A stretch of DNA of 58,091 nucleotides. Origin: a virus. The stretch is taken from positions 1-58,091 of the IMG/VR virus record IMGVR_UViG_3300032282_000782; one strand, written 5' to 3'. The position numbers were made by a program, and so were the translations under genes. Below, piece after piece: positions 1-58,091 of this stretch. The notes beneath the pieces are model-generated. The model worked only from the letters and a program-made list of their open reading frames with translations. It did not search any database and was not told where the DNA came from. Position 1 is the first letter of the stretch. Every line of letters starts with the position of its first letter.

Positions 1-110
1 ATTGCCCAAGGTGGGATGCTGCCCACTGTGGGACATTGCCCAAGATATGTTGGGACATTGCCCAAGTCTGCTGCCCAAGATATGTTGGGATATTGCCCAC
101 CCCATGGGAA
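1..110. promoter_or_regulatory. Operator-like inverted repeat array
   Basis: ATTGCCCAAG occurs at 1-10, 35-44 and 57-66. The 18-mer GCCCAAGATATGTTGGGA occurs at 38-55 and again at 73-90; within it CCCAA and TTGGG form an inverted repeat around a 6-nt spacer. A further perfect palindrome, CCCACTGTGGG, lies at 22-32. The common half-site and regular spacing look like a multi-site protein-binding region (operator, replication origin or packaging site). Which of these it is cannot be told from sequence alone. Confidence 0.5.
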
Positions 111-392
111 AAAATATGCCCGTGCGCGCGCGATATATATATGCCCCTGACACAAGTAGACCAAAAATAAAAGGGGGTACCTCATCCATCCCTGGAAAGT
201 ACCCCCTTATGTTTAAATACGTGTACACCCACCCCCACAATATAAACTAAAAGTAGTAGGGGTACCTCATCAATGACTAACCAATGTCCCCTCTTTAAGA
301 ACAGTTCTTAATAACTCTTCGCGTACCCCAATAGAGACTGCTATAGGGGTCCATACAGAAGAGGGGGGTGAAGGGTGTTTACTCACCAGGGG

Positions 393-565
393 CTATATAG
401 GGTCCAGACTGTTAACACTTCACGTACCCCTATATAGTCTTTATATAGCCCCTATATAGACTATAGTACTATCTATTATACTATCTTCTAAACTTACTAT
501 TATACTATCTTCTATACTATCTTCTTTATAGACCTCTATAGGGTCTTTATAGAGTCTCTATATAG
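393..565. repeat. CTATATAG palindromes and TATACTATCTTCT direct repeats
   Basis: CTATATAG is present at 393-400, 430-437, 452-459 and 558-565, often flanked by GGG or CCC. An 18-nt perfect direct repeat (CTATTATACTATCTTCTA) lies at 473-490 and 497-514, a 24-bp period. A third partial copy of TATACTATCTTCT lies at 513-525. The block is A+T-rich and sits 160-330 bp upstream of the large terminase gene. It could bind a regulator or be part of an origin; no function is shown. Confidence 0.55.
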
Positions 566-724
566 TCCCTATAGGAGATATGCCTAGCCTATCACATTTT
601 GAAAAGCTACACAAGAGGCTCTTCAGGTGTCCCCACTTACTTTTCTGTTGTGTCCCTTCTTTAGGGGTGGTTGGTGTGATATACTTAGTCTCGGAAGCGG
701 TACTATTAAAAAGAGAATAACAGA

Positions 725-2311
725 TTGGTTAACCCAACAATTAGAAGCAGTCGTCAGCTTAGTGTCCCCCTTGAAGAGGACATCACCGTCAACATCCTCT
801 TGTCCTTGAGAAAGAACCTAAGAGAGCTTGTAGCACAGAGTGCCAACACTGACTTCCTAACCTTCATACGTAAAGTAGCCCCCACTCTAGTCTCCGACTT
901 CAAGATGGGTAAGCACATTGAATACATTGCTGACAAGTTCCAGAAGGTAGAGTCTGGAGAGATTAAACGGCTGATGGTGTTCCTACCTCCCCGTAGTAGC
1001 AAGTCAGTTATCGGCAGTAAGCTGTTCCCTGCTTGGTACATTGGGAAACACCCAACCCAAGAAATCATGTCCATCTCCCACAGTGACCAACTAGCGTCAG
1101 ACTTTGGACGCTCAGTTCGTGATATTGTATCAATGGACGAATACCAAGGAATGTTCCCTGGTGTCCTCCTAAGGCAGGACGTTAGGGCAGCAGGGAAATG
1201 GAAGACCAACAAGCAGGGGTCATACTATGCCGCTGGTGTTAGGTCGCAGATCGCAGGGCGTGGTGCCCACATCGCTATCTTGGACGATGCAATGTCTGAA
1301 GAAGACGCTATCAGCCCTACTGGAAGAAAGTATATCAAGGAGTGGTGGCCAAGTGGACTTAGAACCCGACTCATGCCTAACGGCGCTATCATTATTATTA
1401 ACACTCGTTATCATTATGACGATCTATGTGGTTGGTTACTGAAGCAAGAATCCAAGATGGACTTAAGGAAGTCTGACAGGTGGCACGTTATCAGCATCCC
1501 AGCTTGGCTGGATGAGAAAGCCGCTGCTCTGTTGGGCTTGGAACAGGGTACCAGCTACTTCCCGGAATGGAAGTCTGATGCTGTCCTGAAGCTGGACGAA
1601 CTGGAAATACGTTCCACTAACGGTGGGAAGTACTGGGAGTCTCTGTACATGCAGAATCCCACCCCAGACGAAGGTGGCTTGATTAAGAAGTCCTGGATCA
1701 AGTGGTGGGACTACGACGAACCTCCAAGCTGTGATTTCATTATCCAGACCTACGATACAGCCTTCTCCACTAAGACTACTGCGGACTTCTCGGTTGTTCA
1801 GACATGGGGTATCTTTACCTACAAGGACACCCATGAGGGTGGCGCGGAGACTTTCAGCAGCCATCTGATCCTCTTGGGTAGTGTACGTGGGCGATACGAA
1901 TACCCAGAGCTTAGGCGTATAGCTCAGGAGCAGTACAAGAAGCACAGGCCGGATATCTGCATCGTAGAGAAGAAGGCCAGTGGTCAGTCCCTTATCCAGG
2001 ACATGCGAAGGGCTGGCTTACCAGTCATGGAATACAATCCAGATAGGGACAAGGTAAGCAGGGTGTACGCCTCTACTCCAATGTTTGAGTCTGGGAAAGT
2101 GTGGCTACCAAGAGGGAAGCAGTGGGCTGAAGAGCTACACGACGAATTGATTACCTTCCCTTACGCCCCACACGATGACCAAGTAGACACAACCACTATG
2201 GCTATCCACTACGTAAGGGAAAGCTGGCGTCTTGTCCACAAGGAAGACCCTAACTGGGACGAAGACAAAGAGAGTAAGCGCAGTAAGCGAATTGCGTATT
2301 GGCACGTTTAA
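725..2311 (+). CDS. Terminase large subunit (TerL)
   Basis: ATPase-nuclease motor that pumps DNA into the procapsid. The N-terminal ATPase shows a degenerate Walker A (PPRSSKS, near residue 93) and a Walker B (AILDDA). The C-terminal RNase H-like nuclease has its acidic residues in QTYDTAFS, CIVEKKASG and PHDDQVDT. Length (528 aa) fits the family. The first codon is TTG with a weak AAGAGA upstream; the next in-frame ATG (905) would remove conserved sequence, so the start is uncertain by a few codons. It opens the rightward structural block. Its small-subunit partner is not adjacent but about 29 kb away on the other strand. Confidence 0.95.
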   Translation: MVNPTIRSSRQLSVPLEEDITVNILLSLRKNLRELVAQSANTDFLTFIRKVAPTLVSDFKMGKHIEYIADKFQKVESGEIKRLMVFLPPRSSKSVIGSKLFPAWYIGKHPTQEIMSISHSDQLASDFGRSVRDIVSMDEYQGMFPGVLLRQDVRAAGKWKTNKQGSYYAAGVRSQIAGRGAHIAILDDAMSEEDAISPTGRKYIKEWWPSGLRTRLMPNGAIIIINTRYHYDDLCGWLLKQESKMDLRKSDRWHVISIPAWLDEKAAALLGLEQGTSYFPEWKSDAVLKLDELEIRSTNGGKYWESLYMQNPTPDEGGLIKKSWIKWWDYDEPPSCDFIIQTYDTAFSTKTTADFSVVQTWGIFTYKDTHEGGAETFSSHLILLGSVRGRYEYPELRRIAQEQYKKHRPDICIVEKKASGQSLIQDMRRAGLPVMEYNPDRDKVSRVYASTPMFESGKVWLPRGKQWAEELHDELITFPYAPHDDQVDTTTMAIHYVRESWRLVHKEDPNWDEDKESKRSKRIAYWHV

Positions 2312-2359
2312 TGCTAATATTTAACCTTAACCAATTCAGAAATATACAAGGCGCACTTA

Positions 2360-4942
2360 ATGGCTGTTGAACGCAATCCATTTGATAAGATCAATCCTGC
2401 TCAGATAAACATTATGATGCCTGAAGAACCAGTCATGGACGAAGAGACTGGTCAAGAGACTTCAATGGAGTACGATCCAGCAGACGGTAGCATCATCGTA
2501 GAGTTTATCCCACCAGAAGACGACAGGGACAAAACTCAGATCAAAGAGACAGAGGAAGAGTTCTACCGCAACTTAGTGGAAGACCTGGATGACAAGGATT
2601 TATCTAGTATTGCATCCCAAGTCTACGACAACTTCACAGCAGACAAAGACTCCCGTAGTGAGTGGGAGTCCATGTTTGAGAGAGGCTTTGACCTCTTAGG
2701 TCTTAAGCTCAAAGAAGCATCTGAGCCATTTGAGGGTGCCTGTACAGCAGTCCACCCAATCCTTATTGAGTCTGCCGTAAAGTTCCAGTCTAAAGCTATT
2801 CAAGAACTATTCCCACCTGCTGGACCAGTTAAGACCCAGCTAATTGGGAATGTAACTGCTGAGCGTATGCAGCAGGGTAACCGTGTCAAAGAGTTCATGA
2901 ACTATCAGTTAACTGATTTGATCCCTGAATACTTTGACGAAATGGAACGTATGTTGTTCCACCTACCTCTTATTGGCTCAGCCTTTAAGAAGATTTACTT
3001 TGATGCTGGTCTTAATCGTCCAGTAGCAGAGTTTGTGCCTATCGACCAGTTCTATATTTCTTATTACGCCACTGACCTGCGTCGGGCAGACCGCTACACT
3101 CACTTGATTTATAGAAGTCCTAATGAACTCCAGCGTGACATTGCTGCGGGAATGTACGTTGCAGATGATCTTCCAGACGCAGGTGTCCCAACCATCACAA
3201 GCTTGGGCCAGAAGATCGACTCTATTTCTGGGCTATCACAGTCTTCTCAACAAGACCCCCAGTACGTTCTTCTAGAGCAGCATTGCTACCTAGACCTCCC
3301 AGAACGTTTCAGTGACGATAGTGGTCTGTCCCTTCCTTACATTGTTACATTGGAAGAGAAGTCCAGGAAGATTCTCTCTATCCGCCGTAACTACGACAAA
3401 GAGGACAAACGCCGTGAGAAGAAAATCTTCTTCACTCACTACCGCTTTGTCCCAGGCTTCGGCTTCTATGGCTTAGGTCTTATCCACTTCCTTGGTAACC
3501 TCACCATGACAGCCACAGCAGCTATGCGTAGCTTGGTTGACGCTGGACAGTTTGCCAACCTCCCAGGTGGCTTTAAGGCCAAAGGTGTTCGCATCGTTGG
3601 GGACAATGATCCCATTGCCCCAGGAGAGTGGAAGGAAGTTGAGGCTGTAGGTAACGACCTGTCCAAGATGATTATCCCCCTTCCGTACAAGGAGCCATCA
3701 CAGACACTGTTCCAGATGCTTGGGTTCATTCGTGATACTGCCCAGCACTTTGCTGACAGCACCGAGCAGGTCATTGCTGATGCAGCCAACTACGGTCCAG
3801 TTGGTACCACTATGGCTCTCCTGGAAGCATCTAGTAAATTCTTCTCTGCTATTCACAAGCGTCTGCACCATGCACAGAAGGAAGAGTTTAAGCTCCTTCG
3901 TCGTATCAACTTTGAGAACCTACCAGACGAAAGCTGCTGTGACATTCCAGGCTCTTCACTCATTATCCGCCGTGAAGACTTTGATGGCAGCATTGACATC
4001 ATTCCAGTATCTGATCCTAACATCCCATCCAATGCTCACCGCATGATGATGGCTCAGATGGCACTACAGTTAGCACAGACAAGTCCTCCAGGTATGTTCA
4101 ACGTGGAAGAGTTGAACCGTACCATTCTCATGTCCGCAAACATCCCGAACTTAGACCTTATCATGCCCCGCAAACCAGAGGTGGTCCCGCTTGACCCAAT
4201 CTCTGATATTGCCGCTGCAAGTAAGGGTCTTCCAATCAAGGCATTCGTTGGTCAGAACCACGACGCCCATATACAGGCTAAGACGGCCTTCATGTCTGAT
4301 CCTGCTAACGGTGCCAACCCCATGATGCAACGCATCGCTCCAGTGCTTGAAGCCAACATGCAGGAGCATTTGGTTATGAAGTACCAAGAGCAGGTGAATG
4401 GTGTTGCTCAGCAGATGATTCAAGCCAAACAAGCTATGGACGAACAGCAGGGTGTCGCTATGCAGCCACCAGATAAGGGTACCATTGAGATGGTGCTTGC
4501 AATGGCGGCACAGCAGGTTGCACAGGCTAACGCACAGATCGCTGCCGGTAAGGGGGCAATGACACCAGAGGCACAGATGGTGCAGCTTGAAGCACAGCGC
4601 CTACGGATTGAACAAGCCAAGACACAGGCTCTCATTGCTAAGAACGCAGTTGATGCTGCCATGAAGAACCGTGAGCTTGACATCAGGACAGCCCAGCTTC
4701 GTGCAGACTCCATGACTTCTGGCATTGAGATTTCAACTAAAGCACAGAACGACGAAGCTAACCGGGACACCAAGAAAGCTATTGCTGCCTTGGACGCAAT
4801 CATGGGCTTGCTAGAGACAAAGGAAATCAGTAGCCACCAGAAGCAAATGAAAGCTGCTGACATGGTTACCAAGTTTGCTCAAGAGGGTAACAAACATGCT
4901 CTAGCTTCTGCTAAGATGCCTAAGGGGCCAGTGCAAGAGTAA
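2360..4942 (+). CDS. Portal protein
   Basis: Dodecameric portal at the capsid vertex through which DNA passes; identified by similarity to large P22-type podoviral portals and by position directly after TerL. At 860 aa it is at the long end of the family. The N-terminal 60 residues are acidic. The core (about 80-600) carries segments such as FEGACTAVHPILIES and FHLPLIGSAFKK, typical of podoviral portals. Residues 640-840 are Gln/Ala-rich and predicted by eye to be coiled coil, like the barrel of P22 gp1. ATG start 48 bp after the TerL stop. Confidence 0.85.
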   Translation: MAVERNPFDKINPAQINIMMPEEPVMDEETGQETSMEYDPADGSIIVEFIPPEDDRDKTQIKETEEEFYRNLVEDLDDKDLSSIASQVYDNFTADKDSRSEWESMFERGFDLLGLKLKEASEPFEGACTAVHPILIESAVKFQSKAIQELFPPAGPVKTQLIGNVTAERMQQGNRVKEFMNYQLTDLIPEYFDEMERMLFHLPLIGSAFKKIYFDAGLNRPVAEFVPIDQFYISYYATDLRRADRYTHLIYRSPNELQRDIAAGMYVADDLPDAGVPTITSLGQKIDSISGLSQSSQQDPQYVLLEQHCYLDLPERFSDDSGLSLPYIVTLEEKSRKILSIRRNYDKEDKRREKKIFFTHYRFVPGFGFYGLGLIHFLGNLTMTATAAMRSLVDAGQFANLPGGFKAKGVRIVGDNDPIAPGEWKEVEAVGNDLSKMIIPLPYKEPSQTLFQMLGFIRDTAQHFADSTEQVIADAANYGPVGTTMALLEASSKFFSAIHKRLHHAQKEEFKLLRRINFENLPDESCCDIPGSSLIIRREDFDGSIDIIPVSDPNIPSNAHRMMMAQMALQLAQTSPPGMFNVEELNRTILMSANIPNLDLIMPRKPEVVPLDPISDIAAASKGLPIKAFVGQNHDAHIQAKTAFMSDPANGANPMMQRIAPVLEANMQEHLVMKYQEQVNGVAQQMIQAKQAMDEQQGVAMQPPDKGTIEMVLAMAAQQVAQANAQIAAGKGAMTPEAQMVQLEAQRLRIEQAKTQALIAKNAVDAAMKNRELDIRTAQLRADSMTSGIEISTKAQNDEANRDTKKAIAALDAIMGLLETKEISSHQKQMKAADMVTKFAQEGNKHALASAKMPKGPVQE

Positions 4943-4950
4943 AAACACTT

Positions 4951-5151
4951 ATGTTGATATGGGACGAAGTAGAGAAAGCTATCCAGAAAGAGATACACAA
5001 CATTAGTAGTAGTTTGGCTAATGGATCAGCTTCAACGATTGAAGAGTACCGGCAACAGGTTGGTAAGATTGAGGGCTTAACCTTGTCTATCCACACCATG
5101 AAGCATATAATTAAGCAACGGCTACACGAAGACGATGTAGACAAAGAATAA
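4951..5151 (+). CDS. Small hypothetical protein
   Basis: 66-aa protein of unknown function, charged and probably helical, lying 8 bp after the portal gene and before the GroES-like gene. The tight spacing on both sides and normal codon use support a real gene. No known motif, signal peptide or membrane segment is visible. It may be a small assembly factor, but that rests on location only. Confidence 0.65.
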   Translation: MLIWDEVEKAIQKEIHNISSSLANGSASTIEEYRQQVGKIEGLTLSIHTMKHIIKQRLHEDDVDKE

Positions 5152-5178
5152 CAACAATAAAAGAGGAACTAGCAAACT

Positions 5179-5598
5179 ATGCAAGCTGTAGCAATGGGTA
5201 AAGCAGTAGATAATTCAGATTGGATTGACGACTCCGCTCCACGGTTCAAACCTAGTGAGCTTCCTGATCTTCCAGGGTTTCATGTCTTAGTCCAACCAAC
5301 AAGCATTCGTCCAAAGACTAAAGGCGGTATTATCCTACCTGATCGTGTCAAGGACGACATCTCTTATCTAACCACCATTGGTAAGGTCTTAAAGATTGGT
5401 GACTCAGCCTACCTGGACAAAGAGAAGTTCCCTCATGGTCCTTGGTGTAAGATTGACGACTTTGTGTGTTATGGCAAGCTTGTTGGTCAAAAGTTTGTCT
5501 ATAAAGGGGCCAAGCTTCTTTTAATCTTTGATGATCAAATCATAATGAAAGTGGGTGATCCAGCATATCTAGATACTACCTACAACTTGTCTAACTAG
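5179..5598 (+). CDS. GroES-like co-chaperonin
   Basis: Cpn10-family protein expected to cap host GroEL during folding of phage proteins, as T4 gp31 does for the capsid protein. The family signature appears after a 30-residue N-terminal extension: GFHVLVQPTSIRPKTKGGI at about 34-53, IGKVLKIGDSAY, a VCYGKLVGQKF segment replacing the usual V-x-Y-x-GxE core, and a final LLIFDDQIIMKV. Length 139 aa is longer than bacterial GroES (about 97). An AGAGGAAC ribosome site precedes ATG. It sits between portal and scaffold, which suggests it serves capsid folding (inference). Confidence 0.85.
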   Translation: MQAVAMGKAVDNSDWIDDSAPRFKPSELPDLPGFHVLVQPTSIRPKTKGGIILPDRVKDDISYLTTIGKVLKIGDSAYLDKEKFPHGPWCKIDDFVCYGKLVGQKFVYKGAKLLLIFDDQIIMKVGDPAYLDTTYNLSN

Positions 5599-5608
5599 AT
5601 GGTAGTAT

Positions 5609-5637
5609 TTGCTTAGTACTATTACTTGTGCTATATT
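5609..5637 (+). promoter_or_regulatory. Possible sigma70 promoter before the scaffold gene
   Basis: TTGCTT (5609-5614) is followed after 17 nt by TATATT (5632-5637), in the 116-bp non-coding gap between the GroES-like and scaffold genes. A second TATAAT lies at 5640-5645 without a clear -35 box. It would raise expression of the scaffold and capsid genes. Moderate match only. Confidence 0.35.
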
Positions 5638-5714
5638 ATTATAATTAGTTAATCTTTCACGTTATTCATTGGAAACACGTGGCCCAGTGGGAAGTAAAAA
5701 GGAACAACACAACA

Positions 5715-6740
5715 ATGGCAAAAGATGACAATAACTGGTCAACTATTGAACCAGCTAAGGGCGAAGCCCAGGAGACAGTAGAGTTTGAGATTGAAGATGC
5801 TCCCCAACCTAAAGAAAAGGAAGAGGTACAGCTAAGTAAAGATGTAACTGTAGAACGTGTAGTAGAGAAGCCACAGCAGCACCAACAGGAAGAGAAACAG
5901 CCTGAAGAGCTAGAAGGTATTGAAACACGGGGCGCTCAGAAGCGTATCCGGCAGTTAATTAAGCAACGTAAGGACAAGGAAGACGAAGCAGCCGCCTTAC
6001 GGTCTAAAGTAGAAGAACTAGAGAACCAAGTTAAAGCTAAAGATCAGAATCTATCATCTAGTTTAAAGTCTAACATTGATACTACTGAAGAGCAGTTAAA
6101 CCTCCGTATCAAGGCAGCTAAGAGCAGCTTTAAGCAAGCCGCAGAGAGTGGTGACGCAGATAAGCTCCTAGAAGCCCAGGAGGAAATGTCAAAGAGCTAC
6201 GCGGAATCAATCGTTATTCGCCAGCAGAAGGAAGCCTGGGAGAAGTACAACCAGCAGGTTGAGCAAGCTAAACAGTCTTACGCTAAGCAGCAACAGACTA
6301 AACAGCAAGAACCCCAGTACGACCCAAAGGCTGTAAACTGGGCTACAAAGAATGATTGGTTTGGTCAGGACAATGTTCTAACGAACGCAGCCCTGGCAAT
6401 TGACAACGAATTAAAGTCTGAAGGCTACGATCCAACAGACGACGAGTTCTACGAAGAGATTGATAGCCGGTTGGCAAAACAGTTTCCTCACAAGTTTGCA
6501 CAAGCTGAGGTAGAGAAGGAGCAGCCCGTGGTAGCTGCTAAACCTCAGTACAGACAACAGCCACAACAGACGGTAGCAGGGGCGTCACGCACTCCTAAAA
6601 CCTCATCTAACAGCAAGAAGATCAAACTCACCCAAGAGGATGTCAAGCTTGCTCAGAAATGGGGCATACCGTTAGAGCAGTTTGCTGCTGAGAAACTTAA
6701 GGTTGAACAGGCTGACGGTGAGTACACCACAGTCTCTTAA
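5715..6740 (+). CDS. Capsid scaffolding protein (probable)
   Basis: 341-aa, highly charged, Gln/Glu/Lys-rich, extended-helix protein just upstream of the head genes. That is the usual composition and place of a podoviral scaffold that guides procapsid assembly and then leaves. Residues about 80-215 look like coiled coil. The C-terminal end (KKIKLTQEDVKLAQKWGI) is a compact helical piece that may bind the capsid protein. A GTG at 5679 also opens the frame, but ATG at 5715 has AAAAAGGA upstream and gives the natural MAKDDNNW start. Assignment by composition and synteny. Confidence 0.75.
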   Translation: MAKDDNNWSTIEPAKGEAQETVEFEIEDAPQPKEKEEVQLSKDVTVERVVEKPQQHQQEEKQPEELEGIETRGAQKRIRQLIKQRKDKEDEAAALRSKVEELENQVKAKDQNLSSSLKSNIDTTEEQLNLRIKAAKSSFKQAAESGDADKLLEAQEEMSKSYAESIVIRQQKEAWEKYNQQVEQAKQSYAKQQQTKQQEPQYDPKAVNWATKNDWFGQDNVLTNAALAIDNELKSEGYDPTDDEFYEEIDSRLAKQFPHKFAQAEVEKEQPVVAAKPQYRQQPQQTVAGASRTPKTSSNSKKIKLTQEDVKLAQKWGIPLEQFAAEKLKVEQADGEYTTVS

Positions 6741-6798
6741 GTTTTAAGATGGTAAACTAAACGCGCTTGGATAGTACACTAAAAGGACACTAAATATC

Positions 6799-7278
6799 AT
6801 GACCACACGTAATGAATCACGTAACGATAGCACTAGAGCTTCACAGAGTAACACGTTCACAGAGACTAACTGGTTGGAAATCCCAGAGCGGGTGACACAA
6901 CGGTTTAACGACAGCGGCTTAGCTCTCCGGTGGATTCGTGTTCTACTTAAAGGCGTGGATGACTACAAGAATGTAGGCAAGCGTCAATCAGATGGGTGGG
7001 AGTTTGTAACCCCTGAAGAAGTTCCCGAAATGCTTGGTTCCTCCAACGTGAGGGGGGAAGGACGGTACGCTGGCGCGATCTGCCGTGGTGATCTAGCACT
7101 AGCAAAGATGCCTCTGGAAAGGGCAATCTCCCGTCAAGAGTTCTATGAGAACCGGAGCCGCGATATGGTCCGTGCAGTGAACCAACAGCTTATGGGAAGC
7201 AATGATTCACGTATGCCCATTACCAACACCTCTCAGACAAAAGTTAGCCGTGGGAAGCAACCTAAGTTTCAGGATTAA
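6799..7278 (+). CDS. Putative head-associated protein
   Basis: 159-aa protein between scaffold and head genes. Residues 25-75 (ERVTQRFNDSGLALRWIR...DGWEFV) form a compact, basic, probably DNA- or protein-binding module. The C-terminus is Ser/Thr/Lys-rich and likely disordered. Similar small proteins occur at this place in other marine podoviruses as I recall, but their function is not known. An AAAAGGACAC ribosome site precedes ATG. Structural role inferred from position. Confidence 0.6.
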   Translation: MTTRNESRNDSTRASQSNTFTETNWLEIPERVTQRFNDSGLALRWIRVLLKGVDDYKNVGKRQSDGWEFVTPEEVPEMLGSSNVRGEGRYAGAICRGDLALAKMPLERAISRQEFYENRSRDMVRAVNQQLMGSNDSRMPITNTSQTKVSRGKQPKFQD

Positions 7279-7426
7279 ACACCCTATTACTTCAGTTCCT
7301 TCCAGTTCCAACCACAATAAGCTGACTTAAAAGTAAATGATAAATAGTGTTAAGGTGTGTACCTATCCCCTTAGCTTGTTTAGCTTATTATAACAATATC
7401 AAACTGAACGAAAGGAATTGTAAACT

Positions 7427-8032
7427 ATGTCTGCAACAAAAGCACTTAATGGTTTCAAGCCTTCACGTATTCGTGGTAGTGGTCCAAATTCAGGCGGTGC
7501 AACTGAGTACCGTGTGTCTACAGGCTACGCTGCTAATATTTTCTACGGCGATCTAGTCCGTAACGTGAATGGTTATGTACAGGTTATTTCTGCTATCACC
7601 GACATGACTGCCGGTGTATTTGTCGGTTGCCGTTATGTAGCTGACGGGAAGCCAGTATGGTCCAAGTATTGGCCTTCAGGTACTTCCGTAACAGAAGCAT
7701 GGGCAATGGTCGTTGACGATCCAATGGCTACCTTCATTGTACAGGCTGATGCTTCAGTATCAGTTGGTGACTTGAACAGCCAGAACTTTGATGTTACTCT
7801 AGGTGCGGGTTCAACCCTCACAGGAAACTCAGGGTTTGGCATTAAAGCATCAACACGCAAAACTACCCCAGGAATGGTACGTCCAATTGACGCATACCGT
7901 ATCCCAGGTAATAGTGTTGACGTTGGTGCAACAATGGCTTATCCATACCTAGAAGTACGCTTGATCCAAGACGGTAGCTCAACCTACAGTGTTGTTACTA
8001 GCGTATCCGCTCTTAACGTTTCCATTAACTAA
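7427..8032 (+). CDS. Putative capsid decoration/head protein
   Basis: 201-aa Gly/Ser/Val/Thr-rich, probably all-beta protein immediately upstream of the major capsid gene (15-bp gap). It has no signal peptide or catalytic motif. Composition (VSTGYAANIFYGDLV at about 27-41, then alternating beta strands) and position match decoration or head-stabilisation proteins of tailed phages. AAAGGAATTG ribosome site, and a 148-bp gap upstream that may hold a promoter. Not the capsid itself, since the following gene has the gpT-like fold signature. Confidence 0.6.
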   Translation: MSATKALNGFKPSRIRGSGPNSGGATEYRVSTGYAANIFYGDLVRNVNGYVQVISAITDMTAGVFVGCRYVADGKPVWSKYWPSGTSVTEAWAMVVDDPMATFIVQADASVSVGDLNSQNFDVTLGAGSTLTGNSGFGIKASTRKTTPGMVRPIDAYRIPGNSVDVGATMAYPYLEVRLIQDGSSTYSVVTSVSALNVSIN

Positions 8033-8047
8033 GGGGAGACATAAATC

Positions 8048-8992
8048 ATGGCTATTAATCGTTCTGCTATTGCCAAAGAACTGCTCCCAGGTCTTAATGC
8101 CATCTTCGGTGTTGAGTATGGTAGCGTTGACGACGAACATCTTGCTCTTTACGCAGTTGAAAACTCAGACCGCGCATTTGAGGAAGAGGTTCTATTCACC
8201 GGCTTTGGTACAGCCCCCACAAAGACTGAAGGCGCTGCCGTTCAGTATGATGACGCATCAGAAGGCTACACCGCCCGTTACACAATGGAAACGGTAGCTC
8301 TTGCGTTTGCCATCACTGAAGAGTCAATGGAAGACAACCTCTACGACACATTTGCTAAACTACGTGCAAAAGGTCTTGCCCGTGCAATGGCAAACACCAA
8401 GCAAGTTAAAGCTGCTGACGTTTTCAACAACGGCTTCAGCACTAGCTATCTTGGTGGTGACGGTGCTGCACTATTCAGTGCATCTCACCCCACTGTAGGT
8501 GCTGGTAACTTGTCCAACACACTAGGCGCAACTGACTTCTCAGAAGCAGCCCTTGAGACTGGTTTGATCGCTATTGCACGTATGGTAGATGATCGTGGTA
8601 TTCTTATCGGCCTACAAGCTGATTCAATCCACGTTCCTCCTGATCTAGCATTCGTTGCTGACGAAGTACTACACTCTTCACTCAGCACGAAGCTTCAGAC
8701 GGCTGCTATCTACTCAGGTGCAACTGGTGTCAGCAACCTTAACAACCTAAACCCAATTAAGAACCAAGGTTTGGTTCCTGGTGGGTTCAATGTTAACCGT
8801 CGCTTCACTGACACTAATGCTTGGTTCATTAAAACCGACTGCCCCAACGGTGCAAAGATGTTTGTTCGCGCACCTCTCCAAACCAAGATGGAGCCAGACT
8901 TTGACACAGGTAACCTTCGCTTCAAGTCACGCGAACGTTATGCCTTTGGCTGGTCTGACTGGCGTGGGTTCTTCGGTTCTTCAGGCGCATAA
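8048..8992 (+). CDS. Major capsid protein
   Basis: 314-aa protein resembling the Mu gpT family of HK97-fold capsid proteins. Features are an N-terminal helix, a region with ITEESMEDNLYDTF and KALARAMAN-type helices (about 95-125), the ALFSASHPT loop (about 141), a P-domain, and a Trp-rich ending (FGWSDWRGFFGSSGA). A strong GGGGAGAC ribosome site sits 8 nt before ATG. A hairpin terminator follows 31 bp after the stop, consistent with a highly expressed transcript ending here. Confidence 0.88.
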   Translation: MAINRSAIAKELLPGLNAIFGVEYGSVDDEHLALYAVENSDRAFEEEVLFTGFGTAPTKTEGAAVQYDDASEGYTARYTMETVALAFAITEESMEDNLYDTFAKLRAKGLARAMANTKQVKAADVFNNGFSTSYLGGDGAALFSASHPTVGAGNLSNTLGATDFSEAALETGLIAIARMVDDRGILIGLQADSIHVPPDLAFVADEVLHSSLSTKLQTAAIYSGATGVSNLNNLNPIKNQGLVPGGFNVNRRFTDTNAWFIKTDCPNGAKMFVRAPLQTKMEPDFDTGNLRFKSRERYAFGWSDWRGFFGSSGA

Positions 8993-9022
8993 CTCTTCTA
9001 ACGCCTAGAAGATAAGAGTATT

Positions 9023-9074
9023 AGGGGCTGGTTTAAGTGGGGGATACACTTCATTTGCCAGCCCCTTCTATTTC
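9023..9074 (+). terminator. Rho-independent terminator after the capsid gene
   Basis: GGGGCTGG at 9024-9031 pairs perfectly with CCAGCCCC at 9058-9065. An inner AAGTG/CACTT stem is possible, and the tail is TTCTATTT. It sits directly after the major capsid gene and should partly separate capsid transcription from the tail genes. Confidence 0.75.
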
Positions 9075-9083
9075 ATGTATAAT
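9055..9083 (+). promoter_or_regulatory. Sigma70-type promoter overlapping the terminator
   Basis: TTGCCA (9055-9060) and a perfect TATAAT (9078-9083) are separated by exactly 17 nt. The -35 box overlaps the 3' arm of the capsid terminator. It would restart transcription for the tail genes beginning at 9125, read by host RNA polymerase because none is encoded in the window. Confidence 0.6.
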
Positions 9084-9124
9084 TAACATCAAGGCATCAC
9101 TCACCTAAAGGATTACCCTTTGAA

Positions 9125-9433
9125 ATGACACAGACTACCCTCCGACAAGGATTCGTTACAGGCAGCGGCGCTGTCTTAGATGTGACATCTAACGTCACTG
9201 TTGAGAATACCCGTGTACACGCTATTGCAGCATCTGGTATCGGTACATTCCTTATTACAGGTACTTCAGTTGGCCCTTACGGAACTAAGGGTAGCAACAT
9301 TAAGTTCGTCCTGACTACAGCCATTGACCAGCAGTACTTGGACTTTGGGGGCACCTTAGGTGTCCGTATGGATGGTATTGTAAAGGTATCTGCCCCAACA
9401 TCAGCAGCGACTGTAGCCGTCTTCTATGGCTAA
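9125..9433 (+). CDS. Small beta-rich structural protein
   Basis: 102-aa Val/Thr/Gly-rich protein, probably a beta-sandwich, overlapping the start of the first adaptor gene by 8 bp. No recognised family. It could be a head-decoration or head-completion protein given its size and its place between capsid and adaptor. AAAGGATTACCC lies upstream of ATG and a good promoter lies 42 bp upstream. Confidence 0.6.
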   Translation: MTQTTLRQGFVTGSGAVLDVTSNVTVENTRVHAIAASGIGTFLITGTSVGPYGTKGSNIKFVLTTAIDQQYLDFGGTLGVRMDGIVKVSAPTSAATVAVFYG

Positions 9434-10082
9434 TTACAGTGGCCTAGTTGACGACCTGATAGCTGCGACTGAGAACACCAGCACAGAGTTCCTTAGCTAT
9501 GTCCCCAATATGGTTAACAGGGCTGAAGAGCGTCTAGTTAAAGACCTAGACGACTACGGTTTGGTAACGTACACCTCAGTGGCTGTATCAATCAACAACA
9601 ACCTAATGACGCTCCCAACCGGAACCCGTGTAGTCAAGAACTTCCTAATTGAAGCCAGTGGTTCTAAAGTTAACATGCTGTTAAGGACAGATGAGTTTAT
9701 CAATGATTATTGGCCAGTTAGTGCGTCTGTTGGGCAACCCAAGTATTATGCTAAGCGCGATAGCACCACTATCCTTATTGCTCCAACACCAGATGCTACC
9801 TATAATGGGCGTGTTGTCCATGTTTCCAGACCTACTACCTTAAGTTCTGTATCAGAGACAAACTACTTTACTGACCTCTGTTACGATCTCCTGTTCTACG
9901 GCTGCATGATTGAAGCTGCTCTGTTCCAGAAAGACTTCCAACTAGCTAGTCTTTACGAACAGAAGTATGGTGGCCTCCTAGAACTACAGCGTAACCAAGC
10001 CCGTAGAAGCCGTAGGGACGATATGCAAGCCCCTGCAAGCCCTGCTGGTGGTGATACTACCATTGTTGGACAACAGAACTAA
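9426..10082 (+). CDS. Head-tail adaptor protein
   Basis: 218-aa protein resembling podoviral adaptors (P22 gp4/SU10-type) that dock on the portal and extend the DNA channel. The N-terminal helices carry the typical MVNRAEERLVKDLDDYG segment (about 28-44). A beta region follows (MTLPTGTRVVKNFLI). The C-terminal helices include YGCMIEAALF and a basic tail (RNQARRSRRDDMQ). Overlaps the previous gene by 8 bp, implying coupled translation. Confidence 0.7.
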   Translation: MANYSGLVDDLIAATENTSTEFLSYVPNMVNRAEERLVKDLDDYGLVTYTSVAVSINNNLMTLPTGTRVVKNFLIEASGSKVNMLLRTDEFINDYWPVSASVGQPKYYAKRDSTTILIAPTPDATYNGRVVHVSRPTTLSSVSETNYFTDLCYDLLFYGCMIEAALFQKDFQLASLYEQKYGGLLELQRNQARRSRRDDMQAPASPAGGDTTIVGQQN

Positions 10083-10121
10083 ATATACACCCATTAACAC
10101 CTAAGAAGGATACACATTACT

Positions 10122-10403
10122 ATGGCTAAAGCACCAATGAAATATGAAGGCTCCAAGAAAGACATGAAAATGGATGCTATGATGGCTAAGAAAACAGGTA
10201 TGTCAAAGAAGGCTTGGGAGTCTTCACCTCAGGACAAATCAATGGATAAAGCTGGTCAAGCTGCCATGATGATGCGTAAGGGCGGCGGCAAGATGTCCAT
10301 AGGAGCCGCTAAGAAGGGTATGGGAGCAGAAAAGCGGGCTTCTGGTGGTAAGGTTGGTAGCCGTGGCGCTACTCAACGTGGCTTCGGCGCGGAGAAGCAC
10401 TAA
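10122..10403 (+). CDS. Lys/Met-rich small basic protein
   Basis: 93-aa protein, very rich in Lys, Met, Gly and Ala, with no membrane segment. It ends in RGATQRGFGAEKH, a variant of the tag shared by the next three genes. It overlaps the following start by one base (TAATG). Such short basic proteins follow the adaptor in other marine podoviruses as I recall; their role is unknown. Charge suggests DNA contact or packaging inside the head (inference). Confidence 0.65.
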   Translation: MAKAPMKYEGSKKDMKMDAMMAKKTGMSKKAWESSPQDKSMDKAGQAAMMMRKGGGKMSIGAAKKGMGAEKRASGGKVGSRGATQRGFGAEKH

Positions 10404-11086
10404 TGGCTGACACTGATACTCGCCCACAAGCTACACGTAATACAGCCGCTGAACGTCTGGCAACACGTAATAAGTATACGTCTCCTAAGGAAAATACTTC
10501 AACAGCGTCTTCTTCTAGCCGTGAGAAATCAACAAACGTTAATACTCTCCCACAAGCTACACGTAATACAGCCGCTAAACGTCTGGCAACACGTACTGGT
10601 AGTGCTATTAACACTGTAGATATTGTTGATTCTAAGGTAGGTAATGAGTATACGTCTCCTAAGGAGGATACTTCAACAGCGTCTTCTTCTAGCCGTGAGA
10701 AATCAACAGACGAAGGTATGGGTCCGTCAGTGTCTATGACAAGTCCTAAGGAGGATACTTCAACAGCGTCTTCTTCTAGCCGTGAGAAATCAACAGACGA
10801 AGGTATGGGTCCGTCAGTGTCTATGACATTAATGAAAATTAATAAAGGTGATACTCTTTCAGCTATTGCCAAACGTCATGGAACTACTGTTAAAGACCTC
10901 ATGGATGCTAACCCGTACATTAAAGACGCCAATAAGATTTATGCTGGAAAGTCTTTAACTCTAAAGAAGAAGCCGGAAGTGTCTCAGGATGGTTACAAGA
11001 AAGGTGGATCACTTCGTCGTTCAGGTGGTGGTGGTCTTGGTGTTGGTCAAGCTCTTCGGGGCTGGGGCGCAGTAAGGAAGAAATAA
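10403..11086 (+). CDS. LysM-domain protein with internal repeats and C-terminal tag
   Basis: 227 aa. Residues 1-140 are Ser/Thr/Lys-rich and made of repeated segments, including two identical 29-residue units (SPKEDTSTASSSSREKST...). Residues 143-190 are a LysM fold (INKGDTLSAIAKRHGTTVK ... YAGKSLTLKKK) that binds peptidoglycan-type glycans. The end, GGGGLGVGQALRGWGAVRKK, is the tag shared with neighbouring genes. There is no signal peptide, so the protein probably acts from the virion at the host wall during entry rather than being secreted. Start by TAATG overlap with the previous gene. Confidence 0.75.
   Translation: MADTDTRPQATRNTAAERLATRNKYTSPKENTSTASSSSREKSTNVNTLPQATRNTAAKRLATRTGSAINTVDIVDSKVGNEYTSPKEDTSTASSSSREKSTDEGMGPSVSMTSPKEDTSTASSSSREKSTDEGMGPSVSMTLMKINKGDTLSAIAKRHGTTVKDLMDANPYIKDANKIYAGKSLTLKKKPEVSQDGYKKGGSLRRSGGGGLGVGQALRGWGAVRKK
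10657..10830 (+). repeat. Exact 87-bp tandem duplication inside the LysM gene
   Basis: The 87-bp unit at 10657-10743 is repeated at 10744-10830 with essentially no base changes, adding 29 codons in frame. Related, older copies of the same segment occur at about 10423-10530 and 10549-10600. Near identity implies recent slippage or recombination, and copy number may vary between isolates. Confidence 0.85.
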
Positions 11087-11088
11087 TT

Positions 11089-11745
11089 ATGGCTGAGAGA
11101 ATTACAGACTCTATTCTAGACGTTAAACCATCCCGCAATCGTACTGCAAAAGTCCGTGACGATCTAGAGGAACGTCGTAAAGAGTTTGATGATAACTCAG
11201 ACACGGAGACTGGTAAGGCAGTCCAAGATAACGTAGCTGCTCTTCTACCCATAGGTAAGGCTTTGTTAGTTGGTAAACAAGCTGTATCAACAGGGCTTCG
11301 CGCCGTACACGGTGCAACTCCTAAAATTCAAGCATCAGCACGTGCTGCTATTGAAGAAGCAAAAGGAACTACACGGCGGGTTGGAAGAGGGAGCAGCTTA
11401 GCGCAGTACCCTGCTCCTGTAGGCCGTGGTAGGGGCGTTACGTTTACATCTAGAGCGGAACAAGCTGAAGGTGTAGCAGCACGTGAGTCAGCAGCAGAGG
11501 CAGCACCTTACGCCGCTATTGGTAGCGCAGCATCAGGGCACGCTCTACGTAACGATTCAGACAAGAAGGATAAAAAGGAAAAGAAAGAGAAGGGCAGTAC
11601 TCCTATTGACTTATCAGGAGAAGACCTGGATCAGTTAAAAGCAGACCTAAACAAGAAGAGTGGCGGCACGCTCCGTCGTTCAGGTGGTGGTGGTCTAGGT
11701 GTGGGTAAAGCTTTACGTGGCTACGGTGCAGTGAGGAGGAAATAA
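11089..11745 (+). CDS. Basic protein with shared C-terminal tag
   Basis: 218-aa Ala/Arg/Lys-rich protein of unknown function, starting 2 bp after the LysM gene. The middle (about 120-155) is Ala-rich, and a Lys/Asp-rich hinge (DKKDKKEKKEKG) is followed by a helix. It ends in LRRSGGGGLGVGKALRGYG plus AVRRK, nearly identical to the end of the preceding protein although the rest is unrelated. Probably a virion component, by context. Confidence 0.65.
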   Translation: MAERITDSILDVKPSRNRTAKVRDDLEERRKEFDDNSDTETGKAVQDNVAALLPIGKALLVGKQAVSTGLRAVHGATPKIQASARAAIEEAKGTTRRVGRGSSLAQYPAPVGRGRGVTFTSRAEQAEGVAARESAAEAAPYAAIGSAASGHALRNDSDKKDKKEKKEKGSTPIDLSGEDLDQLKADLNKKSGGTLRRSGGGGLGVGKALRGYGAVRRK

Positions 11746-11747
11746 TT

Positions 11748-12026
11748 ATGGCTGACAAATACCAAAACGATCACACGGGAGTTCAAAGATATATAGATGA
11801 AAGCAAGAAGATTGCTAGGGAGTCTATAGAAAAAGAAGAGCGTGGGCCTAATGCTCAGAAAGGTATGGGAACTATTGCTAAATGGCTTGACGACACACGG
11901 AATACTGTTCGTGATAAGTTGGGTCTAAACGACAAGGATGATGGCACTGTTATCAACAAAGCAAAGGGTGGCGGCTTAGGTTGTGGCGCTGCCATGAGGG
12001 GCTTCGGAGCAGTACGTAAAAAGTAA
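11748..12026 (+). CDS. Small basic protein with shared C-terminal tag
   Basis: 92-aa charged helical protein of unknown function, 2 bp after its neighbour. It ends in GGGLGCGAAMRGFGAVRKK, the third clear copy of the tag in consecutive genes. The final bases TAATG also start the next short gene. No domain recognised. Confidence 0.65.
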   Translation: MADKYQNDHTGVQRYIDESKKIARESIEKEERGPNAQKGMGTIAKWLDDTRNTVRDKLGLNDKDDGTVINKAKGGGLGCGAAMRGFGAVRKK

Positions 12027-12136
12027 TGCCAATCAGTAGGTCCAACACAAGTACGCAGATCAGCCGTCCTCCTATGAAAAAGAAGATGGCTGGTACTGTA
12101 CAACCCAAGAAGAAGCCAAAAGCTACAAAGAAGTAA
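12026..12136 (+). CDS. 36-residue Lys-rich peptide
   Basis: A short frame starting on the TAATG overlap with the previous stop and ending at TAA 12134-12136, 11 bp before the next gene. It encodes MPISRSNTSTQIS followed by a Pro/Lys-rich tail ending KPKATKK. The start resembles tiny basic proteins (MPISR...QIS) found at this place in marine phages, from memory. The overlap, composition and exact filling of the gap support a real gene. Confidence 0.6.
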   Translation: MPISRSNTSTQISRPPMKKKMAGTVQPKKKPKATKK

Positions 12137-12147
12137 GAGAGGGACGT

Positions 12148-12498
12148 ATGGCTTTAACAGAACAGCAAAAGAACAAGCTAAAGAAGAACGGCTTGTCCGG
12201 TTTAAACAAACCAAAGAACACTCCTTCTCACCCGACTAAGAAGGGTGTTGTTGCTGTTAAAGGCGCTAGTGGTGACTCCATAAAGATCATCCGCTTCGGT
12301 GACCAGAACATGGGACATAACTACTCTCCTGAAGCACGTAAGTCATTTAAAGCCCGTCATGGTGCTAACATTGCTAAAGGTCCATCTAGCGCAGCTTACT
12401 GGGCTAACAAGCAGTACTGGTCAGGTCCTTCTGGGCCAAAGAAGATGCCACCTAAATCTCAGAAAAGTACTAAAGGTTTAGGCTCTCCTAAGAAGTAG
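12148..12498 (+). CDS. Conserved basic phage protein (SFKARH..AAYWANK type)
   Basis: 116-aa Lys/Pro-rich protein. The motifs LNKPKNTPSHPTKK, IKIIRFGDQ and SFKARHGANIAKGPSSAAYW followed by ANKQYW match a conserved small-protein family in marine phages, including cyanophages, as I recall, probably a domain of unknown function. It closes the cluster of small basic proteins. No catalytic signature is evident; it may bind DNA in the virion. Confidence 0.7.
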   Translation: MALTEQQKNKLKKNGLSGLNKPKNTPSHPTKKGVVAVKGASGDSIKIIRFGDQNMGHNYSPEARKSFKARHGANIAKGPSSAAYWANKQYWSGPSGPKKMPPKSQKSTKGLGSPKK

Positions 12499-12558
12499 GG
12501 AGATACTTAATTCCGTGGTACAATATATTAACAATTTCTCTATCATTGTAGGACGCTA

Positions 12559-13233
12559 ATGGCTACTTCTGGTACATACTCTTTTGCGTTGGACATAGAT
12601 GAAGTCATTCAAGAAGCCCTTGAGATGATTGGTGGTGAGCAGACATTAGGTAATGACCCTAAATCTGCCCGTAGATCAATCAATTTGATGCTCCAGGACT
12701 GGCAAAACAGGGGTATTCTCCTCTGGACAAGCAACACAACCATTGTTTCATTGACCACAAGTGTAACTTCCTACGACCTAAACGCCAATATCGTTGATGT
12801 TACGGACGCTGTGTTAACCAGAAGTGGCACGGATATTGCACTAACACGTATTTCAATGGAGGAATACCTCCGAATCCCCCGTAAAAGCCAAACTGGACGC
12901 CCTTCTCAGTTTGCTATTAGGCGCGAACAGGACAATCCAACACTATTCCTGTGGCCTATCCCTATTAATAGCACAGATACTCTTAAAATTGAGCGTGTTA
13001 AGTTCATGCAGGACGTAAATAAGTCTGCTGGGCAGAATGCAGACATCAGCCGTAGGTTTTTACCGGCATTTACTGCTGGTTTAGCCCATCAGATGGCTTG
13101 GAAGCGCCCTGGAGTAGAGGGTGGACGTATTTCAGCCCTTAAACAAGAGTATGAACTACTCCTTGCACGGGCTATGGACGAAGATAGGGAGCGGGCAAGC
13201 ATTAAGATCGTTCCTAAACTCAACAGGGCTTAG
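12559..13233 (+). CDS. Second head-tail adaptor/connector protein
   Basis: 224-aa protein with the podoviral adaptor pattern. Helices come first (IDEVIQEALEMIGGE, RRSINLMLQDWQNRG at about 37-51). A beta domain starts at SVTSYDLNANIVDVTDAVL. The C-terminal helical tail includes AFTAGLAHQMAWKRP. It resembles P22 gp4-like or tail-completion proteins and probably sits below the first adaptor. AGGAC lies before ATG. Confidence 0.65.
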   Translation: MATSGTYSFALDIDEVIQEALEMIGGEQTLGNDPKSARRSINLMLQDWQNRGILLWTSNTTIVSLTTSVTSYDLNANIVDVTDAVLTRSGTDIALTRISMEEYLRIPRKSQTGRPSQFAIRREQDNPTLFLWPIPINSTDTLKIERVKFMQDVNKSAGQNADISRRFLPAFTAGLAHQMAWKRPGVEGGRISALKQEYELLLARAMDEDRERASIKIVPKLNRA

Positions 13234-13239
13234 GCTACA

Positions 13240-13521
13240 ATGGCCTCTAACAAGCGGGCAATTGCTGAGTGTGATGTATGCGGCTGGGTGTACCCACATC
13301 GTGAGCTAAAGAAGAACAGCTACGGTATGTTGGTGTGCCCAACTGACTATGATGGGGCATACGACTTAAAGAACCACCCACAGAACAAGACACCAAAGCT
13401 TTGTGACGACGAATTTATTAAAGACCCAAGACCTCCTGCTAACACTGAACGTAATCAGAACTGGGAAGCAGTTAATGAGAACTGGGAAGACCTAACAGAC
13501 AGCTACTGGAACAGTATATAA
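13240..13521 (+). CDS. Small Cys-containing minor structural protein
   Basis: 93-aa protein whose N-terminus has CDVCGWVYPHRELKK followed by a single Cys in GMLVCPTDY, resembling a degenerate zinc ribbon. The rest is acidic and Asn/Trp-rich. Genes of this type lie between adaptor and tail genes in other podoviruses as I recall, with a proposed virion role. It begins 6 bp after the adaptor and ends 1 bp before the fibre gene, so all three are probably co-translated. Confidence 0.6.
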   Translation: MASNKRAIAECDVCGWVYPHRELKKNSYGMLVCPTDYDGAYDLKNHPQNKTPKLCDDEFIKDPRPPANTERNQNWEAVNENWEDLTDSYWNSI

Positions 13522-13522
13522 C

Positions 13523-14962
13523 ATGACAACACTAACCGGTACAAAGATAGCTAACACCTACAAGGATTTGCTCCAAGTAAGTAATTCCAACTCAGGTATT
13601 GATGGCACACTTCGCACTGTCTCAGATGGTGAGGCTACTAACTCCCCACTCCAGCTATCACAAAGTACTGTTAACATCAATGGCACCTTTGCTCTTAACG
13701 GTATCTCCCTTACTGTTGATGCTTCTACCCTTAACTACCTTGGCGGTGGTGCTGTTAACCCATCTTTCGGTACAGTGTCTGTTAGCACTGGTTTAGACGT
13801 TGACGGCTATGCTACGTTTCAGATTATTAGTGCTACAGCAGGAACGTTCTCTGGTGTTGTATCAGCTACATCCTTCAGTGGTTCTGGTGCCAATCTAACT
13901 GGTATTACATCCGTTGCACTGGCTACTAACGTAAGTGGCGGCTATGGTGCATTGACTAGCTTGTCCAGCACGGATATTCGTGGAGCAACCGGCGGCTTCA
14001 CTGTAAAAGTATCTGCTGCTGCTGCTGAGTTTAGCGGTCCAGTAAGCGGCACCTCAGCAGTATTCTCTGGCGTCGTGTCCGCAGCATCTTTTGCTGGCGC
14101 TATAAGCGGTACTACAGGCAACTTTAGTTCACAGGTCAGTGCTGCCGGGTTAACACTAAGTGGTGTACTATCAGCTACCTCTGGGGTGTTCAGTGGTCAG
14201 GTATCTGGTGCGGGGGCGTCATTCTCTGGTATTGTGAGCGGTGCTTCAGCGGTATTTAGTGGTGTAGTATCTGCTGCTAACATTCGTGCTGGCGCAAGCT
14301 TCTTTACTGCTCAGGTGAGCGGTACAGGGCTAACATTAAGTGGTATTGTAAGTGGTACTTCGGCAGTGTTCTCCGGTATCGTCTCAGCAGCTTCATTTGC
14401 TGGTGCAGTCAGCGGTACCACAGGTAACTTTACTTCCCAAGTATCTGGAGTGGGTTCTACATGGTCTGGACCAGTCAGTGGTACTTCAGCGGTGTTCTCT
14501 GGTATCGTCTCAGCCAGTAAATTCTCTGGTGCTATTGATGCAACAATTGTATCCGCTGCTTCTGCTGTTTTCACTGGGGTAGTATCTGGTACCTCAGCAG
14601 TATTTAATGCAGTAGTATCGGTGTCAGGTTTCTCAGCAGTGTTTGCTGTATCCCCATGGATAAGCTTAACGGATGCAGTTTCTGTAGCAGTTAACTTTAA
14701 GACTGGTCAAAACTTTGTTGTGCAGCTGGGTGGTAACAGAACCTTAGAGAGCGGTACTAACTTAAGTCTTGGGCAATCTGGTTCAATCTTTATTGTACAA
14801 GATGGTACCGGATCAAGAACATTGTCTTATGGAGCTAATTGGAAGTTCCCCTCTGGTACAGCCCCTACATTAACCACTACATCAGCGGCTATTGATCGTT
14901 TAGACTACGTTATCTATGGTGTGTCTGCTATCCAAGCAGTCTTGACTAAAGACAATAAGTAA
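13523..14962 (+). CDS. Repetitive tail fibre protein
   Basis: 479 aa, almost entirely Ser/Gly/Ala/Val/Thr. From about residue 95 to 375 it repeats a pattern close to SGTSAVFSGVVSAASF about every 20-30 residues, consistent with a beta-structured trimeric fibre shaft. At DNA level the repeats differ mostly at synonymous positions, so they are old and kept by selection. Residues 376-479 form a different C-terminal domain (WISLTDAVSVAVNF ... KFPSGTAPTLTTTS) that recurs at the end of the fibre protein at 18498-19406. Binds host receptors or joins other fibres (inference). Confidence 0.75.
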   Translation: MTTLTGTKIANTYKDLLQVSNSNSGIDGTLRTVSDGEATNSPLQLSQSTVNINGTFALNGISLTVDASTLNYLGGGAVNPSFGTVSVSTGLDVDGYATFQIISATAGTFSGVVSATSFSGSGANLTGITSVALATNVSGGYGALTSLSSTDIRGATGGFTVKVSAAAAEFSGPVSGTSAVFSGVVSAASFAGAISGTTGNFSSQVSAAGLTLSGVLSATSGVFSGQVSGAGASFSGIVSGASAVFSGVVSAANIRAGASFFTAQVSGTGLTLSGIVSGTSAVFSGIVSAASFAGAVSGTTGNFTSQVSGVGSTWSGPVSGTSAVFSGIVSASKFSGAIDATIVSAASAVFTGVVSGTSAVFNAVVSVSGFSAVFAVSPWISLTDAVSVAVNFKTGQNFVVQLGGNRTLESGTNLSLGQSGSIFIVQDGTGSRTLSYGANWKFPSGTAPTLTTTSAAIDRLDYVIYGVSAIQAVLTKDNK

Positions 14963-14986
14963 AAAGAAAAGAAGGAATAATAACCA

Positions 14987-17380
14987 ATGGTCTTTAATTC
15001 AAGTATGCTTATGGCTGGTGCAACTGCTAATGCAAGTGACTACACCATCCCCTATTCCGCACGGTTTGTGTCAGGAAATAGCCCAGGCTTAAGTCGGGCA
15101 TGGGCAAGCGGTAATCGGACAACGGCAACGCTTTCTTTGTGGTTTAAGATCGGAAAGATTGACTCCACAACTAGAGAACTTGTGTCTCTTGGGTCAACAA
15201 GTGGAACGTCTAACGACTTAATTTTTTGTGAGTATGTTGGTGTATCTAACATCTTTCAAATATACTATTACAATTCCGGCGTTGTGTGGCAGAAGTCGTT
15301 CACGCAAGTTCTCCGTGATCCCTCCGCTTGGTACCACCTTGTTGTCGCCTTCGACACGACGAACGGCACGGCGGGTGATCGCGTAATTCCGTACCTTAAC
15401 GGGTCGCGGGTTACAGCACTTGGGACAAGCTCAAACCCAACTGCCAGCGCCAATCAGCCGTTCAATGTTTCTGGCGGCTCTTGCTATATTGGAAAGGAAC
15501 CGGCTGCTGCTGGTTACTGGGACGGCTACGTCTCTCAAGTTCAATGGATCGACGGACAAGCCCTAACTCCATCCTCCTTCGGCCAGACAAACACAAGCGG
15601 AGTGTGGGTGCCTAAAGCCTATGCAGGTACTTACGGGACTAACGGGTTCTTCTTAGCGTTTGGTAACAGCGCAGCGTTAGGGACTGACACATCCGGTAAT
15701 GCCAACACTTTCACAAGCAGCGGGCTTACTAGCGCGGATCAAGTCACCGACACGCCGACGAATGTTCGTGCGACGTGGAACCCGATTTTCCCGGTCCCGA
15801 CAAGCTACGCCGGAACTATGACGTGGACGGCTGGCAACAAGGTTGCGACGTTTACTAGTGGAGTTAATTCTGGCTTCGCGTGTTTGACGCAGGAAATCCC
15901 GGTCGGCATGAAGGCCGCAATTGAATTGACGCTTGGAGCAGGAACGTGGACGGGCGCGAGTGAGCGCATCGGCATCTTCGCGTCGAACGCTAATCTTACC
16001 GCTGGCGGCGCTTTCGGCGCTGGTGCGACTGAATGGTGCTATCGCGGCGACGGCCAGAAGATCAATAACGGTTCGGCTTCTGCTTACGGAACGGCGTGGG
16101 CGGCAACCAACGTCATCACCGTTGAAGTGGACAACCTGAACGGCACGCTTCGCTTCCGGCTGAACGGCACAGACCAAGGGCAAGCCTACACGTTCACGCC
16201 GACGCCTCTTGTCATCGGTGCGCACAGCTACAACAGCAAGGCCATCACGCTCAACAACGAGACGTTCGCGCAACCGGTCACGTCGGGTTTCTCGTTGCCC
16301 TGCACCAGCAACCTGCCCGCCCCAGCGATCAAAGACGGGTCGGCGCATTTCCAAACGACGCTGTACACCGGCACGGGCGCGACACTATTGGTTCACCAAA
16401 CTGGTAATGCGGACTTCACGCCCGACATGGTTTGGCTAAAAAGTCGGAGCGCGGCTACCGACAATCTGATTTTTGATGTTCTGAGGGGGGTCAACAAGTA
16501 CGTCAGGCCGAACGCAGTCGGCGCGGAGCTAACCGTCACCGATGGTTTGATGAGCTTCGACAGCGACGGTTTTACGCTAGGGGCAGATATTGGAACATCG
16601 CACTCTATCAACGATAGCGCGAAGACCTATGCCGCGTGGCAATGGAAAGCGGGCGGCGCTGGCGTGACGAATAGCGTCGGTTCAATCACTTCAACCGTTT
16701 CCGCGAACACAACGGCTGGGTTCTCGGTTGTCACTTACACCGGAACCGGCACGGCGGGAACCATTGGGCATGGGCTTGGCGTCGCGCCGAAGCTGATCAT
16801 CGTCAAGGCGCGTTCTGGCGTCACACAAGGTTGGCACGGCTACCATGCGTCACTCGGCAATGGCAGCTACGTTGTCTTGAACACAACGGCGGCGGTCGAT
16901 ACCGGCGCGATCTGGAATAGCGCAAGCCCTGATAGTTCAAAATTCTCTGTCGGCTCAAGTACGTGGCCGCAGGTCAACTCGGGAAGTGGAACCTACGTCG
17001 CCTATTGCTTCGCCGAAATCGCTGGCTTCTCAAAGATTGGGTCGTACACCGGCAATGGTTCCGCTGACGGGCCGTTTGTATATTGCGGGTTCCGCCCCGC
17101 GTTCGTGCTGACAAAACGATCAGACAGTGCGGACAGTTGGGTCATTAAAGACACGGCTCGCGATACCTACAATGTCGCAACAAAACGCCTTTATACGGAA
17201 CAAGCGGCTGCCGAAGACCCAAGTTCGTTATATGGCACGTATGACATTTTATCCAACGGATTTAAGTTCCGCGATAGCAATGGTCTTACGAATGGCAGCG
17301 GCGGAACATACGTCTTCGCCGCCTTTGCCTCTAACCCATTTGGTGGTGGTAGCGGTGCTGCCCCTGCTACGGCACGGTAA
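14987..17380 (+). CDS. Tail adhesin with LamG-like, SPRY-like and DUF7483-like domains
   Basis: 797 aa. Residues about 40-215 look like a laminin-G/concanavalin A fold (ATLSLWFKIGKID, WYHLVVAFDTTNGTA, YIGKEPAAAGYWDGYVSQVQW). Residues about 275-415 resemble a SPRY-type beta-sandwich (MTWTAGNKVATF ... NVITVEVDNLNGTLRFRLNG). Residues about 440-790 match my memory of phage DUF7483 (FTPDMVWLKSR, AYAAWQWKAGG-like, GLGVAPKLIIVKARSG). These are carbohydrate/protein-binding folds, so host recognition is likely. From about 15300 the gene is markedly more G+C-rich than its neighbours (65 % in 16141-16200 against 48 % in 20101-20160). This indicates transfer. AAGGAATAATAACC precedes ATG. Confidence 0.7.
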   Translation: MVFNSSMLMAGATANASDYTIPYSARFVSGNSPGLSRAWASGNRTTATLSLWFKIGKIDSTTRELVSLGSTSGTSNDLIFCEYVGVSNIFQIYYYNSGVVWQKSFTQVLRDPSAWYHLVVAFDTTNGTAGDRVIPYLNGSRVTALGTSSNPTASANQPFNVSGGSCYIGKEPAAAGYWDGYVSQVQWIDGQALTPSSFGQTNTSGVWVPKAYAGTYGTNGFFLAFGNSAALGTDTSGNANTFTSSGLTSADQVTDTPTNVRATWNPIFPVPTSYAGTMTWTAGNKVATFTSGVNSGFACLTQEIPVGMKAAIELTLGAGTWTGASERIGIFASNANLTAGGAFGAGATEWCYRGDGQKINNGSASAYGTAWAATNVITVEVDNLNGTLRFRLNGTDQGQAYTFTPTPLVIGAHSYNSKAITLNNETFAQPVTSGFSLPCTSNLPAPAIKDGSAHFQTTLYTGTGATLLVHQTGNADFTPDMVWLKSRSAATDNLIFDVLRGVNKYVRPNAVGAELTVTDGLMSFDSDGFTLGADIGTSHSINDSAKTYAAWQWKAGGAGVTNSVGSITSTVSANTTAGFSVVTYTGTGTAGTIGHGLGVAPKLIIVKARSGVTQGWHGYHASLGNGSYVVLNTTAAVDTGAIWNSASPDSSKFSVGSSTWPQVNSGSGTYVAYCFAEIAGFSKIGSYTGNGSADGPFVYCGFRPAFVLTKRSDSADSWVIKDTARDTYNVATKRLYTEQAAAEDPSSLYGTYDILSNGFKFRDSNGLTNGSGGTYVFAAFASNPFGGGSGAAPATAR

Positions 17381-17389
17381 CACTTTACT

Positions 17390-17698
17390 ATGACACAAGA
17401 ACACCACATTAACATGGACGAAGAAACCCAGCGTGATCTAAGGATTAAGCGCATGGTCCAAGATGTAGTAGAAGAAGTAGTCCCTGTAACAGTAAGGCAG
17501 ACACTTATTGCTATGGGAATTAACCCAGATCACCCATTAGAAGCACAGAACGATATGTCCTTTCTTAGATCAATGAGGACAAGATGTGAAAAGGTTGGCG
17601 CTGGTGCTACTATGGCATTCGTTACCATCATGGTTGGGGGTGTTCTTTCAGTGTTTGTCCTAGGTATCAAAGACTGGATAACTAATGTTGTTAAGTAA
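17390..17698 (+). CDS. Small membrane protein (DUF6127-like)
   Basis: 102 aa. Cytoplasmic helices (residues 1-70) precede one clear membrane segment (ATMAFVTIMVGGVLSVFVLGI, about 73-93) and a short tail. It resembles DUF6127-type phage proteins found among tail genes. It could be an accessory holin or a virion membrane-puncture factor, but a separate 3TM holin exists at 31998-32384, so lysis is not the only option. Confidence 0.6.
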   Translation: MTQEHHINMDEETQRDLRIKRMVQDVVEEVVPVTVRQTLIAMGINPDHPLEAQNDMSFLRSMRTRCEKVGAGATMAFVTIMVGGVLSVFVLGIKDWITNVVK

Positions 17699-17743
17699 GA
17701 TTAATCTTACCTGTTATGCAGAGTTCTTAACTGGTGCTATAAT
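17696..17743 (+). promoter_or_regulatory. Palindrome plus -10 box in tail region
   Basis: TAAGATTAATCTTA at 17696-17709 is a perfect 14-bp palindrome overlapping the stop of the previous gene. A perfect TATAAT follows at 17738-17743 (best -35 is the weak TTATGC at 17714). The 83-bp gap before the gene at 17782 may hold a weak promoter with an operator. Confidence 0.3.
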
Positions 17744-17781
17744 TGTAGTTGACGTAGCTTTACTAGGGATACACTTCTAAT

Positions 17782-18297
17782 ATGACAAGATGGATTTACA
17801 ACGGCAGTCGTACTATCAACGATAGCCAACCTTGGACTGACGACTATGGCATACAGCATCCAAGCAATTGGCATATGTGGACCTTGGAAGAGAAACAGGC
17901 TAAAGGTCTTGTTGAAGTCATTGAAACACAGCAACCAGATAGCCGCCTGTATCACTGGGGACAGAACCCTGATGGCACCTACACATCTACTCCAAAAGCA
18001 TTAGACGACAGCATTGTCCCAGAAGGGTCTACAGATCGTGTACAAAAAGGATTACGTTCTCAATTTATTGACGAAGTTAAACAACAGCAGCAATCGTTAC
18101 TGGCTCAAACTGACTGGGCTGTTATCCGTAAGCAAGACACTGGAAAAGCTATTTCAGAAGCTATAGCAATTTATCGTGCTGCTGTTAGAGCAAAGTCTGT
18201 TCTTATGCGTGAGGCTATTGCAGCTACTACTTCAATTGAAGACTTTGAGGCATTGTTAGCTTCTGGTGCACTTAGTGATTGGCCCACACAGGAGTAG
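17782..18297 (+). CDS. Tail fibre assembly chaperone-like protein
   Basis: 171 aa. The C-terminal half carries the pattern LLAQTDWAVIRKQDTGKAIS followed by AIAIYRAAVRAKS. This pattern is typical of the Phage_tail_APC group near fibre genes. The N-terminal half (WTDDYGIQHPSNWHMWT) is the usual tail-associated beta module. It probably helps trimerise or attach the neighbouring fibre. Family match by motif memory, function by analogy. Confidence 0.65.
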   Translation: MTRWIYNGSRTINDSQPWTDDYGIQHPSNWHMWTLEEKQAKGLVEVIETQQPDSRLYHWGQNPDGTYTSTPKALDDSIVPEGSTDRVQKGLRSQFIDEVKQQQQSLLAQTDWAVIRKQDTGKAISEAIAIYRAAVRAKSVLMREAIAATTSIEDFEALLASGALSDWPTQE

Positions 18298-18300
18298 TAA

Positions 18301-18498
18301 GTGTTTTACTTCTTCGTCACCATATTGATGTTAAACTCTGGACTTCTCCAGCAATCAGTTATTGGTGCCTTCCCAACAGAAGAAGCTTGTGTGGCTTACG
18401 CTAACAACCTTGCTAACCAAGTTATACAGAATCCCTACACCCAACTTATAGATGGTGCTTGTAAAAGCGAAGATCAGATTAAAGGAACTAAATCTTAA
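18301..18498 (+). CDS. Small exported or membrane protein
   Basis: 65 aa, GTG start preceded by AGGAG 6 nt upstream. The hydrophobic N-terminus (FYFFVTILMLNSGLLQQ) looks like a signal or anchor, followed by a short polar domain with two Cys (C28 and C54 approximately), possibly disulphide-linked. Such proteins near fibres may be periplasmic or virion accessory factors. The stop overlaps the next start by one base. Confidence 0.6.
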   Translation: MFYFFVTILMLNSGLLQQSVIGAFPTEEACVAYANNLANQVIQNPYTQLIDGACKSEDQIKGTKS

Positions 18499-19406
18499 TG
18501 GCAAGTACCTATTCAACACGCATACGCCTAGAGAAGCAAGCAGCAGGAGAGAACCCAAACTCCTGGGGTGACCTCCTTAACCAGAACGTTATTGACTTGG
18601 TTGACCAAGCTATTGCAGCTTACACCACAGTAGCTCTTTCTGCTGTTGATGTCACACTGACAGCTAACAATGGTTCTACTGACCAATCACGCTCTCCATT
18701 CATTGAGTTAGCTGGTACAGTCTCTGCATCCCTTAACTTGGTGCTGCCCTCAGTGTCCAAAGGTTACTTGTTCAACAACAAGCTAACTTACCAGAACAGT
18801 GCCACTGTACAGATTAAGACTATTGGCGGTACAGGTATTACAGCCACACAGGGAGCTATCTTCCTTGTGGTGTGCGATGGTGTGTCAGTTTATTCACTCA
18901 ATGGAGCATCCTTTGGACTGTCTTCTACTTACGCTACTTTGTCTGCTACCAATGGCTTTACTGGTCTTAACACTTTCTCTAGCATTACAAACCTCAATGG
19001 CGCGGTATCAGCTTCTGGAGCAGTCTCTTTTGGAAACACATTCGCGGTTAGCGGGACATCTAGGTTCAAGCAAGCTGTAGGCACCATTGTTACATTAACA
19101 GATGCCGCTAGTGTTGTACCAGACATGTCACAGGGTAATAACTTTTATTTACAGATTACTTCTGCTGCCGGTACAACACGGACCATCACTAATCCTTCTA
19201 ACAGTATTCCAGGACAAACTGGACAAATCTATCTTGTACAAGCTGTATCAACTGGATCAAAGACAGCTTCATTTGGTAGCTCATTCAAGTTCCCCGCAGG
19301 TACAGCCCCGACTCTTACAACATCTATTGGATCGGTAGACCTTATCGTCTACAATGTTCGTTCCAGTACAGCCATTGACGCAGTCATTCTCCAAGACTTT
19401 AAATAA
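18498..19406 (+). CDS. Tail fibre/spike protein sharing a C-terminal domain with the first fibre
   Basis: 302 aa. The N-terminal 60 residues (STRIRLEKQAAGENPNSWGD) match the attachment region common to many podoviral fibres. The middle is a short Ser/Gly repeat. Residues about 195-302 (VTLTDAASVVPDMSQGNNFY ... KFPAGTAPTLTT) are homologous to the last 100 residues of the fibre at 13523-14962. The shared end suggests a common trimerisation or receptor-binding tip. Confidence 0.7.
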   Translation: MASTYSTRIRLEKQAAGENPNSWGDLLNQNVIDLVDQAIAAYTTVALSAVDVTLTANNGSTDQSRSPFIELAGTVSASLNLVLPSVSKGYLFNNKLTYQNSATVQIKTIGGTGITATQGAIFLVVCDGVSVYSLNGASFGLSSTYATLSATNGFTGLNTFSSITNLNGAVSASGAVSFGNTFAVSGTSRFKQAVGTIVTLTDAASVVPDMSQGNNFYLQITSAAGTTRTITNPSNSIPGQTGQIYLVQAVSTGSKTASFGSSFKFPAGTAPTLTTSIGSVDLIVYNVRSSTAIDAVILQDFK

Positions 19407-19423
19407 AGTAAGTAAAGGGTAGC

Positions 19424-21295
19424 ATGGCTTCCACAGGGTCAACATACAAGCTTATAGACTTTAAGCCTGGGTTTCATCATGAGTCTACACAGTATGCTGA
19501 AGAAGGCAACTGGTACTCTGGCGATAGGGTACGGTTCCGTGTGGGCCGTCCAGAGAACATGCGTGGCTACCAGAAGCACAACACTAACCCGCTAATTGGT
19601 ACAGCCCGTGATCTAGTAACCTGGATCAATAACAACACTGAGAAGTTGATGTCTACAGGCACAGAGCAACGCCTGTATGTCTACTACAATGATTATAACT
19701 ACGACATTACTCCAATAACTACTGTGGTATCTGTTCTACAGGGTACTTACGGTAACTTTGTGACAAGCGTTGGTTCACCTCTTATCAAAGTAAGTATGAC
19801 TAACTCTGGTGTAAGTGTAGGTGACTGGGTTTACTTTGCCAGTACATCAATCAATGGCTTTGGTGCAGCGCATAATTTCGCTACATCAGCCTTTGGTGGT
19901 CCTACATTCCAGGCTGTAAGTGTTTTAGGTTCTAATGCCTTCTGGATCAGTGTAGCATCAGTGGCTGTATCAACTGAAACAGCAATGGGAAATGCAACTC
20001 TCAGCTTCCTTCTAGCTACACAGCAGACAACCAATATTCAAGGCTTAGGTTACGGTGCTGGTATCTATAACGCTGGTGTCTCTACTACAAACTACAGAGC
20101 CTGGAATACTGCTGCTTCAACTAGCGGCATTACCTTCCTTGCTAACCAGTGGTCATTGGATAACTGGGGTGAAGACCTGTTAGCTGTACGTCGCGGTGGT
20201 CCATTGTATGTTTGGGACGCCAACGCCTCTGTAGCTCCTGTACGGGCTACCTTGGTAACAGCAGCACCAGCTAAGATCAATTCTATTGTGGTGTCCCCTA
20301 ACGACAGACATGTCCTAGCCTTTGGGACATATGAGTATGCTACAAGCGCATTTAATCCGCTTCTAGTTCGTTGGTCAGATCAAGAAGATTACACCAACTG
20401 GACACCTTCTATTTCTTCCACAAGTGGAGAAATCAAGCTTATTGACGGTACTAAGATTGTTGGTGGTATTAGATCACGTAACGTTATCCACGTGTGGACA
20501 GATAGATCACTGTATGGTGTGCAGTACATTGGTCCTCCATACATCTTTAGTCAAGCTCAACTAGGTGCTAACTGTGGTCTTATCGGACCACATGCAGCAG
20601 TGGCTGTAGATGGCCTAGCTTTTTGGATGTCCCAGAATAACTTCTATTCCTTTAATGGTGGCCGTGTAGAGAAGCTAGACTGTACAGTTAACCGATATGT
20701 ATTTGGTGACTTAAACTATGGACAGTCAGACAAAGTGTACTGTGGCTACAACTCAGAGTTCAATGAGGTTATTTGGTTGTACCCATCAGAGACAGCCCTA
20801 GAGCCTGACAGGTATGTGATATACAATACACGGGATAGCCATTGGGTGTTTGGAACTAGCTTCTATGGCACCTTTGAAGATAAATCAATCTTTGATAACA
20901 CGTTAGCTACAGGGGCCACACCAGTCAGCGCAGCTAGTTACATCTGGGATAGTGAGCCAGTATCAGTTTACACAGGTAATGGATTAGCTCTTACTTCTTA
21001 TTTAGAGTCAGCAGACTTTGATATTGAAACTGGTTCTAACATTATGTTCATTGATAAGCTTATTCCTAACTTTGAGATTAACCAAGGTTCTATTAATTTC
21101 TCAGTTAATACACGTATGTACCCAGATGGTCCAGTTACAGAGAAAGGCCCATATCCAATTAACGACAGTACTCAGAAGGTTGATATGCGGGCTAGAGGGC
21201 GTCAGCTTAACGTCCGTGTAAGCACATCTGAGCTTGGTACCTACTGGAGGTGGGGTAGCCTACGCTTGGCTATCCAGAAGGATGGAGCAAGATAA
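19424..21295 (+). CDS. Tail nozzle/stabilisation protein (P22 gp10/T7 gp12-like)
   Basis: 623-aa beta-rich protein. Its start (YKLIDFKPGFHHESTQYAEE ... GDRVRFRVGRPENMRGYQ) and later segments (VRWSDQEDYTNWTPS, GGIRSRNVIHVWTDRSLYG, IGPHAAVAVDGLAFWMSQ) match podoviral nozzle proteins. These form a hexameric beta-propeller tube at the tail tip. It follows the adaptor and fibre genes as in P22-like systems. The next gene starts on its stop (TAATG). Confidence 0.78.
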   Translation: MASTGSTYKLIDFKPGFHHESTQYAEEGNWYSGDRVRFRVGRPENMRGYQKHNTNPLIGTARDLVTWINNNTEKLMSTGTEQRLYVYYNDYNYDITPITTVVSVLQGTYGNFVTSVGSPLIKVSMTNSGVSVGDWVYFASTSINGFGAAHNFATSAFGGPTFQAVSVLGSNAFWISVASVAVSTETAMGNATLSFLLATQQTTNIQGLGYGAGIYNAGVSTTNYRAWNTAASTSGITFLANQWSLDNWGEDLLAVRRGGPLYVWDANASVAPVRATLVTAAPAKINSIVVSPNDRHVLAFGTYEYATSAFNPLLVRWSDQEDYTNWTPSISSTSGEIKLIDGTKIVGGIRSRNVIHVWTDRSLYGVQYIGPPYIFSQAQLGANCGLIGPHAAVAVDGLAFWMSQNNFYSFNGGRVEKLDCTVNRYVFGDLNYGQSDKVYCGYNSEFNEVIWLYPSETALEPDRYVIYNTRDSHWVFGTSFYGTFEDKSIFDNTLATGATPVSAASYIWDSEPVSVYTGNGLALTSYLESADFDIETGSNIMFIDKLIPNFEINQGSINFSVNTRMYPDGPVTEKGPYPINDSTQKVDMRARGRQLNVRVSTSELGTYWRWGSLRLAIQKDGAR

Positions 21296-21564
21296 TGCTG
21301 TATCCAGAGCTTCCACAGTATGGCAGGATCACAGTAGAAGACTTACCAAAGATGTATATGGACTTGGTAAGGTACAGCACTGAGCTTAAGTTCCTACTTG
21401 AGCAGCGGGATGCTGTACTAAATAACAAGCCAGCTACAACTGTTTACACTGTAACCACCGTAACAAATATCAGCAGGGCGCGTGAGGGAGACATCTCTTA
21501 CTCCACATCCACTGGAAAGTTTAGAGGGTATGTAAGTGCAACCGGCTGGGTTAACCTGAACTAG
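21295..21564 (+). CDS. Small tail-associated protein
   Basis: 89-aa protein starting on the stop of the nozzle gene. The N-terminal helix (EDLPKMYMDLVRYSTELKFL) is followed by a beta segment (ISYSTSTGKFRGYVSATGWV) like those near tail tips. No enzymatic motif. Structural role by context. Confidence 0.6.
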   Translation: MLYPELPQYGRITVEDLPKMYMDLVRYSTELKFLLEQRDAVLNNKPATTVYTVTTVTNISRAREGDISYSTSTGKFRGYVSATGWVNLN

Positions 21565-21565
21565 C

Positions 21566-21877
21566 ATGGCACATGGAGAAGTAAAAGACCCTCTACGGAT
21601 CATGTTTGATCTAATTGAGAACAGCACCTACATCCAGAACATTAACCGTGGTGTAGCGTACACTGGTCCAGACCCATCTGATATAGGGGTACAACGACCA
21701 GCATCCTTCTTTGGTGCTACCACAGGTGAAGGCATGGCACATACCAAAGGATCACTGTATAATAGTACCCAGAGCCGTCCAGTACAGGACACACGCACTG
21801 GCGCTCCAAGTAACCCAACTCCTATTCAATCCAACTATATGTCTCTTAATGGCATAGCAAGAGGAAGTAAAGCATAA
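21566..21877 (+). CDS. Small tail-associated protein
   Basis: 103-aa Pro/Ser/Thr-rich, weakly structured protein between nozzle and internal virion genes (1-bp and 2-bp gaps). No recognised family or membrane segment. Compact operon spacing supports a real gene. Its role is unknown. Confidence 0.55.
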   Translation: MAHGEVKDPLRIMFDLIENSTYIQNINRGVAYTGPDPSDIGVQRPASFFGATTGEGMAHTKGSLYNSTQSRPVQDTRTGAPSNPTPIQSNYMSLNGIARGSKA

Positions 21878-21879
21878 CG

Positions 21880-24333
21880 ATGGCATACGCTGTAAACCAC
21901 GATGCACCTATGGGTGGCTTGGCTTCTCTGATGGCTATGAAAGGCCGTATGGGAGACACTGAACTTGTCCATATGTCCAAGCCAGAAGTAGATGCTCTAG
22001 GAGCTATGGGTAAGCTACACGTTAACCCTCAGACTGGCCTTCCAGAAGCATTCGGTTTACGTGAAATCATTCCTATGGCAGCTACAATTGGTGGTACCAT
22101 CTTTGGTGGCTCTCTTGGTGGTGCTGCTGGTTCATTCTTTGGTAACCTAGCTACAGGGCGTAACTTAGGCGACTCAGCTATGTCAGGTCTTATGTCTTAC
22201 GGGCTGTCCAGCTTAATGGGTGCCGCTTCAGAAGCGTTCAGTGGTGCTGGAGATACGGCGGCTGGGGCTGCTCAGGCTGGAGCCGGTAATGGCGCTGAGG
22301 CTAGTGCTGGTTCAATCAATGGAGCGGGTGTTGTTAGTGACGGTACCTTTAATCCAATAAACAGCTTTAGCGATGAAATGATTGCTAATAGTGGCAGTGA
22401 CTACGCCTTTGGTAATGGTCCTTCTTTATCTGGTTTGAGTGACGAAATGGTTGCTAATAGCAGCAATATGTACGCTCCTGTAGAAACTTCAAGCTTCACA
22501 CAAAGTCCCGTTATGGCCCAAACTGCTCCCCTTGGTGGTCAAGATGCTATAACGTCTTCTTACGTTCCCCTAACAGATGCTCAGTTAGCCCAAGCACCAG
22601 CTAAAGTCACACAGACGGCAAGTGCTGCTCAAACAGGAGACGCCCCATTGTTTGAGTATAAGCCTGTCCCAGAGTCTGCTCTTAAACAGGATAAGGGTGT
22701 TTGGGCTGGGATGAAGAGAGACTACAACAATCTATTCAATGACCCTAATAGAGCGCAGTCTGCCTATGGGGCTGGTACAGATAACTGGGGTCGTGCTGGA
22801 GACTGGAAGACCTATGCCGGTCCTGTGGCTTCAGCAGCATTAACACCTCCAGAACAAGAAGAACAGAAACTTAGTGGACTCCAACGTCCAGCACCCCCAT
22901 CTTACTACGGCTCTAAAGTAGCCAAAGGTGGTCAGCGCACAGGTAGCCCAACCAGTAGCCAGAATGCTCTGGACATTGCACTTGGTCGCGCTCCTAATGA
23001 ACAGCAGATGAAACCTGTTGTGTACAGAGATAATCCAGACTACGAAGGTACCCAGTACGCAGCATCTGGTGGATTGACTGGCATGATGGCTACGGGTGGT
23101 GCTATCCGTAAGATGGCACAAGACCTACAGAAGAAGGGCAACAACGGAGATACCATCCTTGCCCACATCAACCTACAGGAAGCTAAGATGCTTAAGCGGG
23201 CTGGTGGGTCAGGTACTGTTAACCCAAAGACTGGGTTGCTACAGTTTGATGACGACGATAGCGGCGGGGGTGAATCGGATGGTCCCTCTGGTCCCGATGG
23301 TCCCTCTGGTCCCGATGGTCCCGATGGTCCCGATGGTCCCGCTGGTCCCGATGGTCCTGCACCAGAGGCTCCTGCACCAGAGGCACCAGCTTGGCAAGAC
23401 CCTGACGCTAGCCCTCCTGGCCTTGAAAGTCTGACGGAACCTGGGGGACCGCTTGGTTCAGGCGGTTCTTTCACCTCTTCTGGCCCATCTTGGGGTGGTC
23501 CCGGAACTGGCGGTAAAGGTGGTCCCGGAACTGGTGATGTACCAAACTTAAACAACATTCCTAATAAGGATGATGTTGAGACGCCAGCGGAGCCAGAGAC
23601 TAAGTCCTCCGGTCCTTCAGAGTACAATCCTGGGTTCCTTGGTCACGTGGGAGACTTCATGCGTAATATTACGTATGATCTACGGAACAATCCACTTTCT
23701 ACTATGGTAAACTTGGGGGTGGCGTTAACTCCCGGATTACAGGCAGTCGGTCTAGCTAATACAGCTATGGGACTTGCTGGAAAGGGTACTATAGGGGGTG
23801 CTGTTACTGGTCAATTCGGTCCTGCGGCACAAGCAGAAAGAGACGCTGCCAAAACAAATGCCGAGGAGTGGGCTGCACACAACACACAAATGGCTGGCGC
23901 AGCCGCTCCAGGTGCTGCCCCTGCCGGTGGTCCTCCTGGGATAGGTCAAGAAGGCGGTTCTAGCGGAGTACAGCCCTATTACCCCCCACGGGTGGCTCAA
24001 GGGGGCGGATTAGTCTCTTTGGCTACTGGCGGTCAAGCAAAGGCTCCACAGGGCAAACAGTACTTTGAGGGACAAGTAGAGGGTAACGGCGATGGTATGT
24101 CAGACGAAGTGCCTTTTGACATTCACAACTCCAACCCTAACAAGGCTCTCCTATCCAAAGACGAATACGTCCTACCTGCTGACGTAGTTAGCATGATCGG
24201 TAATGGGTCTTCCAATGCTGGTGCAGAAGAGATTGACAGGTTCGTAGCCCACATCCGTAAGAAGGCCCACGGTGTTTCCAAGCAGCAGACCCAGCTTAAG
24301 GGAAGCAAAGGGTTACAGAGCTTAGTGGCGTAA
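21880..24333 (+). CDS. Large internal virion protein with collagen-like segment
   Basis: 817 aa, Gly/Ala/Ser-rich. Two copies of a module GDT-x-L-x-H-[IM] ... GLP/L occur near residues 28-60 and 420-455. A glycine-zipper stretch lies at about 68-110 (GGTIFGGSLGGAAGSFFGNL). Residues 467-492 are a collagen-like GPD/GPS run, and a conserved LSKDEYVLPADVVSMIGNG lies near 757. The modules also occur in marine phage virion proteins as I recall. It is probably packaged in the head and ejected into the host with the next two large proteins. Confidence 0.65.
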   Translation: MAYAVNHDAPMGGLASLMAMKGRMGDTELVHMSKPEVDALGAMGKLHVNPQTGLPEAFGLREIIPMAATIGGTIFGGSLGGAAGSFFGNLATGRNLGDSAMSGLMSYGLSSLMGAASEAFSGAGDTAAGAAQAGAGNGAEASAGSINGAGVVSDGTFNPINSFSDEMIANSGSDYAFGNGPSLSGLSDEMVANSSNMYAPVETSSFTQSPVMAQTAPLGGQDAITSSYVPLTDAQLAQAPAKVTQTASAAQTGDAPLFEYKPVPESALKQDKGVWAGMKRDYNNLFNDPNRAQSAYGAGTDNWGRAGDWKTYAGPVASAALTPPEQEEQKLSGLQRPAPPSYYGSKVAKGGQRTGSPTSSQNALDIALGRAPNEQQMKPVVYRDNPDYEGTQYAASGGLTGMMATGGAIRKMAQDLQKKGNNGDTILAHINLQEAKMLKRAGGSGTVNPKTGLLQFDDDDSGGGESDGPSGPDGPSGPDGPDGPDGPAGPDGPAPEAPAPEAPAWQDPDASPPGLESLTEPGGPLGSGGSFTSSGPSWGGPGTGGKGGPGTGDVPNLNNIPNKDDVETPAEPETKSSGPSEYNPGFLGHVGDFMRNITYDLRNNPLSTMVNLGVALTPGLQAVGLANTAMGLAGKGTIGGAVTGQFGPAAQAERDAAKTNAEEWAAHNTQMAGAAAPGAAPAGGPPGIGQEGGSSGVQPYYPPRVAQGGGLVSLATGGQAKAPQGKQYFEGQVEGNGDGMSDEVPFDIHNSNPNKALLSKDEYVLPADVVSMIGNGSSNAGAEEIDRFVAHIRKKAHGVSKQQTQLKGSKGLQSLVA
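23281..23355 (+). repeat. Collagen-like GP[D/S/A] coding repeat
   Basis: Nine-base units GGTCCC-GAT/TCT/GCT are repeated about eight times, encoding consecutive Gly-Pro-Asp/Ser/Ala triplets, then run into an Ala-Pro-Glu repeat. The unit is nearly identical at DNA level, so it is prone to slippage. It may fold as a triple helix or be a flexible linker. Confidence 0.7.
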
Positions 24334-24767
24334 TGCACTTACTGTTAATCAAACAGGAAGAGATACAAGCCTCTTGGCACTACGTCAGGGACTTACTTCA
24401 ACAACCTCTGGACCTAAATCTAGGGGAGTTTAACTCTGAGGACATCTATCAGTGGTTACTTGGTGGTCAGATGCAGTTATGGGTCTTACTTGATCCAAGA
24501 CACAAGGGTATCCTCCTGGCGGCAGTAACAGAGTTTGTTGTGTACCCAAGAGAGAAGAGACTACGGATGGTCTTGGTTGGAAGTAAGCCAAACACCATAG
24601 ATCACTGGCTGGACTTCTGTTGGGAAACAGACTCTAAGCTGTTACAATATTGTAGAGAAAACGGTGTTAAACGGATTGAATCAACTGGTCGTGACGGTTG
24701 GACTAAAGTATTAGGTAAGGTTGGGTTCAGTAAGTACTACACAGTTTTAACAAAGGAAGTTAATTAA
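24333..24767 (+). CDS. Acetyltransferase-like phage protein
   Basis: 144-aa protein starting on the TAATG of the preceding stop. The sequence alternates strand and helix like a GNAT fold (MQLWVLLDPRHKGILLAAVTEFVVYP, then GVKRIESTGRDGWTKVLGKVGF), resembling host-related GNAT-like proteins carried between virion genes in marine phages. The usual acetyl-CoA loop (R/Q-x-x-G-x-G/A) is not clear, so activity is uncertain and it may be structural. Confidence 0.45.
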   Translation: MHLLLIKQEEIQASWHYVRDLLQQPLDLNLGEFNSEDIYQWLLGGQMQLWVLLDPRHKGILLAAVTEFVVYPREKRLRMVLVGSKPNTIDHWLDFCWETDSKLLQYCRENGVKRIESTGRDGWTKVLGKVGFSKYYTVLTKEVN

Positions 24768-24769
24768 AG

Positions 24770-27193
24770 ATGGTCTATGTTAAATACATTCTAGCCAGCC
24801 TGTCCGTCAAGGAGAAGGTTGAACTATTCAAACGGCTATATGAAGAAGTAGCTGGAATGGGTATTAATGGGGACACTGAGCTAGCCCATATTAACAAGCA
24901 CGAAGGTGCCATCTTAAAGATGATGGGTGGTTCCGGTACCATCAACGAAGCGACTGGTCTTATCCAGTACTTCGGCGGTAGCCCTCCTCCCCCTCCCGCT
25001 GCCTCTAGTACTGTAACTCAACAGGCTACAATCCCTGATGAAATGAAGCCGTACATCACGGATGTACTTACTCAGGCACAGGCACTAAACAAGCAGCGTA
25101 CTGAGGAAGGCTACCAGCCATACCAGGGTGCCCAGATTGCTGACTTCCAACCTGAACAGACACAGGCTCAGCAAGGCATCGCTGGTCTAGTTGGCTCTGG
25201 ACAGCAGTACTTCGATAAGGCTGCTAACCTAACAGAACAGGCGGGTCAGGCTCCTACAGCAGAAGCCTTGCAGTCGTACATGTCCCCCTACATGCAGAAC
25301 GTTGTGGACATTCAGAAGCGTGAGGCAATGCGTCAGGGTGACGTAGCTGCACAGGGACAGGCTTACGGAGCCACACAGGTTGGTGCCTTTGGTGGTAGCC
25401 GTGATGCTATCGTACAGGCTGAGAATGAACGTAATCAGCAGACACTACTTAACGATATTCAAGCTAAAGGGAGTGCTGCTGCTTATGCAGACGCTCAGCA
25501 ACAGTATGCCGCACAACAGAAGAATGCTCTTGCAGCAGGTGCCCAGTATGGTCAGCTAGGGACAGCAGTTCCTGGTCAGGCTATGAAAGAGTTTGGTGCT
25601 TTGGAGTCAGTTGGTGCCGCTAAGCAACAGCAGGAACAACAGGCTCTTAACCTTGCTAAGCAGCAGTTCATTCAGGAACAGACATTCCCTGAGGCTAACT
25701 TACAGCAGTACTCTTCTATTATTCGTGGGTACAACCTTCCCCCTAACACCTATCAGTCAGCGCAGACAACCACTCCTGCTCCTTCATACATGCAGCAGAT
25801 CGCTGGCTTGGGTATGGCAGGTGCTGGTATTGCTGGTGCCTTTGGTGGGTTTAAGGGTGCTAAGGAAGGAGGCTTAGTTGGTTTGGCTAAGGGTGGTAAA
25901 GTCCTGAAACGTGAAACAGGTGGTTTAGCAAGCGAAGCTACTGACTTATCTATAAAGACAGACGACGAATTACGGAAGATGCTAGCAGCATCTGAACTAC
26001 CTATACCATCAGTTCAAGAGGAGTTATCTAAACGCCCTTCCGCCGCGCCCCTTAAGGGGACAACTTTAATTGATCGCATAAACAACTCAGTACGAAATGC
26101 TTCTGGTCTTGGAAGGGATGTTTCAAAGGTTGGGGATGCTGTAGGCTCAGGGTTATCTGGAGCATACGACTATGTTATTAAAAGACCAGTAAAGTACATT
26201 ACGGGGTATCCTCAGGATTCTGAGCAAGCTCCTGCTGCACCACCTAAGAAAGAAGTAGGAGCGCCTACCCAGACTCCCCCCGCACTTACAGCGCCTCCAG
26301 TTAAGGAGCCTGATGTAGCGGAGGAGAAGCCAGCAGCTAAAACACTTTCACCACGTGCTGTTGTAGATACAACCAAGTGGGATGACATGCTTGCTAACGT
26401 AGGTAAGAATGACGACGCATCCACTACGGAGCTTAACAACTTACGTACTGACCTTGCACTTAAACTAGACGAAGCTTCTGAGAAGAAGAAGGGTATCTTG
26501 GGTAAGCGTCAAGAAGAACTTGGTAAGCAGAAGTGGATGGCGCTTGCTGAGATGGGAGCTTCTGTACTTGCTCAGCCAGGAGGTCAGACATTCCTTCAAT
26601 CTATGGGTAGGGGTGTTAAGGAGTCTGGTATTATTGGTACACTTGCCAAGATTGGTGATAAGGCTTCTGACATTGAGACTGATTTAGCTGAGATGGACAC
26701 TAAGACCATGATGGCTAAGTACGGTCTAAAGAAGGATCAGATTGCTGATATTAAGGATCAGAAAAAGCTTGATATTGAACGCATGAAAGCAATCTCTGAA
26801 GGTAAGTACCGTGAAGAGATGATTGGTGTTTATAAGGATAAAAATGAGACTGATGCGGAGAAGGCGGGGCTAATTGCAAAAGCCGCTGAACAAAGCTTAG
26901 CTGCACGTATTGAAAACAATCGTGCAACACAGGCTAATAGAGCGCTTGTACTGGAGAACGTTCAATTCAAAGACGACGCTAAAGCTGCTGTAGATATGCA
27001 GAAACTCAAGGACGGCGATGGTTTAAGGTACAAGGAGGATATTGCGGAAGCACTCCAAGCCGTCCCGCCCAGCAAAAAGCAGACAATAGCCTACTTAAAC
27101 GGACTGTACAACGCAGCTAAACCGCGACCTGCTGAGAAAAAAAATATTGGTGGGTTAATTAAACCAAGGGGTATGGCTGGGGAAGCAATTTAA
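24770..27193 (+). CDS. Large internal virion protein
   Basis: 807-aa Gln/Ala/Lys-rich, mostly helical protein. Near the N-terminus it repeats the GDTELAHINKHEG module present twice in the 817-aa protein. Residues about 75-330 are rich in Gln-Ala helices (QAQALNKQRTEEGYQPY). A short hydrophobic Gly/Ala segment lies at about 345-362 (GLGMAGAGIAGAFGG). The Lys-rich C-terminal half is likely coiled coil. Size, composition and position match ejected core proteins of podoviruses; no enzymatic domain was recognised. Confidence 0.65.
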   Translation: MVYVKYILASLSVKEKVELFKRLYEEVAGMGINGDTELAHINKHEGAILKMMGGSGTINEATGLIQYFGGSPPPPPAASSTVTQQATIPDEMKPYITDVLTQAQALNKQRTEEGYQPYQGAQIADFQPEQTQAQQGIAGLVGSGQQYFDKAANLTEQAGQAPTAEALQSYMSPYMQNVVDIQKREAMRQGDVAAQGQAYGATQVGAFGGSRDAIVQAENERNQQTLLNDIQAKGSAAAYADAQQQYAAQQKNALAAGAQYGQLGTAVPGQAMKEFGALESVGAAKQQQEQQALNLAKQQFIQEQTFPEANLQQYSSIIRGYNLPPNTYQSAQTTTPAPSYMQQIAGLGMAGAGIAGAFGGFKGAKEGGLVGLAKGGKVLKRETGGLASEATDLSIKTDDELRKMLAASELPIPSVQEELSKRPSAAPLKGTTLIDRINNSVRNASGLGRDVSKVGDAVGSGLSGAYDYVIKRPVKYITGYPQDSEQAPAAPPKKEVGAPTQTPPALTAPPVKEPDVAEEKPAAKTLSPRAVVDTTKWDDMLANVGKNDDASTTELNNLRTDLALKLDEASEKKKGILGKRQEELGKQKWMALAEMGASVLAQPGGQTFLQSMGRGVKESGIIGTLAKIGDKASDIETDLAEMDTKTMMAKYGLKKDQIADIKDQKKLDIERMKAISEGKYREEMIGVYKDKNETDAEKAGLIAKAAEQSLAARIENNRATQANRALVLENVQFKDDAKAAVDMQKLKDGDGLRYKEDIAEALQAVPPSKKQTIAYLNGLYNAAKPRPAEKKNIGGLIKPRGMAGEAI

Positions 27194-27197
27194 TAAC

Positions 27198-30100
27198 ATG
27201 GCTTCTAAGATAAAAGAAGATGGCCTAGAAGACACCTCTAATCACTATGAAAACCTCTTGCAGGATAGTGATTATGTGTCTGGTGCCTACCATACTCTTA
27301 AAGCTTTTGGGATTGACGTAGACCCAGAAGACCCTAAGGCTATTGTAGACACGTTCCTTACGCGCAACAGGTACTTCTCTACTAACCTTGCGGCAACTGG
27401 GTACACCTACAGCAAAGCTAAAGACTTTGACGCAGAGACTAAGCATGACATGGCTTACGTCATGGACCGTACTGAGAAGATGCCTTCCTTCTATGAGAAG
27501 GGCGGCGCGCCAGCAGGTTCAGCTATTATGGACTACGCACTAGCGGCAATTACAGACCCAACAAACATCGTATCAGCCATAGCAGCTATGTTTACTGCTG
27601 GTGCTGGTGGTTCTGCGGCAGTGGCTGGTAAGACGGCTGCTACGGCGGCTGTACGTGCATCACTTAAAAGTGACCTAGTTAGCACCTTCACAGGGGCTGG
27701 CCTAAAGACCTTAATGACAGAAGGGGCTATCTCTGGTGCTGGTTCACTAGCGCAGAATGCTTTACAGCAGACCACTGAGCAGGACATTGGCCTTCGTAAG
27801 GAAGAAGATGGTTACAACTTAGGTGAAATGGCTCTTAACACTGTAGCTGGTGGCATTGGTGCGCCCCTAGTTGGAGGTGCTGTTGGCGTTGCTGGTAAGG
27901 GTTTATTCAGAGGTGCGGGTAAGGTTATTGACAGTTCCGATAACCTGACACACGCTTCTAACTGGCTGAAGCGCAATTTCTCCCCGTCTGGTGGAGTGAA
28001 TGAAGACTTAGTTAGAGACTTGGAAAGTATTCAAGGGATTGGTAAGGACTTTGCTGAGAAAGCAGAGAACATAACTATGGACCTTGCTGAAAGCATCAAG
28101 AAAGACATTAAGGTTGACGAAGATGCCCCTTCTGGGGTTAAGTGGAATGATGTCTTAAATGAAGCTATGCGGAACCCCCCTGATGATCCATTAAAGAACC
28201 ATGCCCTTAAGTTAGTAGAGGCGCAAAGCCCTGATACTGTTAAAGCTATGCGTGAGTACTTCCAGCTTCGTGACTTAGGACACAAGTACGGTATGCTATC
28301 AGCACTACCAGACGAGACACGGGACTTCTTCTCTACTTCCCTACAGGATCAGAACTACACAAGAAACGTAGCTGAAGCCTATACACGGCTAAAGCGCGAC
28401 TTGCCATTTGACGAATACCTTGCTAAGGAACAACTAAAGGGTAACGATGTCTTAGACAGAGTTAAAGACCTTATTATGTCTAACCCAGCTAAGTACAATG
28501 AAGATGTCCCAATCTTCGGTGAAGCCAAGATTACCGCTGCTGGTAAGAAAGAGATTGATAATCTTAACAGCAATAAAGCTAATCTAACACCAGATGCTTA
28601 CGATACAGCGTATGCTGACATTCTCCAGCGTAATCAGTTTTATTCCGTAGTTGCTTCCCAGGAAGCACAGGACAAAATGATTAAAGACTTCGCTAAAGAA
28701 CGTTATCAACCTAATCGTATGCGTCGTCAAGAGGCTGGTGTCTTTAAGGCAAAGAAGGAAGCCGACATTCCCCCAGTTATGCGTGAGTTGATGGGCTACA
28801 ATAACAATGTTGCTATCCAGGTATCTGAGACAGTCCGTGGCGTTGTAGACAACGCTGTTAAAGCTAACGTCACAGATACTGTTGGTAGACATGCTGTTGA
28901 CAACGGATTGGGTGTACGTATCAACGTATCCAATAAGCTTAACCAAACACAGCGTCTTGCGGAAGCTAAGGCTATGGCTGAGAAGGCTCTTGGCACAGAC
29001 GATGTGGTCCCTCTTATCCGTGTCATATCAAAGGATATGTCAGAACAAGAGAAGAGAGACACTATCTTTCTTCTTGGTGATGCTGTAGCAAGCCAAGACA
29101 TGAAGGACATTTATGTTACCAGAGACTTTGCTAAGTCAATTAAACCTATTGTCAACGATGTAGAAGATGGAGGATTTGGTTCCTTAGCTAAGCGTGACGA
29201 CATTGTTGGTTCCATATACCGTAGAACAATGCAAATACAACAGGCTATAAAGCGCGGTAAAACAACACTAAGTCCGTTGTCCCATCTTCGTAACATGGGT
29301 TCTTCTTTGGGGTATGTAGCAGCTAGTGGAAACCTCATGGAGCTTGCACCTGTAATCCGTCAAATGGCTACTGATAGTGGTCGTGACTTACTGAGCCAAA
29401 AGATTGCACAGTTCAATAAGCTAGGCATGAGCGGTACTTCAATTGACGTTAATCAAACGGCAAAGACATTTTTAGATGTTACTGGTGGATCGGACCAAGC
29501 GTTACTAGCAAAGTTGCTTACATTTGGTAAAGCTGGCAAGATGGCTTCTAAGTTTTACGCCGGTACAGACGACATGGCAAAGTTTGTTACGTGGCTAGGA
29601 GAAGAGAAGAAAGCTGCTAAGATGTTTGCTGGTATGTCCGCAGCAGATAAGCAAGCAGCACGGGATAGTCTAACAAACCGCAAGACATCAGGTAATATGT
29701 CGCTGTTTCCAAAGATATCAGATGCTGATGTTATCAGTGAAATGGCTGCTGTAAAGACTACACGCCTAACACCTGTGTACGACAGGGTACCGCCATTCCT
29801 AAAGGCAATGAACGATATTCCCATTTTGGGTACGTTTACATCGTATCCTGCTGAGCGTCTTCGTAACACTTACAATATCTTTAAGACAGCCACAGAGGAA
29901 ATACGTCAAGGCTTTGAGACTGGAAACAGTGCCATGCGTAATGTTGGCATCAGCCGTTTGTCTCAGTGGACAGCTACTCAGGGTGCCTTATGGACAGCCG
30001 TGTACGGTGCTAATGCAGCTATGCACGGGGAGAAGGTCAATGAAATAATTGACTATGCACGGCAAGGGTTAGCTGAGTGGGATAAGAATGACCCACTATT

Positions 30101-31076
30101 GATTACCCACATAGGGAAGGGGGGGATGTTCAAGTACATCAACGTTGGTGGGCTTAACCCTGACCAGCAGTTGCAGAGTGTCGTTATGCCTCTTATCCTC
30201 AAAGCATCAAGAGGGGAAGACGTATCTAAAGACTTAGATAAAGCTATGATAGCTGCTGGTGGTAAGCTATTTGAACCATACATTGGTAAGAGTATGCTTA
30301 CAGATGCTGGGCAGAACCTATATGGCCTAATGACTACTGGTGAAGAGAAGTATGCTGTTAAGCTTGCCAAGATTGTTGAGCCAGGGTTTGCTAAGATGAT
30401 CCGTGACGGCTTAACAGATAGCGGTGCCTTACGTAACCTTGGTCCTGCTGGCTATGACTTGGAAACGGCAATGCAACCAAGAAACTTTGGATCAATGCCT
30501 AAGGAAGGTGTATCTTTCCTTAACACCGTCGGTATCCTTGGCGCTAGAGAGAAGGAGGTTGACCCTAAAGTTGTAACAGGGTTTACGCTGAATAAGCTGA
30601 ACAGAGAAATTGCTGGTGATAGAAACAAGTTCAAGACTGACTACAAGAGTACTCTAAGTGATCCCACATCTAACTATAATACTGTGTCTATGTTAAAGGA
30701 CTACGATAGTCTTATCCAGAAAGAGTTTAAGCAGCAGCAAGCTATCTACAGTATGGTTAACTCACTGGAGAGGCTGGGCTTAGACCGTAACGACATTAAG
30801 AAGATGATCCTATCGAAAGACTTGTCCGGTGTAGCACCCTCTGAGAAGGACTTGAAGAGCATTATGAATGGCAGGTTCTCACCACTTGAGTATGGTGGAC
30901 AACAGGCCGAGTGGAAAGGTATCAGGGACAGTATCCGTGGGAAGCTTGGAGAGCAGGACGACACACCGTTCGTAGACAAAGCTTTTGAGGTACGTGATGG
31001 TATGCGCGAGCTAGAGCGGAACTACAAGCACATAGAGCTTGCAGCTAAGCCACCAAAACTACAGATAGGGGATTAA
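27198..31076 (+). CDS. Giant internal virion (ejection) protein
   Basis: 1292 aa, the largest product in the window. The N-terminal quarter has Ala/Gly-rich hydrophobic stretches (about 108-160 and 205-235, for example AGGIGAPLVGGAVGVAGKG) that could enter membranes. The rest is a long, mixed helical region without a clear lysozyme or protease motif. It resembles the largest T7 gp16-type/marine podovirus core proteins in size and position, which extend the tail through the cell envelope. ATG 4 bp after the previous stop. Confidence 0.65.
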   Translation: MASKIKEDGLEDTSNHYENLLQDSDYVSGAYHTLKAFGIDVDPEDPKAIVDTFLTRNRYFSTNLAATGYTYSKAKDFDAETKHDMAYVMDRTEKMPSFYEKGGAPAGSAIMDYALAAITDPTNIVSAIAAMFTAGAGGSAAVAGKTAATAAVRASLKSDLVSTFTGAGLKTLMTEGAISGAGSLAQNALQQTTEQDIGLRKEEDGYNLGEMALNTVAGGIGAPLVGGAVGVAGKGLFRGAGKVIDSSDNLTHASNWLKRNFSPSGGVNEDLVRDLESIQGIGKDFAEKAENITMDLAESIKKDIKVDEDAPSGVKWNDVLNEAMRNPPDDPLKNHALKLVEAQSPDTVKAMREYFQLRDLGHKYGMLSALPDETRDFFSTSLQDQNYTRNVAEAYTRLKRDLPFDEYLAKEQLKGNDVLDRVKDLIMSNPAKYNEDVPIFGEAKITAAGKKEIDNLNSNKANLTPDAYDTAYADILQRNQFYSVVASQEAQDKMIKDFAKERYQPNRMRRQEAGVFKAKKEADIPPVMRELMGYNNNVAIQVSETVRGVVDNAVKANVTDTVGRHAVDNGLGVRINVSNKLNQTQRLAEAKAMAEKALGTDDVVPLIRVISKDMSEQEKRDTIFLLGDAVASQDMKDIYVTRDFAKSIKPIVNDVEDGGFGSLAKRDDIVGSIYRRTMQIQQAIKRGKTTLSPLSHLRNMGSSLGYVAASGNLMELAPVIRQMATDSGRDLLSQKIAQFNKLGMSGTSIDVNQTAKTFLDVTGGSDQALLAKLLTFGKAGKMASKFYAGTDDMAKFVTWLGEEKKAAKMFAGMSAADKQAARDSLTNRKTSGNMSLFPKISDADVISEMAAVKTTRLTPVYDRVPPFLKAMNDIPILGTFTSYPAERLRNTYNIFKTATEEIRQGFETGNSAMRNVGISRLSQWTATQGALWTAVYGANAAMHGEKVNEIIDYARQGLAEWDKNDPLLITHIGKGGMFKYINVGGLNPDQQLQSVVMPLILKASRGEDVSKDLDKAMIAAGGKLFEPYIGKSMLTDAGQNLYGLMTTGEEKYAVKLAKIVEPGFAKMIRDGLTDSGALRNLGPAGYDLETAMQPRNFGSMPKEGVSFLNTVGILGAREKEVDPKVVTGFTLNKLNREIAGDRNKFKTDYKSTLSDPTSNYNTVSMLKDYDSLIQKEFKQQQAIYSMVNSLERLGLDRNDIKKMILSKDLSGVAPSEKDLKSIMNGRFSPLEYGGQQAEWKGIRDSIRGKLGEQDDTPFVDKAFEVRDGMRELERNYKHIELAAKPPKLQIGD

Positions 31077-31080
31077 ACCT

Positions 31081-31455
31081 ATGCAAACATGGGAATACTT
31101 TACAGAGAAGGAACTAGCAGACACACGCACAGGTGAGTGCAGGATGGACCCTGACTTTATGGTTAAGCTGGTGAAGCTACGGGACTTGCTTGGTAAGCCC
31201 ATGAAGATTACTTCCGGGTACAGGTCCAAGGAGACTAACGATGCCGTAGGTGGTGCGGAGAACTCACCGCATATGTACGGTAAAGCAGTTGATGTGTACA
31301 TCCAAGGAGCGGATGCTCTTCGCCTAATTGAACTGGCGTTACAGGTTGGGTTCGTTGGTATTGGTGTTAGTCAGAAGGGACAAAGTAGGTTCATTCACAT
31401 TGACACTATAGATAATAGCCCTAACCAGCCTAGACCAACGATATGGTCTTACTGA
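31081..31455 (+). CDS. M15-family peptidase, probable endolysin
   Basis: 124-aa single-domain zinc D-Ala-D-Ala-type carboxypeptidase (Peptidase_M15_3 kind). It cleaves the peptide bridge of peptidoglycan. Zinc ligands read as H64, D71 (in SPHMYGKAVDV) and H106 (in FIHID). No signal peptide, so it should need a holin, encoded just across the convergent junction (31998-32384). It ends the rightward block, overlapping the leftward small terminase gene by 7 bp. Confidence 0.85.
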   Translation: MQTWEYFTEKELADTRTGECRMDPDFMVKLVKLRDLLGKPMKITSGYRSKETNDAVGGAENSPHMYGKAVDVYIQGADALRLIELALQVGFVGIGVSQKGQSRFIHIDTIDNSPNQPRPTIWSY

Positions 31456-31997
31456 TCGTCTCCAGGCTCTTCAAGTAGTTCGTCTAGGTTCTCTTCCAAG
31501 AGTTCGTCTACTTCAGCCTCTTCGTCATCGCTGTCGTCATCGTCTACCTGATCTGGTGGGGACGCAAACCAGCTACATGCTAAGAACAGTGCAGTAGCTC
31601 TCTGCTCCCCCAGTATCTCTAAGCTTCTGATAATCTCAGCCTCTAATTCCTTAACGGTTTTAGGGGCTTCTTCGTCGTCGTCTTTTCCCTTTGCGCGGGA
31701 TAGGAGTTCAAGAGCTTTTAAAGCTGACCCAGTGTTGTTATTGTCTTTAGCGTATTTATACTGGGCTTCTATTTCGGAGATAACATCAATGTTAGTCTCC
31801 ATCTCCTTCTCTAGGTTCTCTATACGCTCTTGAATCTTTGGTGACTTAAGCAGTCGTGATCCTTGGTTGTAGGCACTCCGTTCAGAGTACCCAGCAGCTT
31901 TAGCAGCTTCAGTGGCGTTACGGTACAGGACGTAGGCTTGGCAGAACTTCTCCCGCTTAGTGTCTAGTCCGTTACCGTCTAGCTCTTCCTTTGCCAC
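31449..31997 (-). CDS. Terminase small subunit (TerS)
   Basis: 182 aa. Helix-turn-helix at the N-terminus (KREKFCQAYVLYRNATEAAK, then AAGYSERSAYNQGSRLL) matches Terminase_2-type small subunits, followed by helices for oligomerisation and a very acidic tail (DDDDSDDEEAEVDELLEE). It binds viral DNA and feeds it to TerL. Unusually it lies on the opposite strand from TerL and about 29 kb away, as the last gene of the leftward block. Its stop overlaps the endolysin gene by 7 bp. Confidence 0.85.
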   Translation of the reverse strand: MAKEELDGNGLDTKREKFCQAYVLYRNATEAAKAAGYSERSAYNQGSRLLKSPKIQERIENLEKEMETNIDVISEIEAQYKYAKDNNNTGSALKALELLSRAKGKDDDEEAPKTVKELEAEIIRSLEILGEQRATALFLACSWFASPPDQVDDDDSDDEEAEVDELLEENLDELLEEPGDDQ

Positions 31998-32384
31998 TTA
32001 CTTAGATACTCCTTTGAACTTCTCATAGGTACGCATACCACCAAGACCTAATAGCCCCAGTAGAACAGTAAGCAGAGACTCCATAGAAAACACCGGCAAT
32101 ACTATTGCTTTATCAAATAGTGCGAACATAAACAACAGGAAGGGTTGAAGAACATAATGGTAAGCAAAAGCTGTACCACATGTCCAGCCAACGAATGGAC
32201 GCCAACCAGATACAAACAAGCTACTGCTACTAGCTTCTACCTTATTAACCTCAGTCTGAGCTTGATCCCACTGTTGAAGTGAGCTACGAAGGTCAGCTTC
32301 TGCCTGTTGTTTAGCAGCAGGGTCAGGAACAAATTTATCAAGGACTTTTAATGCTGCTCCAATAGCGTCGTCAATACCAAACAT
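31998..32384 (-). CDS. 3TM-type holin
   Basis: 128-aa protein resembling the holin of 3TMs superfamily (GTA holin type). It has an amphipathic N-terminal helical region (ADLRSSLQQWDQAQTEVNK), then SGWRPFVGWTCGTAFAYHYV, a second segment (LLFMFALFDKAIV) and a third (LLTVLLGLLGLGGM). It should form the inner-membrane lesion that lets the M15 enzyme out. ATG at 32384 is preceded by AAGGAG and overlaps the upstream stop (TAATG); a GTG 21 bp earlier is less likely. Stop abuts TerS. Confidence 0.82.
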   Translation of the reverse strand: MFGIDDAIGAALKVLDKFVPDPAAKQQAEADLRSSLQQWDQAQTEVNKVEASSSSLFVSGWRPFVGWTCGTAFAYHYVLQPFLLFMFALFDKAIVLPVFSMESLLTVLLGLLGLGGMRTYEKFKGVSK

Positions 32385-32569
32385 TACTCCTTGTCCTCCA
32401 ACCACATACCGTAATAGCTGTACTCTTTATAGGGACCAGTAACAGGTTCGTCAAATACAGATGTTACAGGTGATACTTTTAGGGGCATATCCTCTTCGTT
32501 AACAATAGGAACCTGTACCCACTGTTGTACACCGTTTACTGTAACACGTTTAGCCATAAACCTAGGCAT
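32384..32569 (-). CDS. Small hypothetical protein
   Basis: 61-aa protein just upstream of the holin. A GGAGG site 5 nt before ATG at 32569 fixes the start (the longer frame to 32632 lacks one). The sequence alternates Val with basic residues (FMAKRVTVNGVQQWVQVP) and ends acidic. No family recognised. Its stop overlaps the holin start, so the two are probably translated together. Confidence 0.65.
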   Translation of the reverse strand: MPRFMAKRVTVNGVQQWVQVPIVNEEDMPLKVSPVTSVFDEPVTGPYKEYSYYGMWLEDKE

Positions 32570-32570
32570 C

Positions 32571-32948
32571 TTAACCTCCAGAATTTCCTTCAACAAAACA
32601 AATAATACCACGAACAGGGATGTAACACACAATCATTTGGAAGAACGGATTACGAACAATTACCTCAGGGTCTGTAATCTTAACTTCTTCTGGAATAGGA
32701 TGGGCTGAGTTAACTTCTTCAATCCAAGCCCACCGCACACCATTTGGTGCTATCCATACTTCCCGCTGCTTACAGTCTGCTTCGCTACAGCAGGATATAC
32801 CTGCCGGTAGGTCGTTTAGTTGTACTGGTGTCTTTAGTGATCTAAACCAGTTAGCTATCTCATTACTTTGCTGGGAGTACACTACAGGTGAGAATACTAC
32901 CATACTTAACAGTAGTACGTAAATAAACTCTCTAAACTTCTTAAGCAT
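32571..32948 (-). CDS. Secreted Cys-rich protein
   Basis: 125 aa. The N-terminus (MLKKFREFIYVLLLSMVVFS) is a typical signal peptide with likely cleavage after VVYS. The mature part has SCCSEADC and two later Cys (MIVCYIPVRGIICFVEG), suggesting disulphides in the periplasm. Similar small CCSEADC proteins occur in alphaproteobacteria and their phages as I recall. ATG 32948 overlaps the stop of the gene upstream; the 20 extra residues of the longer frame lack a start signal. Function unknown. Confidence 0.65.
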   Translation of the reverse strand: MLKKFREFIYVLLLSMVVFSPVVYSQQSNEIANWFRSLKTPVQLNDLPAGISCCSEADCKQREVWIAPNGVRWAWIEEVNSAHPIPEEVKITDPEVIVRNPFFQMIVCYIPVRGIICFVEGNSGG

Positions 32949-35259
32949 CTTTAAAGAAGTCTTTATAGTAATTCTTGTGTCCCATACGTGAGGCTCTAAA
33001 GATTTCACCAGCTAGTGTTGGCTTAGAGCCTTCATACAACGATACATTCATTTCAACCTGTTCAGAGTTGAATAACTTCTCACAGTCCTGGGCCATAGCA
33101 AGTAGCTCACCAGTGGTCCAGAACAAGACATCGTTAGTCTCTACGTTAAGGAACTTAGGACGATCCTCTTCGTCACGTTCCTTCTTCATATCCTCTGTAA
33201 GGCTCTCTTCTGGGATACAGCAGTCAAAGCCAAAGAGGTGGAAGTTCCGTACACCAAACACATGGAACATCCCGATAGACCGCATAGCAGAGCAGGTACC
33301 GCCAGTAACGAACACTGCATCCTGGGGAATGTGGACACCATCAGCCAGAGCAAATCCACCATCCTCACCAGCCTTCTGTACCCTACGAACAGCCTCACAG
33401 TAAGCGTGCCAGCCGTAGATGTTTGAAGTCTTTTCCATCAGGTGCTTAGTCATGGACAAGTCAGTCATGCTGGCAACAAGGAACTTAGTGCTTAAGTCAA
33501 CAGTCTCAAACAGGTCTTTACGGACCTTACCATGAGTAGATAAGCCATCTGCTGGGCGCGGATCAAGGATCACACAGGCATAGGGCTTAATGCCGTTGGC
33601 AAGGAGAAGAGGATAGGAGTGTTTGACACACACCACTACACCGTTAGTATCCTTGATAACCTGCTTTAGTTTGTCGTAATCAATTGATGGACCAGCGGAT
33701 ACAATGATCGCATGATCCGCATTCACCGTCCCTGTCTTAACGACAGACCAATCTTTAATCAGCTTAAGGTTACCATTGACGTTATCAATGATGTCGTCCT
33801 TAGGCATACTGTCCCGTGGCTTCACAACGATGGGGGCGCGGCGGAACTTGTCTGGTAGCTGGGGTAGGTTAGGATCAGATAGGAGTACAGCAAGGTGTGT
33901 ACGTCCACCACCTAACACCGGATCATCTGATGGTAGCACCACTACACGGTAGGGTTCCTTACCCTTGAAGGACTCAATAAGCCGGTTGGTGCCTAAGTAT
34001 TCCTCACCAAGGATGTTGCCTTGAGCATCTTTGGAGAAGTAGTCGTCAAACACCAAACAGGGGACATGCTTAAGGGCTTCGTAGTCACTTAGGACAGTCT
34101 CTTCACTATGCCCACCGTCAATGAATGCAAACTTAAGACCGGACAAAATACCGGACTTCAGTGCTGCTGGGAGTGTTACTTTGGAGTCCCCCTTGTGCAG
34201 GTCAAAGGTAAACTCCTTACCCCGGAGGAACATAGCACCAGCAAAATCACTAAGACGCTTGGATACGATATCAACGGTGTTATGGGGTTTGGAATTTAAT
34301 TCATAGGTGTCCAGTTCCTGGGTAGCTTCTTCAAACAGGTCAAACCCAATGTAGTGGACCTTATCTAACTTCTCAAAGGAAGCCAGAGCCATTTCAATAG
34401 CCCTGCCACCGTTCCAGGTGCCCACCTCTAGGATGGTTTCTGAGCCGTACAGACGGACCAGATCAGCAAGCTGCTTGTACCGGCCAGCCTTAACGTCTGG
34501 AGATGTCTCCTGAGTCCATAATTTGGCCTTCTTAGCCCCTTTGTAGTGGTGTAGGTACTGCTGAAGCGGAGAGTTACCAAACGCATCCAGCCCTGCTGTA
34601 TCGGGGCTGAGGTTATGGACACGCATACCGTGAGCTTTGTAGATGTTCAGCAACCGTTCAAAGATAAAGCCATCGTGCCACTCACGATAGGAGATGACTT
34701 CCCCAATGTCATAGCACCCACGAAGATCGGCCAAAAGGTAGTGGGGAGTTTCATAGTCAAGGTTAAAGGCAATAAAGGATGTCTCTGAGTAGTCTACATC
34801 CTTACGGCCAAGGTGGACGATCTCTGCCTTCTCTGGGAGCATTGGACGTAGCCGCTTAGCTGACAGCGGGGTGTGGGTAACTGTGTCTGCGTCAAGCCAG
34901 ATCATCCAGCCGCCGTGTACGTCCTGCTCACTGATCTCAAGAGAAAGGTCAGTCATAGCATAAATCTTGTGGCACCACTTAATGGCATCCAAGCGCCAGT
35001 TGTAAGGCGTCTTACCTTGTGCTGTACCATCGTACTGAGCCATGCGCTGCCGGTAGTTTACCATGTCCTGGACGTTGTTCAGGTTGCGGTACTCAATGAG
35101 AGGTGACTGTGGTAAATCTGCCACAAGCTCCTCTGGGAAGTCATGATAGTAAGCAATAAGCTTTAGGCTGTCCTGCCAGTTCTCAATAACTGAATGGAGC
35201 ATCTTCTTAGCGTACTGTTGGTAACCGTCAGCACTAAACGATGTTACGAAGCGGATCAT
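32941..35259 (-). CDS. Three-domain glycosyltransferase-methyltransferase-DUF115 protein
   Basis: 772 aa. Residues about 1-235 are a GT-A-type glycosyltransferase with the DxD motif WLDADT (D123, D125). Residues about 245-470 are a class I SAM methyltransferase (ETILEVGTWNGGRAIEM at 274-290, FAFIDGGHSEETVL at 377-390). Residues about 512-700 match the DUF115/MptE-like fold (DHAIIVSAGPSIDYDKL, then VVCVKHSYPLLLANGIKPYA, then GGTCSAMRSIGMFHVFG). DUF115 proteins are often linked to glycan or flagellin modification. The fusion suggests one polypeptide that attaches and methylates a sugar on a surface glycan, DNA or virion protein. Target unknown. The next gene overlaps its end. Confidence 0.72.
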   Translation of the reverse strand: MIRFVTSFSADGYQQYAKKMLHSVIENWQDSLKLIAYYHDFPEELVADLPQSPLIEYRNLNNVQDMVNYRQRMAQYDGTAQGKTPYNWRLDAIKWCHKIYAMTDLSLEISEQDVHGGWMIWLDADTVTHTPLSAKRLRPMLPEKAEIVHLGRKDVDYSETSFIAFNLDYETPHYLLADLRGCYDIGEVISYREWHDGFIFERLLNIYKAHGMRVHNLSPDTAGLDAFGNSPLQQYLHHYKGAKKAKLWTQETSPDVKAGRYKQLADLVRLYGSETILEVGTWNGGRAIEMALASFEKLDKVHYIGFDLFEEATQELDTYELNSKPHNTVDIVSKRLSDFAGAMFLRGKEFTFDLHKGDSKVTLPAALKSGILSGLKFAFIDGGHSEETVLSDYEALKHVPCLVFDDYFSKDAQGNILGEEYLGTNRLIESFKGKEPYRVVVLPSDDPVLGGGRTHLAVLLSDPNLPQLPDKFRRAPIVVKPRDSMPKDDIIDNVNGNLKLIKDWSVVKTGTVNADHAIIVSAGPSIDYDKLKQVIKDTNGVVVCVKHSYPLLLANGIKPYACVILDPRPADGLSTHGKVRKDLFETVDLSTKFLVASMTDLSMTKHLMEKTSNIYGWHAYCEAVRRVQKAGEDGGFALADGVHIPQDAVFVTGGTCSAMRSIGMFHVFGVRNFHLFGFDCCIPEESLTEDMKKERDEEDRPKFLNVETNDVLFWTTGELLAMAQDCEKLFNSEQVEMNVSLYEGSKPTLAGEIFRASRMGHKNYYKDFFKDA

Positions 35260-35268
35260 TGTTTCTTA

Positions 35269-36015
35269 TTATTCCTTTAAGTAGTTGCTGTACAGGTGTC
35301 TCCATTCAGTGGAGTATTCGTTGTCAATGTCACGCTTTGCTTTCCAGTTAGGGAAGAGAGGACCACCCGTTGTGAAGTGGACCAGCTTGGCGTCCAGTGT
35401 GGGTGCGCTATGACCGTCTAACCAATTCCATGCTGGGTCAATACCAGCAATCTCATTAGACTCCAGCCACTCAAAGCCGTGTAGCCATGATCCAGGCTTG
35501 GTGTTAACGTCTGCTACAGTCAGCCTGTCGTGAGCCGGGTGTTCGCAGTTCCACAGCATGAGGCTGGACCAATTCTTCTTGGAGTAGTTAGTCTGAACCT
35601 GTCCGTCCATCTTAAGGGTGTCTGTGGACTGGTAATTATGCTTAACTACACTTAACGCTGTGTACTGGCTAGCATACCTATCAAATACTTCAGATATGTC
35701 AGACCGTAAATACATATCGGCATCCAGGAATAAAGCATAACCCCTGCGCTGGTTAAGAAAAGGACACAGAAAGCGCGTAAACGAAAACTCAGTGGAGAAC
35801 GGTTTTTTGTCAAAGCAGTCTACCTTTACGCCATCTTGGTTAATTTCATGGGACCGCCAGTACAGTCCGATCTTACGGAGGTTGTGTTGCAGAACGGGGA
35901 CAATGTTATAGGGCTGCTTAGTGTTGTCACGAATAGACTTCTCCAAGACCTTAACATAGGCATCCTCTTTAGGATCGTAGCCAATGTAGATTGTGTTTAA
36001 CTGCTTAAAGGGCAT
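35269..36015 (-). CDS. Glycosyltransferase (GT8-like)
   Basis: 248 aa. N-terminal nucleotide-binding segment TIYIGYDPKEDAYVKVLE, DxD motif at D98/D100 (YALFLDADMYL), and a C-terminal HFTTGGPLFPNW motif common to GT-A proteins of the GT8 or capsular-sugar type. It would move a sugar from a nucleotide sugar to an acceptor. It directly precedes the fusion glycosyltransferase gene (9-bp gap), suggesting the same pathway. Confidence 0.72.
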   Translation of the reverse strand: MPFKQLNTIYIGYDPKEDAYVKVLEKSIRDNTKQPYNIVPVLQHNLRKIGLYWRSHEINQDGVKVDCFDKKPFSTEFSFTRFLCPFLNQRRGYALFLDADMYLRSDISEVFDRYASQYTALSVVKHNYQSTDTLKMDGQVQTNYSKKNWSSLMLWNCEHPAHDRLTVADVNTKPGSWLHGFEWLESNEIAGIDPAWNWLDGHSAPTLDAKLVHFTTGGPLFPNWKAKRDIDNEYSTEWRHLYSNYLKE

Positions 36016-36067
36016 TTACCAAGATTCCAACTGTAGCTGCAACTGCCATAATTATAAGTGCTATCAT
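36005..36067 (-). CDS. Possible 20-residue membrane peptide
   Basis: Short frame starting on an ATGA overlap with the upstream gene and running 11 bp into the glycosyltransferase gene. It encodes a wholly hydrophobic helix (MIALIIMAVAATVGILVNAL). Such a peptide could sit in the inner membrane or simply couple translation into the next gene. No clear ribosome site, so only the start/stop geometry supports it. Confidence 0.35.
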   Translation of the reverse strand: MIALIIMAVAATVGILVNAL

Positions 36068-36288
36068 GTCTGTTTGTCAACCTTTTTCTTTGGGAAAGGT
36101 GGAGGAGGAAGTGGTTGCCAGTCTGTTGGATCAATACCTATAAACCCGCCGTAGCTTTCGGCAGAGTACCATCCTTTATTAAAGGGGGAATAAATACCTA
36201 CCAGGATTCCATCGCTTGTTGAGTAAACCAGCACACGTGTATCCTCTGGTGCTGTCTCAATAGGCATCCAGTCTAAGCTCATTTCCAT
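36064..36288 (-). CDS. DUF551-like protein
   Basis: 74 aa. The pattern W-x-PIETAP-x-DTRVLVYS at the start and the acidic-free ending DPTDWQPLPPPPFP match the DUF551 type of small phage proteins. Function unknown. It overlaps the upstream oxygenase by 10 bp. Confidence 0.7.
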   Translation of the reverse strand: MEMSLDWMPIETAPEDTRVLVYSTSDGILVGIYSPFNKGWYSAESYGGFIGIDPTDWQPLPPPPFPKKKVDKQT

Positions 36289-36842
36289 CTATCTCCTCTG
36301 AACCAACCAACTAGTGAGTAGCGTGTCCCAACTTCTACAGGTGTTACCCTGTGCTGAATAAAGGATGGGAAGACGCACACGGTGCCTGTGTTCTTTAACG
36401 CAGTGAGGCGTTTAACACGGTTGTCCTTAGGGTTGCCCCACTCTTCTACTTCAAAGTGGCCACCAGTGTATGTCTCATTCAAAGCTATAGAGACAGACAG
36501 CTTCCTAAAAGCTGGATCGGTGGGCTTCTCTACGCCCATGTCTACATGCCAATCGTAATACTGCCCTGGCTCATACACACTAAACTGTGGTACTTCAAAT
36601 GAGTTAATGTGGAAGTTCCAACCGGCTTCTACGTTAGCGTGTTTAACGTACTCACCCATAAGCTCAGATATAGATGGCTCACTAAGCCATGCTATGGTGT
36701 TGTTACGAACACCGTTGTCACGGACGCTGACATCGTTCTTGTGTACGTCAGCCTGTAGTTGCTGGGCTTCCAGGCCCATCCTGATAATAATTTCACACAG
36801 TTCTTCTGGGATAGGTTCGTCAAAGATGTAGTAAGGCTTCAT
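36279..36842 (-). CDS. 2-oxoglutarate/Fe(II) oxygenase, prolyl-hydroxylase-like
   Basis: 187-aa P4Hc-type dioxygenase using Fe(II), O2 and 2-oxoglutarate. Iron ligands read as H99 and D101 (in YYDWHVDMG) and H164 (in SFIQHRVTP); R174 (GTRYSLVGWF) fits the 2-oxoglutarate contact. Length is typical of viral and bacterial members. Substrate unknown: prolines in a virion protein, a nucleic acid base, or a host protein. Neighbours are glycosyltransferases, so hydroxylation followed by glycosylation is conceivable (inference). Start overlaps the upstream stop (ATGA). Confidence 0.82.
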   Translation of the reverse strand: MKPYYIFDEPIPEELCEIIIRMGLEAQQLQADVHKNDVSVRDNGVRNNTIAWLSEPSISELMGEYVKHANVEAGWNFHINSFEVPQFSVYEPGQYYDWHVDMGVEKPTDPAFRKLSVSIALNETYTGGHFEVEEWGNPKDNRVKRLTALKNTGTVCVFPSFIQHRVTPVEVGTRYSLVGWFRGDRWK

Positions 36843-36985
36843 TTACCAAATCCCCATATCAAACCAAGGTTAGCAAGGGCATAGCCAAAGAAGACTACAG
36901 CCCCTGGATAGTTATCGCCAACCGCAAAGACACCGGACTGAAACATATAGATACCAGTGACGATCCATATTAGCGATGTACTCAC
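36839..36985 (-). CDS. Small membrane protein
   Basis: 48 aa, GTG start overlapping the upstream stop (GTGA) and TGA overlapping the start of the oxygenase (ATGA). It has two hydrophobic segments: SLIWIVTGIYMFQSGVFAV, and AVVFFGYALANLGLIWGF. Overlaps at both ends and a clear two-helix membrane pattern support a real gene. Function unknown. Confidence 0.6.
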   Translation of the reverse strand: MSTSLIWIVTGIYMFQSGVFAVGDNYPGAVVFFGYALANLGLIWGFGK

Positions 36986-37164
36986 TTCTTTGATGTTGTT
37001 TGGTCAATGGGTAGGTTGTACAGGTCAGCCCACCACTTGTTGTCTGGTAGCTTAAACTTAATAGCCAACTCTTGATTGCTAACAGAGAATGAGTAGCCAC
37101 ACTCTGACACTGGCTCTTCAAGCGGTGGCTCAATTTGCTTGTCACTGACGTTAGGGTCTTTCAT
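36982..37164 (-). CDS. Small hypothetical protein
   Basis: 60 aa, acidic N-terminus followed by a strand-rich part (CGYSFSVSNQELAIKFKL) and WWADLYNLP. No known family. It overlaps the HNH gene upstream by 4 bp and the membrane-protein gene downstream, consistent with an operon member. Confidence 0.55.
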   Translation of the reverse strand: MKDPNVSDKQIEPPLEEPVSECGYSFSVSNQELAIKFKLPDNKWWADLYNLPIDQTTSKK

Positions 37165-37454
37165 GATTTCCTCTTAGCTCTCTTTGCTGTTGGTGTGTTC
37201 TTCTTTACAGAAGAGTCTGGGTTACGACTGAACGAACTGTTCTCTGACTTGGACCTGATGCGCTGGTTGGATGGTGTGTTACCACCACCTTTGCTTAGGG
37301 GGACAATATGGTCAATCTCTTTACCGTCCCCTACTGCAACTTTACCAGCCTTGATAGCCTGTCTACGTGCCTTGTTACGGGCAACACGCTTAGCAATCTG
37401 GTCAGGCTTAGCTTTGTATTCGTTCTCTTTTTGGTAGTCTCTAGGCTTTGTCAT
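37161..37454 (-). CDS. HNH endonuclease-like protein
   Basis: 97-aa, strongly basic protein. The HNH core reads EIDHIVPLSKGGGNTPSNQR, with the first His in DHI and the Asn in NTPSN; a Lys-rich helix comes before it and a Lys-rich tail after it. It has no clear four-Cys zinc frame. It could be a homing-type nuclease, a packaging-linked HNH protein or a DNA-degrading enzyme. Located between RNR and the oxygenase genes. Confidence 0.65.
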   Translation of the reverse strand: MTKPRDYQKENEYKAKPDQIAKRVARNKARRQAIKAGKVAVGDGKEIDHIVPLSKGGGNTPSNQRIRSKSENSSFSRNPDSSVKKNTPTAKRAKRKS

Positions 37455-37464
37455 GGCGTCTATT

Positions 37465-37692
37465 CTAATCCTCCTGAGTCATGCTGTCAATGATTATTTG
37501 TTGCTTAGCTACTTCAAGCAGGAAGACGTTCTCTGCCTGTGAAGCCTGGGAAGTGCCTACATACAGAGAACCATCCTTGGTCATACCAATAACTACTACC
37601 GTCTCTAAGCTAGCCTCCAGAGCGCCTGTCAAGACCCTCTCTGGAAGGATGTCTAATGATGTCGGCCAGTTCTGGTCTACTACTTCACCCAT
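37465..37692 (-). CDS. Small hypothetical protein
   Basis: 75 aa with a strand-rich middle (TVVVIGMTKDGSLYVGTS) and a helical end. It resembles small phage proteins of unknown role that follow RNR genes. It overlaps the upstream gene by 13 bp. No catalytic motif. Confidence 0.55.
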   Translation of the reverse strand: MGEVVDQNWPTSLDILPERVLTGALEASLETVVVIGMTKDGSLYVGTSQASQAENVFLLEVAKQQIIIDSMTQED

Positions 37693-37886
37693 TTGAGTTC
37701 GTACTCCCTTACATTACCGTGCCGTACTTCCACGGGTTCCCACACAGTTTCTCCTTGTCTTAGAAATTCAAGGGACCACTTACCGGCGGGGTTCCCTTCG
37801 ATGTCGGTATAGGTGTAATCTACACCCCGAATATCAACGATAGGTTTTTTATTGAACACTAGTTCACCCCTCTCTTCTACGCCCAT
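37680..37886 (-). CDS. Small hypothetical protein
   Basis: 68-aa beta-rich protein (DIRGVDYTYTDIEGNPAGKW) overlapping the end of NrdB by 10 bp. No recognised domain. Placed with RNR by operon structure only. Confidence 0.5.
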   Translation of the reverse strand: MGVEERGELVFNKKPIVDIRGVDYTYTDIEGNPAGKWSLEFLRQGETVWEPVEVRHGNVREYELKWVK

Positions 37887-38857
37887 ACTTCACCCCAATC
37901 TCCTGTTAGTGCCCCTTTAGCGTAGTCTGTTGCCCTGTTCTCAAAGAAGTTGGTGTGGATAGGAGCGTTAATCATTTCCTCTACCCAAGGCAGTGGATTC
38001 TTCTTTACTTTGTAGATGCCCTTCATACCCATAGAAATGAGACGACGATCTGCGATGTAGCGGATGTACTGCTTTACTTGGTCAGCGGTAAGATCAGGCA
38101 TGTCCCCCATTGAGAATGCTAGGTCAATGAACTTATCCTCAAGCTCAACCATCTTTGTAGCAATAGTGTATATCTTGCCCTTTAATTCGTCGTTCCAGAT
38201 TTCCCTGTTCTCTTCGATGTAGGTACGGAACAGTTTAATCATGGACTCGGCGTGCATAGTCTCATCGACAATAGACCACGTTACGATCTGCCCCATACCC
38301 CTCATAAGCCCATGTCTTGGGAAGTTCAAAAGCATAATGAACGAAGAGAACAACTGCATCCCTTCTGTAAAGGCTGAGAAAGTAGCAATGTTTGTTGCTG
38401 TGGCTTCAAGTGAGCCGTCTTCAGCGGACACCTGGAGAATGTACTCATGCTTCTCCCGCATTTCAGCGTACTCTAAGAACTCGTTGTATGTCGATTCTGG
38501 CATACCCAAGGTTTCAATTAGGTGAGAGTAGGCTGCAATGTGTAAAGCCTCACGTGCAGCAAACCCCAGAAGCATCATACGGATTTCTGGCTGAGGGAAG
38601 TGTGGGAGGTAGTTAGTCACGTACCCACCAGCAACGTCAATGTCCCCCTGTGTAAAGAACCGGAAGATGTTAGTTAAGAAGTGTTTCTGCTCTTTGGATA
38701 GGTTATTCTTCCAGTTCTTCACATCTTCATTCATGGGGACTTCTGAGTGTAGCCAGTGGCTCTGCTCATGCTTCAACCAAGCGTCGTAAGCCCAGGAGTA
38801 GTTGAATGGTTTGAAGTAGTGGCGTTCTTCGGTAAGGTTGTTCCTACGCTTAATCAT
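37877..38857 (-). CDS. nrdB: Ribonucleotide reductase small subunit (class I, NrdB)
   Basis: 326-aa radical-generating subunit that pairs with NrdA to make dNDPs. Ligands match E. coli NrdB spacing: D72, E103, H106, and a later E and H in DETMHAES. Tyr110 falls where the radical Tyr122 lies (E+7), so a tyrosyl radical is likely. The true start is ATG 38857 (GAGGG 7 nt upstream); the longer frame begins on GTG inside the NrdA end. NrdA precedes it with a 1-bp gap. Confidence 0.9.
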   Translation of the reverse strand: MIKRRNNLTEERHYFKPFNYSWAYDAWLKHEQSHWLHSEVPMNEDVKNWKNNLSKEQKHFLTNIFRFFTQGDIDVAGGYVTNYLPHFPQPEIRMMLLGFAAREALHIAAYSHLIETLGMPESTYNEFLEYAEMREKHEYILQVSAEDGSLEATATNIATFSAFTEGMQLFSSFIMLLNFPRHGLMRGMGQIVTWSIVDETMHAESMIKLFRTYIEENREIWNDELKGKIYTIATKMVELEDKFIDLAFSMGDMPDLTADQVKQYIRYIADRRLISMGMKGIYKVKKNPLPWVEEMINAPIHTNFFENRATDYAKGALTGDWGEVWA

Positions 38858-38858
38858 G

Positions 38859-40676
38859 TTAACCCTCACATGCTAGGCAATTTTCGCCTTCGACAATAGC
38901 GTGTAAATCAATCTCTTGAATAATGCTACGCTCAATCTTCTCAGATACCTTGTCGGCCTTGGCCAACTTCTCTGACCGGCAGTAGTACAACGTCTTTAGG
39001 CCAAGCTTCCAGGCCATGAAGTGGACAGCGTGGAGGTACTTGATGTGTGTGGTTGGCCGGAAGAACACGTTAAGGCTCTGTGACTGGTCAATGAACTTCT
39101 GCCTGTCGGCTGCGTGTTCAATGATCCACCGCTGGTCAATCTCCATAGAAGTCTTGAATACATCACGTGTGTATTCGTCCAGGAAGGCTAGGTGTTGTGC
39201 TGAGCCATCGTTAGCAATGATAGACGACCACACTTCGTCGTAGTTAAGTTTCTTGTTCTCTTCACAATGCTTACGGACAAGCTTATCAAGGTACTTGTTC
39301 TTGTTAAGGTGAGCGCCAGAGAGTGTGTCCTGGCGGTAGGCGTTAGCACGGAAAGGCTCAATGGAGGGTGATGTGTTACCCATAATGATGGACGAAGAAG
39401 CATTGGGGGCAATGGACATAAGGTGACAGAAGCGTTTACCAGTGCCAGCAGCATCTGGGGCTTCGCCCCGTTCTAGTCCAAGCTCAATGTTAGCTTCGTC
39501 CAGCCCTTCGCGGATGTGCTTGAAGATGCGGATGTTGGCTGATTTAGCTAGTGCGCTCTCCCAAGGAATGTTGTGCTTCTGTAAGTACGCATGGAAACCT
39601 AACGCACCAACACCAATAGAGCGTTCGCGCTTAGCTGAGTAGATAGCCCTCTTCACTGTCTTTGGAGCATTGTCAATAAAATGTTGGAGAACATTGTCCA
39701 ACATTTCAGCAATATCACTTAGGATACCAGGGTTCTTCTTCCACTCATCGAAGTACTCAAGGTTAAGGGACGACAAACAACAGACCGCTGTGCGATCCTT
39801 GTCTGTTGGCAGGACAATCTCAGAGCAAAGGTTAGACTGACGAATCTTTAGCCCAAGTTTCTTCTGGGAAGGGTTCATAAGCCTATTGGAAGTGTCAATG
39901 AAGTGAAGGTAAGGTTCACCTGTCTGGGTTCGTAGTTCCAGGATTCGCTGCCACAATTCCTTGGCAGACACAGTTTCACGGACCTCATTGTTGTGCGGGT
40001 CACGGAGGTTCCAATCGTCACTGGCCGCTGGGTCCAGCATACACCGCTCAATGATTTCCATGAAGTCATCTGTGATGTTGATGCCGTGATGCAGGTTAAG
40101 GCACCGGATATTCTGGTCGCCTGTACCACGACGCATTTCAAGGAACATAGAAATGTCAGGGTGGCTGATGTCTAGGTAAGCAGCGTAAGAACCGCGACGG
40201 GTGCTGCCCTGCCGGTAAGCTAAGCAGGAGGCATCGTAAGTCCGTAGGTGAGCCATAACACCAACAGACTTGTCATCAGCAGACCGGATACCAACACCAA
40301 TGCCAATACCACCACCTAACATTGACAGCCAGTTAACCTCTGCCTGACACTCCACCAAACCCTCAGCGGAGTCGTCAAGGTACGGTAAGAAGCAGGAGAT
40401 AGGTAGTCCACGTTTTGTCCTCCCGTAAGCAAGGACAGGAGTAGCGTAGGACACCCAATGCTTGGAAGCGTAGTCATAGAGGCGTTGGGCGTGTTCTGGG
40501 TTGCTGGCAAAAGCTGCACTGACAAAGGCGAACCGTTCCTGTGGGGAAGCTTCGTCGTCCCGCATGTACGACTCACGCAGTCGCTTTAAGCCAAGCTCAT
40601 CAAACAGGCTGTCACGTGTGTAGTCTACAACGACACCGTGGACTTTAGTGACACTGGCTTTAGGCATGGGGATCAT
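38859..40676 (-). CDS. nrdA: Ribonucleotide reductase large subunit (class I, NrdA)
   Basis: 605-aa catalytic subunit. It shows the active-site triad NLCSEI (Asn-Cys-Glu, about 295-300) and redox cysteines in PISCFLPY and AVCCLSSLNL. Tyr residues for radical transfer lie near the C-terminus (LKTLYYCRSEK), and the tail ends CLACEG, as used for reduction by glutaredoxin/thioredoxin. No ATP-cone is visible at the short N-terminus, so allosteric activity control may be absent. It overlaps the DUF3310 gene by 4 bp. Confidence 0.92.
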   Translation of the reverse strand: MIPMPKASVTKVHGVVVDYTRDSLFDELGLKRLRESYMRDDEASPQERFAFVSAAFASNPEHAQRLYDYASKHWVSYATPVLAYGRTKRGLPISCFLPYLDDSAEGLVECQAEVNWLSMLGGGIGIGVGIRSADDKSVGVMAHLRTYDASCLAYRQGSTRRGSYAAYLDISHPDISMFLEMRRGTGDQNIRCLNLHHGINITDDFMEIIERCMLDPAASDDWNLRDPHNNEVRETVSAKELWQRILELRTQTGEPYLHFIDTSNRLMNPSQKKLGLKIRQSNLCSEIVLPTDKDRTAVCCLSSLNLEYFDEWKKNPGILSDIAEMLDNVLQHFIDNAPKTVKRAIYSAKRERSIGVGALGFHAYLQKHNIPWESALAKSANIRIFKHIREGLDEANIELGLERGEAPDAAGTGKRFCHLMSIAPNASSSIIMGNTSPSIEPFRANAYRQDTLSGAHLNKNKYLDKLVRKHCEENKKLNYDEVWSSIIANDGSAQHLAFLDEYTRDVFKTSMEIDQRWIIEHAADRQKFIDQSQSLNVFFRPTTHIKYLHAVHFMAWKLGLKTLYYCRSEKLAKADKVSEKIERSIIQEIDLHAIVEGENCLACEG

Positions 40677-41005
40677 ACTCCGTCTGGATTGATAAGATAG
40701 GTTCTGTGAGGGGTAGTTGAACTACTATTATCCCCCTCTTGCTGATCCTTAGCAAGGGTATCAATAGCCATCATTGCATAGTGTATGATCTTGAACAAAT
40801 CTTTCTTATTCTTACCTTCTTTCTTACCGTACCGCTGGGCATACTTCATAATATTACCCAAGCAGAAACCCTCTCCAAACCCTGCATCAATAATAAACTC
40901 AGTGGCTTGATACTTACCATGTGAGTAATGCTGAGAATAGGTTTCGTCTACGTACTTACGTAACTCTGTTATAGTCACATCTTCATTGTATTTGTACTTA
41001 ATCAT
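40673..41005 (-). CDS. DUF3310 (SaV-like) protein
   Basis: 110 aa. Core pattern HYSHGKYQATEFIIDAGFG, then CLGNIMKYAQRYGKKEG and a following LFKIIHYAMMAID, matches DUF3310, often called nucleotide kinase-like without proof. Located at the head of the RNR genes, which fits a nucleotide-metabolism role. The Ser/Thr-rich tail overlaps NrdA. Confidence 0.75.
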   Translation of the reverse strand: MIKYKYNEDVTITELRKYVDETYSQHYSHGKYQATEFIIDAGFGEGFCLGNIMKYAQRYGKKEGKNKKDLFKIIHYAMMAIDTLAKDQQEGDNSSSTTPHRTYLINPDGV

Positions 41006-41016
41006 ATAAGTGATCC

Positions 41017-41376
41017 TTACTTAAAGGACAATACAGTATTGATCCTCTTCCTGACGAAGGGAATATCTTGGGATACTAATACTTGGAAAGCAAACGAGCG
41101 CATACGGAGAGGGGACACCCCAGCTAAGTCACATACTTCGTTAAAGTCTTCTGCTGTGACACCTACAGAGGCCAGGAACCATGCCTTAGCTTGGTCCCTT
41201 GCTACCTTTTCGTCCTCTGGTTCCTTTGGTGTCTCTGGCTTTGTTGCGTCCAGGAGTGCTTGAAGCAGTACGCTTAGGAACAGGATTCTTTCTGGCTGGC
41301 TTTGCTGGGTCTTGTTTAGGACTGCTTGCTCTATCTCCTGGAACAAGTCTTGGGATTGTGGTAGTTCCTTGCTCAC
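41017..41376 (-). CDS. Hypothetical protein overlapping endonuclease I
   Basis: 119 aa, GTG start. The first 63 codons overlap the 3' end of the endonuclease I gene in another frame (191 bp). The non-overlapping part (QAKAWFLASVGVTAEDFNEV, then CDLAGVSPLRMR) matches a small phage/bacterial pattern (short helix pair after WF). A shorter product starting inside is possible. Function unknown. Confidence 0.5.
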   Translation of the reverse strand: MSKELPQSQDLFQEIEQAVLNKTQQSQPERILFLSVLLQALLDATKPETPKEPEDEKVARDQAKAWFLASVGVTAEDFNEVCDLAGVSPLRMRSFAFQVLVSQDIPFVRKRINTVLSFK

Positions 41377-41743
41377 TTACCCACGCCCTGATAACGCTGT
41401 GGTCCTTGGCAGAACAGAACTGAATACCATGTTTACTGCACCAATCAGCATAAGTTGACTTAGCTCCTTTATAAAGTTTATTGTTGGGATTGTCAAACAC
41501 AATCCGTATGTCGTCAAATATGTTGGACTTCCTGACTAGTAACTGCTTCTGCCTATCGGTGGCAGTGAACCTTCCTTTGACTTCCAGGATGATGCCGTTA
41601 GGGAGTACGAAGTCTGGTAGGTACTTACGTGTCTGTTCTACACGGTATGGGATGTAGTAAGGCTCAAACTGAAAAGGACACTTAGCAGCCTTTAACACAT
41701 CTGCTAAGCGTCTCTCTGAGCCTGAGCGGTACTTGTTCACCAC
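41186..41743 (-). CDS. Endonuclease I (T7 gp3-like Holliday junction resolvase)
   Basis: 185 aa. Strong similarity to T7 endonuclease I: YRSGSERRLADVL (E10), YLPDFVLPNGIILEVKGRF (D44, E54, K56 catalytic), IRIVFDNPNNKLYKGAKST, and WCSKHGIQFC. It resolves branched DNA and helps degrade host DNA. The 50-residue Pro/Lys-rich C-terminal extension absent from T7 is exactly the part overlapping the next gene. ATG 41743 follows the RecB-like nuclease directly. Confidence 0.9.
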   Translation of the reverse strand: MVNKYRSGSERRLADVLKAAKCPFQFEPYYIPYRVEQTRKYLPDFVLPNGIILEVKGRFTATDRQKQLLVRKSNIFDDIRIVFDNPNNKLYKGAKSTYADWCSKHGIQFCSAKDHSVIRAWVSEQGTTTIPRLVPGDRASSPKQDPAKPARKNPVPKRTASSTPGRNKARDTKGTRGRKGSKGPS

Positions 41744-42592
41744 TTAGGTTATTTCTTCCACTTGAGGTAGCTTTTCCACATGCACAAAATGCTTTGGCCC
41801 ATTAGCATAAGCAAATGTACGCAAACCCCTACCGCCGTTAGAATCGCTCCAACACATAAACCTAAAATCGCAATAACCGCAGCTACTGTCCAGGCCAAGA
41901 TTACCAGACTTTCCATCAGGTACTGGCTCATAACATCTTTCAGGCGGGGTGGCACTTGCTACAACCTCCTTAATCTTCTTGATCCTGGTAGTGGGGTTAA
42001 TCATGTCCATAGCGTCAACCTTAGCTACAGCAATGTCCCCACCGGACTTGTCAATGGCAATAAACGCTGCCTCAGTCTTACCTTGAGCCTTGGCGTAGGC
42101 GGATATCTGGGCAATGTAACCAAATGGATCGTTGTTAGTTAGAGAGCCATCAACGAACTTCTTGAAGCCGTAACTTGATGCACTCTTGAAATCTATGACC
42201 ACACCGTCTACACATCCATCGGTGTGCCCTTTAACGCCTTCAATCTCTAGTTCCTTCTGCTGGTCCGTTACGATGTGACCAGACGCCTTAGTAAAGAGAA
42301 CCAGGAGAGCTTCCAGGATGTTGCCGTATAGGAACTTGATGTAGGTTGGGCCGTTAAGCTGTTCCCTCTCGTCTCTTGGGGTGTTCATTTCGTACCATAG
42401 CTTCCTGTCCTTCTTACCAATACCGGACATACGAAGCTTGTCTTCATGGTCGTCGCCAGAAAGAGAGGAGACAACAGCCGCACTGATATCATTGAGAAAA
42501 CACGCCAAGTCTTCTTCTTTTAGAACTGTTTTGTTGCCTGACGTAAATAAACTGTAGATGTCTTCCACAAGGGTATCAATGGTTTTAGTCAC
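41744..42592 (-). CDS. Cas4/RecB-like PD-(D/E)XK exonuclease
   Basis: 282 aa. Nuclease core: GHTDGCVDGVVIDFKSAS (D, then D-x-K), with a preceding Glu in the helix FLYGNILEALLVLF and a QxxxY-type QISAYAKAQ. C-terminal cysteines RCYEP and SCGYCDFRFMCW suggest an iron-sulphur or zinc cluster as in Cas4/AddB. It probably digests DNA ends for recombination or breaks down host DNA. The stop abuts the endonuclease I start. Confidence 0.78.
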   Translation of the reverse strand: MTKTIDTLVEDIYSLFTSGNKTVLKEEDLACFLNDISAAVVSSLSGDDHEDKLRMSGIGKKDRKLWYEMNTPRDEREQLNGPTYIKFLYGNILEALLVLFTKASGHIVTDQQKELEIEGVKGHTDGCVDGVVIDFKSASSYGFKKFVDGSLTNNDPFGYIAQISAYAKAQGKTEAAFIAIDKSGGDIAVAKVDAMDMINPTTRIKKIKEVVASATPPERCYEPVPDGKSGNLGLDSSCGYCDFRFMCWSDSNGGRGLRTFAYANGPKHFVHVEKLPQVEEIT

Positions 42593-42622
42593 GGTGCTGT
42601 TGCCTCCTAGTTAGTTTAAAAG

Positions 42623-42835
42623 TTAAGCAGCCTGACGAAGTAGTGAGTAGCGGGTGTAGACATCACCCTCTGGTGTGGTTTCACGGACTGACTTAATCTG
42701 GAAGCCTTTGCGACGAAGGCGTGAGATGGTAGCAGTTAGGTTCTCACACCAACCATTCTCAATGGCGGTCTTGCGGGTAACACGGTTACGGCGCTTGAGA
42801 GCCGATAGAACAAGTTTCTCTGTAGTAGTCTTCAC
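42623..42835 (-). CDS. Small winged-helix-like DNA-binding protein
   Basis: 70-aa basic protein. The helices TEKLVLSALKRRNRVTRKTA and NGWCENLTATISRLRRKG followed by a strand hairpin (IKSVRETTPEGDVYTRYSL) fit a winged helix-turn-helix. Likely a transcriptional regulator or nucleic-acid binder. Overlaps the upstream gene by 4 bp. Confidence 0.6.
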   Translation of the reverse strand: MKTTTEKLVLSALKRRNRVTRKTAIENGWCENLTATISRLRRKGFQIKSVRETTPEGDVYTRYSLLRQAA

Positions 42836-43107
42836 TTCTTAGCTCCTGTTGTGGTAAAGTCTATTGTCTTAATACGCCCCTTAACCATTCCTCTCGGGAT
42901 GGAGAAGGTGTTGACCCAACTGTCTTCATGGAAGCCCATAGCCAACACAAGGATAGTCTTGTCGTTCTTTACAAGGTATCCACGTGTTGTAACTAATGGT
43001 AACTGCGTCTTAGCAACTTCCTTGTCAGTTGACCAAGCAGCGTTCCCTTCAGCGTCATACCACAACACTTCTACGAAACGCTTCTTGGTCTTCTGAGAGC
43101 TTGTCAT
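42832..43107 (-). CDS. Hypothetical protein
   Basis: 91 aa after choosing ATG 43107, which follows the upstream stop by 4 nt; a TTG extension to 43149 overlaps the previous gene and is unlikely. Beta-rich pattern (FVEVLWYDAEGNAAWST, then KTILVLAMGFHEDSWVNTFS). Seen in replication clusters of marine phages as I recall; function unknown. Confidence 0.6.
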   Translation of the reverse strand: MTSSQKTKKRFVEVLWYDAEGNAAWSTDKEVAKTQLPLVTTRGYLVKNDKTILVLAMGFHEDSWVNTFSIPRGMVKGRIKTIDFTTTGAKK

Positions 43108-43111
43108 GATG

Positions 43112-43615
43112 TTAGAAAGGTACTGCTTCTTCCATGTCACGGACGCCAACGGTGTAGCCGTCTGCTACAACATCGAAGCCGTCACGGCTGTATTCAACCA
43201 GATTGATAACCTGTACGCCAACTAGGTCTGATGTTCGACCAGACTTACCTGCATAATCGTAGTTGAAAGCAGTGAAGCGAACATTGGCAATAGAACCGTT
43301 ACCAATGAGTTTACGTGGGTCCCATTCATTTAGCCGGGAATCAATAACACGGGGTGGGTCGTTACGGGTACCATCCTGGCGCATAACCCTATGCTTCAGG
43401 CTGATGAAGTCACCACGTGCGTCACCTTTGTTCTTAACAGTTAGGCCATCGTCTTCAACGATCTTACGTGTAGCTGGTGTAAGGCAGAGGTCCACGCACC
43501 ACTGTGGTTCAAAGGTTGTATTGGGTTCAATAACTTGCGCCCAATAAATTGGTCCCTGAATGGTGTGGGTCTTCTTGTCACGATCATTCGATGAAGTCTT
43601 CTTTGATGGTGCCAT
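43112..43615 (-). CDS. Single-stranded DNA-binding protein (T7 gp2.5-like, DUF2815 type)
   Basis: 167 aa. Segments HTIQGPIYWAQVIEPNTTFE, LIGNGSIANVRFTAFNYDYA and LVGVQVINLVEY form the OB-fold pattern of phage SSB/DUF2815 proteins. The C-terminus is short but acidic-aromatic (RDMEEAVPF), as in gp2.5 where the tail contacts polymerase and helicase. ATG 43615 (AAAAAGGA upstream) is preferred over earlier starts. Lies with polymerase and nucleases. Confidence 0.78.
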   Translation of the reverse strand: MAPSKKTSSNDRDKKTHTIQGPIYWAQVIEPNTTFEPQWCVDLCLTPATRKIVEDDGLTVKNKGDARGDFISLKHRVMRQDGTRNDPPRVIDSRLNEWDPRKLIGNGSIANVRFTAFNYDYAGKSGRTSDLVGVQVINLVEYSRDGFDVVADGYTVGVRDMEEAVPF

Positions 43616-43676
43616 GTGATTAAGTTCCTTTTTAAGTTTCATGTTAAGGTAGAGATACGCTTTAATGAGGAGTAGT

Positions 43677-44189
43677 CTATACTGTTGGTTTGCGTGTGTC
43701 AACAACTATTTTTAATAAATCTTCAATTGGCTCTAGTTCATGGACAAACGCTGTGTAGCAGTCTTGTCTGAATGTCAAGTTTCTGTCGGTGTCTCCTTTC
43801 TTCCAGTGTTTAGCTTTAGCATAGAAATCTGTAGAAGTCAAGTACCCTGGTAACCATGCCTTGGTGTTGTCGTTCTTAATGAACACGAAAGCATAGATGT
43901 CACAGTCTTGTCTCTTTACGTTGGATACAGCTACGTTGAAGTCCTGTCTTGGGGCTGCTCTAATGAACTTAGTCTTTACGTCCAGCTTACGTCCATCCGG
44001 TAGCTCCATGTCGTACTGGTAGGTGCTAGTGATCGGGACACCAAGGTACTCTGACACAACAAGCTCTCCCAGGGTGGGGACAGCGTTACCGTAGGCGTGT
44101 ATCCTTGGAGTAGAGAACTGAAGGTTCAGCTTACTGGATACAAGCTTAGCTTTGTCTAACAGGCTCGGTGGTATTTCAAATGTTAACAT
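43677..44189 (-). CDS. Putative PD-(D/E)XK endonuclease
   Basis: 170 aa from ATG 44189, 1 bp after the polymerase stop. GELVVSEYLGVP (E), YQYDMELPDGRKLDVKTKFI (D...D-x-K) and a following beta strand resemble a restriction-endonuclease core. The rest (VKRQDCDIYAFVFIK, AWLPGYLTSTDFYAKAK) resembles phage nucleases of uncertain name. Probably acts on DNA together with polymerase and SSB. Confidence 0.62.
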   Translation of the reverse strand: MLTFEIPPSLLDKAKLVSSKLNLQFSTPRIHAYGNAVPTLGELVVSEYLGVPITSTYQYDMELPDGRKLDVKTKFIRAAPRQDFNVAVSNVKRQDCDIYAFVFIKNDNTKAWLPGYLTSTDFYAKAKHWKKGDTDRNLTFRQDCYTAFVHELEPIEDLLKIVVDTRKPTV

Positions 44190-44190
44190 A

Positions 44191-45915
44191 TTAGTGAGTC
44201 TCCTGCCAAGTGGTCCCAATCTTAAAGCCGCTGTCCAGTGGACACTTGGACCCTACAAGTAACTCTGTGTTCTTGATAGCCAACTTTGTGATGGCTCCAA
44301 GCTGTTCAGCGTGTTCCTTACGTACTTCAAACTGGTATTCGTCGTGGATGGATGCAACAAGCTTAACATCCAGCTTAGCTTCTCTGTATAGCTTAGTAAT
44401 CTCTACAAGCCACTGCTTACACACAACAGCGCCAGCACCTTGAATTAGCAGGTTCATAGCTGCGTGTGGTGAACGTACAGTCAACCGTCTACCGTCCATA
44501 CCAACAAGGTAACCACGTTTAGCTGACATTTCTACACGGCTGCGTAATGTAGCTAGTGCTGGGGTGTTCTCTAGGAAGCTTGTAATGAGACGCTGCCCAT
44601 CCTTTGCTGAGCCGCCCGCAATGGCTCCAATCTTAGCTGGACCGGCACCATAGATAAAGGCGTAGATAAACGTCTTAGCTTGATCCCTGGTGTCCAAGCC
44701 AGCAGCCTTCTGGTTAGCGGTGTGTACGTCACCTTCTGTGACTTCCTTGATAAACTTTAGGTCACCCATGTAGTGAGCTAAGGCTCTTAGTTCAAGAGAA
44801 GCAGCATCGCAGCCAAGAAGGTGATAACCAAAAGAAGATACCGTCCAACATTCCCTGCACTCTTTACCATACGGGGAATAAGATGCTGGCACTTGAGCCA
44901 TATTAGGACCGCTATGGCCCATTCTGTTAGAGATAGCTTGAAGCGTTGATACCCTACCGTGAACCTTACCATCTTGTCCTACCTTATCTAACCAACTGGT
45001 TACCTGTGCCTGTCTCTTTTCTACCATAAGGTACTCAGCAATGAGCTTAGCCTCTGGTATGTTAAGAGTTTCAAGCGTTGTTTCGTCTACTATAGCCTGT
45101 CCCTTCTCTGTGAAGTTCTTAGGCTTCCACCCACGGAACTCCAACTGCCTGACAATCTGCTGGCGTGACGACAGATTGAACTCAGGCCACTCAATGATGC
45201 TGTGTGGACCAGCAACAGAAGCCTTATCTTCAAGATGGTTAAGGCCAACAGCAGATAGCTGACCATCTTGTTTGTACTTAGGTACACAGTCTCTAACGTG
45301 TACAGGCAGCGGAAGGAATGACCGTTGTACTTCGTCCTCTAAGACCTTAGCACGTTCCTGTAGCCGTGCCTGTAGCAGCATAGCCTTCTGACAATCAAGA
45401 GTAAAGCCATTACGCTCCTGCTCAGTAATTAACTCACGTACCTTGTACTCTAGCTCTATGCTCTTACGTGAGAAGAGCTTCATGTTAGGCTGGAAGTGGT
45501 TCCATAGTTTGTGTGTTAAGTTAACGTCATTCTTACAATAGTCAATCATATAGGATGTAACTGGACCATCAAAGTCTGGTGGTTCCATTTTGGGAAACTG
45601 TAGCTGCTTGCCCCAGTACTCCAGTGAGTGTTTACCTAGTGGGTAAAACATATACGACAGGATCATTGTGTCCTCACACTGTTCTGTCTTAATGTCTGTA
45701 CCAAGAAGACGGTTCAGTGTGGGGACATCAAAGTCAATGATGTTGTGACCAATGAATGTAGTATTGTTGTCTTTAACGAACTCAGGGAATTTGTAGTTTA
45801 TTTCCCCGGCTGTAGACCATGCGTAGTAAGCACCTGTGTCTATGTCTTTAGCTATGATGCACTTAACTATTGTGCATGGGATAAGGTCTGTCTCAATGTC
45901 AAGTACTAACCTCAT
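44191..45915 (-). CDS. DNA polymerase (family A, T7-like)
   Basis: 574-aa replicative polymerase with 3'-5' exonuclease. The exo motifs are LDIETD (D6, E8), GHNIIDFD and YCKNDV. The polymerase motifs are A GCDAASLELRALAHY, B RDQAKTFIYAFIYGAG and C SIHDEYQ (H524, D525). Motif B has Tyr where E. coli Pol I has Phe762, as in T7, the type often linked to strictly lytic phages. No thioredoxin-binding loop was recognised. The 3' end touches the nuclease gene and the 5' end overlaps the small gene upstream by 17 bp. Confidence 0.95.
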   Translation of the reverse strand: MRLVLDIETDLIPCTIVKCIIAKDIDTGAYYAWSTAGEINYKFPEFVKDNNTTFIGHNIIDFDVPTLNRLLGTDIKTEQCEDTMILSYMFYPLGKHSLEYWGKQLQFPKMEPPDFDGPVTSYMIDYCKNDVNLTHKLWNHFQPNMKLFSRKSIELEYKVRELITEQERNGFTLDCQKAMLLQARLQERAKVLEDEVQRSFLPLPVHVRDCVPKYKQDGQLSAVGLNHLEDKASVAGPHSIIEWPEFNLSSRQQIVRQLEFRGWKPKNFTEKGQAIVDETTLETLNIPEAKLIAEYLMVEKRQAQVTSWLDKVGQDGKVHGRVSTLQAISNRMGHSGPNMAQVPASYSPYGKECRECWTVSSFGYHLLGCDAASLELRALAHYMGDLKFIKEVTEGDVHTANQKAAGLDTRDQAKTFIYAFIYGAGPAKIGAIAGGSAKDGQRLITSFLENTPALATLRSRVEMSAKRGYLVGMDGRRLTVRSPHAAMNLLIQGAGAVVCKQWLVEITKLYREAKLDVKLVASIHDEYQFEVRKEHAEQLGAITKLAIKNTELLVGSKCPLDSGFKIGTTWQETH

Positions 45916-46171
45916 GACCCATACCCTCTTTCTTCCAATCCAAGAACTTGAATGGTAGCTTATCTAGCTTAGCTTGTCCAGCGCCATCTACACGAACTTC
46001 GTTGTCATTGATACACTGGTACAGGACATCTTTGTTGGACCCAACGTATGCCGCTGTCTTTGGTTGCCCTTTCTCAGTGTAGTAACATAGCATCCACTGG
46101 TTTTCGTCGCTAGTCAAGAACCACATGTTATTCAGTGGGATGTTCAGCTTCTTCTGTTGTGGTTTGCTCAT
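45899..46171 (-). CDS. Hypothetical protein before the polymerase
   Basis: 90 aa, with a beta-hairpin core (MWFLTSDENQWMLCYYTEKG, VGSNKDVLYQC) and a basic C-terminal end. It overlaps the HNH gene upstream (44 bp) and the polymerase downstream (17 bp). No catalytic signature. Its role in replication is only a positional guess. Confidence 0.5.
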   Translation of the reverse strand: MSKPQQKKLNIPLNNMWFLTSDENQWMLCYYTEKGQPKTAAYVGSNKDVLYQCINDNEVRVDGAGQAKLDKLPFKFLDWKKEGMGHEVST

Positions 46172-46628
46172 CTTCCATACTCTCTATCTTGGCTTTAAGG
46201 TTTAGAGCCAACTGGTATAGCTCTTGCCATGAGGCCGACTGTTTAATAGTGTTCGCTTTGCTTGATATAACCCATACATTCCCTTTAACGTAACCCTTAG
46301 TTGGGTCTATACGATCCACTGACGGGCTATTGGGCGTTGGCCCAGATTTCCCTGACCCCCTGCCCGATACCAGGGGTATCCCCAGTAACGGGCAGTGTGT
46401 TGGCGCTACAACATCCTCCTTGTCTAAATTAAAGTCCAATCCCTTTTTCTTAGCCCTGCCACGAAGACTGTGTATAGTAAGAGAAAGAGGGTCTTTGTCT
46501 AAAGTAACCCTGTACGATCTTCCAGGATTATTTATAGCGTATTGCTTCTTAACGTCACGGTATCTTTCTAAATTAGCAAGCCGATACCGTTTGTCAGAAG
46601 CAGCGCGTTTCTCTTTATCATAAGTCAT
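46128..46628 (-). CDS. HNH endonuclease-like protein
   Basis: 166-aa basic protein with a helical N-terminus. The conserved phage HNH-family signature is CPLLGIPLVSG ... SVDRIDPTKGYVKGNVWVIS followed by KANTIKQSA. The first His of classical HNH is replaced by the VDRI segment typical of this subgroup. Located between primase-helicase and polymerase, as free-standing phage HNH genes often are. It overlaps the helicase end by 11 bp. Confidence 0.7.
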   Translation of the reverse strand: MTYDKEKRAASDKRYRLANLERYRDVKKQYAINNPGRSYRVTLDKDPLSLTIHSLRGRAKKKGLDFNLDKEDVVAPTHCPLLGIPLVSGRGSGKSGPTPNSPSVDRIDPTKGYVKGNVWVISSKANTIKQSASWQELYQLALNLKAKIESMEDEQTTTEEAEHPTE

Positions 46629-48333
46629 AGGAACCTGGGGCGGGGTTGTCTAGATCATCACTCAGGTCTTCAATCTCACGAAGGCGTCCAGTGGTCTTAC
46701 TGTACTGTAGGTGACAGGCAACACCGGTCTCACCTGTGTAACGTGATTTAAGAACACGGACGATGGTGGTGTTAGCAACAACAGGATCATCAGCTTGCTG
46801 ATTTCTTTCTAAACTTAAGACGGCATCAGATAGCTGAGCAATTGACTGTGACCCACGCAGATGGCTAATGGACACTTCCTTACCTTCTTCGTGCGCTGTG
46901 TCTGATCCTGTGCGTCGTAGATGGCACACAAGAAGCAAAGCACAGTTTGTTTCTTCAACCAAGCTACGCAGTTTGGTCATAATAATGTCGATGTTCTTTC
47001 GCTCATCAACGCCTTCCTGGCCGGATACAAGAATAGATAAGTGATCTAGGAAAATCCACTTACAATCAAGAGCTTTAATCATGTACCGGATTCTAGCAAG
47101 GATTTCTTCTGTACCAACGGACCCAAAATGGTCAAAGGCAAAGAATCTACCGGTGCCAGCAGTGCGCTCCTGGTACGCCCGTAATTCCTCACGGGGGATT
47201 GTGTCACGTACCTCTTTAATGTACAGCCGCTGACTAGCTTCCACTGACATTAGGTGGAATATTGTCTGCCTTACATTCTCTTCTAGAGCGATAACACCAA
47301 TATTATCCTCAGTGTTGTTTAAGATATGATGTTCTAGTTCACGCATGGCACTAGACTTACCCGCACCTGTGCCAGCAACAACAGTTACCAGTTCCCCAGT
47401 ACGGATACCATACAGCTTCTCATTTAGACCAGACCACGGGTACAAGCAGGTCTTCTGCTGGGTTTCGTCGTACAGGGAATCCCCAAAGTCTTTGAGGTTA
47501 ATGATACCTGCTGGTGTGTAGACACTAGCTGCCCACCACGCCTTAACGAAGTCTTCTTTACGGCCAGCCTTGATGTAGTCACCAGCATCCTTTAGGTCAA
47601 GCTTAACGATCTTACACTTGTTAGGCTCAAACAGTTCAGCTACTGCCTGTGCTGCCTTCTTTCCTGGATCATCCATGTCGAAGCAGATAACGATGTTCTC
47701 ATACCCGTTAAGGAAGTCGTAACTATTCTTACAATCCTTAGCTGCTGCTGCTGCACCGTTCTTAATTGAGACGACAGGCCACTTACTGCCCATCATTTCA
47801 TACGCTGCCATAGCATCAATCTCACCCTCACAGATGGTGATGTACTTGCCCTTCTCACGGCATGTCTCTTGTCCGAATAGGGTACCAAAGCCAAGTGACC
47901 CTACTGGTTTAGCTTCGAAGGTCTTATCCTTAACGTGACGTACCTTGTAGGAGACAAGACGGTTAGCATTGTCGTAGTAAGGGTACAGGTGCTTAATGAC
48001 CTTACCGTCTATGTCCATAACAACACGAACACCATACTTCTGGCAGGTGTCCTTGGAGATACCACGATCCTTTAGTTCAGTAATAAATCCTTCTTGCTTT
48101 GGTTGACCAGGGGATACTACTTGCATAGCGACTGACTGGTTCATTATGTATGTTCCTGTTTCGTGTAGTGTGTATGAAGCTTCTCTGTTAGGGGGTGTAA
48201 ACGTATTGCAACTGAAGCAGTGGGAGTGCCCGTCGTCGTATTCTAGTAAGCCTTTGGATGTATCACACTTAGGACAGGGACCACGGCTAACAACGACAGA
48301 AGAAAGTTCCTTCTTAAACTCCTCATGAGGCAT
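46618..48333 (-). CDS. Primase-helicase (T7 gp4-like)
   Basis: 571 aa. N-terminal zinc finger (C20, C23, C39, C42) binds template for priming. TOPRIM segment ICEGEIDAMAAYEM; DnaB-type helicase C-terminus with Walker A VVAGTGAGKSSAM, Walker B CKWIFLDHLSI and motif LRGSQSIAQLSDAVLSLER. Acts at the fork with Pol A and SSB. Acidic C-terminal tail (DLSDDLDNPAPGSYDL) may contact the polymerase as in T7. ATG 48333 follows the preceding small gene by 6 bp. Confidence 0.93.
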   Translation of the reverse strand: MPHEEFKKELSSVVVSRGPCPKCDTSKGLLEYDDGHSHCFSCNTFTPPNREASYTLHETGTYIMNQSVAMQVVSPGQPKQEGFITELKDRGISKDTCQKYGVRVVMDIDGKVIKHLYPYYDNANRLVSYKVRHVKDKTFEAKPVGSLGFGTLFGQETCREKGKYITICEGEIDAMAAYEMMGSKWPVVSIKNGAAAAAKDCKNSYDFLNGYENIVICFDMDDPGKKAAQAVAELFEPNKCKIVKLDLKDAGDYIKAGRKEDFVKAWWAASVYTPAGIINLKDFGDSLYDETQQKTCLYPWSGLNEKLYGIRTGELVTVVAGTGAGKSSAMRELEHHILNNTEDNIGVIALEENVRQTIFHLMSVEASQRLYIKEVRDTIPREELRAYQERTAGTGRFFAFDHFGSVGTEEILARIRYMIKALDCKWIFLDHLSILVSGQEGVDERKNIDIIMTKLRSLVEETNCALLLVCHLRRTGSDTAHEEGKEVSISHLRGSQSIAQLSDAVLSLERNQQADDPVVANTTIVRVLKSRYTGETGVACHLQYSKTTGRLREIEDLSDDLDNPAPGSYDL

Positions 48334-48339
48334 GACAGC

Positions 48340-48528
48340 CTATTCCTCTTCTTGAGACGAATCCAAAATATCTTTAACGAACTCACTGCTCATGTCTAGC
48401 ATATCTGATGTCTCTTCGCTAGCTAATTTCTTTGCTTCCTTTGCTGTGTACCCTTCGTCCAGGTACTGCTGGTATATTTCACGGTAGATTGTCTTGCGAT
48501 CCATAGACCACAGGTTCCTTGTGGACAT
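48340..48528 (-). CDS. Small hypothetical protein
   Basis: 62-aa acidic helical protein (YREIYQQYLDEGYTAKEAKK). A second ATG eight codons in has a better AAGGA upstream, so the real protein may be 54 aa. Unknown family. Adjacent to the primase-helicase gene. Confidence 0.55.
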   Translation of the reverse strand: MSTRNLWSMDRKTIYREIYQQYLDEGYTAKEAKKLASEETSDMLDMSSEFVKDILDSSQEEE

Positions 48529-48534
48529 ACTAGT

Positions 48535-48732
48535 CTAATGCCCCATGTACGCTAAGATATGATTAAAGGCTTTAACTAACTTCTTGGAGTCCTTAACATC
48601 ATCTTCGTGTAGGTACGCTCCGTTGTGTTTGTGGTTGTGGAGTCGCTCAGTGTGTAACGAAAGGTGTTCCATACAGAATGCTACTGCAAGCTTTTCAACG
48701 TATTCGTCGTCAATAACTATACGGTAAGTCAT
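48535..48732 (-). CDS. Small hypothetical protein
   Basis: 65 aa, His-rich in the middle (LHTERLHNHKHNGAYLHED), possibly metal-binding but without a paired ligand set. Starts 1 bp after the upstream stop. Function unknown. Confidence 0.55.
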   Translation of the reverse strand: MTYRIVIDDEYVEKLAVAFCMEHLSLHTERLHNHKHNGAYLHEDDVKDSKKLVKAFNHILAYMGH

Positions 48733-48733
48733 A

Positions 48734-49036
48734 TTAGTTCAACTCCGAATTACGTCGTTTTGTTTTAGCTGTAAGCATTTCTTGCTTTAGGTCGTCCTGC
48801 ATCTGGTCCATGTCATCGTAAGAGTCGAACTCCATGTTACGCAGGGCATCCAGTTTAAGTTTAAAGTTTTTGTACTTTGGTGTGTCACTTGGCTTGGACG
48901 GGTCGAAGTAGTAGGTCTGCATATCGAACCTAACGTAGTCATGGTAGGGAACCTTGCCGGTGTTAACTAGCATGTTCAACTTGTTGTTGAACCCAATAAT
49001 TTCCCAAAGATCAGCGGTGCTTGTGTCTACTAGCAT
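48734..49036 (-). CDS. Hypothetical protein
   Basis: 100 aa, acidic with Tyr-rich segment (DYVRFDMQTYYFDPS) and a basic tail (AKTKRRNSELN). Begins on the TAATG of the short basic gene upstream. No recognised domain. Confidence 0.55.
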   Translation of the reverse strand: MLVDTSTADLWEIIGFNNKLNMLVNTGKVPYHDYVRFDMQTYYFDPSKPSDTPKYKNFKLKLDALRNMEFDSYDDMDQMQDDLKQEMLTAKTKRRNSELN

Positions 49037-49209
49037 TACGATGGTTTCCCTTGTCCACGGTATGGTTTGAAGTCACGTTTCTTGGACTTGTTCTTTGGAC
49101 GGCTGTTTGATGATCGTCCGATGCTTGTCCGTAGGTGTTTGTCACTGATAACCTTCTTAGCATTGGAAGACTTACGCCCTGCTGCTCCACCACTTGATGC
49201 CTTAGCCAT
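49036..49209 (-). CDS. 57-residue basic protein
   Basis: Short frame from ATG 49209 (overlapping the ThyX end by 8 bp) to TAA that overlaps the next start. It encodes a very basic, Ser/Lys/Arg-rich protein (for example SKKRDFKPYRGQGKPS). The geometry on both sides and composition support a real gene; a competing frame at 49011-49193 does not fit either neighbour. Possibly a nucleic acid or ribosome-binding peptide; unknown. Confidence 0.6.
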   Translation of the reverse strand: MAKASSGGAAGRKSSNAKKVISDKHLRTSIGRSSNSRPKNKSKKRDFKPYRGQGKPS

Positions 49210-49891
49210 TGTTCTCTTGTCCTTTAACTGATTGTGTCAGGTGATACCAACTCACAGGAAACAAGCTACCACAGATGTCATTCCATTGCAACGCTAATTG
49301 CTGGATTTCCCATTGTGCAGTAGCTTCAGACCGCAAGTTGTAAGCCCTAGAAAAGGCGTACAGTGACCCTGTGACATAGTAGCTGGTGTACGTTGACTGA
49401 GGGAGAACCATACGGGCTTGCTCAGGAGCTACGCCAGCCTTCAAGAGTTCGTTATAAACGTAACCACACTCAAGCATAACATTATCGTAGATACGTTTAG
49501 CATAACTGTTGCTACCAACAGGCTCAGCAAGAGAACCCTGTTTGACATTGGGTGCTACCTTTCTAAAGAACGGTGGATCGTAGAACTGTGGTTCGTCGTT
49601 GACGTAGCGACGGCTGACTTCGTTGTAAGAGAAGCCAACAGTGTGCCTAAAACGCTGCCGTGCTACGAACAAGGGGACAGTCTCACGTAGAGTAACCATG
49701 CAGTGTGTAAACGGTGTGAAGTGGTTGTTGCTTGCTAAGAACTTAATTAGCTTAACATCCCTTTCTGTTGGTAGGCGGTCAACCAATTCGGTGCCGTCCT
49801 GGTTATACTCTGTAACACGTTCGTGGGAAACTCTTGCCGCGTTACATACAGTCACGTCTGTGCCCATAGCACTAATCAGTTCAGCTTTCAT
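49202..49891 (-). CDS. thyX: Flavin-dependent thymidylate synthase ThyX
   Basis: 229-aa enzyme making dTMP from dUMP with FAD, NADPH and methylene-tetrahydrofolate. The ThyX motif region reads RQRFRHTVGFSYNEVSRRY (78-96). The third residue of canonical RHR is Thr and there is one extra residue before the SYNE block, as I recall in other phage ThyX. An active-site Ser lies at S93 or S88 depending on alignment. It complements the RNR and dCMP deaminase genes. AGGAG is 12 nt before ATG. Confidence 0.9.
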   Translation of the reverse strand: MKAELISAMGTDVTVCNAARVSHERVTEYNQDGTELVDRLPTERDVKLIKFLASNNHFTPFTHCMVTLRETVPLFVARQRFRHTVGFSYNEVSRRYVNDEPQFYDPPFFRKVAPNVKQGSLAEPVGSNSYAKRIYDNVMLECGYVYNELLKAGVAPEQARMVLPQSTYTSYYVTGSLYAFSRAYNLRSEATAQWEIQQLALQWNDICGSLFPVSWYHLTQSVKGQENNG

Positions 49892-49958
49892 TTTACTGAT
49901 GCTCTCCTACATCTCTTAATATAGTTTTAACCATTTGATTAATATCAGCGAGCGTTCT

Positions 49959-50588
49959 CTATTCTACTGTTGTAAACTCTGTCATGTACGAATCGTCAGT
50001 AACGAATTTATGTACATTTTCTACAGTGTACACGGTAGTGTCTATTTCATAACCAGGATTGTGATTGATTGGCTGGAACACCCAAGCATTATCATGCCAG
50101 AATATCTTGTTGTTAGGATAAATGTAATAATTACCTTCATCCATTTTGAATACGTGACCGCACTTATGTTCTGGTGTTTCGCCAAAGTTTGTATCTAACA
50201 TAGATCGATTTTCATGCGCCCAGTCTATAGTAAAAATATAGATTCCCTCTCTTTGTTCTTTTGAGGGTGTGAGGAGTTTAGCACGTAGACCTGCTAACCT
50301 TGACCTTACGTGAACGTCTGGATATTGGCTCAGACAATCCCAGTAGATATGTTCCGTCAGAGGTCGGACTGGGGCGTCCTTTTTCCAACAAAACGCATTT
50401 ATAGGTCTACGTGTCCAGTTAACTCCATTTTCTAAAAATGCTTCAAAAAGAGGAACTCTCTTTTCCATACATGCTACGCTGTGAACGTCGGCTGGAGTAA
50501 AGTCACCATGACCTTTCTTATGATTATAAAGGTATTCATTCCGTATCAAGCACGTAATCGTAGGTATATCATGATTTAAAAATGCCAC
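49959..50588 (-). CDS. Hypothetical conserved phage protein
   Basis: 209-aa protein, A+T-richer than its neighbours, with several conserved-looking Trp/His/Cys positions (FCWKKDAPVRPLTEHIYWDC, HKCGHVFKMDEGNYYIYP). No recognised family; possibly an enzyme or adaptor. A 67-bp gap separates it from ThyX, where no strong promoter is seen. Confidence 0.55.
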   Translation of the reverse strand: MAFLNHDIPTITCLIRNEYLYNHKKGHGDFTPADVHSVACMEKRVPLFEAFLENGVNWTRRPINAFCWKKDAPVRPLTEHIYWDCLSQYPDVHVRSRLAGLRAKLLTPSKEQREGIYIFTIDWAHENRSMLDTNFGETPEHKCGHVFKMDEGNYYIYPNNKIFWHDNAWVFQPINHNPGYEIDTTVYTVENVHKFVTDDSYMTEFTTVE

Positions 50589-50610
50589 TATATCGTATCC
50601 ATGTATATGC

Positions 50611-50802
50611 TCATTTCACAGACGCTCTCACATCCTTAAGCACAGCCTCAGCCATCTCCCTCATTTGCCTTTCGGTGTGCGCTAACGCTATATCTTCCAA
50701 GACCTTTCTGCACATAGTGAACATCACAAACAATTCATTATGAGCATCTTCTAGTTCTTCTATACGCTTAGCTAGCATATCCTCTACAGTAAACTTACTC
50801 AT
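50611..50802 (-). CDS. Small helical protein
   Basis: 63 aa from ATG 50802, which overlaps the end of the upstream gene and has GGAGAG before it; the 13-codon longer form lies inside that gene. Helical Leu/Met-rich (LEDAHNELFVMFTMCRKVLE), likely a coiled-coil oligomer. Function unknown. Confidence 0.6.
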   Translation of the reverse strand: MSKFTVEDMLAKRIEELEDAHNELFVMFTMCRKVLEDIALAHTERQMREMAEAVLKDVRASVK

Positions 50803-51208
50803 CGTCAAACTCTCCATGCGAACGGCGAACGTTACTCTCAAACCAGTTGTCCTGCCTCATGTCCCCGTACACCGACACCTGGAAAGTAGCACCAACAGCG
50901 TTCTCCCGTTCCATCTTAATACGCCGACCACGTAGCTCTTCAAAGCGTTCAGCAAGGTAGTCGGTGGCACGTTGAAGGTCGTACACCATCGCCATAACTT
51001 CGTCTTCTGCGTCGTAAGAAAGCCACCGCTCCCCGTCACTGTTGGTTTGTGAAACAATTTCCACGAAGTCATCAACCAACTCTTCGTAGCTGATAAAAGC
51101 ATGGGTTCCGTCGTCATCTTGCTCACCTTGGTAGAGTGCAAAGCAAACACCGTTGTCGTCTAGGTATGGGGACACATAGGTATCTGTCGTAATCTTAATT
51201 GAAGCCAT
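50795..51208 (-). CDS. Hypothetical acidic protein
   Basis: 137 aa, acidic, helical in the middle (VMAMVYDLQRATDYLAERFE). No family recognised. It overlaps the deaminase gene by 14 bp and the next gene by 8 bp, so it is part of the same transcript. Confidence 0.6.
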   Translation of the reverse strand: MASIKITTDTYVSPYLDDNGVCFALYQGEQDDDGTHAFISYEELVDDFVEIVSQTNSDGERWLSYDAEDEVMAMVYDLQRATDYLAERFEELRGRRIKMERENAVGATFQVSVYGDMRQDNWFESNVRRSHGEFDDE

Positions 51209-51608
51209 TGATCAACACCTTCTCTTCATTGAAGTAAGTTATCTTCTTTATACCAAACTCTTTAAGACATCTGTAACAACCAGAACAAGGCTTAGAATTA
51301 GCTGGTTCAAAAGTGTTTGTCAAGTGATTTCTTTTCACTCTAACTACAATCATATTACACTTACTTAATTCTTCTACATCCAAGACTCTTAAAGAGTTCT
51401 TTATAGCAGCTATCTCAGCATGAAGATATATAGCTTCTTCGTGTCTAGAATACCTAGCTTGCATGGGGTCACTCTTCCATCTATTAATACCCAACCCCAT
51501 GATCTGGTTCTTGTAGATAACACCAGCAGCCAGCCTGAAACAACGTACTGGATCAACTATGTCACTTGCTATCTGCAACAAGTACGGAATGTGCTTGGAT
51601 TCGTTCAC
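51195..51608 (-). CDS. Cytidine/dCMP deaminase-like protein
   Basis: 137-aa zinc deaminase (dCMP to dUMP or a related base). Zinc/catalytic residues: H63 and E65 in LHAEIAAI, C108 and C111 in KPCSGCYRC. It would feed dUMP to ThyX. The start is GTG 51608, preceded by AGAGAGA and lying inside the upstream gene. Confidence 0.82.
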   Translation of the reverse strand: MNESKHIPYLLQIASDIVDPVRCFRLAAGVIYKNQIMGLGINRWKSDPMQARYSRHEEAIYLHAEIAAIKNSLRVLDVEELSKCNMIVVRVKRNHLTNTFEPANSKPCSGCYRCLKEFGIKKITYFNEEKVLINGFN

Positions 51609-51909
51609 TTTTCTCTCTCATTTCAGCTATAAAGGCATCACCTTCTTTACGGTAATCTTTAAGAGCTTCTTCAGTAGCAGGGTCTAGGTAATGTTTCTTA
51701 AAGAAAGCAGTAAGGTTAGGGGCGCTATCTTCAAGTTTCTTCTTTTCGTGTCTGTATTCTTCTTGTGCTGCTTTTATTAAGTCCAATAGTAAGTTCAATT
51801 TAAACTCACCGTTCTCAAAGTTTAGTGCTGGTCTACGCATGAAGCAGAACAGTTCACCAGTCTCCTTGTCTACATCTGCTTGATAGAATGAGCTAAGGTA
51901 CCTAGACAT
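51562..51909 (-). CDS. Hypothetical protein
   Basis: 115 aa. N-terminus MSRYLSSFYQADVDKETG, then a helical KAAQEEYRHEKKKLEDS. It overlaps the deaminase by 47 bp. No recognised domain. Confidence 0.55.
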   Translation of the reverse strand: MSRYLSSFYQADVDKETGELFCFMRRPALNFENGEFKLNLLLDLIKAAQEEYRHEKKKLEDSAPNLTAFFKKHYLDPATEEALKDYRKEGDAFIAEMREKSERIQAHSVLVADSK

Positions 51910-51914
51910 GTTAA

Positions 51915-52466
51915 CTATCCCTTATAGAACATATGATTACCAACTCTGCGAAGAAACACCTTTTGTTTCACCCACTTAGGTTTACTACCTACAGTATGGA
52001 ATGAAGTAGCTTCTTCAAGTCCTTGAATATAAACACCAGACATACTTAGTGCAGCTACCACACTACTTTGATTGTAGCCTTCAATGTCATGGATTCGTTC
52101 AGGTTTTCCATCGCAATAGAAACTGAACTGACACTTGTTCTTTATCATACGTCCAGACTTAGACATCTTTCCTTTATAGACAACATCACATATGGTGTCT
52201 AACCCATTGGAACTAAACACCCTATTCATAACAACCTGTGCTACGGCTAACTGTCCAAGGATGTTCTCTGACCGTGCCTCAAAGTAGATTGTGTCAGCAA
52301 GACAGGTAATGTCTTCTACATACAGGTTACTACCCTGTGTGTATTGTTCAGCCTCAATCACCTCCTGGTGTTGAGTGTAAGCGTCTTCTATTTGGGACAT
52401 AAACAAGATGGGAAGAATAAAAAGTGATGCAACAATTATAACTGTAAAAGCTACTATGGGTTTCAT
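51915..52466 (-). CDS. SleB-like cell wall hydrolase with N-terminal anchor
   Basis: 183 aa. An N-terminal hydrophobic helix (IVAFTVIIVASLFILPIL, residues 4-21) acts as signal or anchor. Then comes a Hydrolase_2/SleB domain with IYFEARSENILGQLAVAQVV and later QFSFYCDG. E63 of YFEAR is the likely catalytic acid. It can cleave peptidoglycan in the periplasm without a holin, possibly as a SAR-type enzyme, or remodel the wall. Located among early/middle genes rather than next to the holin. Start overlaps the upstream stop (ATGA), AGGAG 9 nt before. Confidence 0.78.
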   Translation of the reverse strand: MKPIVAFTVIIVASLFILPILFMSQIEDAYTQHQEVIEAEQYTQGSNLYVEDITCLADTIYFEARSENILGQLAVAQVVMNRVFSSNGLDTICDVVYKGKMSKSGRMIKNKCQFSFYCDGKPERIHDIEGYNQSSVVAALSMSGVYIQGLEEATSFHTVGSKPKWVKQKVFLRRVGNHMFYKG

Positions 52467-52654
52467 ACATTCCGCTCCTCATTCCACTCAATAAGACCAT
52501 TCAAGAAGTCATTGATATCATTGAGATATAAGTCCCTGATGTCGTCTACTTGTGCTACGCCAATGACGTACTCCTGCATGTGCTGGGGGATGTCACTGTA
52601 CTCACGGTAGTTGTACATCTTTGATGGTTGTTGATCTTTGACTAATGTAAGCAT
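52463..52654 (-). CDS. Small acidic protein
   Basis: 63 aa, acidic and Tyr/Asp-rich (YNYREYSDIPQHMQEY). Unknown. It overlaps the SleB gene by 4 bp and is the first gene after the hairpin region. Confidence 0.55.
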   Translation of the reverse strand: MLTLVKDQQPSKMYNYREYSDIPQHMQEYVIGVAQVDDIRDLYLNDINDFLNGLIEWNEERNV

Positions 52655-52673
52655 GACTGTTTTGTAATCCTTT

Positions 52674-52725
52674 AGAGAGAGAGAGAGAGTGGATAATGTG
52701 CTTTATATTACACACTATCCACTCT
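52674..52725 (-). promoter_or_regulatory. GA repeat and long hairpin
   Basis: An (AG)8 run lies at 52674-52689. AGAGTGGATA (52686-52695) pairs exactly with TATCCACTCT (52716-52725), plus four more pairs after one mismatch, around a 10-nt loop. It sits in the only sizable gap of this part, 14 bp downstream of the gene at 52739-53080. It may end that transcript on the minus strand (no long U-tract), or act as an operator or RNA-processing site. Confidence 0.5.
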
Positions 52726-52738
52726 AATGTATAACTTA

Positions 52739-53080
52739 TTAATCAGCCGCTTTACGGTAGCCTTCCGGGATGTACTCACGCTGACGGCGTACTTCATACT
52801 TTCCTTCCGGTAGTTTCAATGCTTCGTGGGTGTCAAAGCTACGCAGGTGTTCAATAACAGCTTCGTCAGCTACGTCCAAGTAAGCAATGAACGCATTAGT
52901 CTGGTCAATGAACATTTGTGCTGAACGCTCCAGCACAACATGGTTGTGACCTGTCTCACTATGAGCGACTACGTGGAACCCCTCCTGTGCATCTGATTTA
53001 ACAGCGGCGGCGGGGACAACATCAATACGGCGGATCATAAGGTCGCCTTGGAAACAAGGTTTGTTTGTTACGATTTTCAT
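52739..53080 (-). CDS. Hypothetical protein
   Basis: 113 aa beta-rich protein with His-rich loop (VVAHSETGHNHVVLERSAQM) that might bind metal. Basic C-terminus (YEVRRQREYIPEGYRKAAD). Starts on an ATGA overlap with AAGGAG before it, directly after the DUF6745 gene, with which it is probably co-translated. Confidence 0.6.
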   Translation of the reverse strand: MKIVTNKPCFQGDLMIRRIDVVPAAAVKSDAQEGFHVVAHSETGHNHVVLERSAQMFIDQTNAFIAYLDVADEAVIEHLRSFDTHEALKLPEGKYEVRRQREYIPEGYRKAAD

Positions 53081-54567
53081 GTACGGAACTCCTTCATTTT
53101 AAGTAGGTCTGTAGGAATGTCATAGGTCCAGGCATTCCCTTCAATTGCGGTCTTAGTCTCTGGGGGTACAGGAATAGCAAACCTACGTCCAGTACCACAG
53201 GTTACACGAATAAACTTCTCTTTACCAATATCAGGGATGGTTACTTCAACCAGTTCCCCTATCTCAGGGTCTTCGTCTTTGTCAAGTGTCTTTGCGTCTA
53301 GTTCGCTTAGAATACGATCCCATCCGACAATCTCACAAGCAGCACGGCGCAGTTCAACGTTCTCATGCTTTAGAGCTATCTCTGGTGTGATTGTTGACTT
53401 ATCCATAATCCATTTCTCTGGGACATAAACACCGTGCCAAGCATACATAGCTGTACCATCCCGCCACTTACAGAACGGACCATTCTCACAGTGAGGGCGG
53501 TTTTGGTCATCCACAAGGAGAACTTCTGGACGATCAGATATAATGCAGAACTCTTCGTGCATAATACGTCTTCCACCGTGTAAACTACCTAGTTCCCAAT
53601 AGTTGTATTTTGAATAGTCAATGGGGAGTTTAGCCACATCGCGGAAGAATGTCAGGAAAGCATCCCAGTAACTCCACTGGCTTCCCCCCTGTTCCATACG
53701 CCACGCTTCGGAAGCACATTTTAAAGCGAACTTATAGTTACCTCCAAATAAGTCTTTAGCCAAAGATACAAGCTGCTGAATATCTAAGTTATACCAACTT
53801 TCACTAAGTGTAGCGTTACTGTGGGTGGCGTTGCCGGTGGCGGCTCTGGTGGCGACGTTGGTGGCGTCGTAGGTGGCGTCGTTGGTGGCGTTGCTGGTGG
53901 CGTCGTTGGTGGCGTCGTTGGTGGCGGCGTAGGTGGCGGCGTTGGTGGCGGCGTGGGTGGCGTCGTAGGTGGCGTTGCTGGTGGCGTCGTAGGTGGCGGC
54001 TCTGGTGGCGTCGTAGGTGGCGGCTCTGGTGGCGTTGCTGGTGGCGTTGCCGGTGGCGGCTCTGATGGCGTTGCTGGTGGCGGCGTAGGTGGCGGCGTTG
54101 GTGGCGGCGTTGGTGGCGTCGTAGGTGGCGACGTTGGTGGCGTCGTTGGTGGCAGCGTTGGTGGCGTCGTAGGTGGCGACGTTGGTGGCGTCGTTGGTGG
54201 CGGCGTTGGTGGCGGCTCTGATGGCGTTGCTGGTGGCGACGTAGGTGGCGACGTTGGTGGCGTTGCTGGTGGCGGCTCTGGCGGCGTAGATGGCGTTGCT
54301 GGTGGCGCTGTTACGAAGGTGCCAAATAGCAGCAGCAAAACCACCAGCAAATCGCATAACAAACGGAGATTGAACAAACACGATACGATTGCGCGGTGGT
54401 GGTGTTAGCCCAGCACTACGATACAAACCCTCCACGGCGTTAACCATTTGGTCTTTGTCATGCTGGTCCATTTGTTTGGTGGACATTGCGTTAGCAATCC
54501 ACTTGTCACGGTACACCGGGAGCATCTTCCTATGTTCGCCAGTCAGTTCATATTTCTTTTTAGCCAT
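53077..54567 (-). CDS. DUF6745 protein with tetrapeptide-repeat insert
   Basis: 496 aa. The N-terminal 85 residues (YRDKWIANAMSTKQMDQHD, RNRIVFVQSPFVMRFAGG) and residues about 255-496 (HCENGPFCKWRDGTAMYAWH, NVELRRAACEIVGWDRIL) match DUF6745. Between them, residues 86-249 consist of about 40 consecutive xxAT tetrapeptides with x1 = N/Y/S/R/G and x2 = D/A/V/N. This may be a solenoid or a flexible linker. Function of the family is unknown. The start codon is on the edge of the gap after DUF932. Confidence 0.7.
   Translation of the reverse strand: MAKKKYELTGEHRKMLPVYRDKWIANAMSTKQMDQHDKDQMVNAVEGLYRSAGLTPPPRNRIVFVQSPFVMRFAGGFAAAIWHLRNSATSNAIYAARAATSNATNVATYVATSNAIRAATNAATNDATNVATYDATNAATNDATNVATYDATNAATNAATYAATSNAIRAATGNATSNATRAATYDATRAATYDATSNATYDATHAATNAATYAATNDATNDATSNATNDATYDATNVATRAATGNATHSNATLSESWYNLDIQQLVSLAKDLFGGNYKFALKCASEAWRMEQGGSQWSYWDAFLTFFRDVAKLPIDYSKYNYWELGSLHGGRRIMHEEFCIISDRPEVLLVDDQNRPHCENGPFCKWRDGTAMYAWHGVYVPEKWIMDKSTITPEIALKHENVELRRAACEIVGWDRILSELDAKTLDKDEDPEIGELVEVTIPDIGKEKFIRVTCGTGRRFAIPVPPETKTAIEGNAWTYDIPTDLLKMKEFRT
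53821..54309 (-). repeat. 12-bp minisatellite encoding xxAT units
   Basis: About 40 tandem 12-bp units, on the plus strand close to GGTGGCGTCGTA with variable last bases. They run in frame through the DUF6745 gene and leave all other frames open too (hence long antisense Pro/Gly frames). Units differ mainly at codon positions for x1/x2. Copy number is likely to change by slippage. Confidence 0.9.
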
Positions 54568-54599
54568 AGTAGTCCTACCCTTAAAGTAATTGAGACGTA

Positions 54600-55586
54600 T
54601 TAAGCAAGAACAGCTTCTTTAACGAACTCTTGCCAAGTCTTACTGTTAAGCCAGGAAGATACCTTCTCCTGACGCTTGTACAGGCTATCGGCAGTAGCGT
54701 TAGCCCGCAGACCAAAGCGTTCATCGTCATGGCTGGCGTAGTGAGTGAGAGCCGACATGACACTGAATAGGTTATGTCCCCGTACAGCCGATTCCTGGCC
54801 GTACTGAGCGAAGAGACGATCAGATAGGGTGTCAGACCGCTTCTGCTCCTTAACCTCACTGGACCCTGCTGTGAGAGCCTTGTAGAGGGCTTCCACCGGC
54901 TTAACAGCCGCCAGCTTCTTATCAGCGTATTCCTGGTACAGGGCCATTTCGTTATTAAAGCGTTCAAGAGACTTCTGGAGGATAACCATGAAGCCATCCG
55001 CCGTGAAGTTACGGCTATGGCGGGCTTTGGCTACGTCAAACTCACCGCTGATGCGACCATTCATGCAGAACAGGTCAATGGAACCGCACCACAGGACAGC
55101 AGAACCACTACCGTCGAAGGTGTTCTTAACGATAACACGGAACTCAAAGTCAGTCTTATGACCGTTCCTTGTCTCAATTGGACGGGATACCTTGGGGAAT
55201 AGGTACTCTGAATAGCATTTGGTATAGTTCTTAGTGACAGTATCGGTGACCTTAACGTCGTTTAGGACCAGTGGATCAAAGAAGTTAATCATTTGTTCAT
55301 GTAGGGGTTGGAGGATTTCACGGTTCTCTACAACACGATACGACTTGTTAACCACCGACATGTACTGAGCAGGGGTTTCCTTATCGTAGTTCTTAATGAG
55401 CATCTTCTTGTCCAAGGAGGGGACACCAAGGCCGACAGACATAACATCGTCTGTGAGTACTTGGAAGTTAACTTCACGGGTGGACATATCAAGCAGATCG
55501 GCTCCGCTTGAGAGGTGCTTGGTGAACGAACCCGCACGAAGACCGCCGTGACGCATGGTAGTACGATTAGAGGTGATGCTTTTCAT
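54600..55586 (-). CDS. DUF932 protein
   Basis: 328 aa. Recognised by the DUF932 pattern (residues about 40-290), with VNKSYRVVENREILQPLHEQ, LWCGSIDLFCMNGRI and LQKSLERFNNEMALYQ. DUF932 proteins are common on phages and plasmids. No enzymatic role is proven; some relatives lie with recombination genes. An AAGGAATTTTGCT site precedes ATG. Likely an early gene. Confidence 0.8.
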   Translation of the reverse strand: MKSITSNRTTMRHGGLRAGSFTKHLSSGADLLDMSTREVNFQVLTDDVMSVGLGVPSLDKKMLIKNYDKETPAQYMSVVNKSYRVVENREILQPLHEQMINFFDPLVLNDVKVTDTVTKNYTKCYSEYLFPKVSRPIETRNGHKTDFEFRVIVKNTFDGSGSAVLWCGSIDLFCMNGRISGEFDVAKARHSRNFTADGFMVILQKSLERFNNEMALYQEYADKKLAAVKPVEALYKALTAGSSEVKEQKRSDTLSDRLFAQYGQESAVRGHNLFSVMSALTHYASHDDERFGLRANATADSLYKRQEKVSSWLNSKTWQEFVKEAVLA

Positions 55587-55619
55587 AGCAAAATTCCTTT
55601 TTGTCCAGTTAACAGTTGA

Positions 55620-55823
55620 TTAATTCGTCATCGTAAAAGCTGGGATAGCTACGCACAATACAGTTGCTCTGAATGTACTGTGTCTGAACTGCTCCTCTAC
55701 ACTCTTTTTAGATTCCTCACATAAAGCCTGAGTCTGGAAGTCTGCGATTGTGGTGGTAGTGATGCCTCCGTTGTTACCCGCAAAGATAACTAGGCTAAAC
55801 ACAATAGATGCTATCGTTGTCAT
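55620..55823 (-). CDS. Small exported protein
   Basis: 67 aa with an N-terminal hydrophobic segment (ASIVFSLVIFAGNNGGI), likely a signal peptide or anchor, and two Cys (ALCEESKK, ATVLCVAI). No family recognised. Overlaps the upstream stop by one base. Confidence 0.5.
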   Translation of the reverse strand: MTTIASIVFSLVIFAGNNGGITTTTIADFQTQALCEESKKSVEEQFRHSTFRATVLCVAIPAFTMTN

Positions 55824-56023
55824 TAGCGCGTCTCCCCTTCTTGGGTGACAATAAAGTCTGAGCCAGGGGCGATGAACAGCGTAAGTTCACACACTAGGCC
55901 GTCTTCTCCCTCAACTCTAAGTACAGCGTACTTGTACGGCTTAACTCCGTAGCCACAAGGTTCCTTAACGTCCGTTGTCTTAATGTTCAGACCAGTTACG
56001 CGGTGCGCCGTAATACCGACCAT
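55823..56023 (-). CDS. Small hypothetical protein
   Basis: 66 aa beta-rich protein (ITAHRVTGLNIKTTDVKEPC, AVLRVEGEDGLVCELTLFIA). Start overlaps the previous gene by 28 bp. Unknown. Confidence 0.5.
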   Translation of the reverse strand: MVGITAHRVTGLNIKTTDVKEPCGYGVKPYKYAVLRVEGEDGLVCELTLFIAPGSDFIVTQEGETR

Positions 56024-56187
56024 GTTTTTGTCCTCAGTTTGAGTGTGTCTTCATAAAGCTTGAATGCTTCGGTAAGAGATTGTACGGTTTCCATGTAGCA
56101 GTTGTCAAATAGAATATCGTACCCTAATGTTCCTTTAGAAGGTTCAATGATAAACGTCTCTCTACCCTCTTCGTCAAAGAATCTCAT
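55996..56187 (-). CDS. Small hypothetical protein
   Basis: 63 aa acidic protein (MRFFDEEGRETFIIEPSKG) with a helical C-terminus. Overlaps the upstream membrane-protein gene by 4 bp. No known motif. Confidence 0.5.
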   Translation of the reverse strand: MRFFDEEGRETFIIEPSKGTLGYDILFDNCYMETVQSLTEAFKLYEDTLKLRTKTWSVLRRTA

Positions 56188-56375
56188 TCTTCAATGCTCA
56201 CATCTAGACGCCACAGCATCCCAATTGAGATGTACACCAACGCTGGGCCAACCAACAAGCCAGCTAGGTACAGCCAGTACCCTTCTGGGATTAGTACACG
56301 GAGGGCTTCAAAGGTTACAAGGGTGCCCATAGCAAGCCCGATAACGGCCTGTAGAATTGCAAGTTTGTTTTTCAT
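56184..56375 (-). CDS. Two-helix membrane protein, paralogue A
   Basis: 63 aa from ATG 56375, with GGAGGAGG 6 nt before it (a longer frame to 56453 lacks this). Two membrane helices (LAILQAVIGLAMGTLVTFEA, LYLAGLLVGPALVYISIGML) around the loop LIPEGYW. It is homologous to the gene at 56531-56719 (TFEALRVLIPEGYWLYLAG against TYEAINVLAPEGYLLYLGM). Function unknown. Confidence 0.65.
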   Translation of the reverse strand: MKNKLAILQAVIGLAMGTLVTFEALRVLIPEGYWLYLAGLLVGPALVYISIGMLWRLDVSIEE

Positions 56376-56400
56376 AATTAACCTCCTCCGGATTACTACT

Positions 56401-56529
56401 TCATACTGAGTTTTCGTTAAGGCTATGAAGTACCGCTTTGTCATGCTGTTCACCCTCTCTATCTAATACAACATCTTTTCCTATTACGTGCCCCTCCTGG
56501 TCCCCATTGTATTCCAACGAAGGATGCAC
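56401..56529 (-). pseudogene. Remnant of a second copy of the 56759-57211 gene
   Basis: A 42-codon frame (GTG 56529, GGGGAGG upstream) contains EGHVIGKDVVLDREG, which aligns with GGHVRGQDVVLDRAG near the end of the protein at 56759-57211. The matching DNA (CTATCTAATAC-ACATC) is also visible. It lies between the two paralogous membrane-protein genes. The remaining part of the copy is missing, so it is best read as the tail of a deleted duplicate, possibly still translated. Confidence 0.55.
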
Positions 56530-56530
56530 A

Positions 56531-56719
56531 TCAGTCCTCCCCTTCAATGTCCACGTTAGCATTGAATATACGGGCTATTGATATAACCGTTACCAATGGA
56601 CCGATAGCCAGCATACCAAGATAAAGAAGATAACCTTCTGGTGCCAATACATTAATGGCTTCATATGTGCAAAGAACACCAAGCATTAAACCTATCACGC
56701 TGATTGTTAAACTTTTCAT
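56531..56719 (-). CDS. Two-helix membrane protein, paralogue B
   Basis: 62 aa. Two hydrophobic helices (TISVIGLMLGVLCTYEAIN, LYLGMLAIGPLVTVISIARI) with the loop LAPEGYL and acidic tail. Paralogue of the gene at 56184-56375. ATG 56719. Probably arose by tandem duplication with the upstream gene at 56759. Confidence 0.65.
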   Translation of the reverse strand: MKSLTISVIGLMLGVLCTYEAINVLAPEGYLLYLGMLAIGPLVTVISIARIFNANVDIEGED

Positions 56720-56758
56720 GTTACTACACCCTTTCGCATCTGGATTGGTTTGTGTTAA

Positions 56759-57211
56759 TCACGGGACACATGTGATATATGATCCTGCTCTATCTAATAC
56801 CACATCCTGTCCCCTTACATGGCCCCCTGTCTTTTTATCTGAATACATAAAAATCTTACCGGCATATAGAGCCGGGATATAACTATCGTCCTGTTCCCAA
56901 AAAAATACACCCATAAACCCCTTAAACTTGTACGGGTTGTACACTATTGGACAACTAAACCCTGGCGGTGCCACATGGTCAGCCTCTGTATTGGACAGAT
57001 AGCCCACTATGCCAGCATGTACATTCTTTTTCTTCTCTCTCAATACACGCTGGCGTCCTGCCTCACTGACCTTAAAGGTACACCGTTCAAGGTACACCTG
57101 ACGCTGGTGGTCAATGACTTTACCCTTCATCGGGCCTTCTAAAGCCTTGATACTCCACAGGTTTCTGTGCAGGTTGAAGTAAACAAACACTTTCAAGCCA
57201 TCTGTAGTCAT
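56759..57211 (-). CDS. Hypothetical conserved phage protein
   Basis: 150 aa. The core KVIDHQRQVYLERCTFKVSE, then AGRQRVLREKKKNVHAGIVG, is similar to small phage proteins I have seen but cannot name. The end GGHVRGQDVVLDRAG matches the remnant at 56401-56529. Basic middle, no membrane segment. Overlaps the upstream gene by 4 bp. Confidence 0.6.
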   Translation of the reverse strand: MTTDGLKVFVYFNLHRNLWSIKALEGPMKGKVIDHQRQVYLERCTFKVSEAGRQRVLREKKKNVHAGIVGYLSNTEADHVAPPGFSCPIVYNPYKFKGFMGVFFWEQDDSYIPALYAGKIFMYSDKKTGGHVRGQDVVLDRAGSYITCVP

Positions 57212-57405
57212 AGCTGTCTATCCCTCTTCAGTTCTCTTTCGTAGTCCATACGTGCAGCCCATCCCTCAATTACACGTTCGTAGGCTTCATCCAAGAGTAG
57301 TTCCATCAAGCCGGGGGAAATGTTCTCTTCGTCAATACCTTTGTTCTCACAGTATTCCGCGATAACAAGTTGTTCCATGTCATACAGTGCGTTTTTGTCA
57401 ACCAT
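57208..57405 (-). CDS. Small acidic protein
   Basis: 65 aa from ATG 57405, with AGGAG 9 nt upstream (the longer frame to 57456 is less likely because it overlaps the preceding gene). Acidic, helical (YDMEQLVIAEYCENKGIDEE). Unknown. Confidence 0.6.
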   Translation of the reverse strand: MVDKNALYDMEQLVIAEYCENKGIDEENISPGLMELLLDEAYERVIEGWAARMDYERELKRDRQL

Positions 57406-57409
57406 ATTA

Positions 57410-57583
57410 TTATTTCTCCTGAAAATCCTGGCTGATAGGTTCACGAATGATGCCATTCTTTATTAACCATCGCATAGCATCTTCTCTTGTTTTATGCCAT
57501 GGCCCAAATGGGCGGTGAGGTTCAGCGACACAATACCATCTCTTGTTAGAGCTTAGGTATTTTATATGTAACATATCATTCAT
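57410..57583 (-). CDS. 57-residue protein
   Basis: Frame from ATG 57583 to TAA 57410-57412, ending 4 bp before the next ATG and whose 3' part carries that gene's AGGAG site. It encodes RWYCVAEPHRPFGPWHKTRE and a helix (DAMRWLIKNGIIREP). The composition is protein-like (Trp, His, Arg), and the ends fit the neighbours. Function unknown. Confidence 0.55.
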   Translation of the reverse strand: MNDMLHIKYLSSNKRWYCVAEPHRPFGPWHKTREDAMRWLIKNGIIREPISQDFQEK

Positions 57584-57606
57584 TATCACTCACCTCACTA
57601 GTGGGT

Positions 57607-57795
57607 CTAAAAACAGGTATCGCAACTACAATGGTGGCGTTTACCACTTTGACAGTTGCGGCTTGCGTCGTGATCGGGGAAGAATGTAGCTCCTTCCTTG
57701 CGCCGTGCGTCACAATATGCACATTCCCCTTCCGGGGCCATGCTACGACCATACTGGACCTGACCGGCCACCTTAACTTGTGCTGTAGTGTCCAT
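57607..57795 (-). CDS. Small Cys/His-rich zinc-binding-like protein
   Basis: 62 aa. CAYC at the middle, then FFPDHDASRNCQSGKRHHCS and CDTCF. The Cys/His spacing suggests a zinc knuckle, and a near-identical HxASxxCxSGKRxHCxC pattern occurs in other phages as I recall. The competing frame 57576-57863 lacks such a pattern and was rejected. Likely nucleic acid or protein binding. Confidence 0.7.
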   Translation of the reverse strand: MDTTAQVKVAGQVQYGRSMAPEGECAYCDARRKEGATFFPDHDASRNCQSGKRHHCSCDTCF

Positions 57796-57801
57796 TGGTA
57801 C

Positions 57802-57987
57802 TTATCCTTCCAAATCCAATACGAACGCACCTGCGTCATGTTTCTGTAACGCTTTGATAACACTAGAAAATTTAGGATTATTGCTATTACGAATAGCTAA
57901 ATTTCTCAGCAACCATCTAACATTTTCTAATTTGCTGGTATCCCGGCGCATTGCAGGGACATCCATGTCGTCAGGTATTTCTACCAT
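57802..57987 (-). CDS. Small hypothetical protein
   Basis: 61 aa helical, mixed-charge protein (DTSKLENVRWLLRNLAIRNS). First complete leftward gene after the right end apart from a possible 16-residue peptide. Unknown function. Confidence 0.55.
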   Translation of the reverse strand: MVEIPDDMDVPAMRRDTSKLENVRWLLRNLAIRNSNNPKFSSVIKALQKHDAGAFVLDLEG

Positions 57988-58004
57988 AGTATTATTCCCC
58001 TATT

Positions 58005-58055
58005 CTAACGTCGCCGTAATCTGTCGAATAGTGCTATGATTTGGTAATCGCTCAT
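58005..58055 (-). CDS. Possible 16-residue leader peptide
   Basis: Very short frame (MSDYQIIALFDRLRRR) preceded by AGAGGATTT about 10 nt upstream, 17 bp before the next start. It could be a leader peptide or nothing. It is kept because its ribosome site is good. Confidence 0.3.
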   Translation of the reverse strand: MSDYQIIALFDRLRRR

Positions 58056-58091
58056 GACTTTAAATCCTCTTTTGTGTTGGTAGGTTATGAC

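Follow-up and report, generated by a model that had tools for sequence, protein, structure and literature searches.

A conserved C-terminal peptide on unrelated small proteins encoded between two adaptor genes of aquatic phages, a candidate docking tag

Aquatic phages carry small genes between their head and tail genes, most of them without an assigned function, and the locus described here raises the question of why four such genes in a row, encoding otherwise dissimilar proteins, should end in a common peptide. The window, meaning the whole stretch of DNA that was analyzed, is an IMG/VR virus record of 58,091 bases. Its head module runs in the order terminase (725), portal (2360), GroES-like protein (5179), a phrog_28737 protein without assigned function (5679), major capsid protein (8048), and two SU10-type adaptors (9426 and 12559). 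The adaptor copies scored 70.3 and 41.6 bits against the Pfam SU10_adaptor family PF24175 (cut-off 27) and lie next to an HK97-type capsid gene (PF25209), which places the virus with the SU10-adaptor phages. Searched with phmmer, the capsid and adaptor sequences revealed no relative of solved structure. The four ORFs lie head to tail between the two adaptor genes, at 10122-12026, within the following features.

2360..4942, + strand: portal protein with the N-terminus MAVERNPFDKI, which corresponds to ERNPY, a sister C-terminal tag in relatives
8048..8992, + strand: major capsid protein (Pfam PF25209, E = 2.6e-14), the marker for relatives
9426..10082, + strand: SU10-type adaptor 1 (Pfam PF24175, E = 3.9e-19), upstream border of the tagged interval
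10122..10403, + strand: tagged protein 1, 93 aa, basic
10278..10334, + strand: internal degenerate tag copy in protein 1, SIGAAKKGMGAEK / KGGGKMSIGAAKKGMGAEK, a tag-matrix match
10341..10400, + strand: C-terminal tag 1, SGGKVGSRGATQRGFGAEKH
10403..11086, + strand: tagged protein 2, 227 aa, LysM domain and tag
10835..10963, + strand: LysM domain, aa 145-187 of protein 2 (predicted with pLDDT about 90; tag about 50)
11003..11083, + strand: C-terminal tag 2, GGSLRRSGGGGLGVGQALRGWGAVRKK
11089..11745, + strand: tagged protein 3, 218 aa, no recognized domain
11662..11742, + strand: C-terminal tag 3, GGTLRRSGGGGLGVGKALRGYGAVRRK
11748..12026, + strand: tagged protein 4, 92 aa
11967..12023, + strand: C-terminal tag 4, GGGLGCGAAMRGFGAVRKK
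12559..13233, + strand: SU10-type adaptor 2 (Pfam PF24175, E = 2.5e-10), downstream border of the tagged interval

The ends follow the consensus GG-x-V/L...G[CV]GxAxRG[YFWG]GAVRKK, and RGxG[AC] was found near the C-terminus of these four ORFs and of no other ORF in the window. A sequence-only reading had claimed that the four proteins share a C-terminal peptide of 15 to 20 residues on unrelated bodies, and the ORFs and their ends were as it described. The C-terminal 32-mers of proteins 2 to 4 gave BLOSUM62 local scores of 128, 92, and 84 (z of 15.3, 12.9, and 10.8) that none of 5000 composition-preserving shuffles reached. Tag 1 was weaker, with z of 3.9 to 4.8 against the other tags and scores reached by 1 to 10 of 5000 shuffles. 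The bodies did not align (z of -0.7 to 0.7 against shuffles). Some details required amendment: the ends do align, but the conserved stretch covers 19 to 29 residues when the GG-x-[VL] lead-in is included; the ending given was a near match, as the protein ending at 11745 finishes in GAVRRK; and the bodies, while mutually unrelated, include the recognizable LysM domain of protein 2 (Pfam PF01476, E = 1.2e-12, 48.0 bits against a cut-off of 20.9). In the AlphaFold2 model of protein 2 the LysM domain alone folds and the tag is left disordered, as expected for a linear motif. The body of protein 2 (10403-11086, + strand) also contains repeated TSPKEDTSTASSSSREKSTDEGMGPSVSMT units.

Relatives were retrieved using the capsid protein alone, which yielded 26 non-redundant loci with both adaptors, and all 26 had tagged ORFs between the adaptors. 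Within these loci the tag was present on 54 of 172 ORFs in the adaptor interval compared to 1 of 454 elsewhere, and the motif was 16-fold denser over the final 40 residues than in the protein interiors. Two scans of IMG/VR were made with degenerate tag DNA, no position being fixed, and returned 46 loci and at least 80 loci. The same head-module genes were present in 45 of the 46 loci of the first scan; among the matches listed for the second, the same head genes were found in 68 of the 77 newly added loci, and all 84 ORF instances lay at most 19 aa from the stop. As HMMER was insensitive on the 19-column tag, a tag matrix was applied instead to all collected ORFs, giving 188 C-terminal, 0 N-terminal, and 7 internal matches, compared to 5 in shuffled proteins. 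In part, the clustering simply reflects restriction of the tag to one viral clade. Similar endings in other marine phages, as mentioned in the sequence-only reading, are confirmed, and a low-complexity coincidence lacking conservation in relatives is excluded, the tag not being of low complexity. A clear tag was absent from the inspected regions of HTVC027P, CRP-901, QDWS535, and Caulobacter RW, isolates with at most about 50% capsid identity, so this capsid type does not generally need the tag. A 75-residue protein of phage DSL-LC04 (L135, 12016-12243) carries the tag motif N-terminally, beginning with MAGRGMGCATRGGGAV. Searched alone against PHROGs the tags matched no family, tblastn with the 29-residue tags gave no match in phage records, presumably owing to low-complexity filtering, and a PDB profile search gave chance matches only. 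Neither the motif nor shared C-terminal virion tags were described in PHROGs, Pfam, PDB, or the open-access literature that was searched.

The core of 180 distinct tags reads GxGxAx[RK]GxG, with C or V at position 2, mostly A at position 4, and A at position 5 in 179 of 180, in a set that was partly selected by pattern; in an unbiased set the core is still dominated by G, A, and M/L. The preceding GG is near-invariant in 63 aligned tagged proteins. A transmembrane-type explanation was considered and set aside, as only 5 of 65 tagged ORFs reach a Kyte-Doolittle value of 1.6.

The bodies that carry this peptide, referred to below as the RG tag, are diverse: 109 proteins fell into 39 clusters, and in an alignment of 63 representatives the mean column identity is 8%, with columns near-invariant in the tag alone. 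Tags on unrelated bodies are nonetheless more alike within a genome (72.5) than between genomes (49.9), a likeness reached by 0 of 2000 permutations and at least equal to that of tags whose bodies are related but belong to different genomes (67.1). Homologous bodies were also found with different tags. The body of L073 ends in an SYD tag, and its homologs in L092, L098, and L128 (40-50% identity over 123-192 aa, E of 1e-25 to 1e-29) end in the RG tag; likewise L099 has an HNRLY tag and its body relatives L116 and L247 the RG tag, and L074 has an SYD tag and its relatives L046, L177, and L201 the RG tag. Within-genome likeness and tag exchange between homologous bodies are, as far as the sequences tell, how an address label evolves; the likeness could also originate from recombination among tags, a point that counts against docking.

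The sister tags HNRLY (40 proteins in 24 body groups), SYD (10 proteins in 4 groups), and ERNPY (15 proteins in 6 groups) occur in the same phages as the RG tag, mostly behind a KKGG[KS][VI] lead-in. HNRLY is an exact end, often CSHNRLY or SGHNRLY and usually after GGKV, in L006, L007, L011, L020, L026, L099, and 24 other loci. Ends of the type SGDDVVRGCYD or TGGQVVDSSYD replace the RG tag on homologous bodies, and SYD-type loci are L057, L063, L066, L069, L072-L074, L079, L081, and L098. The ERNPY genes (L006, L008, L009, L012-L015, L038, L057, L093, L108, and L204) mostly abut the portal gene, and 0.1 such ends are expected by chance in 17,964 ORFs. ERNPY repeats the portal N-terminus, MA[TV]E[RK]NP[FYN], a form also seen in the portal of the window; no ERNPY-tagged protein was found in the window itself. 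This match is the best hint that the tags may dock where structural proteins dock. It is possible, and we propose it tentatively, that RG, HNRLY, ERNPY, and SYD form an exchangeable set of labels, each with its own site on the assembling particle; as one of them copies the portal N-terminus, the proteins so labeled would share the pocket of the portal arm. Two small ORFs of the window follow the tagged genes. A 36-residue protein without a tag, MPISRSNTSTQISRPPMKKKM (12026-12136), resembles by eye the N-termini of L125 7264-7614 (RG tag) and L020 8938-9102 (HNRLY tag), and 12148-12498 encodes a small basic protein of phrog_7595, the core of which recurs within phrog_220, a 1338-position profile annotated as minor head protein and DNA pilot.

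Adjacent genes, mosaic bodies, and homologous bodies with different tags are what would be seen at a modular recombination hotspot, where gene shuffling had produced the shared 3' ends, the common DNA was the crossover point, and the peptide was near-functionless. The codons argue against this. Identical residues in the tag pairs of the window are encoded by different codons at 9 of 24, 10 of 15, and 10 of 14 positions; over 78 within-genome tag pairs, identity at codon positions 1, 2, and 3 was 0.86, 0.86, and 0.51, and 301 of 648 codon pairs for identical residues differed. Divergence at third positions with first and second positions kept needs selection on the peptide. Agreement of the residues despite differing codons shows that the peptide is conserved as protein. 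A recent DNA duplication therefore cannot account for the whole of the pattern, and a DNA or RNA element cannot be its main cause. We regard the hotspot as highly improbable, and we give even less credence to the proposal that the 3' end is kept because it serves the following gene as a Shine-Dalgarno or coupling signal, which is disfavored for the core. The sequences AGGAAG (11075-11080) and AGGAGG (11734-11739) do lie 8 bases before the next ATG, inside RK and RR codons, so that the terminal R-K-K codons of two tagged genes double as Shine-Dalgarno-like sites; because of this resemblance the three terminal residues carry little weight by themselves as evidence for a peptide signal, and the rest of the tag is unaffected. 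Such an element accounts for only the last two to three residues, third positions have diverged, and the other tag classes finish in HNRLY, CYD, or ERNPYGDNRRLI.

A tail rich in cations and glycine can bind nucleic acid with no protein partner involved, which counts against docking, and a basic end rich in RG[YF]G and GG might hold the proteins on packaged DNA or phage RNA. Tags and bodies are indeed strongly basic (net charge per residue 0.139 for tagged proteins compared to 0.027 for all genes), and RG[YF]G resembles RGG-box sequences. However, the core has fixed small or hydrophobic positions such as the alanine at position 5, its C-terminal placement is strict, it is exchanged for HNRLY and SYD, which differ from it chemically, and tag similarity tracks the genome; we consider a nucleic-acid-binding tail unlikely. 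The double glycine of KKGGxV could alternatively be a cleavage site from which the C-terminal peptide is freed, in the manner of T4 internal peptides. The near-invariance of this GG, which precedes most ends in all four tag classes, favors such processing, but no prohead protease was recognized among the window proteins scanned, and a freed peptide leaves the need of unrelated bodies for it unexplained, making this very unlikely.

A sorting or binding signal, as had been suggested from the sequence alone, is thus the best reading of a peptide that is C-terminal, maintained at the protein level, common to unrelated bodies, and swapped between homologs. We think it probable that the peptide is a docking, or address, tag that recruits the proteins carrying it. 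Each protein would have a variable body that is basic and either largely disordered or made of a small domain; a flexible lead-in of lysine and glycine (KKGGxV) would follow, and then a 10-residue core, GxGxA-x-[RK]-G-[YFWG]-G, with a basic end. In each phage a single partner, most likely part of the prohead or of the portal/neck vertex, would read the tags of all these proteins, and several unrelated minor proteins would thereby be recruited into the particle during assembly. Some of these, for example the LysM protein, may then act on the cell envelope at DNA entry.

For a virion location, and for packaging into the capsid or docking on portal or scaffold as candidate functions, the support is indirect and comes from gene position, the portal-like sister tag, and the following observations. 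LysM was found in 7 of 63 tagged proteins. The tagged bodies of L058, L050, and L053 begin with a module of the phrog_22033 and phrog_25121 virion structural proteins, and the L058-type module also opens CBB_322, a protein that mass spectrometry identified in virions of CBB from 30 unique peptides (PMC5259590). The module, SKSxxQARMMAxAAHDPxFAKKVGxP, was seen in the small RG-type tagged proteins L058 911-1375, L050 103-762, and L053 6476-7189 and is common to jumbo-phage proteins of CBB (CBB_322), GAP32, 121Q, and 201phi2-1. In L162, L152, and L186 a tagged protein of 62-74 residues is encoded in a module of ejection-type proteins, its gene in L186 adjoining that of a phrog_4287 DNA ejection protein; in L188, which has relatives of the capsid and adaptors, the single pattern match sits in the ejection-gene module. 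Members of the phrog_4287 family were themselves without a tag, which counts against docking. Ejection proteins as carriers, suggested by the ORF at 24770-27193 of the window ending in GGLIKPRGMAGEAI, were rejected, as its homologs end differently.

A readable label of this kind would allow probable virion or ejected proteins to be listed from sequence alone, would indicate where on the head or neck docking takes place, and could be used to load foreign proteins into phage particles. The rapid gain and swapping of minor virion proteins by phages would also have a possible explanation; if the four tags do form a set of labels, addition of a label alone could yield new virion proteins.

The capsid targeting sequence of T4 brings several unrelated minor proteins into the prohead by means of one short terminal peptide, but it is N-terminal and is removed by the prohead protease. 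The RG tag would resemble it in serving prohead entry, and differs in being C-terminal, with 0 N-terminal matrix matches (one look-alike, in DSL-LC04) and with no protease recognized among the scanned proteins of the window. The targeting peptides of family 1 encapsulins (GSLGIGSLR, LTVGSLRR, GSLxIGSLK) are C-terminal behind a flexible stretch and bind the HK97-fold shell from the inside (PMC10960027). The RG tag is similarly C-terminal behind a flexible linker, and window tags 2 and 3 (GGLGVGxALRG) are faintly similar; however, the [IV]GSL core ([IL]GSL/TVGSL) is in none of the 180 distinct tags, most relatives read GCGAAMRG or similar, and there is no encapsulin shell. Because position or core motif fails, we place the RG tag under neither system. 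The HTVC023P-type pelagiphages and phages with SU10/Pam1-type adaptors share homologs of the capsid, portal, adaptor, and GroES genes; tag-like ends in diverged form occur in HTVC023P, the nearest isolate to have them, and clear RG tags in this group are rare, or shifted to the ejection-gene module as in L188. The P1 internal proteins DarA and Hdf line the inner capsid surface, contact DNA, and are ejected with it (PMC12810830). They are attached through folded domains and have no shared C-terminal peptide, but their role as internal proteins is one that the RG-tagged proteins, if located in the particle as we propose, may share.

Follow-up and report, generated by a model that had tools for sequence, protein, structure and literature searches.

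The window analyzed here is the whole of IMG/VR virus record IMGVR_UViG_3300032282_000782, a stretch of 58,091 nucleotides. On its minus strand lies an open reading frame that begins with ATG, contains no internal stops and encodes 772 amino acids, joining a GT-A glycosyltransferase (residues 1 to ~246), a class I methyltransferase (~277-460) and a DUF115/MptE-like domain (~494-684 and beyond) in one polypeptide. The features of this fusion gene and its surroundings are collected in Table 1. As the first-pass annotation of this DNA had pointed out, a second glycosyltransferase gene adjoins the fusion; it is GT8-like, and its relatives are annotated as glycosyltransferases. The small terminase gene at the other side closes a run that holds replication and glycosylation genes; the large terminase gene (725-2311, plus strand) is some 30 kb away on the opposite strand. 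A major capsid protein (8048-8992) and a tail fibre-like protein (13523-17380), both also encoded in the window, are candidate targets of glycosylation. Elsewhere in the window a long near-repeat run (ATNAATYDATN...) precedes a DUF6745 domain (53077-54567, minus strand).

Table 1. Features of the fusion locus, with window coordinates and the evidence for each.
Feature	Coordinates	Strand	Evidence
Small terminase subunit (TerS), downstream end of same-strand run	31449..31997	-	Pfam Terminase_2 4e-16
Fusion gene (GT-A + SAM methyltransferase + DUF115/MptE-like), 772 aa	32941..35259	-	Pfam, structure model, motif conservation
DUF115/MptE-like (Maf_flag10) domain, residues 475-772; Pfam match 494-684	32944..33837	-	Pfam, Maf 5mu5 best fold, sub-threshold PseD, conservation
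Methyltransferase domain, residues 247-474; E278xGTWNGG, D307, D381GGHS; Methyltransf_24 at 277-398	33838..34521	-	Pfam, SafC/3tfw folds, TylF in 7/32 relatives
GT-A domain, residues 1-246; DAD 123-125, EWHDGF 193-198, H238-x-K-G	34522..35259	-	Foldseek LARGE1/GT6; conserved motifs
GT8-like glycosyltransferase (LFLDADMY), stop 9 bases upstream of fusion ATG	35269..36015	-	PHROG 28018 E 6e-48; Pfam Glyco_transf_8 0.036
2OG-Fe(II) oxygenase (PKHD/P4H-like)	36279..36842	-	Pfam 3.6e-15; NCBIfam PKHD-type

The three folds had been proposed earlier from short motifs, in this order and in a single frame, and Pfam matches, AlphaFold2 modeling followed by Foldseek comparison, and motif conservation scored over 110 distinct fusion proteins all concur with that assignment. 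The motifs themselves were located at residues 121-126 (WLDADT), 277-285 (LEVGTWNGG), 379-385 (FIDGGHS), 521-531 (SAGPSIDYDKL) and 653-659 (GGTCSAM), and the active-site motifs are near-invariant among the 110 proteins. The full-length model, built from 32 homologues, reached a mean pLDDT of 82.6 and a pTM of 0.53, so the placement and orientation of the domains relative to one another are uncertain. Block by block it matched GT-A enzymes (LARGE1, α-1,3-GalT and blood-group GTA/GTB), O-methyltransferases (3tfw and SafC) and the Maf glycosyltransferase 5mu5, and Pfam Methyltransf_24 and MptE-like were both matched in all 32 aligned relatives. Searching PDB sequences with domain profiles gave nothing useful, the folds having come from the structure search, and PHROGs held no family matching the fusion protein. 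PADLOC returned no match either, and the idea of a defense-system protein was dropped on that account. With no evident signal or membrane segment, and an ORF that opens straight into the GT-A fold, the protein is probably soluble.

In the N-terminal domain the GT-A enzymes named above were matched by Foldseek at E values of about 1e-8 to 1e-6. The D123-A-D125 motif is present in 109 of the 109 aligned rows that have letters at this site, and H238, K240 and G241 are conserved in 110/110. GT-A fold, DxD and a conserved C-terminal His-x-Lys-Gly are thus common to the phage domain and the LARGE1/GT8 and GT6 glycosyltransferases, but the phage domain lacks a significant Pfam (best DUF1647, 0.03) or PDB sequence match. 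On the strength of the model and these motifs it is predicted to transfer a sugar. Free-standing homologues of the domain occur in other phages. Pelagibacter phage Mosig and two phage contigs (L088, 4953-9839; L089, 4986-10431) have them adjoining or close to GT8-like genes, while for the homologue of an uncultured podovirus there was no GT8 match. In L088 an asparagine synthetase/GATase-like ORF lies between the GT-A and GT8-like homologues, which suggests aminated sugars in another glycan pathway; L089 has a same-sized ORF at the same place.

The methyltransferase domain was recognized by Pfam Methyltransf_24 (E 1.6e-7, 32.6 bits against a cut-off of 26.3), and TylF, also matched in part of the relatives (Table 1), is a macrolide-sugar O-methyltransferase. 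E278 of motif I (ExGxxxGG) and the acidic residue following it, D307, are found in all methyltransferase-bearing rows, and T281, D381 and S385 are likewise conserved in every one. The domain itself is not universal. Five viral contigs encode proteins of 549-564 aa that consist of the GT and DUF115 domains and share the synteny of the full fusions; no methyltransferase homologue was found elsewhere on these contigs, which are fragments, by a search run without a positive control. In the tree the five sit at two separate places, so methyltransferase-free forms arose at least twice inside methyltransferase-bearing clades. A more distant relative (L248, from a Flavobacteriaceae bin, 40% identity) also lacks the domain and adjoins a GT8-like gene. 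The bootstrapped tree requires three changes of methyltransferase state and no bootstrap tree permits only one, a count to be taken with caution since L248 is a long branch; the history would be either one gain and two losses or three losses. Because the methyltransferase is absent in separate lineages that have retained the rest, the GT and DUF115 domains form a constant core and methylation an optional decoration; such absences are what would be expected of a decoration, and they count in favor of a glycan-building role.

For the C-terminal domain, PF01973 (MptE-like, formerly DUF115) was matched with an E value of 5.9e-14 (52.6 bits against a cut-off of 34.6), in agreement with the fold, and the family scored above cut-off in 12 of 12 phage records of the group. 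Modeled alone (pLDDT 84.3, pTM 0.84), the domain resembled Maf 5mu5 first (2.3e-8) and the M. jannaschii HPPK (MptE, 8sd5) second, more weakly (1.4e-6). PF01973 corresponds to Maf_flag10, a domain of the enzymes by which flagellin is O-glycosylated on Ser/Thr; Maf enzymes transfer nonulosonic acids from CMP donors, and the Maf central domain resembles the sialyltransferase Cst-II (PMC11339370). The only NCBIfam match of the fusion was PseD (flagellin modification), confined to the single stretch 512-614 and scoring 24.5 bits against a cut-off of 670, with the Maf N- and C-terminal domains not recognized. Judged by its sequence, the fusion protein is not a Maf/PseD enzyme. Residues S521, G523, K546, H547, D566-P567-R568, S574-T575-H576 and G653-G654-T655 are invariant in 110/110 proteins, which argues that the domain is catalytic or ligand-binding. 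P524 of the SxGPS motif is kept in just 73 of the 110, and its nucleotide site may therefore vary. One clade (L068, L071, L074, L077 and L080) has lost this proline while keeping all other motifs, some members with a one-residue deletion (SGG-EIDF, SGG-TIDF), and an altered donor or activity is possible there. Our literature searches found no relevant papers on DUF115/MptE-like proteins in phages.

The GT8-like gene lies upstream and on the same strand in 109 of the 109 distinct fusions that have such a gene on their contig. Its stop and the beginning of the fusion GT domain are separated by -8 to +55 bases in 102 of these, the frames often overlapping, and by 527-676 bases in the other 7; the short spacing suggests translational coupling in most. 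The PKHD-type 2OG-Fe(II) oxygenase is a frequent rather than universal upstream neighbor (57/83 loci), and TerS lies downstream in 71/83. In the 12 records of the group, in all of which PF01973 was found, the NeuB and CTP_transf_3 (CMP-sugar synthetase) families gave 0 matches; donors would hence come from the host, and a CMP-activated one would be unavailable in hosts that lack CMP-nonulosonates or CMP-Kdo.

To avoid ascertainment through the fusion gene itself, DNA polymerase (polA) was used as an anchor, with 80 loci retained. The GT8-like gene was found in all 25 loci that have at least 7,038 bases after polA, and directly after it the fusion ORF was present in all 24 contigs with at least 7,050 bases; in the 25th (L165) the sequence ends before the fusion position. 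Most of these 24 ORFs encode all three domains, one (L168) lacks the methyltransferase, and several end inside the gene at the edge of the stretch, three of them at the edge of the 10-kb flank. The fusion diverges in step with polA when loci are compared in pairs (Mantel r 0.94 over 23 loci), with values of 0.85 for GT8 and 0.83 for TerS. It is thus part of the core gene set of an uncultured phage group and is inherited vertically, and its presence in every contig that could be tested, together with its tracking of polA, implies that it serves the virus's own cycle rather than being occasional cargo. One contig about twice a genome long (L182/G011, IMGVR_UViG_3300025168_000039, 106,894 bases) carries two differing DUF115 fusion copies some 55 kb apart (45814-46404 and 100915-101484), and is probably two related phage genomes joined in assembly.

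Among isolate records, tblastn with the whole fusion protein returned just two GT-domain matches (25-28% identity), and the methyltransferase and DUF115 domains had no isolate-record matches. Profile searches likewise found no fusion homologue in the stretches read of HTVC023P, HTVC027P, HTVC104P, CRP-902, DSL-LC04 and Slicky01, the isolates that come closest in their terminase, capsid or polymerase (about 40-53% identity). The earlier statement that no described phage enzyme has this full set of domains consequently holds for isolates, none of which encodes the fusion, but it does not hold for the databases: a full-length structural match, A0A6J7X5Q0 from an uncultured Caudovirales phage (714 aa, 31% identity over 787 columns), is already in BFVD/UniProt with apparently the same architecture, uncharacterized and named only 'Methyltransferase domain containing protein'. 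The architecture is therefore not unseen, only unstudied. Against genome contigs, profile A1 found no host-genome relatives, and profile A4 found two MAG contigs, L247 (Sneathiella bin) and L248, both with the phage synteny and so probably phage contigs in bacterial bins; they are either mis-binned or a weak hint at hosts.

Taken together, we favor, with a probability of roughly 0.55, a reading in which the fusion is a soluble three-activity transferase that, with its GT8-like partner, builds and usually methylates a short glycan, with a virion protein as its likeliest carrier. Sugars from host nucleotide sugars would be added by the GT8-like enzyme and by the GT-A domain, the DUF115 domain, as a Maf relative, would then add a further residue, possibly CMP-activated and nonulosonic-acid-like, and in most lineages the methyltransferase would cap a sugar hydroxyl. 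The acceptor would most likely be a virion protein made in the same cytoplasm of the infected cell. We infer the domain chemistries, donors, acceptor and order of steps from folds, motifs and gene context, and a virion-protein glycan is drawn by analogy with the chlorovirus enzyme A064R, which fuses comparable activities for a capsid glycan. The first-pass annotation had suggested that a sugar is built and methylated on a virion protein, phage DNA or a host glycan: the first half is consistent with all the evidence, and a viral enzyme of the same logic has been assayed (PMC9614988), while of the targets DNA is made unlikely by the lack of base-modifying genes in the ORFs scanned and a virion protein is preferred to a host glycan. 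A more specific proposal, tentative and in our judgment rather doubtful, is that of a core virion glycosylation in which the Maf-type domain takes an acidic sugar that the host makes in CMP-activated form (nonulosonic acid or Kdo) and attaches it to the glycan made by the neighboring and fused glycosyltransferases.

Several other explanations were weighed against a virion glycan. There is virtually no prospect that the fusion is an artefact of assembly or sequencing, an objection that the first-pass annotation had itself raised. A search for the same domain order in viral metagenomes found the single-frame fusion in hundreds of IMG/VR contigs, which excludes a sequencing-caused joining of two frames and an assembly product alike: a single-sequence scan gave 299 relatives, of which 80 were retained, nearly all full length and in one frame, and a DUF115 profile search gave at least 557 matches. 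A frame broken near residue 120 in L058 (4115-6418), by sequencing error or decay, might be taken to speak for an artefact; it is the sole such case among the retained relatives. It is also improbable, if less so, that DUF115 is a diphosphokinase-like (MptE-type) or substrate-binding module accessory to a GT and a methyltransferase. The M. jannaschii enzyme is almost as near in fold as Maf, the Pfam family is named after this archaeal pterin diphosphokinase, and the SxGPS proline is variable, but Maf fits better, the lone NCBIfam match is to PseD, the four residue blocks from K546-H547 to G653-G654-T655 never vary in the 110 proteins, and DUF115 is kept in every variant found, which the methyltransferase is not.

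Phage glycosyltransferases that alter the host O-antigen are well known, and the cassette could modify a host LPS sugar, capsule or flagellin so as to exclude superinfecting phages or mask receptors, a conceivable though doubtful role to which the likeness of DUF115 to Maf/PseD, which acts on flagellin (PMC11339370), lends weight. The proximity of the cassette to holin-like and terminase genes is neutral in this respect. No membrane segment, flippase or lipid-carrier enzyme was recognized in the cassette, however, and the genes seen around it included none for flagellin or LPS. The phages that typically convert surface glycans are temperate ones equipped with membrane-bound Gtr proteins, whereas the fusion is a core gene, present in each polA-anchored contig of sufficient length. 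Its lack of an evident signal or membrane segment and its universal conservation in the group make an acceptor in solution, for instance a virion protein, more likely than a host glycan bound to the membrane. Glycosylation and methylation of phage DNA, as an anti-restriction hypermodification, is highly unlikely. Phages with sugar-modified DNA exist, and the oxygenase, ThyX and a dCMP deaminase-like gene lie on the same strand, but the oxygenase is PKHD/P4H-like and many loci with the fusion lack it, the methyltransferase is similar to O-methyltransferases that act on sugars and small molecules, and to our knowledge DUF115 has no DNA-modifying precedent. Among the ORFs scanned we found no hydroxymethyl-base synthase, TET/JBP-type oxygenase, base kinase or C5-DNA methyltransferase, and a DNA hypermodification cassette was rejected for this reason.

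If the acidic-sugar proposal is true, the particles of a large uncultured phage group would be coated with an acidic sugar by a dedicated three-activity enzyme, through a pathway that is probably required. More broadly, our data suggest glycan decoration as core rather than accessory biology in a widespread uncultured phage group, and bring a domain of flagellin glycosylation (Maf/DUF115) into phage biology.

Three known systems invite comparison. Like Maf (PF01973, 5mu5), the phage DUF115 domain has the Maf central-domain fold, the PF01973 signature and a weak PseD match, but it lies outside any flagellar locus and is fused to a GT-A domain and a methyltransferase. Pelagibacter phage Mosig EXVC030M (MT647606) has a GT-A-domain homologue followed directly by a GT8-like homologue, beside two FkbM-type methyltransferases and near a putative sulfotransferase, a grouping that counts for a glycan-building role; these are separate genes in a different phage family, and no homologue of the fused methyltransferase or DUF115 domain was found in the stretch read. 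The closest parallel in logic is A064R of chlorovirus PBCV-1, a soluble enzyme of 638 aa that combines a GT-A domain with DxD, a second glycosyltransferase and a SAM methyltransferase, and that makes and methylates the terminal part of the capsid glycan; all three activities have been assayed, and for every domain there are natural mutants whose glycans are truncated as expected (PMC9614988). Both proteins hold three transferase domains with an N-terminal DxD-bearing GT-A domain and a methyltransferase, that of A064R methylating the terminal sugar. The order is GT-GT-methyltransferase in A064R and GT-methyltransferase-DUF115 in the phage fusion, and the second domain of A064R, which transfers rhamnose, belongs to a new GT family and is not described as DUF115. 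A064R comes from an algal giant virus and the fusion from a tailed phage. The likeness is taken as a functional analogy, in which sugar building and methylation appear to have been combined in one protein by two kinds of virus that are unrelated.
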